NCBI GenBank assembly: GCA_030272585.1
Contig: BSYQ01000008.1
Location: forward strand, 5,766,001 to 5,830,000
From: Bryopsis sp. KO-2023
Lineage: Eukaryota; Chlorophyta; Ulvophyceae; Bryopsidales; Bryopsidaceae
Reading direction: 5' to 3'
Length of the DNA stretch: 64,000 bases
Numbering within the stretch: position 1 is the first letter of the stretch; every line of letters begins with the position of its first letter. The translations under genes were made by a program, and so were the position numbers. A model generated the notes under the pieces. It was given only the letters and a program-made list of their open reading frames with translations, ran no database searches and was not told the DNA's origin. This document shows positions 1 to 64,000 of this stretch, piece after piece.

Positions 1-85
1 TGCGGTATGGTGTTCGAATCCCACTCGGTTCCCTTGGGTTCTGGGGACCCTGCGGGGGTTACTTTGTGCGTCACCCGATTTCCGA

Positions 86-345
86 TCATGATCGGATCGG
101 GATCGGTGGGTGATCGGCAGATCCGATCTGATCGGAAAACGCCGATCCCGATCCCGATCCGATCTGGTTTCCGAGGCAGAATTGGGTGATCGGCCGATTT
201 TGATCGGAAAAGTCGGACCGATTTTTGTGATCGGTCCGATTTTGATCGGTGATCGGTTTGATCGGACCGATCTGATCGATGATCGATTTGATCGGAAACC
301 GCAGGTGCCGATCTTGATCGGAGATCGGTTTGATCGATGACCGAC
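86..345. repeat. GATCGG-type degenerate short tandem repeat
   Basis: About 260 bp are built almost entirely of GATCGG/GATCCG/GATCGA hexamer variants broken by short T-rich spacers. GATC is its own reverse complement, so both strands look alike and long apparent ORFs on both strands are artefacts of the repeat. No promoter or gene is visible. It may be a microsatellite-like tail of a neighbouring mobile element, which is inference. Confidence 0.8.
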
Positions 346-754
346 ATGTCGGCATCGGATCCCTAGTATGGCCACAGGTTCAGCTGAAGGACCTACATTT
401 GGACATGCGGGAGCCAGACTTCCAGCCACTCCTTCAGGCTCCACCCACGACCCAGACTCTCACCGAGTGCTATCAGTGCTTGAGAAGGGACATGGGCTTT
501 CCGAAAGGCCCAAATTGATAGTAGTAACTCGGGTTTAGGGTTATTGTGTAGTACAATGGGATGTACGACAGGGTTTATAGGGCAGGGGGCCCTCCTGTAA
601 AAATTAATCTTCCCAGTGACTCTCTCTCTCTCTCTCTCTGTGTGTCCAATTGGTGTTTGTTTTACAGAAATGTTCATACAGACCCAAATCTGCCCGCGAC
701 TCTTCGCTTTCACATATAGCCGCAAAATCTAACTTCTGAAAAGTAAAAGAAAAC
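346..754. other. non-coding stretch with a CT/GT microsatellite
   Basis: I see no supportable gene here. A (CT)n run passing into GT lies at about 619-648. The segment directly follows, on the minus strand, the stop codon of retrotransposon ORF2 at 755-757, so it probably includes that element's 3' untranslated tail. The end of the element could not be fixed. Confidence 0.45.
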
Positions 755-1129
755 TTATCGACCCCACGGTCGACAAGTAAGATCCCATTTCTTCTTCACT
801 CCAAGTAAAAAATGCCCGAGGGGCTCCAGCTGCTCAATAAAATGGTCCCAAGCAAGATTGGACGAAGCATAAGCTTCAAATAAAGGTTGTCTCAGATGCT
901 CATATAGACCACAAGAAAAAATAATGTGGTCCCTGTCCTCCGTATGAAAACCACAAGCACACTGGGTGCGTGTAGTACCTAAAACCTTGAACCTACTCAA
1001 ATACTGATAACACGGAAAATGCCCGGAAAGAACTTGGGCCACCAAACTGCTGTGGGGCTTGGCTAACTGCACTGTCCAACACTTATTGTGCTCAAAGAAA
1101 ATCCCCAAAGACCGTGGACCACTCCCTTT
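755..1129 (-). pseudogene. 3' end of LINE ORF2, cut off by an insertion
   Basis: These 125 bp-codon-range bases encode the last 124 residues of ORF2, in frame with the part at 5763-8645. Visible is a Cys/His-rich C-terminal knuckle (CACGFHTEDRDHIIFSC), typical of Jockey/I/R1-type proteins after the reverse transcriptase. The stop codon is at 755-757. The first codon shared with the other half is AAA (Lys) at 1127-1129, which is also the 3-bp target duplication. If the insertion and one AAA copy are ignored, the frame runs straight through to give about 1,084 residues. The open frame also continues upstream into the inserted element's repeats, but that part is not retrotransposon sequence. Confidence 0.85.
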
Positions 1130-1169
1130 CACAAGGCGGAAGGGGGGTACCGCCGACGCCGTCGCCGAC
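1130..1169 (+). repeat. left terminal inverted repeat
   Basis: This 40-bp left end is the exact reverse complement of 5723-5762. The outer part is CACAAGGCGGAAGGGGGGTA and the inner part runs into GCCGAC/GTCGCC repeats. It begins directly after the TTT duplication. Confidence 0.9.
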
Positions 1170-1261
1170 ACCGTCGTTCGTGACAAGCGCGTCGGCGACG
1201 TCACCAGGAGCGTCGGCGACGGAAATATGATGTGATTGTCACATCGGTTGGTGCAGTCACA

Positions 1262-1480
1262 GCGTCGCCGTCAAGTGTCATTCGTCGGCGACGCTGCGTC
1301 GGTGACGGAGGCGTCGCCGACGGCATCGTTTAGGGCGTCGCCGTCGAGTGTCATTCGTCGGCGACGCTGCGTCGGTGACGGGCGCGTCGCCGACGGCGTC
1401 GTTTATGGCGTCGCCGTCAGGTGTCATTCGTCGGCGACGCTGCGTCGGTGACGGGCGCGTCGCCGACGGCATCGTTATGG
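1262..1480. repeat. 73-bp tandem repeat, three units, left subterminal region
   Basis: Three near-identical units start at 1262, 1335 and 1408, each opening GCGTCGCCGTC and containing GTCGGCGACGCTGCGTCGG and GCGTCGCCGACGGC. Spacing is exactly 73 bp. In CACTA elements such subterminal arrays bind the transposase; that role here is inference. Confidence 0.85.
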
Positions 1481-1751
1481 CGTCGTTGAATGGTGAACCC
1501 ATCCCAACCAGATTTGATTGTACAAATCATGTTAATTTTTAACGTCAAGTGTGACCCCGACACCAAACCCAACAGCGCAATCGCATCAACCCCTTTCGCC
1601 GCTCTGGGAAATTCGACGCGGTGCGCGCGTGTGCGTCTTTCTGCGCTGTTGGAACAAGGAAAGGAGGGAAAGTGGAAAGTGAAGGGAAGTGGTAACGGCG
1701 GCGGTGCGGTGGCGGTGGTGTTTGCCAGCATTTTGGCCGAAGCTTGTGAAC

Positions 1752-1805
1752 CCCTGTAAGGCTTCATTCCTGTTGTCTCCCTGTAAGGCTTCATTCCTGT
1801 TGTCT
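1752..1805. repeat. 27-bp perfect direct duplication
   Basis: The 27-bp unit starting CCCTGTAAGGCTTCATTCCT occurs twice head to tail (1752-1778, 1779-1805) inside the CACTA-like element. No coding role is seen. Confidence 0.85.
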
Positions 1806-1914
1806 CTTGAAGACATTTTCCTTCGTGTTTCAAAGTTCGTGGATAGTTCGGGGCCTTCCCTTTCCTTTCCTTTGCTTCGTTTTTTTCTGACAGAAGACCT
1901 GTGTGTCTTGACAG

Positions 1915-2816
1915 GAGGCTGAGCTGCACAAATTTGTGGAGAGGCTGAATAAAGAGGGCCGGCTCAATTTCGACTCAGGGAAAGAGAAAGGAGGAGAGTT
2001 TGGTGAGGGTTATGTGACTTGCAAACTGTAAGTGATGCTTTTTAAGCTCGTATGCTGTTTTACCTTTGTTTTTCTTTAAAAATGCGAAGAAGTGGTACGT
2101 GTGAAGTCGGCTGGAACTCGTCAGTGACGGGTCGGCACCGCCATTCCAAAAGCGAACATCGCGTTCGAATAAATTTGACACATGTAGTTGTAAATAGAGA
2201 TCCCAGCACACAATTGTGGTTTGCAAACATAATCACAAGATCCGATTGGAAACTAGGGTTAGGTTGACTTGGAACATCCTGAGCTGTGATTTCGAATGGC
2301 AGCAGGGTTTGAAGCAAGTATTTTAATGCTGTTGGGTTTAGGCCTCGAGTTTCTGGTGGATTTGTGGGGGGATCTCTGGAATTGATCAGGTTGAACCCCC
2401 AACACACTTTCCATCTGCAAGCAATCATCAGTGTGCGAATGCACACTGTCCAACATAGCTTTGTTTTTTCCTGGCGGATAGTTAGCAACAGACCCCCATT
2501 TGTGGGAGGGAGGAAGCGACGACCAGCCCACAACAACGTTAACTGTGTTGTTCGTGTTACTGAAATTTTGCTGGTGTCCAGATGCATATTCATATGGGGC
2601 CTTCTGTTTGTTGCTATCAGTTTTATTTTTGTATATTCTTCTGTGTCTAGGAGAGTGAAGGTTCTGATTTTTTTTAATCTTTTATTTGTGTATGTGTGTG
2701 TTTTCTGTCGAAAAGGGGTAAAGTTGTTGATTTGGTTTTGCATTTTGCAGGTGCTTAATGACCATGGTCTTTTGGACGCCAAGGAGGAAGCAAAAGAGAA
2801 AGTCAAGACTGTCTGA
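1915..2816 (+). other. exon-like pieces inside the CACTA-like element, unassigned
   Basis: At 1915-2027 an open segment lies between ACAG and GTAAGT splice signals; its frame reads AELHKFVERLNKEGRL and on. At 2751-2816, after a TTTTGCAG acceptor, a frame reads VLNDHGLLDAKEEAKEKVKT and stops. Both look like coding exons by composition, but the splice phase between them does not preserve the frame. I do not recognise the family, and nothing ties them to the iminopeptidase exons downstream. They may be pieces of another captured gene. Confidence 0.35.
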
Positions 2817-3112
2817 AGTCCCCCCAAAAAATCCTTCAAGAAATATCGCAAATCACAGAAGTAATTCTGCGTGTATCTCCAAGAAAGACGTAGTTGAATG
2901 CGGTCTGTCAGAGTATGAAGGTGAGAACTTGAAAAAAACATGACTGGCCTATGCAATCGCACATCCAAACAGGTGAAAGAAGGCAGGACTGTTGGTATGG
3001 AATTATTCACAGTTTTGCAAAGGTTCTTGACCCAACAGAAAACATCGAATTAAAGAAAAAGCAAATGCAAGGGTGGTGATTGATGTTGGTAAAATGTTCT
3101 GTTGGTTTTTAG

Positions 3113-4190
3113 GGTTTCAGGGATGGTTTTGAGGGGAATATGCACGATGCGAACGGAGGAAATCGATTGGATGTACAGAGGGGGTGCTGGAAGCCTTTTT
3201 CCGGAGGTGACAAACATTTTTAAATCTGCCCTAAGTAATGTGTCCAGGTGGCTTCTGTTCTTTTGTTCACAGACAAGAGGCAGGTGTTTTTGAAAGAATC
3301 AAAACTTGACATGGACCGACCAGGATTTAAAACCTCAGCCACACCCGAATACGTCAAATTTCCTGTCAGACCTGCTCTATATCACCTTGCTCATGACTGT
3401 TTTCGTTCACTTTTTTTTGCATCTGCATGATGTCCAAATAATTGCTTTTGACACGGACAGGGCTGGGCTTAATTTTTATCCATTCTTTCCGACTCAGAGA
3501 AAGAGGATCCACTTGCTTCCTATTACAAGCGGCTGACATCGCCTGACTTAGACACTGTGGAGAGAGCGGTAAGTAAAAACCACAAAAACGTCTTTCTTGG
3601 CGTAGTTTTTTTTTATTTTTCAAGAGAGACAGTCATTAGACCAAAGCTCTGTGTAATCACATGCAGGCAAATCGATGGAGGCGATGGGAAATGACCGTCA
3701 TGTTTTCTGGGAAATGCATAGTGAAGGCCGGAGAAATTTTCAATGCGGCTTGGGAACCCATCGCATCCATTATGAAAAAAAGGGGCGGTGAAAAGAAGCC
3801 CGATAAAAAAGACGACGATGCCGATGGTGGGAAACCTAAACCCACGAGGTCGATTTCTCATGCGCAGCCTTTGCTGGAATGCCACTATTCCATTAATGGT
3901 GCATTTTTGGATGAGCCTCTGATTGCTGGGGTGGATAGGTACGACAGTGCATGGTATCTGAATGTTTTCAGAGAAAGCTTTAAAACTTCCCTCCCAGAAG
4001 CCCTACGAAACGTACTGCCATGACTGAAAGCTTGATGTGGTCTGTTCACTGCATGCAGCAGTGCGCACAAGTGAGGATGCCTCTTAATTTCTGTGCTTTT
4101 TTTCTCCCCATTTGATGGTGTGTTTCTGTGGATTTAGGATTCGTGACATTCCATGCATCGGGGTGCAAGGGCGGCTGGATTTTGTCCGTT
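3113..4190 (+). pseudogene. proline iminopeptidase (peptidase S33) exons, partial
   Basis: Four exons read as prolyl aminopeptidase, an alpha/beta-hydrolase that removes N-terminal proline. Exon 3113-3206 has GMVLRGIC and EIDWMYRGGAGSLFPE. Exon 3498-3568 has EKEDPLASYYKRLTSPDLDT. Exon 3667-3938 has ANRWRRWEM and ECHYSINGAFLDEPLIAGVD, with a family-atypical lysine/aspartate-rich insert between. The piece from 4138 has IRDIPCIGVQGRLDF, which includes the family's catalytic Asp loop. Phases join correctly from 3498 to the last exon, but a short exon is missing between the first two, and the N-terminal half with the nucleophile Ser (GGSWG) and oxyanion loop is not found. The frame decays after GRLDFV, where CP is expected. 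This is a truncated, captured fragment. Confidence 0.75.
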
Positions 4191-4265
4191 TGAGTTCTCC
4201 ACAACATTATCGCACGTACTCGTTTTTTTGCTGGATAACCACGGCGTGGTTACCACGCTTATCGA

Positions 4266-4421
4266 GTGGGTGATTACATTTTGGGCCAGGCGATGGAGGC
4301 TGGGGAAACAGTCACTTTTAACGGGATGACCTTGGATAGGAACGAAATCGACCTGGAGTACCTCCACCAAAACATGCAAAGGTCCTCAGGACAGGGAGGA
4401 GCTCTGGGTCTTGACAAATAA
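4266..4421 (+). other. short C-terminal-like ORF within the element, unassigned
   Basis: An open frame ends in TAA at 4419-4421 and reads VGDYILGQAMEAGETVTFNG, then MTLDRNEIDLEYLHQNMQRS. The composition is protein-like, with no low complexity, but it does not match the iminopeptidase C-terminus, which should contain a GHS motif. It could be the last exon of another captured gene. The splice acceptor is unclear. Confidence 0.35.
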
Positions 4422-5422
4422 CCAAAATACCACTGATGTTGTATATGTACATCTGAATATACAAAAACATATGTATATATGGGGGGCGTGGAAAACCCTT
4501 ATCGTGGTGTTATGATTGAAAAGATGCTGCCCAACGAAGCCATCTTGGCTTGAGGGTGAAATGCATGAATTGAATATACGGGGAAAAAACTTCATAAGAA
4601 TTTTACATTTCTCGGAAAACTATAGCACTTATTTCTCGTTTTGCGATTCTTGATCTTATAGGGAATACATTTTTTTTCTTCTTTTTCTGACATTTTTGAT
4701 GTCGAGTAGTATTATAGGGGTTTCTGGAGCATAATCAAGCTGCCCGTGACAGGGTGTTTCTTTTTTTAGTTGGCGGGCTTTTTTTTCACCCCCGTTCCCT
4801 TCCAAAACCCAAAGAGTTTGGGTTGGGATAGTGTTTTGGGAAGTTTCTGAAATACCGAGGGGGTTTTGTAATAATTGTGCTTTTTTCTTTTTCTTTTTTG
4901 TGATGGATAGGAGGGGAGAATTGATTTCTTTCCTGTCTGTCTGTATTAATCAACCACACTGATTCGTTGTTTTTTCTTTGTTCAAGACACAGACACCAGC
5001 ATTTGGCATAGTCTTTTCGAGGGAGTTTTTCTTCTTTGTGTTACTAATGATACTGACACATGGGGTGGTTTTCTTTTTTTTTAACATTCTGAAGTTGTTG
5101 CAAGAACTTTGAAAAAAAAAAGAAGAGGTCGCATGGCCAGTCTATTTGTTGTTTACAGTTGGGGGCAAGATCGAGTGCCTTTGGGGAAAAAAAGGTACAT
5201 ATATTGAATCAACAAAAAAAGAAAAAAAGAAATTCAAGAAGTGACTCCGAGAGGGTCAACCATAGTTTTCTTAGAAGAAATCCATTTGGAGTATGATTGC
5301 AGGCGCATCTGCAATAGCAGATCCGGGATCGACACCTGGAATCATCAATCGAATCATCAATCAAATCCTCAATCTATTCCCCCAAATTCATCAATTCCAC
5401 ATCCAGAAAACAGGTTTCAGTG
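4422..5422. other. T-rich non-coding interior of the CACTA-like element
   Basis: About 1 kb of T-rich DNA with short homopolymers. No credible ORF, transposase motif or RNA gene was seen. Confidence 0.6.
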
Positions 5423-5722
5423 GCACCCACCGACACCGTCGGCGACACCGTCACCGACGTCATTGTCGCCGACACACCGTCGTTATGACGTCGGCGACGC
5501 GTCGGTCACACTTTTCAGGCAGCGTCGCCGACGTTTTCGTCTTGCGAACGACGTTTCGTCGGCGACGCTGTGTCGGCGACGGCGTCGGCGACGTCACTGA
5601 AACCGTCGGCGACGCTACTGAAACCGTCGGCGATGCCGTCGCCGACGCCGTCGGCGACACAGCGTCGCCGACGAAACGTCGTTCGCAAGACGAAAACGTC
5701 GGCGAAAGAGCGTCGGCGACGC
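5423..5722. repeat. right subterminal repeats with a long hairpin
   Basis: The segment is dense in GTCGGCGAC and its complement GTCGCCGAC. Within it, 5523-5592 and 5638-5707 are 70-bp inverted copies with about one mismatch, separated by 45 bp, so one strand can fold into a long hairpin. The long apparent reading frames here are products of the repeat. Confidence 0.85.
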
Positions 5723-5762
5723 GTCGGCGACGGCGTCGGCGGTACCCCCCTTCCGCCTTGTG
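5723..5762 (-). repeat. right terminal inverted repeat
   Basis: This is the exact reverse complement of 1130-1169. It is followed by TTT at 5763-5765 and then by LINE ORF2 sequence in its original frame. Confidence 0.9.
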
Positions 5763-8645
5763 TTTTGCACTCAAACTCAACCAGGTGTTTTGTCGTGTGT
5801 TCAACCAAACGTCTACCTGAGCCATCCTTTGCTTGAACCAAGAACGGCCAGGATTAGAAACTTGGACTTGTAAATCCGGAGCAAACTGTTCCTCCACAAG
5901 ATCAGAGTTTCGTTGGAAGTCCCGAAGCTCCACCTTGAGCTGGGCCTCCCACGGCGTGGTCGTAGCCCCAGTTCTCTCTAAGAGATGCTGAGGGAAGGAG
6001 AGCTTGCCCCGTGAAATGCTTCGGAATAAATCCATCAGCACCATCCTGACAATCTGTAAATCAATAGTAAAAAGACCCACCAATGCATGCACACTTTCAT
6101 AGCTGGTGGTCTTCAAACAACCCAAAATAAGAACCCCTGCCTTTCGAATAACTTGACCGAGTTTTTTCTTGTCGTTCTCCTTGAGAAAACATCCCCATAA
6201 CTCTAGACCGTAGCACATCATGGGGACAATACTGCATCGCACCAAAAGGTTGGTAACTGAGATACGAGGACCCCAAAACAACTTGCAAACCCGGCGAACG
6301 CTATGCAATCTATTGACCATCTTTTCAATCAACTTGTCGACGTGGGTCTTGAAAGTCAAATCCGAATCGATCCATAACCCCAAATACTTGAAAACAGAAA
6401 CCTGTGGGATGGAGGAACCCTGCACTTGAAAGCGAAGAAGCCTACCCTGAAAAGAGTGGGGGCATTCCAACACTGCACATTTTGGCCAACTAAGTTGCAA
6501 GCGGGCCTGGTGGCACCAGTTTGCTACCATGCCCAAGTCAGATTCCAAAACCTCCTTGATACGAGACTGAGCAACCCGCGTAACTAAAGCTAAATCATCC
6601 GCAAAGCCCTGAAAGTGGGACTGAAGGGGGAGGTAAAACACCTCATCCAACATCACCAAAAACAGAGTAGGGCTGAGGGGACTGCCTTGAGGACAGCCCG
6701 TCATGATCGAATGAACAAAGGATTTATTCTGGATCCGTAAAACTGCCCTCCGGTGAACTAAGAAAGAATCCACAAGTGTCACTAAATAATCCGGGAACTC
6801 TAAATCCAACATTCGAGAAAGAATTTTAGTATTCCAAGTAGTGTCAAATGCTGATTTAATGTCCAGAAAAGAGGCCCACACCGGGTGCCCATCTCGTTTC
6901 GCTTGATGCAATTTACCCAACATAACCCGCAAGGCATCAGTGCAACTCCTATGTCGCCTGAAACCGTACTGATGCTCTGAAAGTTTCCCAGTAGATTCTA
7001 AAAACTCTTGGAGTCTGCTTTGTAAAATCGATTCGAAAATTTTCCCCAACACCGAAAGTAAGGAGATCGGTCTAAGACAAGAAACCGCCTGATTATGGGT
7101 TGGAGATTTAGGAACAGGAACCACGGTGGCCTGCTTCCACACTACAGGAAATGTCTCCAACCGGATGCAACTGTTGAAAATGTCCACTAGAATTGGAAGT
7201 AAAAGAACCCAACATTTCTTCAACAAAGAAGGGCTAACGCCGTCGGGGCCAGGGGCCGAAAAGGGACGGACTTTCTTGATTCGAGACAAAACTTCGACAC
7301 CAGTTATCAGAGGGCCAGGTTGAGGCACTCGGGAAGAGCGCCAGTGATTCACCTGGGTCTCAAATGGTTGGTGTTCCACACCCATATCCACAGGGGATGT
7401 AGGGAAAAACTTCCGACCTAACTGTTCACTAATTTGCTCTGCGTCGCTAATAACCTCATCATCGACCCGCACAAACGAAGTGTGCACCCGACAGTGTTTG
7501 TTTTGAATGTTTTTCATGTACCTCCAACATGTCTCGGAGGTGAGCTCCGCAGATGTCTCCCTCCAATGGACTTGCTTTGCCTCTTCAAGAGTGGCCTTGA
7601 AGGTTGTCCTTGCGGTTCGGGCAGCAGCTTGGAGGTCCACATTGACAGGGAAACCATGACGCCGCCTGTACCGTGTGACCCGACGCTGGGCACGCACGTG
7701 GGCCTGATGTGCCTCCTTTACTTCGGGTGTCCACCATGGACGGTTGGAGCCCCTAACTCGAAAAACTGGGACATGGCGCTTTGCTTCCTCCAACAAGCAA
7801 GCCTGGAAGTCGTCAATCCTACAGGACAGTTCACCAGCAGAGTGCACAAGATCCCACCCAAAAACGTCCCAATGGTTGTCTGAAATCGTCCTTTCGATCC
7901 CAGGGATCAAATTGTCCCAATCAGTGTTCCTCCAGTTCAGTCTAGTCTCATGGTCCTCTAACACACCCCCACACCGAACTGCAAACCGAATAAGGTTGTG
8001 GTCGGTAAGCCTATCCGCAATATCAAACACTTGCCAACTCGTCACGAGATGTGCTGAGTTAGTCACCGTAATATCAAGATCAAATTCTTCTCCATTGTGG
8101 TGCACATATGTAGCTAAACTATCCTTGTCATTCAAAACCTGTAAATCGTGATCCACCAAGAAATCCATAACCTTTTGCCCTTGAGCATTGGGTCGAGAGA
8201 CCCTCCGACTCCACCAGGGACTGCACCCATTGCAATCCAATCCCACAAAAAGAACCCGGGTAGAAAACTGGTCACAAGCTGCGTGAATTGCACTAAGCCC
8301 TTCAGCATTTCGAGTCCGAGGAGCCACGTAACCAGAAAGAAAAACCAACTCCCTCCCTCTCTCTAATACGGAAACTGCAGCCCACCGACCACAAGGAGAG
8401 TGAATCAAAGAGTAAAGAATAGTGGACCTGACCAACACTAGGGCAAGAACTTGCCTGGCCTCAACCTGAGGTAAACAAACGTCAAAACCTAAAAACTTCC
8501 TCGCGTTCACAAGTCCCCAAGGAGGATCTTGTAAAAGCCAAATATCGACCCCCCTGTTCACAGGGCGACCAATGTGTGTATCAATTGCAGCTTGGGATTT
8601 CCTACAGTTCAACTGAGCAATATTCCAAAAGGACCTAGATCCCAT
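5763..8645 (-). CDS. LINE ORF2: AP-endonuclease/reverse transcriptase (5' part)
   Basis: 961 codons from ATG at 8645 to the insertion boundary. The N-terminal exonuclease-endonuclease-phosphatase domain shows LNCRKS, LLQDPPWG, FVGLDCNGCSPWWSR, LDITVTN and the DHN replacement of the usual SDH. The reverse transcriptase follows with APGPDG, RPISLLSVLGK, QYGFRRHRSC, FLDIKSAFD (first catalytic Asp), GCPQGSPLSPTLF, the FADD catalytic box and FKYLGLWID. This order and these motifs fit Jockey/I/CR1-like LINEs. The protein would nick target DNA and prime reverse transcription there. The frame continues without a stop into the inserted element's repeats down to 5460, but that tail is not original; the true C-terminus is at 755-1129. 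No internal stop is seen in the ORF2 part, so the copy may be young. Confidence 0.9.
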
Positions 8646-8648
8646 CGT

Positions 8649-8679
8649 CCCCCCCCCCCTTTTTTTTTTTTTTTTTTTG
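8649..8679 (-). promoter_or_regulatory. A20-G11 homopolymer between LINE ORF1 and ORF2
   Basis: On the element's coding strand, about twenty A then eleven G residues sit in the 39-bp gap between the ORF1 stop (8685-8687) and the ORF2 ATG (8643-8645). The tract could favour ribosome or polymerase slippage, or reinitiation on ORF2. It could also be a chance homopolymer, since such runs are common in this genome. Confidence 0.35.
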
Positions 8680-8684
8680 TTTAG

Positions 8685-10351
8685 TTACCGCTTGCGCGGT
8701 CGGGAGACCGTAACTGGGGCTGCTTGGTCGGCTGCGGGCATGTCGCGGCCAAAGGGGATGGGCTCCGGGTGGAAGGAAGGAAGGGGCACAGAATTCTGCC
8801 CGGCAGAACCATCCTGGGCTTTTGCTGGGGGCCTGGGTCTCTCATTGTAGCGGGTCACTGTCACGTACTTGTAGTTACAAAGGATGCAATTCCCATTCTT
8901 GAGAATCAGCTTGTATACCGCTTGGCTCACCCACAGCTTCACTGTCAAGGAGGGGAGGTAGGTGAAGCGAGAGCCATCAGCCTCGTCAGGTACACGCCGG
9001 TTGAATCTGTTGCCAAACAGAAAATGATCCGTGGAGATGGAGGTAGAGTCCGTGTCCCACATGTCTTGGTTGGAGTGAAGGATTTCCTCGATTAAGGCAT
9101 CCCCCTCCCAGCCATGCTCCACCCCCTTCACGGCAATGGGGATTTTCCCGGCAGTCAAGGCCACGGTAGGTAGGAAAATGCTCCATGCTTGTAGGGGACC
9201 TTCCTCGAAACAAACTTCGGTTGGTAATTTCTCTTGGGCGGTGGAAAAACTGGTGGTAGTGAATTGCACATAATGGATGTGCTGCCTGTCCGTCCGGATG
9301 TCCTCCACGTCACCGCGAGACAGTCCATGAGCTCATGACCTCGAGGTTGCAGATACTGTAACAATTGCATCTGGAAGGCACCAATCCCAGTGACCGGGGC
9401 TGATGGGGCAGGTACAAATTTGAAGGATCTCGTGTCATCTCTCAAGGTTTTCCGCATTGCAGCAGTTTTCTTGGCAGCGGCAGAGGGTCTCTTCCGGGGG
9501 AAGACCACAGGGGATGCTGGGGGACCTGAATTCTTCACCTTGGAGGCCCATGTGGGTTTGGGCATGGGTGGGGCTTGAGCTTGGGCTGATGGGGGTGGAG
9601 GGGGTGGGTGCTCCACATCACCACAGGGTGCAGTGAAAGTGGCAGAGGTCCTCATCATGCGGGCATGCAATTGAGCGCCAGCCAATCCCATTTCCAGTCC
9701 AGTAGCTTCATGTTGGAGGAGCTGCACCTGGTGGAGAGTGTCCTTGACGTCTGCAGGATCAAGGGCGTCACGCGTCGAAATCTGCTCCAGAAGGCGCACG
9801 ACCTTGGCTAAGGAAGTAGTAACTCGAGAGGTATGCGCGTGGACAGAGGTCAGCACGCCGTCGAGACACGTATGGAGCTCTTTCAGGATGTGCGCCCCTT
9901 GATGGGACGAAACTGGAGGTGGAGGTGGTGACGAAAAACGTCGTCGGCTGTGGGCGTCGAAGTCGACTGGGCTTGGAGCGCGCTTGGTGGCCTCAGCGGG
10001 GGACGCCACAGCCGGGGGGCCAGGGCTGGAAACCCGGGCATCGCGAGGTTGGGCGATTTCCATCTCATCGTCAGATCCATCCGAGGCTGCGGGGGCAGGG
10101 ACGGGAGCGCCTGCAACAGCGGTATCAGGGGGGTGGACGGCGTCAAGTTGCGCCTGCAACCAGGCGCTAACAAAAACGCGGAACGCGTTGACTGTTCCAT
10201 TGCGGCTCTTGGAGTAGCCCGGAATGCGCAGATCTTGACACAGCGTCTGAAGAGTGACGTGTGAGGCTTTGGGTATCAAAGGCAGAAGGCTCTGGTAGTA
10301 TTCCGGTAGTTCGCCCGGAGAGCCGGGAGGGCGAGGCAAGGTCGCAGGCAT
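8685..10351 (-). pseudogene. LINE ORF1 (nucleic-acid-binding type), one frame break
   Basis: The first frame starts with ATG at 10351 (MPATLPRPPGSPGELPEYYQ) and runs to about 9310. It then needs a one-base shift to enter a second frame (DVEDIRTDRQHIHYVQF...) that continues to the stop at 8685. Together they give about 555 residues. The N-terminal TLCQDLRIPGYSKSR segment weakly resembles a SAP-like DNA-binding helix pair; the middle is Pro/Ala/Ser-rich with a predicted helical stretch (HTCLDGVLTSVHAHT to LLQHEATGLE); the end is basic (SRPRKR). ORF1 proteins of LINEs bind element RNA. Whether the shift is a mutation or programmed cannot be told from one copy. Confidence 0.7.
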
Positions 10352-10406
10352 CGCGCAGAATTCTCTCTGTGTGTGTGTGTGTGTGCTTGTGTCTCGGGGT
10401 CCTAGA

Positions 10407-10832
10407 CCCCCTTATCACAAGCTGCTTTGGAGGAAGCCAAAAGAGAAAGCGCTTCCTTGAAGGACCGAATCATAAAGTACCTCGCCCTACCGTGCGGTTC
10501 GACAACGAAGAGGCGATGGAGTTTCAAGAGCTTCCTTCGCTCCATATTTGACGGCCCGACTCTGGAAGAAATGAGGGCGGTGGACAAAGAATGGATGATA
10601 TCAACGGAGGTGGATGGAAGCGTTTAGATGCGTTTTTTTTTTGGGGGGGGGGGGGCGGGCGCCGCGTTGGGGATTTGGGGAGTCAGGGTTAGGGTGGGTC
10701 AAAAACCGAACTCTTGCAGGCTGTAGGCACTGTTGGAGCTAATATTGTAATAATGGGATAGATGGGGTTTTTCGTTTTGTGAACGTGAGTACTAACATAC
10801 CACACACCACCCCCACGGCTAGGGCACGTGGA
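10407..10832 (+). repeat. dispersed repeat, copy 1 (coiled-coil ORF plus conserved 3' region)
   Basis: From about 10407 an open frame reads AALEEAKRESASLKDR, then IIKYLALPC, KRRWSFKSFLRS, GPTLEEMRAVDKEWMIST and stops at 10625-10627. The same protein and the following non-coding segment (around ACTCTTGCAGGC and ATATTGTAATAA, ending in CACGTGGAT) recur inverted at 24408-24912. Copy 1 is cut on its left by the LINE 5' end. It could be part of a mobile element or a dispersed gene family; I do not recognise the protein. Confidence 0.7.
10633..10655. repeat. T10-G13 homopolymer junction
   Basis: A pure T run is followed directly by a pure G run, inside the 3' region of dispersed repeat copy 1. It is absent from the matching place of copy 2, so it arose or expanded after the copies separated. 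Confidence 0.8.
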
Positions 10833-11022
10833 TACTCCACGTGTGATGTACGTTCCTTCGTCCGACTGAGATGCTATAGCATAGCTTAGCGCTAAGGTTG
10901 AAGGTCTTTGTGCGATTATACACCGTGTCCGCCACTCCCATGTCCGCTTCTCCCGCGAACGCCAAAGTCCGACATACACGCATACAGCTCACACAGACGT
11001 GGCACGCGTTACAGTCCGATCG

Positions 11023-11135
11023 GCGGCGCGCCGGTCTAACGCAGTCGCTTCGCGCGCGCCGGTCTACCCCGCTTCGGTCGCGCCGGTCTACCCCGCGGTC
11101 GCGCCGGTCTACCCCGCTCGCTCGGCGCGCGCCGT
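11023..11135. repeat. GCGCCGGTCTAMCCCG short tandem repeats
   Basis: Four copies of GCGCCGGTCTA(A/C)C separated by CG-rich variants lie next to the telomeric array, in the loop of the inverted repeat. They resemble a subtelomeric satellite; that reading is inference. Confidence 0.75.
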
Positions 11136-11142
11136 TCGCGCA

Positions 11143-11193
11143 ACCCTAAACCCTAAACCCTAAAACCCTAAAACCCTAAACCCTAAACCCTAA
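11143..11193. repeat. interstitial telomeric array, CCCTAAA type
   Basis: Seven CCCTAAA or CCCTAAAA units stand in a row, ending in an A run. The complement TTTAGGG is the plant-type telomere repeat, also known from several algae and alveolates. It lies inside the window with genes on both sides in the assembled sequence, so it is interstitial unless the assembly is chimeric. Confidence 0.9.
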
Positions 11194-11319
11194 AAAAAAC
11201 CTTACTATTTTTGGTTTTGCCACGTCTGTGTGAGCTGTATGCGTGTATGTCGGACTTTGGCGTTCGCGGGAGAAGCGGACATGGGAGTGGCGGACATGGG
11301 AGTGGCAGACATGGGGGTA

Positions 11320-11930
11320 CATCCTTTGTGCCGCCAATTAGCTTCCACGTGTGCGTTAGATATGTGTGAGACACGGAGGTATTTATGTGTTCTATGGGGT
11401 TGGGCGTTTGACTCCTCCTAGTATGCTTCCGCAGCCCTTACGGAGGGCAAGCAAGTCTCGCCCTGATGGGAAAAGAGCAAAACCAGACGTACCTTGCGAC
11501 ATTTTGCGTCTTCGCCAGCTGGGTGCAAGAAAAAACTCGGGAACCCCCAAAACACCTTCATGGAGCTATATTGAGCTCGAGGTGTATCATACCACCCGAT
11601 TTTTTGACGCGGGGACAGTGCGTCGGAAACCAACCCCCAGAAACTGGATTTCGTTGCACAACTTCCGCCAGGTTGAGAGGAAAAGCGTGTGCTTGAGTAA
11701 GAGGTATTGAAGATTATGCCGAGGGAAGTCAGCGCTTGTCATCGGCGTTTCAATTTGGTTCAAATTACCAAAGGGGGGAAATATGGCTGAAACCCGCCAC
11801 AAAGATGTTAAAGTTGACGCTGCCCCCATCGCTCTGCACAGTGTTCCGACATTCCAACGGGATAGCAAGAATCCCCAATTGCAGTACAGGTCGCAGATTT
11901 ATCTCAGGCACTAGCAAGGGCAGTGCAACG
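11320..11930. other. intergenic, upstream of the methyltransferase
   Basis: No gene is supportable. Several short open frames exist on both strands without coherent composition. The last 200 bp should hold the promoter of the plus-strand methyltransferase starting at 11931, but no clear TATA box is seen. Confidence 0.5.
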
Positions 11931-13622
11931 ATGGCTGGCGCTGTGGACCACGCCGAGTATCACTCGCGGTGGGAAACGGAATGGACGGACGGTGTTGGGG
12001 AGGGGGACGTAAGAGCAAGCAAGCAACGTTTCCACACTCTTCACCTTTTTTGCTTGAAGAGCTATGACTAAGACTGTCCTTTGCGACCCTTTGTCCTTTT
12101 TTTTTTGCGGGTGTAGAAATGGGACGCGCGCGCGTCTGCGCCAGCATTGACGAAGCTAGTGAGTAGCGGAGCGTTGGAGTTGAAGGGAAAGAAGTCCATC
12201 GTTCCAGGCTGCGGGTATGGCGACGCATTCGTAATCTCAGTTTTCTTGAGGGTCAATTTGATGAATGCAGTTGAACGAATCAATCAATCCCTGTGGATGT
12301 GATTGCCAATGCCAAATAGTGCCAAAGACTGATTTTGACATTTGCAGGCGTGGATACGATGTGCTGCTTTTTGCTGGTGAAGGGAGTGATGCCCTGGGAC
12401 TGGAAATCGCACAAACTGCTGTGAGACGAAATGACGGGGATGCCCATCGACTGTTCAACCATGGCTCTTTTTTTGCTTTGGAAAAATAGGATGTTAAAAC
12501 TGATGTGATTTTTTGATTTGATTCATATTCAGGTGGATGTCGCAAGTGGCTATCGGGATTCGTTGCAAATTCCTGACGAACACAAAAAGAAAGCCAACTT
12601 TGTGCTAGGTGTGTTTTCAATGCCTGTTTTTCTTCATTGATGAAAAAGAAAGTAAAATCAAATGCAAGCGGTAGGAGTCTCACTTTGATTTCACATTTGT
12701 TTTCACATGTGCATTAACCCTCAGCTTTTCAGCAAGACTCCAATGCTCCCCTCCATTGCTTCGTTTGAACTGGAACGAAAAAAATATATTTCAAAAAAGT
12801 CAAAGTCAAGTTAATTTTAAGTATAATTCTCAAAACATATACATATTCTTTTGGTTAATAATTATTTTCATTAATATTTTTTCTCAATGAGATTTGTTTT
12901 CTCACAGTGGGAGGAATTAATTCATTTGTTTCTTGCATTGAAACTTGTATTGAATGTTTTTTTCAAGGGGACTTTTTCAAACATGGAGGGGGTCAATTTG
13001 ATGTTGGCTTCGACTACACTTTCTTCTGTGCAATTCATCCATCTATGAGGGCAGACTGGGCAAAACAATGGTCAAAACTAATCGTGCCGGGAGGCGAATT
13101 AGTCACTTTGATTTTCCCAGTGGACTCCACTCGGGAGGGTGGCCCTCCGTTCCACACAGATCCCAATGTGGCCAAAGATTTGTTGGAGGCAAATGGTGAT
13201 TGCATGAAATTCCACCTCCCTCCACAACACCTCCGCAGAGTTACTGGCCAGTGTTTCCCGTTAAAAATAGAAAAAGAAGATCCCGCTGAACATGCCTCTT
13301 TTTCATTATCGAAGCTTCCTCCTGATGGAAAATATTTTTCGGTGTCGACGATTTTCAAATTCTTTATTTTATTTCGTTTATCTATTTGCTTTTTTTGGGG
13401 GAATATCTTCTCCAGATTTTTTTGAAAACATTTTTTTCTGGTACATCGCACACACTCATGATTTGATAGTCGATCTAGATCAACCCTAATGCAAGGAAAT
13501 TTTTTTTGTGTTTTTTTTCAGGGTTTGAGTGCAAAGAATTGGGCCCAGTGGACCCCAGCGTCAGCATACCACCCAGGGCTGGAAGAGAATATCTAGGAAG
13601 ATGGATAAGAAGCATGCAATGA
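11931..13622 (+). CDS. SAM-dependent thiol/halide methyltransferase, HOL/TPMT family
   Basis: Six exons (11931-12008, 12117-12214, 12348-12420, 12533-12608, 12968-13195, 13522-13622) join with consistent phases to 217 residues. In order: MAGAVDHAEYHSRWETEWTD, WDARASAPALTKLV, the SAM-binding motif IVPGCGRGYDV (split by intron 2), GLEIAQTAVD, NFVLGDFF, FDYTFFCAIHPSMR, PGGELVTLIFPVD, and the family's C-terminus RAGREYLGRW. This matches the HOL (harmless to ozone layer) and thiopurine S-methyltransferase group, which methylates thiocyanate, bisulfide, halides or small thiols in the cytosol. The typical length is about 220 residues, so the model is complete. The 13195 donor was chosen because it restores the family's NGFEC junction. 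The exact substrate cannot be read from sequence. Confidence 0.88.
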
Positions 13623-14814
13623 AGTGAGGTGTTTTGTGAAATTGTTTTCAGACATAGATACTTTATATTGGAAGGGTGACTGAGGGCTGAAAGGTTTGGT
13701 GTTGATGTAATGAACACAGAATTTGTTCGTCCCTTTCTTTGGAAGTCGAGAGATTGATTTTTTTTTTGTTCTGGTGTGAAAATTGTGTGCTTTTGAAAAT
13801 TGAACTCCCAGCAACAGAGAGAAGAAAGGGGAAAGTTTTTTTTTTTGGGGGGGGGGGGGGGGCAGGGAGCCCTTGTCTCAGTAAACAGGGGTTTGCAGCA
13901 ATTCAATCTTTCGAGGGAAAGTTCAACCAACAAAATACCGCTCCCCCCTTTTTGTCAATCTCGATCAGGAAAAGGAAATTAAGAATTGATAAATAATGAT
14001 GCTGTCCCTAATGTGGATGCTGTTGACTGCATGTGTGATAAAAATGAACTTGACAGCCCCTCCCCCAAAAAAAAGAAGAAAAAAGGGAAAAAAAAGAGAA
14101 GAAAAAGAAACATGATTAAACATGGATAATTGCTGGGAATGGCAGTTTTCCACTTGAGCGATTTAGTGTGGCAAGATGCACCCCACTCATGAAAATGTGG
14201 TGAAATAGATATCAATGAAAATGCAACATTTTGCACCCGGCATGTGTTTCCCCCAATTGACAATGACTTGCCCCCACGCATATTTTGAACCAGACAAAAA
14301 TTATGCAAACAAAATGCAGAACTCCAGGGAATTTCCTTGGTTCGTTTTGGAAACCACCTTGAGTTTGCTTGAAAAGTGCTGTTTTTCTTTTCCTGAATAT
14401 GTGCCCTGGCACTTGCAATTGCATGGTGGAAAATCTTTTGGAAGATGTCTTTCCATTACAGCTGATCCTTGTCAAATTTTGCACCCCCTTTCCAAGGGAC
14501 CCCCCCCACACACACATAAGCTCCCAAAAACGAGGTGGAGTTTTTCCCCTTGCATTTTCGCAGGTCAATCAATCAAATCTTTCCTTTCTACCCAGGTATC
14601 TTTTGTCATCTCCACAATATCAAAACGTTCAATCTTGTTTGTCTATACAAGAGGGAGATTCTTTTCTTGTTTTGTTTTGTTTTGGTGGTTCTTCAAAACA
14701 ACCGAGGGCAGGGGAGATTCTATGAATTAATTGATCAATGAATATCGATTGCGTCAGGTGCCTTTTTCCAGTTCGAGCCACGCTAAAGCTAGTGTTGAGA
14801 TGGAATCAAGCGAT
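13623..14814. other. convergent intergenic region
   Basis: This lies between the stop codons of the methyltransferase (plus) and the ANK-HDAC gene (minus). It contains a T11-G16 homopolymer junction at 13836-13862 and A/T-rich DNA. Open frames of up to 171 codons exist but show no domain and overlap each other on both strands; no gene is called. Confidence 0.55.
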
Positions 14815-17800
14815 TTAAAAGTCGAAAATAGCAGAAGCTATTGCAGAGGTGAACATTCTTGGCTCCCTTATCGGGCGGACTCTCCTGGTGGTGCTTTTTT
14901 CCCCCTTGATTCTTCCTCTTCCAATTTCTTGTTCAGTTCTGCATAGTCGACTGCAAGTCCAAAAAAACATTCAACCGATGGAGAAAAACAACCAAAAAAG
15001 AAAACCACACCCCTTTTTTGGGAAATTAAACATCAAAATGTTTTTCTTTCGAATAAGAATATTATAGAATGGTTGCGAAAGTGCGAGAAATGAACACAGA
15101 AACTTGAATGACAAAAAAAACTGGAATCTTGAAATTGATGATCAACTAGCAAGAGTCTTACCATTCGGTCTTTGACGTTTCGGGCGGGAGCTTCCATCCT
15201 AGAAAGCGAAAAAAAAACAGTCGAAGACCCCCAAAAAATAACAAAATTGACGCTCTACACCAAAGGTAATATTGTCCGAAGAAACCCCCAACCTCATTGA
15301 CAAACAAAAACTACCACGAAAATCCAGTGAAATTTGACAAATTTGTTTTTTGTTTTTTTTTAAAGAATTCAGCTGGTGTGGTTACCTGCGCAGCGGCATG
15401 CTCTTGTCGCGCTAATTCTTGAGATCGTTTCCTGGCCTCCCTGCAATCAATCAATATCAGCCCAACTTCACTAAAATTGATATCTTTACATAACACGTGT
15501 GGAGTTCTGTAGAGGGTTTCATTTTACATACTGATGGTTGAATAAATAACCTCTCCCTAAAAAAAAACTGTTGTGCTTTTTTCGGGGGTTACGCCGAAAA
15601 CAAACACTCTTGAAGAACTAAAAAAACCCATAAACTGCAATTATTATAATATCGCAACTTCCTTCACTTACCTCTCCTTCAGACGTTTTTCTCGACGCAG
15701 TCTATCTGCTTCTCTCTCCATCTAGGTCCAGAAAAAATAATACTGCTCAATAAAAAAATTGCAGAAATCAGAGAATCTCAAATTATAACTCTGTAAAAAA
15801 ACGCCTGTTCAATCAATATGCATACATGGTGGAGCCCTCGACATAGCAAACGGGAATTCATTATTCATTAATTCATTTTCCATTAATTCATTATTATTTT
15901 TTTCATTCCAATAAAAACAACAAGACAATAGCTGTTGACTTAAGAACAATTGCGAAGAGAATAAACTGTTGGTTTACCTCGGCCTCTTTTTCATTCCATT
16001 TCTGCGAGTGGCGAGCCATCAGGGTTTCGACATGGGCTGCCACGCTTCGAGCGAAAGCCGAAACGTTACCTCCTTGAACTCTGTATCCACCTTCTAGAGC
16101 AGAAACCACCCGACCCCCACAACATCTGAACAACCAAAGAATTAACAGAAAACTTTTAAGGTCTGTATCCACCTTCTAGAGCAGAAATCACCCGACCCGC
16201 CCAACATGAACAGCCAAAGAATTAAAAGAAAACACTTGAGACAGAGGTTTTCATCCTCAGCGTACCAAAAACACCTTTACAGAACTCTTTGATGGCCTCA
16301 TGACATGGATCATTTTGGTGGGCAAAAAAAAAAAAAATTGCAAGGAATTCAAGGGAAGAAAACTGGGTTTTCGAGCCCATGAATAAAACTGGACTGTTGA
16401 TTTTCGCAATGAAGCGAAATCTTCTTTGTGATATTTCTGTCGGCAACAAAATCGTACTTACAAATTTGCCACCTGAACGATTTGTTCAGTTATCCATTCA
16501 TAGTGCTCCTCCAAAACTCCGATAAACCTAACACCAACAAACACACACCCCTTTTGGGGTTTTCTTTAAGATCATGTCATTATCAAAAAGTGGACAAAAT
16601 TCTGCTCGCAGTGAATCAATCGGTGGTCCCCTGAGCAATAGAAGTGTCAAGAAATTCCACTTATTTCTTGGAAATGTAAGTTACATAGTTTTTTTGTAAG
16701 GTTGCAATTCCCTAAGGAACCAGACCTGTGGTTTATATCGTCTTTTCTGTGAGCATCGAAGCCTGCCGAAAGGAAAATCATGTCGGGCCGGAAGTTGACG
16801 ACGGCAGGCAGGATCTGTGGATTTCAGAATTACGACACCGCTCAAAAAACATGGCAAAAAAGACTCGCATCCTAAAATTGCGTTGAAAAATCCCTCGCGA
16901 AAAGCAGCGTTGTTTTTTTTTTCTTCTCATGACACCTATAAGAAAGAACCTACATGAAAATACAATCTCTTTCACATTTTTGTTAATGAATATTTCTAGA
17001 AATATAATGGATTTCGGCTAGTTTTCCAGCATTTTGCTTTATTCGAAAAGCGAAAAAAGATGGGATGACGAACCTTGTCCCTCCATGCTCTTTTCCATAG
17101 CTGCACTTGGATTCCGGGCCCAGCGATTCCAACGTTGATAACCCTGGGTCCTTCCACCTCGTTTTCAAAATCCTGAGTGGAGGCAAACTCTCCACCAGGA
17201 TCCTCAACCACCGAAAACGCCTGCCCAACATGCATAGCATCGATTTCTCAGACAAACCCGGGTATGAAAATTTCGTCTGCTGCGTGCAAATGCTCAAGAG
17301 TATGTTCGCATTGAAAAAACCCACTGAACTGAATTACTCTTTATAGAAAAAGGTTCATTTTTTTCAGTGGGTGGGTGGGTGGGGGTTCAAGAATCAAATT
17401 CTAGAATTATGAATAACCACCAACAATAAACATCTTCCCAACTATCCACCACCTCGGATTTTATTCTTTAAACAAGGAATGTAATGCAAATTACATATTT
17501 AATTAATCATTCGAAGCTAAAAAATCAAAATCAAAATTGTGCAGCAAACTATCCTGACCAATGGATCTTGATCCGATGAGGCTTCTTTTGGAATCTCGCT
17601 CGAAGCGTGTCCATTGACCGAGGGCTCCCCTTGGTGAGCCACCTCTTTCTCCGTTCTATTTTTGGAATCGGGGCGGCGATTGTCCGAAGTGGCACCCGAG
17701 CCAGGATAAAACCAAGAATTCTCTATAGAAGGAACTCGAGGCCCGTAAGCCTGGACACTGAAACAAGCAAAAAATTGAAAAAAAAGAACAAACTTCGAAT

Positions 17801-20800
17801 CATTAGCCCATGTGGCTTGTTTTGAGCTGTCGTGGCCTTTTTCAGGCGGTGGCAGATTCGAAAAAAACTTCTTGACAGACTTTTTTAAAAAATTTTCCGT
17901 TGTGTTGTGTTCAAATTTTAGGAGGTAATATGAAGGGAGGAAAGAAAATAATTCAAGATTCCAGACAAAAGCACAGAAATTTGATATTTGGATGAAAGCA
18001 AATCGTTTCCATTTTGTTTTAACAAAATGATCTTTGAGTTTACATAATAAAATTATCGAAATATGCATTGCAGTCATTTTTTTAAATTCATTTTTTCAAC
18101 GAATGCTACAAAAATAAATTCAATATATGTTTAATCGAAACCTGTACCTTCCAAACAGAATGTTGTTTTTATCGCCTTCCCCTAGCCAAGGTCGATATTC
18201 TTTAAAAATCTGAATCCCCTCACTGAACGGTGTTTTCAGCATGACCTGTGCAACAAAACAAAAATAGAAAAACCACATGGAATCAAAAAATATGTCGGGC
18301 GAAATATCAAGATCAACAGATCTTGCCTGTAGCTTAGTTCAAAAATGAGCAATAGGCATACAGGAATCTGAATCTGAATTTAACTCTAAGTTCTCCCTTG
18401 TTTGAAAAACCAAGCAAACTAGAAGAGCAAAACAAATAAAAAACAAGGGGCGACGCAATTTTGACTTCAGTTTTTTCAGCAGCTTTCGATGCAAAGGGGG
18501 AGACGGTCGCCCCTTAGCGTCGATAAAAATGCTAAAAAAAAGTAAAATCGAAACAGCGTTGGGCCTGACGATTAAAAAACTCACAATAGCGATGTTAGGA
18601 AATTAGCCTAGTTCCATATTTTTCACGTGATTCTTTGGTTAATTGAATATATATCGAAATTGATGTCAAAGTACTTTATGGCTGGAAGGTTGCGTGGCCA
18701 AGACACAAGCCTCCGTCCCATTTCCATGATGAACGTCAAAATCCAACACAGCGACCCTCTCTATCCCTAAAAACCACAAAAAAAAATTGAAAATTTTATC
18801 AACAATAACCAATCCCTCGAAGCATGTCAGTCAAATAGCAGTCGAAATAAAGATTAAAAAAACCCAAGATTGAAAAAAAAAAAAGATCAATTTTGCCAAA
18901 TTTGCCAGTTTTGCCATTTCAAAAACAGCACAAAAAAAAAAGCACAGGTCATTACATGAGCCCACCAGATCGCCTGTACACATTCAAAGCATAAGAAGCT
19001 CCGATGGCAATATTGTTCAAAAGGCAAAAACCATGGCTTCCACTGGGGTCGTTTTTGCACGTCACTTTTCCCAGAGGTCCGGCATGGTGTCCAGGAGGAC
19101 GTACGATGCAAAACGAATTTTGAGCCTTCATCAGAACAAAACAACACAAAAAGGTATCTAAATAAACATCTGACTGAACTTTTAGGCACACTAGACATTG
19201 AGACTCCCTCGTAGACTTCAGCATCATTTCCTTGGAAAAAAATGGGTGCGAATTTTGCAAACAGTGGATTTTGGGTTTGAAATTTCTTAGCGTAGGGTCA
19301 CAGTCAGCAATCTCACTTTCGAAAGTCACAGTGGTTAATTTTTCTATGCTGGCGATTGGCAATGTGTGGGAAAAAATCAGATTCTAACTCAAAATGTTTA
19401 AAAATAAAACAATCATGAAGGAAAAGTAATTAAAAAAAAGAGTAAGAACTGCATACATCTCCAGTCATAACTCTATCGACTGCCCTGCAAACAGCCCCTG
19501 CAGCCCGAAGAGCGGCTTTGAAAGATCCACCAGAAAGCACAGTGTCCCCATCCATTTGTGCAACCTCCAAAACAATAGAAAAAGAAAAACGTACAGTAAG
19601 ATTTGAAAAAAACAAAGCATGCATACATTGAAAAAGGGTGGCTCAAAGATTGCAACAAAACATATGTATTCTTTTCTTTCTACTTAGTACCCTAATTTCT
19701 ATTTTTTTTTTACTTTTGTATTCACCTTTGATGGATTATCGGAAACGGCCTCGCAAATGGTTTTTACTCTGTGTACATAATTCCAGTCATGGACTCTGAG
19801 TACGTCTGCCATTTCTGCCAAAGGGGGTTTTTCATCCCATACAGCATGCGAAAATCGGTTGCCTCGAAGAATTCCATGCCCTATGTAAACAAAAATCCAA
19901 AATCAGCATACGACGAGGGGGTTCCACCAAAAAAAGAAAGGGAAAAAAAGAGGAGGATTATCAAACGAAATGGATTTTTGTGGTGGGAAAAAAAAACAGA
20001 CTTTGACTATTGAATATCTTTGAGAAAATAATCTTGAAAAAAAAAATGTGAAGATCTTTCAAAAAAAAAGCTTGCTAAGCGAATGTATAAATAAATAATC
20101 GATGCTTTTCTCTTCAAGGATATTTGGCACTAATTGGTGGTCTTGACATGTGCAAGGTAATGAATTTGCAAAAAAGTGACAGTAAAAGGAAATTATCAGC
20201 AACCTTTTTTGGCCAAAACTTGCAGTCGTTTGACGTTTTCGGGGGGAACCGGCATTCCTCTGGGAGTGGGCTCCGGGGCCGTCTTGTGGTCCAAGCCATC
20301 CGCAGAGTAAATCAAATAAGTGGGCTTTTCGGGGCTGCTGGACTGTTGTTCTTTTCGAACTAAATCGAACTCAGCTGGGTCCTTCACCAGCAGATTGGCG
20401 ATGCTCTGTACCACAGTAAAAATTCAATCAAAAGCGAGGCGAATTCATCAACACCTTGCTGTCACTTCAGTCATATTCTTGTATGGGCAAGGGTTTGCAC
20501 GAAATGGGATTTCATACATTCACACAGTAATTTGCTGGAATCCAGACGAGAGTGGCCATATCCATAAAAAAAGGTCGAAACCAAAAAAAAACAGCAAGCA
20601 CCGACTGGAAACTTTTTTACCACAATTTTTATTGTGGACAAACAGACGGACTCCAACTGATGCACACCTGAAGATTGTTTTGCTTGGGGGAAAAAATATC
20701 AACACCCCCTGGGGATTTCCTTTTTTTTTCAACTTTTCTCAAAACGAAAAAAAATACTGACTATCAATTTCCATTTTTTTGACTTTTTTTTTACCAAGAG

Positions 20801-23800
20801 CTACCTGGTGCCCCCTCAGTTCTGCGATATCTTCTGGAGTGCGATTTTTTTGATCGACGACGTAAACAGTGTCAGGGGCAACTTTTGCAAGCAACTTTGC
20901 ACAGTCAAAATTTCCGGAATACGCTCCACAGTGCAAAGGCAACTGCCCCTAAACAGCGATCCAAAAAAGAAAGTTATAAAACAGTATATTCCAGAAAGAA
21001 CAGCTGGAGGCATTTCTTTTTCCTCAGCAAGTTGGCTTTCTATTTTGAAGAGAGTGGGCCAATATCACTGATTGGCTCCTGGGGGGTTCAGCCGTTTCTG
21101 TTGAACATCAATTTAACTGGTATCGAAACTAAAATGGACAAGGAATACAAATAAGTTGAAAAAGTATGCAAACACTAAGGGGAGGGAAAAAGTGGATGGA
21201 AACCTGGCAAAAAAAAAAAACTTGGTAGACACTTTTGTGAGGGTTCTTTTTTCAATTCAGTCGATTGCAAGCAATGAGATTCATCTGTCCATGACAATAT
21301 ATCTATGTTGGTTTATCGTTTTTTCACAGTGGCGAAAAAAAATCCGCAGCCCTCTGAATATCATTGGCTGAGCAGACAAACACTAATCGTGAAAGGCCTG
21401 TGACTACTGGAGGTTTGAAAAATGAGCTGATGCAGGGAACCAACATCCAATATTGAATCAACCTGTCTATTCATTGTGTGTATAGCACCGTCTGGGTCAA
21501 CATCCTTGTCAAAGTTGAGCAAAATTTCCAAGATTTCCGGCTGGCAATTCCTTGCAGCAAGATGAATCGGGGTGTCCCCCTGGCGATCCTGTGCAGCCAA
21601 AAGAAATCCTAAAATTGAAACAAGCAAAAAAGAAAAGATTTGCAATGCTGATTTTTGAATACTTTGAATATTTGTATTGCGGATAAACAAGACGCAGTTG
21701 GGGGAGGTCTACTCGCCCAAGCCATTCACGAAAATCTCGAAAAAATATTTCCTTTTTCTTTTTTATTGGCAACCGAAGAAAAACAAAGGGAAACCCCACT
21801 TGCAGTTCGATAAGAGGGACGCATTCCATATCTTGCGAGTCGGCCTCTTCCTGCTCTTTTTCTTTTTCCGATTGCTCCGATTGAGCCTCCGGCTTCCACT
21901 CCAACAGCAACCGAACGACGTCCGAAAGTCCAAGAATCGCAGCCCAGTGCAACGCACTCATTCCATGATCATCCCTTCCAGAAACAGGGAAAAAAAAAGA
22001 AGCTCGAGACTTGTATATGAAAAGATATGTGCTGACCAACTTACAGCGTGGAAATAAATCTACCTCATATCGTTCATTGTCACGTGGGGACTTGTGCGAT
22101 GAGCTTTCTTTTTCATTTCATTACAAGTGCAAGAGAATCTTTGAAGAAAAAGTTATCTTGGTGGATACATCGTGGGGCGCTCAACAAAAGTTCTAACCAA
22201 AAAGAAACAATAAAAAGTAACACAGTCCAGAATAATTTCCTGTATGTGGTCGCACAAGAGATTATACTCTATTAGGATTTCTCAGTAAAGATCGCATTTC
22301 CAGTTCTGACCAAAACTGTCAAGGACAACTGAAGGGAGTCAAAATCCACAAGCAACCACACGAGGCCTTTTTGAGTGACCTTAGTAATAACTTTCATTTC
22401 TTGGTATTTTTCAATGCAGTGTGATGTAAAAATAGAAGGCCGCAACACCTTTCGTATGGAGAAGCCCCATTTTCCAGTAACAGTTTGGCTGCCTGTGATG
22501 CAAATTCTGCTTTTTCTGGAAACATTCCTTGACAAACCACCATGTGGAGAGGGGGGTTGCCATCGCAACCCAATCGAACATCCGCCTGTGAACTCAATAA
22601 TTCTTCCATACATTCCAAATGACCTAAAAAAATAACAAAATTTTAAACGATATTAGACTCAAATCAAAGAATTCATTGTGGGATTTGTGCCCTTTAATTC
22701 AATAGGTTTTTTCTTTCCATCAAGAGTTTGTGTACTACTTGTTTCAGTTTTCTCTTTTTTTTTTAATGTGTCAGTTTTCTTTCCAGCACAAACCCTAAAT
22801 AAAAGCTTTAAAAAAAAACAAAAAACAAAGTGCATTGAAGAAAAATACATCGTCTCTGGTGAAACCCACATTTTGAATAGGAAAAAGAAGCAACATTTAC
22901 ACATTGTTTACTTTTAATTTCTTTGAACTTTTTTTTTTAATTTTAAACCTTGTTGATTTCTTTGTGTGAATTTGAGGAGGTGCTTAAAAAATATATAAAA
23001 ACGAGAGTTTTTAACAGCGATTTGTCAATACCGTTTAATATCGCTAAGTGGAGGGGGGAGGCCTCATCATTGTCCAGCTGGTCAATGCCAGAAAAACTTT
23101 CCATCAATTTCCTTATCTAAGGGGGGAGCAAAAAAAGAAAAAGAAACACTTGTTTTTTCTCAATTTGTTAAGAAACGAGAAAAAAAAAACAACCATGCAC
23201 ACAAAAGAAGAAAAGGACTTTTGTTTTCCTTAAATCAAAACAAAACAAAACATCGATAACGTAGCAGCCTGATATTAATGGAAACAAAAGAGAAAGCCTT
23301 TGAACAATTCAATCAGCAAAACATATTTTACAAAAATTCACTTTTTCAAAGCGAGGTGGGCAAGATTGGAGTAGTTAAAAAACAACAAAAAAAACATACA
23401 TAAAATATGATACTATTTTCAGTATTATTATTAGTTTGTTTGTTTTTCCACCACAGATCAGAAATATTAGATTCAAAGGTGGCATGCATTCTTTTTTCGA
23501 TTTTATCTTTAATGTGTCATCACGCATGTATGTGTAATTTAATGTGTCCTTTTTTTTATTTATTTCACCTCTTCGTTTCGATTTTTCTCTTTTGTTTTAT
23601 CCACTGTATCCTCTTCTTTGTCTTTCTGTAATAGAAAGCGCAGTGTTTCGATGTCCCCATTTTCAGCAGCATCATGAAGGGGACTGCACAAAAAAATAGA
23701 TACAATAAATCTATGCGTATTTAATGAATCTAGTTCCTTTTGTTCTGGGTGGGGAAAAAAAAATTGTTGAACTTGCATCCGGGGAATAAAGCTACATTAG

Positions 23801-24236
23801 CAACGTTCTAGTTTCAAGTTTCACCTTTGCATTTGCAAGCATTCAATTCACACGTACATTTAAACAGAAAATACTTGAAAAATTTGCCACCAGAAAGATA
23901 TTTTATACCAATTTCACCAACATCAGAAACAAAATTCCCTTTTAATAAAAAAAACTAAAAACTAAAAACATATCTGCATACACTCAACACATCTGTTTGT
24001 TCTATTTTGTTTTACCAGCTGAATGCGGTCGATTCGTTTCGGTCGATTATTAAACCGCAGTTTTTTCTTTTTTGAATGGATAAAAATACGAAAATTAGAC
24101 TGTGCTGTTACTGTTGCTGGGACATTTGACAACGCATCAAACCCATTAGACGAAATCAAAGTTGCCCTCACTAGTCGTTGCCGTTCAAACTGTCGTCCGA
24201 AGAAACGTCAGAAGAAGTGATCGCCATCGCGTCCAT
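14815..24236 (-). CDS. ankyrin-repeat histone deacetylase (class II-like), 22 exons
   Basis: Exons: 24236-24172, 23683-23569, 23116-23032, 22623-22449, 21974-21800, 21588-21463, 20948-20805, 20405-20204, 19880-19726, 19564-19457, 19125-18966, 18766-18705, 18245-18148, 17757-17559, 17220-17074, 16814-16726, 16527-16462, 16125-15978, 15721-15672, 15440-15386, 15198-15162, 14837-14815. Every phase closes, giving 827 residues. Residues about 22-290 hold six ankyrin repeats (PLHDAAENGDIETLRFLL, SPLHLAILNGHLECMEELL, SALHWAAILGLSDVVRLLL, TPIHLAARNCQPEILEILL among them). The deacetylase domain follows with RVHDWNYV, RPPGHHAGP (catalytic His pair, about 462), DFDVHHGNGT (zinc ligands), FLSAGFDAHRKD (zinc Asp) and LEGGYR (transition-state Tyr). 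A basic coiled-coil tail (ADRLRREKRLKER) ends ASAIFDF. It should deacetylate histones or other proteins, with the ankyrins as targeting platform. The last, tiny exon is the least certain. Confidence 0.9.
16078..16232. repeat. tandem partial copy of HDAC exon 18 and its acceptor
   Basis: 16078-16155 (exon 18 start, acceptor and adjoining intron) is repeated with a few changes at about 16160-16232, starting CTGTATCCACCTTCTAGAGC. The second copy lies inside intron 17. Its acceptor region differs (AACATGAACAG), and there is no donor, so it is probably a silent exon relic. Confidence 0.8.
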
Positions 24237-24407
24237 CTTTCCGACACGGAATGGATGAGTCGCAGGATCAACCCCATGGTTGGATTTAATGGGGCAGAGG
24301 GGGGAGTTCAGTGAGGCTGAACTGATGTTGTGACTGACTGTGCGAAATCGGGACATAAGCCACGTGTCTTGTCGTATCACTTAAATTGTGATTGAGACAC
24401 AGAAAAT

Positions 24408-24912
24408 CCACGTGCTCTGGCAGCGGGGTTGGTGTGTGGTGTGTTGATACCCACTTTTTCGTGAAACGAAAAACCCATCTAGCCCGTTATTACAATATCA
24501 GCTCCTACAATGCCTATTGCCTGCAAGAGTTCGGTGACCCATTTAACCCCTAAATTCCCCAACCCTCCCCCCTCTAAAGCGTTCTTTAGCTAAAGAAACT
24601 AGTCCCTTACATCCATGGTGGCAACCTCCGTTGATATCATCCATTCTTCGTCCACCGCCCTCATTTCTTCCAGAGTCGGGCCATGAAAAACGGAGCGAAG
24701 GAAGCTCTTGAAACTCCAGCGCCTCTTCGGTGTGGTACTGCACGGTAGGGCGAGGTACTTCACGATGCGGTCCTTCAAGGAAGCGCTTTCTTTTTTGGCT
24801 TCCGCCAGCGCAGATTGTGTCGCCGCTTTCCTTTCCTTCAACGCCTTCATTTCGCTCTTTAGCTTCCTGTTCTCCTCCTCGTATGTCTGCAGCAAGAGTT
24901 TTGCCTGTCTTG
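24408..24912 (-). repeat. dispersed repeat, copy 2, with coiled-coil coding exon
   Basis: On the minus strand a frame from a TTTGCAG acceptor at 24913 reads ARQAKLLLQTYEEENRKLKS, EMKALKERKAATQSALAEAK, KESASLKDRIVKYLALPC, KRRWSFKSFLRSVFHGPTLE and stops at 24599. The first 50 residues are a strong coiled coil. The C-terminal two thirds and about 130 bp of non-coding DNA down to a CACGTGGAT box match copy 1 at 10407-10832. Conservation of both protein and 3' flank suggests a mobile or recently duplicated unit. The family is not recognised. It ends only about 170 bp from the HDAC start codon, so it lies in or near that gene's promoter. Confidence 0.65.
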
Positions 24913-25218
24913 CTGCAAACCATCAAAAACAAACGGATGTTGTACGTGCGAAGAGTGTCGAAAAGCATCAGCGCCACACTTTTTCCGAAGCGCGGGCAAT
25001 TCTCCGCAGCCGTGTGAAACAAGCACGTTTAAGCCTGAGGGAAAGAAAACATTAGCCGATGTACCTTGCGCCATTTTGGGTTCGCCAAATTTCCAGAAAG
25101 AAACGGTTGTCCACGAGAAGCTATTGTGCAAGGCCTAGGTGGTGAAAGGGTTCCCAGACCGGGAAAGTTATAGCACAGCCTATGCTGACGCGGAGGGGAA
25201 ATGCCAAAAAAAACACTG

Positions 25219-25403
25219 TGTTGAGATAGATTGGTGGGGGCCCACCCTCAAGGAGAGAAGGGGTATTTTTACATTGAAAAGAGAGCTCTAAAGCCTTCGA
25301 TTAGGCCTCTTTTATCTCTAATACATGGACAGTACAACGTGATATTCACACCAAAATGTACTCTATCCAGTACCCCCAAATATTCGTCCGCTTGAGATTA
25401 ACA
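25219..25403. repeat. left LTR
   Basis: 185 bp, identical to 26535-26719; TG...CA ends; preceded by ACTG. Confidence 0.88.
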
Positions 25404-26534
25404 TGGGCACAGCACCTTCCTATTGCGCGAAACTCCGAATGATCGTCAACACAACAGCCCTCTTCAAAACCAGAAAAAATGCCCATCAAACTTTAGGCCA
25501 TGGAAACCAATCTTTGGCGCCTTCAGTCTGAACTCCTTCACTTCATGATCGTACTGCCGTGTCACAACGTTGCACCGCACTGTCATGTTACAACGTCTCT
25601 CTACGCCCACCGTGCTGCCATGTCAAACGCCACCGTACTCGCCATCATTCCTCGTTCCTCGGAGATGTTTCGACTTAAAGACCGTCGCCAATAATCCACA
25701 GCTCAAACTCGATATGTACAACACCCCCTCCAACACCGGCCATTGAAGTCGACAATTCATCATCATTCTGCACTGGGTTGGCTCGAAAGACTCCTATCCT
25801 CTTCTTCACGGGAACTTCGCCCCTTGTTTTTCAGCTCCCAAGTGGAATGCGCAGAAGGGCAAAACACATCTCTCACGACGAGCGCTCTTGTTTCCACCTT
25901 TTCTTATACCCCCTTCTCACCATGCTTTTGTCCCTTTATCCTCAGATGCCTCTAACGGGGAGTATGTCATCGACAGCAACAGTGCACGATTCGCAACCTA
26001 TAAACCCTCGTCTTGGACTCTCTGCACCCGTTTGCTTCCAAATATTCATGCGGCGTAGACAAATAAACAAATAAAACCCGGCTTTTTTTTCCCAGCGCTC
26101 CAGGCTACGTTCACCAAACTTCAATCACATAAGAAGTGTTATTACGCAAGCTCCGTATTGTTGGTCCTGACCACGGACCCTGGCATTCTTTCCGACTGGC
26201 GGGAGTGAGGACTTTAAGCTCACTTGCTGCTTTCCCAACAGCCCTTCTTGAAAAGAACAAGCAGACGTTGCCCTGACGAGTGCCCATGGTCGGTCCTCGT
26301 TCGACATAAAGCGTCCCATACCGCCATTGTCGATACGCCTTACCATCCACTTCGGTGGCGTGTCTCTTCCACACCTTTCCTCGGCATTCTGTGCGACCAC
26401 AACGTGCACGCGACTTGCGTGACTTGTCTCACCACTCGTGCCTGCGTCAACTCTTTTCGAACCTCCTCCTCGACGAGACGTTCGAAGCCTTCTTTAACGT
26501 CGTCCACAAGATGGGTCAACCCGCTCCGAAACCA

Positions 26535-26719
26535 TGTTGAGATAGATTGGTGGGGGCCCACCCTCAAGGAGAGAAGGGGTATTTTTACATTGAAAAGAGA
26601 GCTCTAAAGCCTTCGATTAGGCCTCTTTTATCTCTAATACATGGACAGTACAACGTGATATTCACACCAAAATGTACTCTATCCAGTACCCCCAAATATT
26701 CGTCCGCTTGAGATTAACA
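26535..26719. repeat. right LTR
   Basis: 185 bp, identical to 25219-25403; followed by ACTG. Confidence 0.88.
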
Positions 26720-26723
26720 ACTG

Positions 26724-29092
26724 GAAATTGTACCGGAAGCTTTGTATGCGTCACAATACAACGAAGCAGCGACCATTCGCATGATCAACACTTCCTCAAC
26801 GTCGCGAAATATAATTTTGATTTGAAGCGAATGTGAGAGACTGCAAAAACCTGGGCCCCCTGATCAGGTGGCGAGCCTTTCAAGCTCCCCAGACTGGGGG
26901 GGGGGGGGGGGGTCTTTTTCAGACCGATGAGGTATGGGTTAACGTGGATTTGAAAACGGAACGGTATATGGAAATATGTTGATTGAAAGAATGCATGTCA
27001 GAAAGGCGACGCTGTCTCGAAGCCTTTGAAACGAAATCACTGATAAGCTTGTGTCCTGTCTCTTTTCTCCATCGACCCAGCTATCTTGGCCATTTTTAAT
27101 CTCCAAAAGACTTTCCAGTGGCAAGTGCCACCTCTTCTCATAACTCTATTCACCATAGTTTTAAAGCACATGTACATATGAGGATATCCTCATAGGCCAC
27201 AGCATCGATGCCGCATAGCGGCTATGGCCTGCACTCCATGCATTTCCAAATATTTTGAAGTATGTACAGAATTCTTGCTTCCTCTTCCCAGCTTCCTATT
27301 TCTCTTGCAAGTTTCTTTCATGCGCAACACCACATTAATATTTTCAACAAATTTATTCTGGATGTTTATGCTCCTGGTTGTCTCACTATAAAATGTACAC
27401 GTTGGGTTCCACATTCTTCCAAAGAATTTCTAGGCCATCTCTTTACTTCTTCTTTTGTAACCTTTCCGTTTTGTTGTATCGAAGAGAGTGTGGCAAGTCG
27501 CACTGGACAGCCTGATAGCTGGAATGTTTGACACAACTATTAGATTTATTTATTTTATTTTTTTACTTAGGATACTGCACACTTCCAACTGCATTTTTTT
27601 TGGTGTTTTGTTACATTTATGCAGCTTGCATATGATTCTCTGGACTGCATTCACAGTGCAGATTGGGTAGGTATCAGGGAGGTGATTGTGTAGCCTTGGA
27701 CATGCACTTTTCCAAATTATGTGGACTTCACACATTGATAAAACCACGAGCTGGTTTATCCATCGAAGAATACAAGGTCGCTCTTTTCCATGGACTACAT
27801 TTGCATCCTCTTTCCTAAATTACTGTTTCTGCTCCCCATTCACTCGAAGCTATGACTGTCTGACACACTTCCCCACTCACCTCCCGACCAAACAAATACC
27901 TCTTATGGGTTTTCCAACATTTGAAAACGATCCAAAATTTTTCCAGTTTTTTTTCTTTCCATTCAATCCATACTTACCCCACTTCTTGTTTCTTGATCAG
28001 AATTCTGGGTTTTCGTGTGGTTGGGGTACACTTTATTGCACTGATGGAACATTAAATGAAGATTCAGGTGGGAGGACCGCATGCCATTGATTCTCTGGGA
28101 AAAAATTCCCAAACTTCCACTCCCCAACCCCGCTCGTGTGAGGATCGCCAGACAACTGGTAATAATTGAATGGAAATGTGGGGGAACAGATATCATTCAA
28201 AAAATGGAATTTCTTTCAAGAAGACCACTACGAACATACCTGCAGTTTTTCATTTCCAAATTGGGCCATCCCCGCTTGAATCCGAACCACCACCTGCCGA
28301 ACAAGAAAGAAAACCACCAAAACTACACTAGTGGATACAACAAATTTCGTTTGAATTCCCATCTTTTTCATATTCGGCCGCTTCCTGCAGAAACAAACGA
28401 TAAAAACTGCATCACCCCTCAGAAGTTTTCGTCACTTTTTGCCTTTAATTTCTTCCGCACCCCCCCCGGATTTTGGATCAGTTTTTGTCTCTAATTTATT
28501 GCGTACCCCCCAAAAGGATGTCACGATGGGGTACAAAAACCTCAACCTTCTGTAAACAAAGTAAATTCAGTGTGATTGCCAGACCACTGACCCATTTCCT
28601 ATATTTTTTTAATATTCTGGCCCCCCCCCCCCCCCAACGCCAGTTTCAATTCACACCCACTGATGATTTCTTTCTCTCCACCCCCACCCCCACTCCCCAG
28701 CAACGCTTCCCTGAAAGCCGCAGTTTCATTTTGTTCTAATCATTTTCTTTACACATAATACAGATCGACACCATCGGGGGACAAAAATCGAACGTTTTTT
28801 CACAGAGGCCAAAAGGAAAAGGTAAACCGGCTGACAAAAAGAAAAAAACAAAACAAAAACGCTTCAAATCCCATTAAAATTCCCACTAGCACACACAACC
28901 ACCCTGGATCGTTTCGACCCCTGCAGCCAGGTCTCCAGTCAACACCACAAATCTATTTTCCCTTTCTATGACCAATCGAAAAAAAATAGATTATTCGTTA
29001 TTCTCTCCCCCAAAACTTTGCCACCGCTGTCAGCAAAGCCTCACCAATTGTTTCGATTGCTCAACGACAATTGTACTTGAGAAAGCCAAACA
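26724..29092. other. intergenic, no gene identified
   Basis: About 2.4 kb with scattered short open frames on both strands and no recognisable domain or convincing splice structure. A G-only run lies at about 26895-26912 and a C-only run at about 28620-28635. Decayed transposon sequence is possible but not supportable. Confidence 0.5.
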
Positions 29093-30154
29093 TCAGCGAT
29101 CGAGCCAGCCCTGCAGTCCGTTTTTGACGTTTTTTGGTAACTGGAATTCTTCCAAATCCAACCAAACCAACAGCGAGCCCCAGAACCTCCACACCGCACC
29201 GAACAGAGTCACGAAAACGAGTATGTGCACGATCAGCGCCACCCCCAGGACTCGAACCATCGCCCGCGCATTATCCGGGGGGGTCAGGTTCTCCCTCGTG
29301 CACTCGCGTATCAGAAAATCCCGTCTCGCAGCTCGTTCGCGAAGCCACACCAGATAATTCAACACGAAGATCCCGAAATAAACCTGAAGCCAAGCGAACA
29401 GTTGTCCGCAGGAGCCCTCGACGGGGCAAACCGCGGTGTCGTGCACGGTCATCCCGAACATCCCTTCGAGCACCTTCAGGGCGGTCTGGTCCAATGAATA
29501 CCAGAGCTCGTGGTACTCGTTTGAATCGCCCAGCGTCAAGCTTCGACAAAACGCCGGCCCGACGGTCGACGTTATTACGACGGACTCCACGACGCTCAAC
29601 GCCAGATTGTCGCGAAAGAACAGCGGCAAACCGTACGCGATACACATTTGCACCAAGAGCCCGGATTTCAGCACGAGCACCTCGACGATGGAAAGCCAAC
29701 CCGATATGGGATTCGTCACCAAGAACGTCGTCACGGACGTCCCGAGAAGCATCGCGAACGCTCGGACGAACAGCACGAAACCCCGGCCCTGCCTACGCAG
29801 GTGCGCCGCATCCTTTTGCCCCGCTTTCAACGCCAGAAACGATAACAGCAGAAAGCTTGTGGGGAGCACCACCGCCCCGCCGCGCAGCACTTGATGTCCG
29901 ATGTGCACGACGCATACGACGCTGTAAACCACCGTGAATCGTCCGTAGTTGGCCACGAAAGTCTCCGCTTGGGATTGCGCAAACAGTTTCTCGAGGCTGG
30001 GTTTCGAAAACCTGAGGCTGACCGAACACAAGCCCAGGTAGCAACTCCATATCTGTTTGTAAAACCACAGCGTCCACTCCAGCGCGAATAAAAAAACTGA
30101 GTGAATCCATTGCCATCCCTGCGCCAAGCACCGCTGCACCCACTGTCGAATCAT
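29093..30154 (-). CDS. polytopic membrane protein, intronless, unassigned
   Basis: A 353-residue frame starts at MIRQWVQRCLAQGW (30154) and stops at 29093. At least seven hydrophobic segments are visible, including WIHSVFLFALEWTLWFY, FTVVYSVVCVVHIG, VVLPTSFLLLSFLAL, FVLFVRAFAMLLG, IVEVLVLKSGLLVQMCIAY, WLQVYFGIFVLNYLVWL and VLGVALIVHILVFVTLF. A loop with GMTVHDTAVCPVEGSCGQ carries a Cys pair, and a basic RERAARRDFLIREC loop precedes the last helix. It should sit in a membrane, but I recognise no family and infer no substrate. The frame is open further upstream to 30550; that extension is AT-rich and low-complexity, so the ATG at 30154 is preferred. It is GC-richer than its surroundings and lacks introns, unlike most neighbours. 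Confidence 0.7.
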   Translation of the reverse strand: MIRQWVQRCLAQGWQWIHSVFLFALEWTLWFYKQIWSCYLGLCSVSLRFSKPSLEKLFAQSQAETFVANYGRFTVVYSVVCVVHIGHQVLRGGAVVLPTSFLLLSFLALKAGQKDAAHLRRQGRGFVLFVRAFAMLLGTSVTTFLVTNPISGWLSIVEVLVLKSGLLVQMCIAYGLPLFFRDNLALSVVESVVITSTVGPAFCRSLTLGDSNEYHELWYSLDQTALKVLEGMFGMTVHDTAVCPVEGSCGQLFAWLQVYFGIFVLNYLVWLRERAARRDFLIRECTRENLTPPDNARAMVRVLGVALIVHILVFVTLFGAVWRFWGSLLVWLDLEEFQLPKNVKNGLQGWLDR

Positions 30155-31787
30155 TCCGTTGAGAAAAAAGACAACAGGGGGGAGGGGTCGGCGAAATCGC
30201 CCGACCACCCGAAAAAAACAGACACGATTTTCGACGAGAATGACAGGAATTCGGCTGCACAGATTTCTCGTTTGTGAAAGGAGTCGTGTTGGGTTCGTTG
30301 ATGCTGTTCTTCGCAATTTTTTTTTCTGAAGGGCGAGTCGTTGGAGAGGGCGTCCAACTGTCGATGAAGGCAGGGAATATATATAGCATTCCCCCCCCCC
30401 CCCTTTGTTTTTGGTTCTGCAAAGGCTGATGGATTGAATGACACAGAATAGACTGTGCTGCATGGTGGAGTATATATATATTTTTTTGAACAGAAGAAAA
30501 AACCAAAAAAAATCCTTGGGAGTGCACAATGTAATGAGGCACAAGGCCAAAAGAAGGCAAATGTCACAATGATCTTGACAAATAAATCATGTTTTTTACA
30601 AGCATCCCCAAAACACATGTACCTGGTTTTAAACTCCCATCTGTTTTTTTCATTTTGACCAAAAGGATAACAAAAAAAGGATCAACACAACCCATCGATA
30701 AATACGCCTCGAATGAAACATATATCACATACGACACAGCAGTCCAGGTTGTGCATGAAACCATTGATGTCCGAATTTTTTTTGTGCATGTGGTCGTGCA
30801 TCCTGAGTTCAGTCCAAACCTGATCCTTCGTACAGATGGGAAAACAACATGACCACAGATGCCTCTTTTCATCAAATCGACTGCAAGCTGTCGTTCTGGA
30901 ATTTGACCTTGCCTATGGCTTCTGTGAAACTGGTCTCTGTTCCAAGATGCATCCCTCCAATTTCTTTAGCAGATTTTGCATTGGATGCCTCTGGGACTTC
31001 CCCCCAGTGCACACAAGAGGGACACCAACCTGTTGGTAAGACTGGTGGGAGCTCTGAGGGTTTGAGGAAAATCCCCGTGGAACGTATCCATGCCACAGTT
31101 TCTTCTCAGCTGGGAGAGGTTGACGGCAGCAAAGGGCTGGCTGGGGTTCTCTACGCGGGTTCTGTCGTCGAGCGGTTGCTCGCGGATGACGTCGCTCGCC
31201 TTCGAGATACTAATGAACAGTCGACGGAAAGCCAACCTCGTGACGCCCCAGCGCACTCCAAGACGACCCTGCTTGCTGGCCGCGAGATGGCCGTGAGTTC
31301 GCTCCCCAACAGCGTTCGTGCCTTCACGCGTTCCGGCAAGGACAACAGTGGTGTTCGGGGGGAATTTCTGAAGGTCGACTGACGCGAACCCCCTGGCTGA
31401 CGAGCCTGACGGTGTCGTCGCCGCATGTCGTCAAGACACGAAGCTTGGCGTTCACGAAAGCGAATTCTCGCCCGTCGATGGGCGTCGGGCTCCGTCTCGA
31501 TGGTGGGTGTCGATCGAATCGTTGGAAATCTAATCGGGGCGAGGGTTATGCGTTCGATTTTGCGGAAGAAAGCAGGCCAAGTACTGACGGCTTTCGACGC
31601 TCAGCCGACATCAACGCTGCCGTAATCGCATTTTTGGGCGTGGAGTCGGCCTGGGGGGTTATCAGTCAGTCCCAGGTTGGGCATCGTCATTTTGCGGCGA
31701 CGGCACGGTTGGACGGCTTTTCCACTCTCTCCCTCGCGCTGCCTCAGTGAAACGAGCGTTCACAGTGAACGACAGCAGCAGTGCACC
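30155..31787. other. divergent intergenic region with ambiguous open frames
   Basis: The segment separates the minus-strand membrane protein gene from the plus-strand gene at 31788. A TATATATATA stretch at 30471-30480 and C-runs lie near the first promoter. From 30849 to 31426 all six frames are unusually open: plus 30849-31382 has 177 codons, and minus 31096-30872 reads LPTGWCPSCVHWGEVPEASN. Frames overlap on both strands, so at most one is real; I cannot choose. Confidence 0.4.
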
Positions 31788-32504
31788 ATGCCTCGCGGGA
31801 AAGAGCCCAAGACGCCATTAACAGAGAGAGAAAAGCTTCAGTTGAAACAGAGGGGGGATAATCTGCGTCGACGCCAGGGCATCGGCTCAGCCAAGTACGC
31901 GGATTTTTTTTTCCGTCACAGGCGCTCCTACCCCTTCACTCGGAAAACCTTCCCGGTTCTGGGTGGCAGAGTGGAGCCCTCGAACGAAGAGTGGGATGGT
32001 ATAGATCCGGATACCGGCGAGGCCGCGGATTGGCTGAAGGTGGATGACTTCACGACGCCTTCGCGGAGTGGGCAACGTCGGTGTGATGACGACCCGGGGG
32101 CGAATCCCGGTCGGGTCTACGGACGGGGCAAACGAGCGCGTTCTCCTTACTTAGCGCTGGAAGGGCCGTCCAGCAAGACCCTGGCGCTCACCTGGACAGA
32201 TGCGGACGCAACCGTCAAATCGGAATCGTCGGGGGGGTCACCCATGGAGCTGGAGGCGCCAGCCAGCCGAGGGGGCGGTGAAAGCCATCGCACCCTCCAC
32301 CGAGACTTGAAGATGCTAATGGACGCCTTGCGGCAAATTCCGACGCCCCGACGAGCGGCTTTGGCTATAGAGGGAATGTTATCCAAACCGGAGGTGCAGT
32401 ATGCCTTGGAAAAGTTTGGGACGGGGTCGGAGTTGGGATTGACGCGGAAGGAGCTGGCGGCGATCGCTGTCTTGCAAGACGCTGTTTCGTACCAAGGTCA
32501 GTAG
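31788..32504 (+). CDS. basic protein of 238 residues, intronless, unassigned
   Basis: It starts at ATG 31788 in a GCACCATGC context and reads MPRGKEPKTPLTEREKLQLK. The N-terminal 60 residues are strongly basic (KQRGDNLRRRQG, FRHRRSYPFTRK). The middle is acidic and polar (EEWDGIDPDTGEAADW), followed by GRGKRARSPY and a Ser/Gly-rich linker. The C-terminus is predicted helical (RTLHRDLKMLMDALRQIP, AALAIEGMLSKPEVQYAL, LTRKELAAIAVLQDA). No domain is recognised. The charge pattern suits a nucleic-acid- or chromatin-binding protein, which is only inference. There are no splice signals inside, and base composition is GC-richer than flanking DNA. The frame is open upstream to 31677, but the in-frame region there shows no protein-like pattern. 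Confidence 0.6.
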   Translation: MPRGKEPKTPLTEREKLQLKQRGDNLRRRQGIGSAKYADFFFRHRRSYPFTRKTFPVLGGRVEPSNEEWDGIDPDTGEAADWLKVDDFTTPSRSGQRRCDDDPGANPGRVYGRGKRARSPYLALEGPSSKTLALTWTDADATVKSESSGGSPMELEAPASRGGGESHRTLHRDLKMLMDALRQIPTPRRAALAIEGMLSKPEVQYALEKFGTGSELGLTRKELAAIAVLQDAVSYQGQ

Positions 32505-34300
32505 CACGTGGGGAAAGTGTGGTTGGGAGAAGGGGGGGGAAGGGGGCTGGTCGACTTATTTTTTCTTAAAAAATAAGTTGAGGGTGCGAAATCTCCGCAG
32601 AGGGAGAAAAAAATGGGGAAAAAGAGAGTGCGATAGCTTTCTGGGAAGGGTCTATTGGCGGCGAAAACTGTACAAGATAGAGGAGGGGCGGAAACGAAAA
32701 AGACGTTGAGCAAGATGCGCAGGAGCAGTCGGTTGTGAAAGGAAAAAAAAAAAAAGAACTCGAAAAAGTTCCTTCTGTATCAAAAAAGATGGGAGTCGTC
32801 AGGCTCTCTCTTTTTTTTACACTGGTGTTTTTTTTTTCGGTTCGATTTCAAAGGTTTTTCAGAAAACGTAAAGTATATGTATTTACATGAACGTGGGGGG
32901 TTTTGCTTGTTTCTGTACAAGGAGAGTTTTCTTTTCGGTTTTGGGGAATCGAGAAAGTTTTCGGGGAGGAAAAAAGGTGACGCGGAGAAAAGAGAAAGGT
33001 ACGACGACTTGTGGAGAAAAAAACGTCCGCGTACGGAAGAAAAAAAAAGAAACGAAAGGAGCTCTTGAAGGGATTCGGGGTCGACGCTTATGCAACGTAG
33101 AGATGGGATGGATCCTTTTTATTCGGTTGTCGTGTCTTTGTTTTCCCTTGGTGTTTTTTTTTTGAAGTCGCTGGTTGTCAGCAGGAGGGATTTCGGAGAG
33201 AGGGGGGGAATCAGGCAATCGCGCGAGAGGGGATTTCTGGGTGTCGGTTATGTTTATTTATTGTCGTATTGGCGGAGAAAAAAAAAAAAAGAAAAGCAGC
33301 GGGGAAGGTCGGTTCCAGTTTTTTTTTCAAAGGAGAGGAAAGAAAGAAAGAGCTGTTCGAAACAAAAAAAGTCCGATCGACGCTCATCATTCGCGTTCGT
33401 AGTGCTGGAGAGATGGGAAAAAAAAGAAACGAAAAAGGTTGCGAGCGCGCGAGAGAGAGACAGGCAATCAGGGGAAAAAAGGTGAAAGGAAAAAAGAGTG
33501 TCATGATCGTAGGGGGAAACTCCGAAAAAAAAAAATGTGACTGTGTAAATTGAAAAAAAAAAAAACAAAAGGGAGGGGAGGGGATGAGGGGGGGGGGTGG
33601 GGGGGTTGACCAAAAGATATTACAAGGTGTAGAGAGAGAGAGAGCTTATCGAAGGGGGGAAAAAAAGGAAACCAGAACATGTGGGAAGAGGCAGGTTATT
33701 TTTGGGGATCCTCGGGAAAAATCGATTTAGAAATCACACTCTTTTTTTTTCCTTTTTGCTTTTCTTTTGGCCTGTATTGATTTAGAACTGTTTTATCATC
33801 ATCAGGGAAGAATTTCAGACATGTTGTTGAACCATGCTTTTTTTCTTTTCCTCTTTTTTTTATTTCGTTTCTCTTTTTGTTCTCTGTTTTTTTTCCCTTC
33901 TTCTTCTTCTTTTTTTTTTTTTTTTTTTAACCTTTGATTTGAAAGTATCAAGTTTGATAGGATGGATTCACATGCAACCAACCTTATATATAAACAAATT
34001 TTCGAAAGGCAGAAGGGGTTTGAGAGAAAAAAAGTTGAAAAAAAACAAAAAAAACAAAAAAAAACGATTGTGTGCATAGATTTCTTTCTTGTTTCTTTTT
34101 TTGGGGGAGGGGGGGGGGGATATGAGTCCATTTCGCTGGTATTTTTTTTAGTTGTCAGAATTCGTTACTCTTTAATCAATTTTAAGGAGCTGTTGTTTTT
34201 TTCGATTCACCACGAGAGAAAAAAACCCTCATTCGTAATTCATATTCGACGAAATTATGCATGCGATCAACTCATGGTGGGGGTGAATTTAAGCACCCAA
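32505..34300. other. low-complexity purine-rich region, no gene
   Basis: From about 32890 to 33680 the plus strand is mainly A and G (GGAGAAAAA-type runs). After 33720 it switches to T-rich, pyrimidine-rich DNA. Long open frames rich in Lys/Arg/Glu (plus) or Phe/Ser/Leu (minus) follow from this composition and are not genes. A T-G homopolymer block lies at about 34098-34120. Confidence 0.65.
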
Positions 34301-35427
34301 GAAAATATGGTTTTATGGGTTTTTCCTTTGGAACGGAATCTATGAATTGAAATTTTAGTGGCCAACGGGTCAATTCAGCAGTGAAATTATTTCTGTGGTG
34401 CATACAAGAATGATATACAGATATGATTGCTCCTTTGTGCCAAGTGCAAAATTTTCTGCTGAAAGCTGAGGTCCATCCAGCAAACATCAACAGCAGAAAG
34501 GGAGCCAATGAATTATTTTTATTTTCATTTCTCAACATCCAGACCGGTTGTATCTGAAGCACTTAAGGAGTAACAATTCAAACTTTGGAGTAAATTAAGA
34601 CTAAATTTTTTCTTCCTGGTGGTTATGAGAATCATTCAAATCACCCACCACACAAATTATTGCCAGAATGAAACAAACAACAATTGTAGCACATGAATTG
34701 TTGTGCGGATTTTTCCACAGCTTTTTTCAAATACCATCGTTTTTCAACTTCTAGCTCGAATTCTCTTTATTGGGCAATGTTTGGTACCATCGCTCCAGAT
34801 CTAGCATTCGGATTTTTTTTTCTTTCAGTGTAGCCAACCCCCATCATCATATCATAAGAAAAACACAGAGCCAGTGACCTTTTATTTTTACCACCCTCCT
34901 CTTCAATTTTCCAATTTTCTTTTTAGACTGAGCGAAGCTTCTATCACATCATTTTTGGGCTTCTGTTGGCACTGCCACCCCCAAAATTCATACAGATCAA
35001 ATTTTACAAAGTCATCCAAATTTTCATGGAGTCCAATCTAACCATCCATTCTGAGCATCACAATTTCCATTTTTTCCACATGCCTTACAAATGCGACCTT
35101 TCCATCAGATTTTCGAAAATAAGCAATCGCCGCCATCCATGCACATTCCCAAAGAGGACCCCTCTTACACCGGCTCTCCTCGAGAAAAACCCAAATTCCC
35201 ACTGTTTAAAAGAAAAAAACGGAAACCTCACCAGCAATCGAATGATCTTGCAAGCCCCATCCAACTGCTGTTTAAAAACCGAACGAAATCTCAGCTTGTC
35301 CTTTATACACCACAAAACATACCGAATCTAAACACAACATCAACGAAAAATTCCCGTTCCCCCCCCCCCCCCCCCTCAAAAAAAAAAAAACGAAAGAATG
35401 TACAAACCAAACAAGAAAAGCTCCTGA
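34301..35427. other. intergenic, no gene identified
   Basis: AT-rich DNA containing a C16 run followed by A12 at 35360-35389. No domain-bearing frame was found. It includes the 3' flank of the oxidoreductase gene, whose stop is at 35428. Confidence 0.55.
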
Positions 35428-38139
35428 TTACCAGGAATATTCTGCTCCCTGGGTTGGTTCTGAGCTGGGTTTCTCTTCTCGCTTTTCCTTGAGGTCGATT
35501 ATGAGTTTTCCATGGGCGCGGCCGCTCTTGCTGAAATCGAAAGCTTCTTGGACCGATCCAAGACCATCGTACACTTTGTCAGTGACTGGTATCAGTTGCC
35601 CTTTTTCCATGTAGGAGGCCAGCTTGCGGAGAACCTTTCCATCAGGTTTGGCATCTATTTTTGTATACCTGAATTTTCAAATTCAAATTTTGGCACCAAC
35701 AGATACTTCAACCTATAAACAAGTCTTACTGCATAGTTTTCCTTTAAATTGGGTTTTCGATTTTACAAATGCCATCCCACCCAGTCGTGGAAATCATTCT
35801 GTGAATTGGGGTGACGGATCGGACCGATCGGCAAAAAAAGAACAGAAAAACTTTTTTTTCTTTTTTTTTAAGGAAAAGAGTAATAATATGGCCATAACCA
35901 CAACGCGCTGCTGGTTCTCAGATTTTCCCCCTCACCTCACTCTTTTCCCATCACCAGATACCCCTTGGAAATGCTTAAACATTGAGTCCGTTTTCTGGCC
36001 TTTGCGCAAATGGCTGAGACTGGGAGGACCTGTCACATCGACCAGAATTCCGGAGCGTCTCAGGATGCTGGAAACTCGGCGACACTTATCATCATACCCA
36101 ACAGCATCCACCTGTCTGAACAAAAACAAGACATTCAGCAATTGAAAGAACTGAAGCAGTCCGCTAGGGAGGACCCCCTAGATATCGAACTGCTCATTCC
36201 ATTCAAGAATCACTGGACTTCAATCTGCTTGTCCACATCTAAACTCTCTTATTTCATAAATGAATATTTATATTAATTTATTCTTTGAATCTATTAACAT
36301 TCAGTTTACATCAGGCAAACTTGCCCAATCGAAACGAGGTGATCCAGCCTTTGATTCTTCAATTTTTATTTCAACATTCGAACATTTCTTTTGCAAATTT
36401 TCGAAGTAATCGATCGGCTGACTTGGCTGTATGTGTGTCTTACATAAAGAGATTTTGGCAAACAAGCCATATCTCGCTTAAGGGTGGGTTCAGCAGTTCC
36501 CAGCAAGATCATCAAATTCACTACTCAAGGGGGGTTCAAACCGGCCAGTCAGACTCAATGCTTCTAACATCTAGGATTCCTACCACACAGTCGTAGCGTT
36601 CGGCCCCCACAGCTTGTTCAAAAAACTGGGTATGGTAGTCGATGACTAGGTCGGCACCCAAAGCTTTCACCAAAGCTGATGAGCTCTTGCTGCAAGTCAC
36701 GGCAACAGCATCGCATTTGCAATGAATATTAGCTATTTGCACAGCCAGAGTACCGACCTGAAGTTTTAAAAAAAAGCAAAAAATTGAATTCAACATACAA
36801 CACGCAGGCTCCTATCCCTCATTCAGCATTTCTAACAAAAAAAAAGGTCAGCTCAAGCATTTTTTTTTGTTGGTTGAAGTGCTCATGGAATGCCAATAGT
36901 ATTACTAATTGAAATATTTTTTCCTTTGACTTTGTTGCTTTTTTAAAAGAAAAAGGGGGGGGGGGGGCAGAGGGGAAAGAGTTGTTCAAAATCGACAATA
37001 GCCTACCCCTCCAGCTCCTCCAAGGATAAGAACTTTGGACCCTTCTTTCAATTGGGCAGTTTCCACCAGAGCTTGCCATGCAGTAAGGCCTGCTAATGGA
37101 ATCCCAGCAGCATCGATAAAACTGACATTCCAGGGTTTCCTTGCACAACACTTCACATTCAGTATGACAAAAGCTGCGAAGGATCCGCTGGCCAGCTCCT
37201 CCGGCTTCATGCCGTCAAGACCAGTGGTTAGCTTTTTACCCGTCGTGCCAAAAACCTCATCCCCTGTGACACAATGTGGAGCACTCAATATCCAATTGTC
37301 CCCCATTTACTTTTGTATGAAAGCCTGAAACCATCCAATCACTGTGCAAATCCTTCCTCAGATGGGCTCCTGGATTGCCAAAAATTTGTCAATTGAGGCC
37401 AGCCACATTCAATTTCCACTTTGTTTTTCTTTTTTTCCCCCCGAAAGGTTCGCACGGAAAAAAAAAGAGCAACTCTAATTCCAGAGTCGCCCTTCCCCTG
37501 TGTTCTTGGTCATTCTTTCAGGGAAAGAGTTTTACTTTTACATATATTCATTAATAGAAAGGTCAAGAAATCAGACCTTGATGCCATTCAGTGACGCCCG
37601 GTCCGACAGCAACCACCACTCCAGAAACATCTTTCCCAGGGACGAACGGTGACTGCCGGAGGAAGGGCGGGACTGTCGCCAGCAAATTAGTGTTGAACCA
37701 ATCTATGGTGTTCACGCCGGCAGCATGTACCTTCACAACCACACATTCTGAGTTGAATTCTCTCCCTGAAATGATTTCAAGGAAACTGGTTGATGGTGGG
37801 TGGGACGCCACACACTCCACATGGGAAGCCTTGATGTCTAACAAGAGGCAAAATCGGTGAAGTGAATTTCTAAGTTAATCTTACTTCGATGAGGATCTCC
37901 CCAGATTTCGGAGCTGGAACAGGAATTTCTGCAATTCGCGGTTTCCGAAAAGGGGACTCTCGATCCACCACCAGCGCCGTGCGGTTTGGTGGATAGTCAT
38001 CGTAACAAAGAGGTTTCCGATCGGTCGAAGACGAGATGTTCTTCACTCCACGTGCAGCCCGCAGAATTCCATTGGAAAACCTGCGCGATGGGGCTGGATG
38101 CGCGGTGGGGAGGGGGTAAGGTGCAGCGAAGATGGGCAT
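35428..38139 (-). CDS. MDR-family NAD(P)H:quinone oxidoreductase (RTN4IP1-like)
   Basis: Six exons (38139-37885, 37730-37577, 37263-37007, 36757-36584, 36111-35936, 35668-35428) close in phase to 418 residues. After an Arg/Ser-rich N-terminus of about 45 residues that could be a mitochondrial targeting peptide come GEILIEVHAAGVNTIDW, FVPGKDVSGVVVAVGPG, GDEVFG, AAGIPLAGLTAWQAL, the nucleotide-binding loop VLILGGAGGVGT, VAVTCSKSSSALVKALGAD, VIDYH and ILVDVTGP. These are the GroES-like and Rossmann halves of zinc-less medium-chain dehydrogenases, closest by eye to RTN4IP1-type quinone oxidoreductases. The reaction would be NADPH-dependent reduction of a quinone or enone. No zinc-ligand Cys cluster is seen. 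The extra C-terminus KEKREEKPSSEPTQ is lineage-specific. The 35936 donor (GTGAG|GTGAG) was chosen because it alone keeps the frame. Confidence 0.88.
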
Positions 38140-38579
38140 CGAGACGGATTTCGATACGGGGGTTCGGGTGGTGGCGACTACAGCAGTCTAATGAGTCTCC
38201 CCAGCTGTCCTTTCTTCGATGCAGTCCGTGGACGCAGATCTTTTTCACTTTTTTCACCGCGGATAGTATCTGCTAGGTGTCCGTCACCAGTCAGACTTCT
38301 GTACGAACGAGCCAATTCGTCGAGGCAACCTGCATCCTGGCTCGAATAGTGGTGTGAGTTTGAGGGTCACTTTTTTGCTGGTGGGTTCCCCCCCTCCTCC
38401 CCCAGGGGAGACATTAGCAGAACTCTGGCTGATCTCTTAAAAAGTTAAAATCCAAATGTAACTCAACAACCATGGATTACAGGACACCAACCCACCAGCC
38501 TGGGAACACAAACCGAAAAAAATATGAAACTTCCACAAAGAAACCCCCTCCAGACAGGAACCAAGCAGATGCAAGCCGA

Positions 38580-41500
38580 TCAACCCTGAAAGCCTTTGGC
38601 AGCCCTCGCTCTGTGTTCTTCCAAAAGTCGTGTTAGAGTGACGGAAACCCATTGGTGGTGGATCTGCGCCCTGACTACGTTCTGAATGTTTTCCAGTATA
38701 CAGTTGACTTGGCCGAATCCATACACCTGCCACATCAAGAAGAAGGAATCAGATTTCCATAAAACATCCACGTTTAGCTATGCAAAGTCTTACACGTTTA
38801 TGTGGTGGTCTTAACACAAGTGATTTTCCACCCAGCCTAGCGGAAAAAAAAATGAACAAATCTGGAAGGATCTTACTTGCAGCCCGTCATGCTGTCGTCC
38901 AGCTTTGGGCATGAACTCCACATTGTTTTCTTCGGCAAAATGTTGAACCAGCTCTCGCAAGGAGTAATTTTCGGAAGGCTCCATGATCCCACTGGGGGCT
39001 GCCGCCGGCGTTCGGTTGGAGGGCAACCCTGGTTCGAAAAAGACGAAAGCTCCAAATTGAAAACCCGCCCACCGATACAAAAATCTCTCCTACACAGCTC
39101 TGGCCCGTTTCTTTCATTTTTACATTTTCTGTTTTTGTGGGTTTGAAGCGTATATATCTGTACATATCCAGACAGCCATTGTAGCCTGCAAGCCAGTCAG
39201 GGAAAAGCAGAAGAAAAACATCAGCACAAACCTGTGTTGTAGCCGGCCAGAGAGGGCAGGTCCGTTCCATCCACAGCACAATTCATCATGCTGAGAGCAT
39301 TTCCTAATTGGGCTGCGATCCTAGAATCCTCCCCGATATGTTCCGGAATGATTTCTTTCCAGCCCAGATACCATTGAGTGACCTCCTCATAATTCGGATT
39401 GTTTGAAAGCCATTGATGCAAAACCTACAGCATGCATATTCCAAATCAGGGGTTTTCTTTTCGACTCCATCTGTTTTTTCAAACAAAAAACCGACTAAAG
39501 CCCAATTGCTGTGCACAAGATATGACTTCTCACGGACCTGTAGCCATTTCGGAAAGAACTGCGATTCAAGCAATGGCACCATGTGTTTCAAAGGAATCAC
39601 ATCTTTCCATTGCATGACCCAGTGGATTGGCTTCAAATCCTGAGCAACGGGGTTGATTACCAGTTCCTTCAAACAAAAAACAAAGGAAAGAGTCACACTT
39701 GCTCACACATTTTCTCTTCTTTCAAATTCTGGAACCCTGGTGCACTCGTATATTTTCATTTGCAGAAATTCGTTCAAACCATGAGCAAAAAGTCAACGAA
39801 GTGAAGGGGATTGCAGTTGGAAAAACCTTTCAACATGCATGCCCGAAAAGCAGAGGATTCTTCGAAAAATGCTAAAGTTGATTATTTATCAACCCATCCA
39901 TGGATACTCTGTATGATTGGACCCCAGTCAACACCTGTAATGCGAACGCTAGCTTGGGTATGATGGATCTGAGCAAGAGATTCTCCCAATCGTGCTCACT
40001 GAACACTTGATGCCAGGGGGACAGCAAAGCAAATGCACTCCCATCCGATGCATGCCACGACTGGAGAGTTCAACAACCATTCGAGAGATTTAGCTTAGTG
40101 CATCCCCAGTTTCCTCAACCGGGAAAGACAGGGGCAGGGGGGGGTTGTTCGAAAGCACAAGGGGAAAACACGCCGACTGAAAAACATAAAAAACCCAGGG
40201 AAATTCACAAAATCTGATGAAGTCATGGTAAAAGAGAGGATTTCTGATCAGCCATATTCCGAAAAAGAACAACTCCCAACCTACTTACTTGGAGAGCAGT
40301 GGAAAGGCGGAACACGATTGTAGGGTAGAGGTCGGCCATTCTTTCGCCGAGATACGGCAACCAGGGGTGCATCCACACATGCACAGCGATCCTTTCTTGC
40401 CTTGGCTCCCAGACCTCCACAAGAGCTCTCAATTTGGGGAAAACCAGCGCATCCAATACATGACTCAGCACGCTGCTGGGCCAGATGCTTTCCCAGGTTT
40501 CCACCAATCGAATGAGGGGTTCGGGATTTCGGGGCTCCCATCTATTAGTAATTGCAGAGCGGATTGATGGCACCAGTGCTTCGCAAATCAGGATAGTGAA
40601 TGGCTCTGGGGATGCAACATCCTGCGAAATTATTAAGAGAAAACAGTCAAAATACACTCCACCTTTTCTGCCTTTCTGACGTTATGTAGTTTCATTTTGC
40701 AAGAGACGGGAGGGGTGTTTGCTTGAATACAGACAGGAATGATTGGACTGCTTGAATAGTGTTCTCCAGAAATAGAATGGTAACGGAATGGCTTTCTTGA
40801 AATAACTACTTCTATGAAATATCATATAGGTAAAACATGGCACACTGCTTTCTTTTTCTTTTACCACAATGCCTTGAAATCTCACACTGTCAAGCCATTG
40901 TGGAAGACTGCCCATTTGGAACAAGAAAGAGTAACAAATAAATATTAATAAATAATACGAGTATAGGTATTTTAAGTAGGTGCAAAAAACCTATTCATTT
41001 GTTCATGGTTAAGCGGTTTCCATGTTGAAGCGTTTTGGGAGGTAAAAAAGTGTGTATGTGAATGTGTCATGCACCCTATTGGGGGTGTTTTCGACAACTT
41101 CTTTTCGCCCCCCTCCCTCTCTTTTTATTATTATTATTTTTTTTTCTTTCTTTCTTTTTTTTCTCATTTTTTTTTTCCGTCGGTCACCAGTTCTTTTTCG
41201 AGAAAATCTCGACCTCGAAAATTGCCTCCCTCTGGGCGGCACTATTGAGTAACAAGTCTCTCCAATTCAACACCTCCAGTAAACCGTGGCTGGGATTTTC
41301 TAGGGGGTCCCAGCCAGCAAAAAGTCGCTGAAAAGGAACAAGAATCTGCAAAACATTGGAGCAAAAAAACTTGCAGTGAGCTTCCCCAGACTAACACGCC
41401 GCCCCAAAAAATATAACTTCAAATACTTATGCGGAAAATTACATTGAACTTCAATAAATATAACTTCAAACACTTATGCGGAAAATTACATTGAACTTCA

Positions 41501-44095
41501 AATACTTATGCGGAAAATTACATTGAACTTCAATAAATAAAAAAAATATCCCGCCCCAATTTGCCACTGAGAAAAGAAAATCACTTTTATTTTAATTCAA
41601 GAAAAAAGAAAGAAAAAAAGTGAACAAATTCAAGGGGAGAAAAAGAAAAAGAGCACCTGACCAAGCGCTGTTGCTGCGATTCCATACAGAGTGTATTCCT
41701 GTTGGAAATTTTCCAGCAGGGCTTTGTAGCCTTTTTGAACGCCAGCCAAATCACTCATGGCATTTAATTGGGAGATCTCCGAAATGCCTTCCAGCAAAGC
41801 TTGGAGCCTTTCCGCTTCTTTGCTTCGAATTTCAACCTCGGAAACCAATCGCTTTTCTTCTCGCCCAAGCATCACCTATCCACCATGGCCGTTACAAATA
41901 TTTCTAATCAGTTATTTCCATCCCCCCCCCTTTTAAAAAAGAAAAAAAAAACACAAAACAAAATACTAAGCATAGCATTAACCTATCTATGGTCCTTTTG
42001 AGTTTGACAAAACATACCTAGTCACAGAAACCATCCAAAAAGTTGCAGATGTCAAAACGGAAAAAAAAGAAGCAAAAACACGTTCGTTTTTCTTTTTTTT
42101 CAAATTGCAGTGCAGGCGGTACAGCTTACGGCTTCGTCCTCCTTGTGCCTGAGTTTCACATCCACTCTTTTTATGTCAGCTTCAGCCATGTCCACCAAAA
42201 GCTTCATGTTGTGTTGCAGCTCTGGCATCGGCACTTTCTCCAGAGGATTATCCTCCTCCGCCTCCTCCACGTTCAAATGCTCCAAATTCGTCACGACACG
42301 TGCCTGCTTCCAAAAAGAAAAAAGGTAAGCAATAAGCTTTTTGCAGGTGTTTCTTGACAAGTGTCAAGAGCCCTTCATTCGACAGGAGATTGGAAGGACC
42401 ACCCGGGGGGGGGGGGGGCTGTTGGTGGAATCGAGACGTTTGCATCAACAACAAGAAAGAAAAGAAGAAAGAGATCTCCATTCAAATAAACAAAAGGTAA
42501 AGAAACTCGCCTGTGGACCCCTCATGTCAATAACGGGCTGGGCACAGAGGCTGGGTCTTTCTTCTTCCTGTGCCAATAAATCCTCTGGAGTCCGGTAGAC
42601 TCTCTTCTTCCTCTCGGCCCCATGCCTTTTCTTCCACAGCTTCTCTTTGGGTTGCACCTTCTGGGCCTTTGCCATCTGAACAATTCATCCAGAAGCAGTA
42701 AGCACTCCAACCCCATGAATTTCTCAAGAAAACAAGAGGTAACCCTCCCCACTCCCTTGGGGCAGCATGTCGAACACAGCCAAAGACCCTGGACTATGGC
42801 ATTTCCCTTCCAATGTACTGTATTTTGCACCTTGAGAAGTCTCTTTTTCTATGCATTTCCAGCTGACCAACAAAGAAAAAAGTGTGGATTTCTGTACATG
42901 GACCTCACCTGAGCTTCTTCTTTCACTATTTTATCGGCATCTGCCACCAGCGCCATTCCATGTTCCCGATATTCTCCGAAACCCATGCCCATTCCTTTCG
43001 GCCTCAGTCTCTGTTCGATGGGTTTAGTAATTCCTGCTCCATCTCTTCCCAAACCTTGTCCCGGCTTGTAACCCATTTTCGCCAACAATTTGGCACCGAT
43101 TCCCTTCGTGTGTTTTTCGAAAGTGCCGAAACCAGCCTTTTCTGCATCTTTCCAAGCTTTACCCAGTTCGACTTTTTCCTTGTGTTCCCTATGTCTTTTG
43201 GCAGCGGCATCTCGAATTCTGAATATTGAAGAAAGAAAAAAAAGAAAAATTGTGTTATTGGTGACCACAGGAAATGATCTTCTTCTATTACCAAGATATA
43301 TAAACAAAACATTGATTCAGATTTTTATTTTTTTTCTTGTTTTCTTTTTTTTTGGGGGGGGGGGGAGAGTGGGAAGAGGTGGAACCTATTGACCACCGCT
43401 TCCCTTCGTTAAAACATTTGTTATTGTTCCTCTTCGAATGAAAATCTACAGTTCAGGGGATTTCGAAAGTTGAAAATTATGTCACACAGCATGCTCCCAA
43501 AGTGGCTTTGTTGATTGTACATTCCAGGCAAAAGAAAAAAAAATCTAAAACAGCTCACCTTCTTCCCAGTGCAGTGGGCAAGACACCATCCTCGACCTCC
43601 ATATCGCTGCTTTCCTCTTTCGGAGGTTTCATTGGACCTATGGTTTGGACATCATCCCCACTGTCTTCCTTTTTCACCACTTCAGCCCCACTTTCCTTTT
43701 CTTCAGTAGTGTCAGTTTGCATCTGCAAAAACATTCAACTATTTCTGTAAAAACACTGTCCTAGGTTTGCCACCTTCACTCCTTTCGCGGTCAATACTTC
43801 AGAAATGCCCTTGAAAAGGTAAGAACGATGCATCCTCAACGCCCACCCCCCCGCTTACTCTTCCTGTCGACACGAACGCCACTGGTTTGGAGTAATTCGC
43901 CAGAGGTTTTCTCGGACCCCTCCCTCTGCGTTCATCGTCAGAGCTGTCGTTACCAGCAAACACTCCATACAGCTTGTCATCCTCCGTTTGCGTTTTCTGC
44001 CTTTTCGATCGATAGAAGAATTCTCCCCCAATCCATTCACCCCCCTCATAGTCGTTGTCCATGTTCAACCGCACATATTGCTCATCGTCCTCCAT
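38580..44095 (-). CDS. TFIP11: TFIP11/STIP G-patch protein, spliceosome disassembly
   Basis: Thirteen exons (44095-43859, 43722-43559, 43218-42909, 42675-42511, 42303-42130, 41875-41657, 41345-41214, 40621-40289, 40060-39935, 39666-39538, 39424-39232, 39028-38877, 38726-38580) close to 826 residues, matching the usual length of about 830. The acidic N-terminus (MEDDEQYVRLNMDND, KLYGVFAGNDSSDDE) precedes the G-patch GIGAKLLAKMGYKPGQGLGR at about 155. A long helical GC-factor-like region follows: LWKKRHG, VIDMRGPQ, ELQHNMKLLVDMAE, LVPSIRSAITNRWEPRNPEP, HVWMHPWLPYLGERM, SWHASDGSAFALLSPWHQVF, FFPKWLQVLHQWLSNNPNYE and the C-terminal FAEENNVEFMPKAGRQHDG. The family activates the Prp43 helicase through the G-patch to dismantle the intron-lariat spliceosome in the nucleus. 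Intron 4 begins with GC rather than GT (42510). The start Met is taken at 44095; the frame stays open upstream. Confidence 0.93.
41410..41539. repeat. tandem repeat in a TFIP11 intron
   Basis: The unit 'acttatgcggaaaattacat' with its 'tgaacttcaa' flank occurs three times in the intron between exons 6 and 7. Unit length alternates between about 37 and 50 bp because an 'ataaatat' segment is present or absent. Confidence 0.8.
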
Positions 44096-44511
44096 TCTTC
44101 TTGCAGCTCGTTTCAACGCTTCTTGAGAAAAAGCGAGAAGCCCACACAAGGTCACGGTTTCTTCTCTGGGCAAAAAAAGAAACCAATGCAATAAAACGCA
44201 CCCTGTCGTATTTTTTTCAGGATACGATCTGAAAAATTCCTTGTCAGCAACTCCTCTCGGAAAAACAAAGTGGGTTTCTCTCCACAGGTCTTGCCGTTTC
44301 GCCATCGATGAATGGCCTCCTAGCCAATAGAACCTTGTTCTCCTTCGGGGAGGGTCGCCCACCCAAGCGCACTCCGCTGAGGTAGGGAAATGGGATCGAA
44401 GTTCCATTAGTTTAGACGTCAGCTCAAGAATTCTCGTAGAACGCGCGCACGTCTGCTGTTTTCCTAAGGCCTATAGATCTCGCAGAGCTCTGTAATTGAG
44501 GGAAGGTTTTG
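44096..44511. promoter_or_regulatory. shared divergent promoter region, TFIP11 / acetyltransferase
   Basis: The two start codons are head to head with 416 bp between them, leaving room only for a common, bidirectional promoter. No TATA box is obvious. Some of the region could be 5' UTR, and the TFIP11 frame stays open through part of it. Confidence 0.5.
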
Positions 44512-46467
44512 ATGGTTATGTGGCATGACAGGAGTGCTGCACAAGGTGTTTGGTTTCCCGAGCGTTTCGCGGCAGCATGCCAAGCTTCTGTTTCTGAAGC
44601 AACAAGCGTCACGATTCGGGACGCGGGCGGAGAGCACCTGTGGCCGGTCGCGGATGTTCACTGTGCGTCGTTTTACCCGAATGCGGGGTTTTTGATATCG
44701 CCGCTGATAAAGATGGACCGCCTCATGTCGATGATGGACGGGCAGGAGTACCAAGCATCGACAAGAGGCAGGTGGTGGTGTGGGGCACGGAGGAAAACTG
44801 ACGCCTTTGCAAAAAGAAACGCCCCTTCTTTGACAATAGAGCTCCATTCTTTCTTAAGAGTGTCTAAACTCGACTACTTTCCTTTTCTTTTTTTTTTTGG
44901 TCTCCTTTTTTTTCCCTTTCTTTTTTTTCGAAGATTATTTGTGATTGATTGCTTCCGGATAAAACGTCCTTCAGAGTGAAATAATAATTATCAAACAAAA
45001 AGCCACAGAATAAAAAAAATCCAAAATGGAGCATCTGGGTAGATATGTAATTTGAGCCATGAGGTTTTTCGGCCTCAACGGAACCATATGATACAAAAAA
45101 GAATACAAAAAAACGCAATTCGTTGATGCTATTTTCTGTTTTTGGATGGTTAGATTTTGCTGTTTGATCGCGCTGGGTGAAACTGTGGAGGAGCTGCCGG
45201 CACCTCCATTTCCCTACTCTGCTCTCCAGCCCTTTTTTCCAAAAGACGTCGGCCGAGGTCTGGGGGCGCCCCACGATTCCTGTGGAGTGCTGGGGGCAAT
45301 CATCATGGACGACACTGGGGAGCATCTCCCAAGCATGCACTCGAAAGTCAATGGAAAAACTCTGTGGAAAAGGGAAAAAGGTGGGGATTTGCAATGAGTG
45401 GTCAGGGTGTCGAAGAATAACGTTCCAAAAAAAACTGAAAATACAACAAATAGAACCAAATCCGGGGCATTTTTTTCTTGAAGGTGTTTCAATTTTAGAG
45501 GAAAAAAAGAATAATGGTGAACAAAAAGCCTGAAAAAAAGCGCTTTCAAAATCCGAAGAGTTCCAATTATTTAAAGCATGATATATATAATGTGAAGGTG
45601 GATTTAGGTGGTGGTGTTTTTCAATCTTGTTTGGAAGATCGCATGTCCCCGATGAATTCGTTTGTTGAGGGTCCAGCTGCAGACCTTGGCACAAGGCAGT
45701 GTTCAAGAATTGGGGAAATCTTTGGTGGTTTGGGTCCACTAAGAATGTTGTGATTTTCCCCCCCTCCTGTAGGTTGTGCCTACTTGAGCAATCTTGCTGT
45801 TTCTCCCTGCATGCGTGGCCAAGGAATTGGGAAAAAACTGGTCAAGGAAGCCGAACAAATCGCTAAAGAATGGGGGTGCTGGGGGGCAGCATTACATTGT
45901 GACAGGACCAATGTCCCCGCCTTCAAGTTGTACACTGGTAAGGCTTTTTCTTTTATAAAATATTTTTCTTCTTTATTTTTCCAAGGAAATAAAGTGGAGG
46001 TGGGGTGCGATCAAGCACAGCATGTGGATCACTTTGCACCTACTACAGAAAAATAGAAAGGGCCTTTTTTGTTTTGTAAGGCCAGTTTTTGTTGAGGATT
46101 GTGAGGCACAATGAGATGAAATAGGCACTGTCAGTTCTGTTTTTGTCCAAATCTTGAAACTCCTCTGTAAAATAGTTTCCATTTTGTATTTTCTGTTTTG
46201 ATCAGTCTCACTCTTTTCACCAGACCACATCACCCATTTTTTCTCACTTTTATTTTCGATCAGTCTATTACTGATCTTTTATGCCCATTGTCATTTATGT
46301 TCATGTTCTAAATTTCTGGTTTACTGATTGTTTATTTTTTGAATTTTTTTTTCCTGGCTGAAGGTGAAGGGTATGTTCGACCAAAGGACCAAGACAGTGG
46401 CGATTATAGAAGTTTGAGCACAGGGCACCAGAGAGGGGGTTGCGATCTCCTGGTCAAATTATTGTGA
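44512..46467 (+). CDS. GNAT-family N-acetyltransferase
   Basis: Four exons (44512-44771, 45154-45380, 45773-45937, 46364-46467) close in phase to 251 residues. The N-terminal part VTIRDAGGEHLWPVADVHCA is a typical GNAT opening strand and helix. Exon 2 supplies FCCLIALGE and a segment specific to this protein. Exon 3 has motif A, YLSNLAVSPCMRGQGIGKKL, whose R-G-Q-G-I-G loop binds acetyl-CoA pyrophosphate, then ALHCDRTNVPAFKLY for motif B. Exon 4 adds GEGYVRPKDQ. The enzyme would transfer acetyl from acetyl-CoA to an amine; the acceptor (protein N-terminus, lysine or small amine) cannot be read. A TTG just upstream is in frame, but the first ATG is used. Confidence 0.85.
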
Positions 46468-47910
46468 CAAGTTTCTCCACTGAGGGGGTCTCAATGAATC
46501 CCACGTTGTAATTATATGCCAATGAGTCGTATGTATGTCCATTTCTGTGATTGACTAATCAATGAAATTATTGCATTAGACGAGTGCCCACTGGGAGCTG
46601 TATGGTACCTGAAAAGAGCATTATAGGAGGGGTCAGTCCTACTTGCTTGGCTTAACCCCATCGTGCTTGACTCTGTCGTGAAAATATTCAGCAGCTGCTT
46701 CAAGTAGAGACGATGGTAGTGTACCCAACAACTGGAATGCTGAAAAAACACATCCCAGAAGACAAGCTCAGCGTTGTCCTCACCACTTAAACATGGAGTC
46801 CACTTGACTAGCAGTAAAGTGTATCCTTGCTTTTCCTTGCGTTACTGCTTAATATTGGGGTGACCTGAACGGTCACCAGTCTGGATGGGACACACGAGGT
46901 GGGACACACGGGAAAAGACTTACAAGTCTCAAACATCGACTCACGCCGCAAGGCTGTATCATGACCTAACCCCTCGACTGTACTCCCTCATCCTAACCAC
47001 TGACTCATCCTCACTCCCTATCACACATTCCTCTCAACATCCCCCAATTCCAGTTGTCACTCAAATGTTTGTATCTCTGTCTCCCTTTGCCACCCATCAA
47101 TCACATCTGTTGCCTGAAGCTCTTTCTTTCTCTCAATTATTCCGCTCCACTTTTACAAGCAGTATAAATGCCAGGCACAACTCATAAAAACGAAAACGAT
47201 TCGGCCCAGGAATGGAAAAAAAATCAACATGAAATGTCCAGATTCTGTACTCCATGCATCTCTTTTACAAAACACTCCCACATTTCATCCTTGACAGAAA
47301 TACCCGAAATATGCAGAGCATAGTTGTGGTTTCGGATGGCCTCTCCATTTTGTTAACCTGCAGAGTATTGAAAACACTACCAGATGCACATCCACATACA
47401 AACCATTGCTTACAAAACCCCAAGAAAAAGCCATGCTGGAACACCAAAAAGACCATCATTTGCACTTGCACACGCATACCTGCATGGACCTGGGGACATT
47501 CTTGGGCATTTATAGTACGATTTCAAACTCCTCAGGGGTGAATATGCGTCACTGCAAAAGGCCTGTTTGGGAGAACTATACACTACAACAAATCACACAT
47601 GCACATGTACATGCATATTCACATTCATATGCACATGCTCAGGAGGTAGCTCAATGCCTTGTTGTATCCAGGCTTGGCATCCGCCCATCACTTTCAATGT
47701 TTTTTCGTTCAGTAGTCGTCCTGAGCCCACTGTCCATGCATGTAATTGATGTTTGTTTGTTTGTTTTGTCCATGCATGAATGGGATGTGCAACTCTTTCA
47801 AAAAATTTAGCCGAGGGTGATGAAATTTTGAGAAATTCTTCAGATTTGCGCTCACGCTATGTCAGACCCACAGAAAAATTCCAAGAAGTGAGGAGAAGCC
47901 AGGTTTCGAA
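46468..47910. other. intergenic, no gene identified
   Basis: About 1.4 kb without a recognisable protein or splice pattern. At 47590-47640 a stretch of alternating purine-pyrimidine (CACATG/CATATG) steps occurs. Open frames of up to 134 codons lack domains. Confidence 0.55.
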
Positions 47911-48593
47911 ATGTCGCGGTGTTGGTTGATGAGCGCGCAAGAAGGGGAGGCTGAGAGGAAGGAGCTCTCTTCTTCCGTGGACGATCGACGAAAACAAATT
48001 ATCGCCAACTACAGACGGGAAAAGGATAGAAAGGAGACGAATCCTTTGAAGCGGGCGTACAAGTGAGACTGGACGCTCTGGTTTTCACACAAACGAGCTG
48101 TATGCGAGAATTTCTCGGATTGAGGAACAAAAAGCACTCTGTTAAGTTTTTCTGGGTGTTTGGTTGGTTTCGTCCTTGTGAAACTACAACAATATTGTAT
48201 TGAAAAGAAAATAGAAAATGAAAGTTTGCAGTTGAGAAGTTGTGTTGAACAGACATTTAAAATTCTTTTAAAAATAAGCACTCATAATACAATAAACCAT
48301 CTGTCGGTTTCACCCATTCCAACCCCCCCTCCCATTTCCCATTTCCCATGAAAGCTGTTTTGTCCAAAAACCAGGCACCTGATTTTTGAACATGTGGCAG
48401 GTGGCTGAAGTTGAAGCAACTCCAATTTGACTCCACTTTCGGAGGGACTGTCTACGACACCGTTTTGGAAAGAACGATCATCTATTTGATTTTCGTGGTT
48501 GGAGCGGTGCTGATTGCGTGGGGCGCTTTCCTTCAATTACAAACCATCAGCACGTCCGTCAAAGAAGCCAAAACGTCTTTTCTGAAATCGTAA
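47911..48593 (+). CDS. small single-pass membrane protein, unassigned
   Basis: Two exons (47911-48062, 48401-48593) join in phase 2 to 114 residues. The N-terminus is charged (EGEAERKELSSSVDDRRKQ, NYRREKDRKETNPLKRAYKW). One hydrophobic helix follows (IIYLIFVVGAVLIAWGAF) and then a short polar tail ending SFLKS. The positive charges before the helix favour an N-in orientation. I do not recognise the family; the size suits an ER, mitochondrial inner-membrane or assembly-factor microprotein. The splice junction restores an uninterrupted amphipathic reading (YKWLKLKQLQF). A second ATG at 47929 is an alternative start. Confidence 0.7.
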
Positions 48594-49199
48594 GATCAGA
48601 CATGCAGGTCGCTCTAGTTTTCTCTCTTTCATGTGGTTTGAAAATTTCCCTCCTCATCCCAGTCCCCTGAAAACTTGTTTACCCCCCCCCCCCCCCTTTT
48701 TTTATCTCGTTCATATTTCCACCAGATATATTTTATGTTTATATTTGGACAATATTTTTTGCCACGAAATTCATTGAGACTATGTGATAGTTAGAAAGGT
48801 AAAAGAGTACCAATTTTTGCTGCAATTTCGAGGGTTAATTAATCAATTTTTGGTTGTATTAATCAGGTGGAAGAGTAGTTCGGAGTCTGCAGAGTGTGCT
48901 GCGTCCCTGTGACAAAGGTGATATTTTCTTTTTAGTTTATTTTATGATTATTTTTCTTGTTTATTTCAATATTTCCATCGTGAAATTCTTCGTACAATAA
49001 GCTGAAAAAATCTCAATAATCATCTAACCCTAAAGCATCCATCCACTATCGATACAGGGGAACACTCTGTGAATAAAAGAATTTTCTTCGCCTGAGGAGT
49101 ATGTGAATGTTTGGTATCAACATCCACAGATGGGATGTTTTCAATGTCAGGGTTTCAGAATAATGAGTTGAAATTCACTGGCTGATACTTTCTGTGCAG
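48594..49199. other. intergenic, upstream of DIM1
   Basis: AT-rich, with C16-T7 at 48682-48704. No gene is seen. The DIM1 promoter should lie in its right half. Confidence 0.6.
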
Positions 49200-50673
49200 A
49201 TGAGTTACCTCTTGCCACACTTGAGGACAGGCTGGGCTGTCGACCAGGCGATTCTGGCTGAAGAAGATCGAGCGGTGGTGATTAGATTCGGCCACGATTG
49301 GGATCAAACATGCATGCAGATGGATGAGGTAATTCGCATTCTCTATGTGGGGGGGAAACAGGGCCCCCCCCCCACCTGACCACTTTTCTTTTATCACATG
49401 TCCAAACACTCTAGAAAGATCTCATGTTGCATGAGGCTTGTTCGATTCTGTTTTTGGCCAATTTTGGATAGGGTGGCACTGTGTGGAATGAAAATAAACG
49501 TGCGGTTTTTTGCTTGGAGCGTGTGGAATTGCCCAAAACAAAGGCCATTCACGGTTTAAGTATATGAATAGCATTCAGCATTTGTTGTTCTACCTGATTC
49601 GTAGAAGAAAAATGCGTTTCCATGCAATGAGCGAATCGACCACACAACCAAACTTCGATTTGACATCAAGACAGGTCCTGATCAATTTTTGTACTCATGA
49701 TTTTTTCTGTATTTTGATGTTTTTGATGTGTTGCAGATTTTGGCAGGTGTGGCTGATCAAATCAAGAACTTCGCTGTGATCTACTTGGTGGATATTTCAC
49801 AGGTAAAGCGCACATAAAAATTGAAAATTGGGTCACATTGGAGTGTTCAAAAATCAGTCAATGAAACCATCCTGCAATTTGCGATAATATTTTTTTTTAA
49901 ATATTAGATTTATGTTATATTTGCTGCTCGCTTGCCCAAAGCAGACCTGACAGAACACCTCACTGTCTTGGAAGTCACCCCTCAGCACCAGTTTCCTATA
50001 TTTTTTGGCTCGACTGTTAAAGATTATTTACACATAGAGCGGTGTGTGTTTTCATTTTCACCATGAAAATTTTGACTCAGCAGATCATTGATAAGAGCCT
50101 TTTGCGATCTTTCTTTCTTTCTTTTTTTTTTTTTTTTCACTGGTGTGCTTCGAACAGGTTCCAGATTTCAACACGATGTACGAATTGTACGACCCTTGTA
50201 CCATAATGTTTTTCTTTCGCAACAAACACATTATGATCGATTTGGGCACCGGTAATAACAACAAGATCAACTGGGCCATGAATGATAAGCAAGAGTTCAT
50301 CGATATCGTCGAAACTGTATACAGGTGAAAAAAAATTGAAAATTTGGCCTCAAACGAGCGGAAAACCATTGAATTTACGAAAGTGGGTTTAGAAAAATGA
50401 TCTCAAAAAGGGAAAACCGCTGAATTTCCGAAAGTCTGTCTTACTGGTTTTTATCCTGGAGTTGATTAATTTTGATTTGTCGATTGGAGATGTATGTGTC
50501 AGTCGCGATACAGGTCCTTGTTCAAAGCTCAATTATGGATCCTTGTTTGTTCGGCAAAAGTGCATTTCGAGGAGAAGATTCTTAGTTGGATTTTCTTTTT
50601 TTGCAGGGGTGCCAGGAAGGGAAGGGGTTTAGTCGTTTCCCCAAAAGATTACTCCACTAAGTATCGCTATTGA
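49200..50673 (+). CDS. DIM1: U5 snRNP thioredoxin-fold protein DIM1 (TXNL4A/Dib1)
   Basis: Four exons (49200-49328, 49737-49802, 50158-50324, 50607-50673) give exactly 142 residues, the family's constant length. Recognised stretches: MSYLLPHLRTGWAVDQAIL, VVIRFGHDWDQTCMQMDE, NFAVIYLVDI, VPDFNTMYELYDPCTIMFFF, NKHIMIDLGTGNNNKINWAM, IVETVYRGARKGRGLVVSP and the invariant C-terminal DYSTKYRY. The protein is a core part of the U4/U6.U5 tri-snRNP, sitting near the 5' splice site until spliceosome activation. It has a thioredoxin fold without the redox CxxC. The gene belongs to the splicing machinery, like TFIP11 upstream, but they are independent transcription units. I see no defects; it is probably single-copy and essential. 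Confidence 0.97.
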
Positions 50674-52308
50674 GAAATGACTCGGGGCCTTTTATCCCTG
50701 CAGAAAGGATGCACACTTGAGCAAAAGGTCAGGGATAGGATAGGGTCGGGAGAAAAAGGGAAAACAACAAGTGTTGAGTTTCTTGCTGCTGTTTTCAGCC
50801 AGGGTTCATGTGCCGGTTTGAGTGTAAATATCCATCATGTCCTGCGTTTGCTGAATATGTTTTCACTGTGGCTGCTCATTCCTTGGATTTGCATGAGTGG
50901 TGTTATTCTTTCCTTTAAGACTGAACCCAATTTCCCTGGCAGAATTCAACTTCTAAAGAGATCCTTGGGGGTAGCCTATTGAAAGAACCACCTGCAATCA
51001 CACCACAGCGAAAAGAGGCCATGATGCTGGAAAACCTCTAATGTATCATACAAACTTCAACAAACCAAAAAGCTCCCAGTGCTTAAAAAAAGATAAAGGA
51101 AGGAAGGAATGGAAGTCAATTTTCCTCCCAACTTCCTGAAGGACACGCTATCTCCAAGAATTAAGCCCTACCCTACCTAGCGGAATATCCCCCTGGCAAA
51201 AGCAAGGCTCATATAGGGAGATGTTACGCTTCCACTTGACGAACATCCCAGTACCCGTGCTCTTTTACTGTTCAAGAACCAGCGGGCTTGAAAGGCACCG
51301 CCGTATCATTTGTCTCGAAACAGATAGCTCCGATACTGACAGCTTGACTGTCTGCATGCTGATCCTATCCACATCACACGCCAGGTTTTTGACAGGTTGA
51401 TTGGGGGGGCGTGAAAGCATCTCGTGTTCTCTTGACAAATTTGTGGCCCTATCGCAAAGGCAAAGGCGTGGTAGTTATGCACAAAGACCCTGCAACTTTT
51501 CTTTTTCCCGACTTCGAAAGCGATAGGTTTATGAATGTCGACATGGAGCAGTGGGGTGGAAATGTTGTTAACTCCAATTCGGTGGGCCGATCACGGCGTC
51601 GTTTGAGAGAAGGGCGCCAAGCAGAAGTCATGCTGGTGGGCTGCTTCCCGAGCATTCAGACGTTGCAAGTGCATTGAAATTGCTCTTTCAGGGAGTTAGT
51701 GGGACATGCTTGGGTAGAGCTTGGGAAACCTCGTCTCGGCAATTGTGCGAGAGAAGCAGAAGCAGTTGTGTTTTTGAGTAGGATCTTTGCACTGTTTCCT
51801 CCAATTCACAGATCTTGATGTAAGGTGTCCGTTCGGTGCCCCAGTCACGCGAAGACAACAGGGAGAGAGAGACGATCAATATTCCCATCACAGTGTCGCA
51901 GTGCATGGGGATTCCACCTGTTCCTGTTTTCGGTGTGGAACAGAATGGTGTCGAACGAATGCTCTGTGCGAACAGCTCGCAAGCCGCGCCATGACCCAAC
52001 TCAATGCAAATTCGCCGCGACAGCTTAGTAGTGAACGCTTCACACCAACTGCCGTGTGACGGTGCGACGGGGCGGCTGTATTGCCGCATTCGGTGCACGG
52101 CACGACACGTTGTGACCGACAGAGAGAAATTTCGCAATGATTTTCTGTGCCAGAGGAGCAGCCGTGAAAGAATAAATTCACGCCCCTCTGAGGTTCCGGC
52201 AACAATTGTTTGTTTGCTGCTACGACTGCTATCAAACCAGAATCACATCTTTTGAATTGCTGGTTCGTGAAAAAAAGACTCTTTTCTGTACCGTGGACGA
52301 CCACCACG
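50674..52308. other. intergenic, no firm gene
   Basis: A plus-strand frame at 51411-51677 (88 codons, MKASRVLLTNLWPYRKGKGV...) has reasonable composition, but an equally open frame lies opposite and no homologue or splice partner is visible. It is not called. The last 300 bp should contain the promoter and 5' UTR of the secreted protein starting at 52309. Confidence 0.45.
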
Positions 52309-53635
52309 ATGAAGACTTTTGCGGCTGTGTTGGCTTTCGCTTGCTTGGCGCAATGCGCCCTGGCCTCTGTGGAACCTAAGAAATGCCCGGGAGGTCCGCC
52401 TTCGACGAGCTGTAGCGCGGTCTCGACTCTTCAGATCGAGGTCACGAGAGGAAAGTGCAGAGGAACCTCTTCGGCCAACTGCAAGGTTAGCTCACGATAC
52501 CAAGGAAGCATTGGAATTGCTCAACGTCGGAGTTGTATCTGCTTTGTCAGGATCGTTTGTTTGGGGTTTGTACAACAGCACGTTTAACCGGTGACGTTGT
52601 TTCCTTGCAGACCTGGTCCCAGTCCCAGGAAGTTTTCCAGGAGGCTTTCGAGGAGTGGTGGAGTGAGGGAGAGACTAAGGACGTCTGTGATGGAAACAAG
52701 GTCGACGTAGCTGCTCAGGCTGTCGCCACCGCGATCGCCAAGGTGTGGACGTCCGCCGCGGTCGATGTTGAGTGTGACGATAAGTCACAGGGCTTCTCTT
52801 GCGGTTGGTCCTTCGCCAACGGAGAAACTTTCGGAGTCGCCGTGGCTGAGGCTGTCGCGACTGCTGCTGCCGACGCTAGTTTGGCGTTGGAGGATAGCGA
52901 ACAGGAGGGTTCCGAGGTTGCAGACGCTTTCTGCTTCGCCGATGTCCGTGCTATCTCCGGTGTCTTTACCCAGGCAGCTTCTGATGCCGCCGCTGATGCT
53001 TGCACTGGTACCGGCCAAGAACCCGCCTCCGTGTACGAGAGCTCTTTCGTCTCCTCGATCAAGACCGTCGTTGCTGATGCCTTTGCTTCCGCCAGTGCCC
53101 GAGTCTGCAGAAGTGAGTACATTTCCATGTTCGTTGTTACAATCCAATCCCCACCATTGCAGTCTGACTGACCTCTTTTCTTGCTGCGAACAGGCGAAGA
53201 TGGTGCCGACGTCACCGCCGAATCCTTGTGCCAGGGTGTCGGAGAAGTGTCCTCCGCCGAGAAATTCGAGGGAGATGGTAACTTCTGCTTTGGGTTCTCT
53301 GATATCCCCGCTTGCGAGGGACTTGGTGGATCCACCTGCTGCTCCCTCAAGCCTAACGCACGATCGTGCCGATTCAACAAGGACCCGAAGTGCACGTAAG
53401 TTTACTTCTGTACCTGTCGTTGTTTGGTCTTCACAGCTTTTCCTCTCTGCTGGTAATCATGTGTGTTGTGGAAAAGTGTCTCTGTTCAATTGGATCGATG
53501 ATTGACCGCATGTTTTGTTGTTTTTTCAGTGGAAGCTGCAGAAAGAACACCTGGCGTACAGTCAAGGCCGAGGATGGCAGGAAAGTCTGGAGAGACCAGA
53601 GGAGTAATGTCCAGTGCTTCTGCAAGGACAATTAG
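52309..53635 (+). CDS. secreted Ala- and Cys-rich protein, unassigned
   Basis: Four exons (52309-52485, 52611-53112, 53194-53395, 53530-53635) close to 328 residues. MKTFAAVLAFACLAQCALA is a clear signal peptide, cut probably before SVEP. The mature protein opens Cys-rich (KKCPGGPPSTSCSA). A central part of about 165 residues is rich in Ala/Val/Asp with repeated helix-like AxAxA patterns (AAQAVATAIAKVWTSAAVDV, AVAEAVATAAADASLA, ASDAAADACTG). The C-terminal third is Cys-rich again (NFCFGFSDIPACEGLG, STCCSLKPNARSCRFN, CRKNTWRTVKAEDGRKVWRD, NVQCFCKDN). About sixteen Cys suggest disulfides in an extracellular or wall protein. No catalytic motif or known domain is recognised. Codons are GC-rich and regular, which suggests high expression. 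Confidence 0.8.
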
Positions 53636-54300
53636 ATGCATCACTTAGGTCTAGCCAATTTTCAAGAGATGAGATTGAAACCTAAAGAAGGTTGATTTCC
53701 GGAGTGTCAGTTTTCTGGACTCCACATATATAATTGCCGATCGATGTTGTTGTAGAGAAAAGAATCTCTGTAAAAACGTCATGTGTGGCTTAGAATTTCG
53801 GTTGTGAATGTTGCATACCAATTGCATAGTGTACACATTGATGTTTAGTCTGCATCGCATGAGTGTTATTCAAGAAGAAAATATGTAAAGAGGGATGAAT
53901 GTTTTCTGTACACTGGATTGTCGAACAGCTTTTCACTGAAACCCTGCTGATAGAATGTTAAATTAACTGTAACGTTAAGCACCAAAAAATCGATTTCTCC
54001 AAATTTATGAGAATTAATTTAAGTACGATTGAAGAATGAACGAAAAAGATATTACATCCAACAGAACATCTCGTACATTCGCCAGAACATGAACCATTGA
54101 AAAGGTGTTTTCTTGAAGTCTCTTCTAATTTTACAAACAAGGCTCCGAATAAATGGTAACACCCAAATTGACAAGTATTCCAATGCAGAAACACTTGACA
54201 GGAGTACTGCTCAAAGGCCATATTCACCATTCATCGTACACATCTAGCGTATTTTCGCTGATCGAGACGCTGTTTGGCGAAAAATTTTGCCAACTTGCAG
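53636..54300. other. intergenic, before the first visible IFT144 exon
   Basis: AT-rich; no full gene is seen. The initiator exon of IFT144 should lie here or be very short, because the first exon found (54301) starts with an acceptor and has no in-frame ATG. Confidence 0.5.
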
Positions 54301-57300
54301 AGACGACTATTCTCGCTCGATGCTGACAAGTTGGGAAGCGGAAAGACCGTTGCAAAATGGACCCCCAGATGTCACTACCTTGCCGCGGCTGGCTGCCTGG
54401 TGAGCGCTCTCTTGAAACCATAATTTGCACCCTCACAACCTGGTGAAACCCCATGCCAGAATTCCAAATCGCTGGGCAACAGAATCAACTGTCAATATGT
54501 GCAAAGGGGAGGATATTGTGGCCATGTCTATTTTCAACATTGTTGCAAGGCTTCTTCCCTTTACCATTACCCACTCTTCTAGTTCACTGAATTGCACAGT
54601 CAATAGGTGCACCCCCCCCCCCCCCTCCAATTGTGCATGATTCTGGAAGGTGTGAGAAAAAAAGTGTGACCTTCCCACCATGAAAACATTACTTGTCCAT
54701 CTTCCAAACGTGTTTTGTGGTTGACTAAACAAAAAAATTCAGGGCAATGTGTGCGTCTTCCATCGGACCGGCAAGCTCTATTGGGAAATATCCTTGCCGA
54801 AAACCAAGTCATTGGCAGCACCAGCTTGCATCCAACTGGAGGTAATAATGCAACATTGAACATCTTTCAACATTTTGACATCAATAATCAAGTGCTGATT
54901 TCCTTTGTTTTTTCTTGAAACGCTAACCCCCATGGAAACCCATAACAGTGGGCTCCGAGCGGTGATAAGCTGGCTATTCTCATGGCGGGGAGCTCTTCCG
55001 TGTTGGTGTGGTCTGTCAATACGAAAGAAAGCCAAGTGCTGGAAACGGGGTTCAAGGTCGGTCATACAGATGATGCTTGTGAACTGAGTGGAGTGTAGTT
55101 TTGACCTGATTTCAAAACTGCTTGGTGGAGCTAAGTATATATATGTATAAATCGATGGTCCTGCTGAGCAATCCAGCGGCATTTCAGGATTTCTGATGTT
55201 AGCATTACATGATGTAACATGTCAGGGAGGCTCACTGCTTTTCTTGGTTGTTATTATAAATAGTTCTTGAATTCTTATTCATGTATCTGATTCTTTCTTT
55301 TTTGGGGGGTGGGGTGGGGTGAAAATACAATCCAATGATTCTTATCAGTATTTATCCCAGAGCTCGTGTGATTTTTTTATTTTTTTTGGTGTGTGTGGGG
55401 GGTTGTTTTAGAACTCGGAGGTTTCCTGGCTGAGTTGGTCGAAGAGTAAATCGCAATTGCTGCTGGGCACCACGAAAGGGCACATTTTGATTTACAATGA
55501 TCTGGAAAAGAAGAAGAACCCAGTCATGGGCAAACATACCAAGAAAATCACGTGCGGATGCTGGAATCAAGACAATCAATTCGTGCTGGGTGGAGAAGAC
55601 AAGCAGGTGGGCGGAAGGGTGGTTTGTTTTTTCTTCGCATGAAATGGGATATTCATGGATATTCATGAGGGGCAGAGGAATGCATTCTGACGATTTGTTG
55701 TATTTGTTATTTTTTTTTATCAGATTTGGTGGTGGATACACATGTGTGGGTTTTTGGGAAATGAGCGGAAGGATAATCGTTGAAAATGACAATGCATGGC
55801 GCCCGTATTTCCTTTATGGATTGGCATCGTATTTTTTTTTCATTTTTTTTTTTTATGTTTCCAATGTCTACTCATTATTTTGTGTTTCTTTTTTCTATTT
55901 CTTTCCTACCCAAAAATAATCCACGTTGAAAGTCCCTTATAGCCATCGGCTCCTGGGGCTGCGAAAGATGTTAAACGCACCAACTCCAGGGCTTATGCTC
56001 AAGTTGAGTAAGAAACCACTGATCAATTTTATTGTTTCTTTTGTTCAGATAACATTGAGCGACGGTGCATCTGGGGACACATTGACAAGCGTCACATTGA
56101 GCGGCGATCCGATGGAAGCTTGCGTTTCTCAACAAAAAACAGATGATTCTAAAGTGAAACAGGTGAAATCCTGATCAGTAAAAACCAACCAACCAACCAA
56201 ACAAACAAACAAACAAACACACCCACCGATGCAGACAGAAAGAAAGAAAGATTTACAATATCCAGGCTGCAAATCGAAATCGATGCATCTTGGAAGTCAC
56301 AATGACAGATTTCCAATCCAATAGCATGTTCAGGGGTCTTCAGCAGATTATCATGCAGTAGTCAACTGGTCCCCACAGGAGAAATCAGCTTTTTTTTTGG
56401 CTCCTACGTTGCAGGAATCGACTATTTCGGTCTGTGTGAATCAACAGATGCTAGCATTGATGCAGGTGAGGGGGGTCAATTTCCAATAGAAAACAGCAAA
56501 AACACAAAAAAATCGTAGATGCATACCCCATTTTTACACGTTTTCAAATCTTGAAATCTGCTCCACCGCACACAAGGGAAAATCAATCCTTACAGCACCC
56601 ATACAACAGGATATTCCCAACACAGCAAAATCCAATTGCCAACCTGCCCTTTGCAGCAGCAGTTTCCATTAACGTATTTCTCAATCAATCAGAGGGGCAA
56701 TGGGAGGAGTGGTGTGTGTAGGTTGAACGAGACCCCGCATCAGGGCAATGCAAACTGGAGCTACTGATGGAACTCGTATTTCAAGAGCAATATGGGGTCA
56801 TCAGAAAACACCTTTGGTTTGGGGATGGCTACATTCTGGTTGGCTTCGATGCTGGTAACAAAAGAAAGATTTCCTGCTTTATCGATTCTAAGCAGACTGT
56901 TGACTGGGGCTTTCGAATTCAAAAATTTCATTGCCACTATCAGCAAGATAGAAAGCATTGATAAGGCGACATCAATTTCGTTGCACCGAGAAGTTCAGAC
57001 TTAGTATCGTTACCTGTCCATCGGGATTTGAACCTGCATTTACAGTATAAATGGAGTGGAAGGGACGTGGGTTTTATGATGGGTTGTGTATTTTAGGTAA
57101 TATGGTGGTAATATCATCGCACCGGCGTGAGGTCGGGGAGGAAATTCACTCAGGCAAATACCTGGAGGGTGGATTGACCGATTTGGCTTATTGCGAAGCT
57201 CTGGGCAGGGTTGCATTAGCTGGGTGAGAACACCCATCTACAGCATCCAGAAAATTGAGTCTTGAATGTTACGAAAGCGGTGGGATGCAGTTTTCAGATG

Positions 57301-60300
57301 GTGAGTATGCTGGGATGATGTGCAGGGGGCGGCATGTTAGGATTGTGGCGGTTGGAACGGAAATCAAGGAATTAAAATCGGAAGCCATCGAACTGGATGC
57401 ACAAGAAACTATATCTTGTGTGGCCTGGACGGACGATGGTCAGGTAAGTAGTGGAAAATATGCATTCTCTAACGACGAGGGAATTGGAAAATATGTATCA
57501 AAAGGAGTGTCTTTCCGTTTGCAGCAATCAATTGTCCATTTTTTACCTGTATTCAGCCAAAAATTCAGGGGTTTGCATTTTTCTGATATCGGAATGTATT
57601 TCGTTTCTGCCCTTTTTTGCTCGGAGGACTCGCCACCAATGTATCAAAACTCTGATTTTTCTGCAAATGGCTTTTATTCTTTCTTTTGAAAAGGAAGCAG
57701 GCCTCTCTCAACCAGTCTAATCCAAACCAAAGCTCGTGTTGTGGCTGTCTGAAAAAACAGGATGGGAATGAATCACTGCAACTTTTTTTTTCAGGTTTTG
57801 ACAGTTTGCACAGAGGGCGGTCAAGTCTATGGCTACCTGTGCTCACTCCCCCTGGTCAACGGAATTTGCAACACAAAAATTTTGCACCTCACTTCTTTGC
57901 AAGAAGTTTGTCTGGTGGATGTGCATTGCCCAACTCAAAAAATCAGCATACAGACCAAGGTATGCATGTTTCGACAAAAAAAAAAGAAAAAAAAAAGCGA
58001 TAAAAAAGAAAACTAGCTATGATTTGGTTTCGGTGCCATTCAGCAGATTGAACAGTGAGCAGATCCTGGAAAGAGTCCGAAAAAGGAATTCATCAATTTC
58101 AGTGGAGGCCTGGCGAAAATCAACAGTCGACTCAAACACCTGCTGATTTCCATTATTTCTGTCCCCTACCATTGTGTTCTTTTTATTTTTTTTATTTTTC
58201 TAAGCAATGGTGGGTGTTTTTTCTTTTTCTTTTTCCAGGTTCAACCTGCGTTTTGTGCGGTGGGACCGACAGTGGTTGCAATTGGAATGAATAATCAGGT
58301 TTGGTATTTTGAATACGACGATGCCATGACTGACGCACAGCAATTCCACAAAAAGGTCCGAACAGAATGAACCTCAAAAATCAAAGAAAATAACCTGTCA
58401 AATCCACAGGGCAAAAAAAGAGAAAACGAAACAAAAATATCTCAATTGCTGTTGTGACGTCTGTTTTTCTTCACCCATTTGTTGAAAAAATAAGAAATTT
58501 CCGGCAGTTTTTTTTTTGACAATTAATTTCACGCCTGAGAGTCAGAAAAAATGTACAATACAATATGTACATACGCATTGTAATCTTTTCAACTCGCCTT
58601 GCTGTCATTTCCAGGATTATCTTGGCTCCATTGAGGATATAAAAGTGAACAGCACTTGTGTGGCACTGATGATGGAGGGCCGAGTGTTAGTCCAGCAACT
58701 TGAGGTGAACGCAGACAATCGCCTTTCTCTCTTTTTTCGGTCGAATTGCAAGTAAAACCTGTGCAAATATGATACCCTTTCCCCTCAGACATCATTGTGA
58801 TTTCTCCTTCCCCCCAGAAAGTGAAATATCCAACCTGAATTCTGTTTTTCCGCCCATCCAGTGTCAAAATAAGGATTAATAGATCCCTCCCTCCCCCCCC
58901 CCCCAAAAAAAACAAGAAAAGAAGAAAATGCAAAAGCAAACACTGGTGGTAAGATATTGAAAAAAGTTTAAAAAACAACTATTGTTGATATTGGTGGGTG
59001 TTTTTTTTTTGGTTCACAGGGAATGGGAAGCGATCCTAACGATTCTGACAATTTTGACGTCCTCCCCTCCAGTCAGTCCAGCAACATTTCCTGTTTCGCC
59101 TTGACGGAGCATTTTGTAATTTTGGGCTCCAAAAATGGGGTGATCACATACTACGTTTCCACAGGGCTGGCAGCCGTCAATGAATATAGGTAACCTTCAC
59201 CCCATTTTCCTCCACATACATCTCGAGAAAACTTGATGAAAGTGTTTTTCCCTCACTACTTATGTCAAACGCAGTAGGTCAATGCTGAAACATCCTGTTT
59301 TATTCTTATATTGTCATTGTTTTATTTTGCTCATGGGTGAAAACGACACAGGGGGCAGCGCACTTGAATTTTTTTTTCTTATATTCCCCTTGATTTGCAT
59401 TTCTTTCAGTAAATTGGATTCGATTTTTTATTTTCGTCATTTTGATTGGGATCAGACACGATGGAGGTGGAATTCAAAAGCTCTTTCCGCAACCGGACGG
59501 CACTCAATTGATTTTCGAGGACAACATGCACAATCTGTTTCTTTTCAATCCGGTCAACGACCAATGCATCACCATATCTGGATTCAAAGGCATTGTCGGA
59601 AAGGTAATATGATACAATATATATTTTATAAAAAAACGTGTATGGATATTTCTGTTCATTGCCTGTAGGCACCAATCAACTTGGAATATCAACACAAGAT
59701 TCGCACAGGTTTTAATTTTCTCTTTTGTGATGATTTTTTTAATTATTTTTATGTATTATGTATTATATATTTTATGAATTGTGTTTGGAATGCACATGTC
59801 GTATCGTTTTCCCCCTAATTTTCCCTTGCTGATTTCGAGCTGAAAATTTTTGGTCTAAAAGGATGCACACTCCATTTTTTTTATAATGGCAATGAATTTT
59901 ACATTCCAATTATATCATGCTTTTTTTTTTTTGGCTGTGTCTTTTTCATTTTTCAAGGTCATGTGGGATTGCGACAATTCAAATTTGTTCGTTGCAACGG
60001 ACGGACTCCAGCTGAAGACTTATTTGCACGTACCTTTGAGTTTGTACGGAGCCAGCGTGAAGCTCATAGGTCAGACATCCATTGCTAGGAATTTTACTCA
60101 ATCCACCACATCCATATTTTTCATTTTTTCCTCCCCCCCCCCCCTTTGTTTGACCTCGAAAACATTGTGCAGGTATTTCTGCTTCTACATTTGCACTCAT
60201 GTTGTTCGTGGAGGTTTTGCAGCACCCTTTAAAAAAAGCATTCAGAACTCTTTGACAGGTCCTTATTTTTTGTGTGTCAGGGGAGCAAACCATTGAGGAC

Positions 60301-62711
60301 AGCCATGTTCCGGTGTCTGTCGTGAATGGGGTGGTGTGGTTTCAAGTGCGAAATGGCAGCTTGGATTCGTGCGTTCTGCACACCCACACCGCGTTGCAAG
60401 AGGGGGCCAAGGAGGAAGAACACAAGAAGAGTGAAGCAATGTTCAACCAAGCGCTCAAACTGCACCTTCTGAAAGAGTCCTGGGCTTGTGCAATCGCTCT
60501 GAAAAGTCAAAAATACCTTCAGAAACTCGGTGAGAAGATTTTGTTGCGTTTTGTCCATATTTCTTTATTTATAATTGATTAATTTTCATCTTTTTTTCAT
60601 TTTTTTGGGGGGGAGGGGTAATATTTGCTGCCAACCAAACATGCAACAACGACCATGTTTTTAGTTGGGTTTTTTGGCCTAATGTAAATTCGTTTTCTTT
60701 GTGAAGGGGATGTGGCCATTGAGTGCATGGATATCGAGCTTGCAATTGCAGTTTTCCGTCAATTGGGGGATGCCAGCAAAGTTTTGAGTTTGGAGCAAAT
60801 TTGCCAGTACGATGATAAAAGCTTGGTGGCTGGCCATGTTTTAGTTCTCATGGGGAAAGACATCGCCAAAGCACAGGTGCAGAAAAAAAAGAATAGGAAT
60901 TAAAAATTTATGGATAAAAAAGTAAATTAACAAGCTATAATCATTCCTTTTAACATCTTCGCTACGTTCCAAAAAAAAGTATTAGAATTTTCGTGCGAAA
61001 ACTCTCTCCAATGATTTTATGGGGTCGACGATTTGAATTTTTCCTCCACCTCCATTTTTTTTTGCCATGGTGACTTTTATTAAAAGCAAGTTCTACGTGT
61101 TGGTTTTTGGCTTCATAAAAAGCGTCAAGTATCATCCATGATCGAAACATTTTTTACATTTTTTAAAAACTTGCTTTCTGCTGGTTCTTGTGTGAATAGG
61201 AGGAGTTGTTGAAAAGCAGCATGCCAAGGGCTGCATTGGAAATGCGCAGAGATTTAAAACATTGGGATCAAGCCCTGGAGCTTGCCAATCAGCTGGACCC
61301 AGCAAGTGTCCCCGAAATATGCAAAGAACATGCTCAAAAACTTGAAATGCATGGGGACTATGTCCAGGTAACCCACCCCCCCCCAAAAAAAGAAAACTCA
61401 GCAATCGATGCACCAAGGAATTGAATAGACTTTTTCCATTGTGTGACGGAACGTAGAAGGATCTTGTCGGTGTGTTGACTGGAGGATGCATTCTGGGGTG
61501 CTGTCAGGCTAGGGACCAATATAAGCAAGCCATTTCGAAGGCCACTACTTCTGGAAACCAGGAGATTGTGGGTGTGTGCAATAATGGCATTGCCAGGACG
61601 ACCCTGCATCTTGGAGACGTCAGAGAAGGAAAGAGAATCGCCATGGACATAGGGGATCGAAATCTGTGCAAAGAGTGTGCTGGAATTCTTGAAAACATGG
61701 GCCATGCACACGTGAGTTCATGGATTGCTCTTTTCTTTCCACGTTTTTCCATGACCCTCTCTGCCCCCCCCCCCCCCCCCCCCAAAAAAAAACAAACTAA
61801 AAAACCTGGAAAAACTGGAAAAAAAAGAAGGAAAGTAAGTAAAATAAATGATAATATTGATGCACGCAGGGCAATATTTAATAATTGTGTATCAACCGCT
61901 GTTTCTACTGTTTTTTTCTGTTTTCTGGAGCTTAATATTGATTGATAATGACAGGATGCTGCGAAGCTGTACGAGTATTCGGGACTGTATGAACGTGCTG
62001 CCACGATTTACATCAACATCAAAAGTTTCACCAATGCGGCCCCACTGATGAAAAAATTGGATCCCGAAAAGAACGGCAAATTGCAAATTCAATTCGCGAA
62101 AGCCAAGGAGAAAGAAGGAAAATATGAGGAAGCTTTGGAGGCCTATCAAAGAGCTGGTGCGTTGCTATGTCGAAATTTAGCCAGGAAAAAAAGAAAAGAA
62201 AGAAAACATTTTGGGGAAAGTGAAATGTTTCGCTAGGAAGAATACAAAGTGCTTCTGCGTCGTTCCGATTTTTGACAGTTCCAAAAAATCATATTCAGGC
62301 AGTCATTTAAATGCCACATCCATCGGATGTTCTTATATTTATATCAAGTTTTAAAAAATACACAGAATAGTTTGATGGGAAAAGACAGAATAAAAATCCG
62401 ACATGCGTGCCACAATTGTTTTCATTGTCGGAAAAAGAAAAGCTCTTCTTGTCATTTATAGGCGACATGAATGGAGCGGTTCGGATTTTACTGACGTGCG
62501 TGAATCGGCCTGAACAAGCATGCAAGCTTGTGAGAGAAAATCCAAAGATCGAGCCGGCAGCCATGGTTGCAGAATGCTGTAAAAAGAATGGCGATTTTGC
62601 GGTGCGTCATTTTTTCAACTGGAAACCATCAGGGAATTGTGCTTTTCTAAAAATTACACGGGGTGCCATCATTTTCACAGAAACACACTAAAGTACTATT
62701 ATTTGTTGGAT

Positions 62712-62773
<62 letters not shown>

Positions 62774-64000
62774 TGGGGGGGGGGTGGACCGGGATTTGTT
62801 TTCCAATTTTGAAAGTAGTCTAAGAAGACATGTGAAGACAAAAATATAAGCTGCATTGTGTGTCGATCAGCTTGCTGTTGAATTTCTTCAACTGGCCAGG
62901 ATGGGCCGCCAAGCCTGGGAAATCGCAGAAGCCAGAAACGAAATGGATGCCTATGTCGAATTCTTGCCAGAAAACACATCCCCGGATGAATTTCAAGCCA
63001 TTGCCGAATACTATGAGGCTCGCCAAGAATTTGAAAGAGCCGCTGATATGTTTGAGAAAGCCAAGCTGCACACGAGGGCAATCCGGATGTACATGCAAGT
63101 GAGTTTTCTTGATGACTGGTCAGGTTTCCACAAACCACCTGACACTGCTATGTTGGATCTACGGCTTATGTGGGGGGCAGCTGAGCAATATTTTTACAAA
63201 CCAATGTTTCTAGAGTTTTTATTGCTTTCCAATTTTTTTTTATTGATGTATTTGTTCATTTTTTTTAAAATCCAAACAAAGGCATATTCGCCAGTTCGCC
63301 AGCCAATGGTTCGGATTTTTTTTCTTTCTCCTTTTTTTTTTCTTTCTTAGACGTTCTTCTGATTTTTTAAATATTTCAGGTGGGTTTATCGGCGGTGGGG
63401 AAAGCAATCAATACTGTGAAACTGAGTCACGATAGGAGTGTGGCCAGCATGGTGTTGGATTGGGTGTTGACCGAAAACGCTGAGGGGGAACATCAGCAAT
63501 ATATTTTTGAACTGTACATTGCCTTGGGGCAGTATGATGAAGCGGCAAAGAGCTCACTGGAACTCGCTGCTTTCGAACAGGTTGGTGGAAAATTTTCTGG
63601 GTTTTCTGTGTTTTTCTATTTTCTTTATAAATTTTTTTTTTTTATCTTTTATTTGTAAAATGTGGCCACCCCAGTAGAAACAGAGGTGGCCCCAATCCCC
63701 CATGTCAATCCATACATGTGTGTTGTATGTTGCAGACAGGTTATATCATCATTGCTTTTTAAAGCTCGTTTCTAGTAAATTGAATGTAAATCATAGTGGG
63801 TAGCTTTTGTGGGAAAATTTTGAATGAAAAGCCAGTTAATCTTCTGACCTGGGTACACATGTGATGTTTTCGACACAAAAAGCACGTAACAGAATTCGGA
63901 GTCCTGGTTTCTACAGCCACCCTGTACATTTGTTGATGGTGAGTGTGTTTTGTGCTAGGTCCATGGAAATTACCGGCAAGCCCACAGTCAACTCTTCACA
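54301..64000 (+). CDS. WDR19: intraflagellar transport protein 144 (WDR19), IFT-A, 5'- and 3'-partial
   Basis: Twenty-four exons: 54301-54399, 54743-54841, 54949-55056, 55412-55606, 56049-56162, 56415-56465, 56722-56854, 57097-57223, 57326-57443, 57795-57959, 58239-58355, 58615-58704, 59020-59189, 59456-59603, 59958-60069, 60281-60529, 60707-60876, 61200-61367, 61508-61711, 61955-62156, 62462-62601, 62871-63098, 63380-63580, 63959 past the end. All phases agree, giving 1,150 of about 1,340 residues. The N-terminal half is two WD40 propellers ([64 protein letters not shown]). The C-terminal half is TPR-like helices ([59 protein letters not shown]). The protein is a core subunit of the IFT-A complex for retrograde transport in cilia and flagella. 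The initiator Met is not seen, as the first exon starts at an acceptor. Confidence 0.93.
62715..62770. repeat. (GT)n microsatellite in a WDR19 intron
   Basis: About 27 uninterrupted GT units, followed by a G-run, in the intron before the exon at 62871. Confidence 0.95.

Follow-up and report, generated by a model that had tools for sequence, protein, structure and literature searches.

At positions 1130–5762 of the window, by which we mean the whole 64-kb stretch of DNA analysed here (G000:C8:5766001-5830000, in a genome of 91 Mb on 28 contigs), lies a DNA transposon of 4,633 bp. Its 40-bp ends are perfect inverted repeats, it is flanked by a TTT duplication, and its subterminal regions are densely repetitive, as an earlier note on this stretch had described. 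The arms (1130–1169 and 5723–5762) are complementary at 40 of 40 positions, the terminal bases of this copy are CACAA ... TTGTG, and TTT stands on both sides; the end sequence for comparison with relatives is CACAAGGCGG. All 22 exact GTCGSCGAC sites of the 64-kb window fall inside 1161–1467 and 5438–5731, against a mean expectation of 0.13 in 100 shuffles. The element interrupts the minus-strand reverse-transcriptase frame of a non-LTR retrotransposon, and its own structural features are as follows.

755–8684, minus strand: non-LTR retrotransposon with a frame for endonuclease and reverse transcriptase, into which the element inserted
1127–1129, no strand: left TTT target-site duplication, a single TTT at empty sites
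1130–1169, plus strand: left terminal inverted repeat, 40 bp, perfect
1130–1608, plus strand: left subterminal region, the element's own, containing GTCGSCGAC repeats as well as three direct repeats of 73 bp
5294–5762, minus strand: right subterminal region of the element
5525–5705, no strand: palindrome with 72-nt arms, 97% complementary, within the right subterminal region
5723–5762, minus strand: right terminal inverted repeat, 40 bp
5763–5765, no strand: right TTT target-site duplication

A 300-base query in which both flanks were joined with one TTT was searched against the genome; 17 places were listed, of which 10 align with it from end to end at 98–100%. These ten uninterrupted retrotransposon copies, which show the empty site, indicate that the borders of the element and its TTT duplication are exact and that the insertion is recent. 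The retrotransposon at 755–8684 itself belongs to a recently active family, as these same ten places match its flank region.

The interior and its donor loci

The element's own left end extends to about 1982. Beyond it, the interior of the window copy is a patchwork of pieces from at least five loci, spread over three contigs. Among them are an iminopeptidase gene, taken up with its introns, a gene with an MLLE domain, a WD40 gene and two further loci. Most of the other interior pieces likewise have donors elsewhere in the genome; 1983–2246, 2509–2620 and 5200–5293 are without an assigned donor. In the following list, C with a number denotes a contig and C2auto is another copy of the element.

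1604–1982, plus strand: stretch common to C2auto, 91–93%
2247–2508, no strand: piece common to C3:7585445-7585711, 82%
2621–2821, plus strand: captured 3′ part of an MLLE-domain gene, C3:1902047-1902295, 75–84%
2828–2938, plus strand: captured piece of C11:1015570-1015680, 80%, adjoining WD40 (EML-like) coding frames
2945–4186, plus strand: captured piece of a proline iminopeptidase gene, introns included; the donor is C1:820117-821334, 88%
2945–2973, plus strand: iminopeptidase exon, 3′ end only
3114–3206, plus strand: iminopeptidase exon
3461–3568, plus strand: iminopeptidase exon with an in-frame stop, TAA, at 3470–3472 (serine codon in the donor)
3667–3938, plus strand: iminopeptidase exon
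4138–4186, plus strand: first part of the final iminopeptidase exon, truncated ahead of the stretch that has the histidine motif
4186–5199, plus strand: captured piece of C3:2371548-2372618, 83%, with a conserved reading-frame end

The iminopeptidase piece can be followed to an apparently intact gene on another contig, C1, predicted to encode a prolyl aminopeptidase: its exons, joined without the first, score 307 bits against TIGR01249 (cut-off 260), and nucleophile, acid and histidine motifs are present in what we take to be the form typical of the family. A joint translation of the window exons that lie 3′ of the stop codon matches TIGR01249 (8e-13) and also prolyl aminopeptidases of solved structure (4e-7), bearing out the iminopeptidase exons that had been read from the letters. 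Donor and captured copy are collinear and have their introns in common, with 526 of 551 exon columns (95.5%) and 581 of 641 intron columns (90.6%) identical when gap columns (171 and 64) are left out. Splice sites are preserved in the window copy and in L026, the two copies that were compared with the donor at the level of single bases. An RNA intermediate is excluded because the captured copy keeps the donor's introns and splice sites, and we rejected capture at the RNA level on the same alignment, which runs through the donor introns. The captured piece may also have come from a sister of the C1 gene that has since been lost. L026, a copy of type B (below), has a stop at the same codon as the window copy, a 1-bp deletion and asparagine in place of the histidine. 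The window iminopeptidase is, by its predicted translation, a pseudogene that cannot make the enzyme.

The PABP-type MLLE domain lies in an upstream exon of the C3:1902k gene (MLLE, E 2e-27; PABP match, 1e-19) and is absent from the window piece; type C copies extend into the domain, whereas the window copy stops short of it. Beside C11:1015.6k is a frame with a WD40 match above cut-off and an EML match just below cut-off, and we infer that the captured C11 piece and this adjoining frame belong to the same gene. Within the stretch common to C2auto, 1850–1982 also matches C1:4650958 at 89%, next to a sulfite reductase gene; this match and that to C3:7585k denote shared sequence only, in either direction of transfer. 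The consecutive pieces from C3, C11, C1 and C3 follow one another with 6, 6 and 0 unassigned bases between them. At the join of the iminopeptidase and C3:2372k pieces one base is common to both, and at the join of C4 and iminopeptidase pieces in type D there is one extra base; other joins are less clean. Types B and D carry an extra piece of C13:1137k and D also one of C4:6919k, and types C and D contain only parts of the iminopeptidase gene.

Copies, ends and the transposase question

Searching the genome for a 29-bp end pattern gave 49 sites at three mismatches or fewer (43 exact), and none for its reversed control. We examined 24 copies whole or in part, window included, some of them with one end only within the fetched stretch, and found four main interior types behind the same ends, which is the different cargo that the earlier note had proposed to look for. 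Type A, that of the window, has nine copies, type B five and type C seven; the others are L038 (type D), C2auto (L039 and L049) and L040. The iminopeptidase piece is present in 22 of the 24. Among the 20 copies with both flanks read, the target duplication is 3 bp in 13, 2 bp in six and absent in one.

Substitutions between copies amount to 0.02–0.32% in type A (8 of 9 copies, 28 pairs), 0.06–0.10% in type B (3 of 5 copies) and 0.10–0.79% in type C (6 of 7 copies). The captured introns are about 9% (9.4%) away from the donor introns, compared with 0.02–0.32% between copies, which places the capture far earlier than the latest burst. As far as can be read from their sequences, the copies show that the chimera multiplied recently through transposition.

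L040 (C2:8468913) was classed as a copy from its left end and C13 piece only, with no right end in 9.5 kb; at 5701–6783 of its stretch (C2:8468413-8478400), after the C13 piece, stands an F-box/WD40 reading frame, either a captured gene or a neighbour. Copies with big inserts are L027 (C16), L032 (C8) and L025/L042 (C11), and frames in such inserts include an open frame of 1,750 residues (C8) and one of 633 residues (C16). The copies of 10.3 kb and 20.6 kb were considered as autonomous elements and rejected: they are a type C and a type B copy that carry large inserts, the long frames of which look retrotransposon-like by eye. A further long copy, of 15.3 kb, was read with one of its ends.

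The earlier note had seen no transposase in the interior of the window copy, and Pfam likewise recognised none in the 7 of 82 interior frames scanned. Nor was an intact transposase of the element family seen among the copies read. C2auto has the same left end as the family and about 1 kb in common with types B and C, at 97–98%; the stretch shared by type B extends into the final codons of what we read as the 3′ end of a putative transposase gene. This candidate gene consists of two frames out of register, through a frameshift or an intron not recognised; C2auto also holds frames that resemble those of retrotransposons, and a stretch of 14.5 kb showed no right end. Pfam returned no transposase match for the candidate up to E 5, Transposase_21 included, and a search of the genome with PF02992 returned a C12 locus and a weak place on C1, not C2auto; the C12 locus aligns with the C2auto exons at chance level (best E 0.047). 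The second exon has no solved-structure match up to E 10, scanning of viral contigs with the L049:3-872 exon confirmed no relative, and a structure prediction of L049:3-872 made without an alignment (mean pLDDT 36) was discarded. The place of the gene, its multi-copy relatives and motifs that presumably resemble those of Tnp2 suggest that it encodes a transposase.

Besides the full one, matches to the C2auto candidate in the genome are 26–53% identical over parts (31 and 64 places). These relatives, one of which was aligned at 31%, have the appearance of multi-copy families that contain long frames; C9:2230797, C8:5927158 and C4:2988655 are among those with long open frames, and one scanned piece, L053, has no Pfam transposase match. 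They are possibly a CACTA-like clade not yet described.

CACTA (EnSpm) elements are characterized by the terminal motif CACTA ... TAGTG and a 3-bp target-site duplication (PMC4158355), and by direct and inverted repeats that occupy several hundred subterminal bases (PMC8978399). The 3-bp duplication prevails here and the window copy has the subterminal repeats, but all ends with both flanks read start CACAA, as did the pattern used in the end search. Membership of the CACTA superfamily is likely from these features and is not proven, because the ends read CACAA and the related putative transposase falls outside Pfam. The earlier label 'CACTA-like' is therefore retained as the limit of the assignment.

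Origin of the patchwork and comparison with known systems

Inverted ends without a recognised transposase, internal host-gene pieces that keep their introns and have donors elsewhere, and copies multiplied by transposition are together very probably explained by a Pack-type DNA transposon that is non-autonomous and has CACTA-like ends, one in which pieces of host genes were captured and then amplified. The earlier note's proposal of Pack-type gene capture is in this respect well supported. In such a course of events, a transposase acting in trans would recognise the ends and subterminal repeats, and insertion makes the 3-bp, sometimes 2-bp, target duplications seen at the flanks. An ancestral element lost most of its own gene and, as the retained introns attest, took up host-gene DNA, introns included. 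The entry step that we lean towards is repair of a break or excision gap inside the element by copying unrelated chromosomal templates. The chimera then spread by recent transposition. The captured gene pieces are passengers; that the young copies were moved by a related transposase clan is a guess.

The entry of host DNA could instead reflect fusion, in which two elements of the family flank a gene, lose their inner ends and move as one by the outer ends. This is the published model for Arabidopsis Pack-CACTA and for maize and rice Pack-TYPE elements, as set out in PMC8903248 and PMC13317346, and type D, with left and right type B parts flanking a 2-kb C4 piece, fits it, being compatible with break repair as well. 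The type B copies speak for a different route: in five of five, the iminopeptidase piece sits between two pieces of the C11 locus (74 and 50 bases, 77% and 82%; short and weak matches) that a mere 13 bases separate at the donor locus (copy L026), so that it replaces only 13 bases of a piece already captured, the left C11 piece overlapping the C2auto-shared stretch by 27 bases. This nesting favours break repair over fusion of neighbouring elements, as fusion would call for two complementary deletions that agree to within 13 bases and copying repair is simpler; possibly, the gene had moved into a C11-type locus before capture. In the window, moreover, the near-abutting C3, C11, C1 and C3 pieces leave no space for element ends. 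We consider fusion possible and the less probable route.

That the element retains the carried genes for its own use is highly improbable: the splice sites of the captured exons are intact in the two aligned copies, as function would predict, but both have stops, their last exon is cut or its histidine changed, and each type holds different fragments. Chance matches, an assembly error or a segmental duplication, with no mobile element at all, might be entertained for donor matches of just 75–84%; with copies on many contigs that have target duplications of their own, E-values down to 0 and, decisively, the ten empty sites, we give this practically no credence. Pack-type capture followed by amplification is the reading that we retain. 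A broader version, offered tentatively and in our judgement unlikely as a whole, would have the captures arise by patchwork repair inside elements with templates from other chromosomes, one of them nested in another, and the chimeras spread through a related clan that libraries do not name, their own transposase being dead, as a live source of exon combinations in a green alga.

The host probably resembles a Bryopsis-type green alga. The genome has 107 light-harvesting matches, and a 100-residue light-harvesting piece (one gene examined) has three differences from 6igz chain 7 (E 7e-66), which we take to be a Bryopsis corticulans structure; a 9vfj chain ranked top for this piece only via summed repeats. 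The sulfite reductase beside C1:4650958 is nearest to the chloroplast ferredoxin type. Capture in a protist had been called notable; the capture holds, but with a host that is probably a green alga the surprise shrinks, and the distance from plants was overstated.

Most descriptions of gene capture by cut-and-paste transposons come from land plants. In the open-access literature, as far as its available text extends, we found no CACTA-like element of an alga reported to have captured fragments of several genes; algal elements that carry additional genes have been reported (PMC12477816 and PMC6431247). A Pack-type CACTA-like family is thus known in kind and apparently new in this lineage within the literature searched. 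Here a single genome contains the donors, the several interior types and the empty sites, together with a relative that has a putative transposase, and the nested piece is relevant to the question, still open, of how host DNA enters Pack-type elements.

Among known systems, Pack-CACTA and Pack-TYPE elements of Arabidopsis, rice and maize are likewise non-autonomous, with inverted ends and captured gene DNA (PMC8903248), whereas here several donors stand side by side, one capture is apparently nested and the putative transposase lies outside Pfam. Tgm-Express1 of soybean is a CACTA element of a land plant with Tgm ends and demonstrated splicing; the present element, in what is probably a green alga, has CACAA ends and several interior types and is known from its sequence. 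Gene-carrying EnSpm and other giant transposons of Ectocarpus and red algae are also algal and carry non-transposase genes (PMC12477816 and PMC6431247), and the Ectocarpus authors compare theirs to Pack-MULEs (PMC12477816); those elements are described there as giant, with additional genes, unlike the short fragments with identified donor loci found here. The transduplicating hAT of Pyrenophora is a non-plant DNA transposon that multiplied a gene, histone-H3-like in that case (PMC3538342), but it belongs to the hAT superfamily, has a long form with a transposase and carries one histone-like cargo gene.
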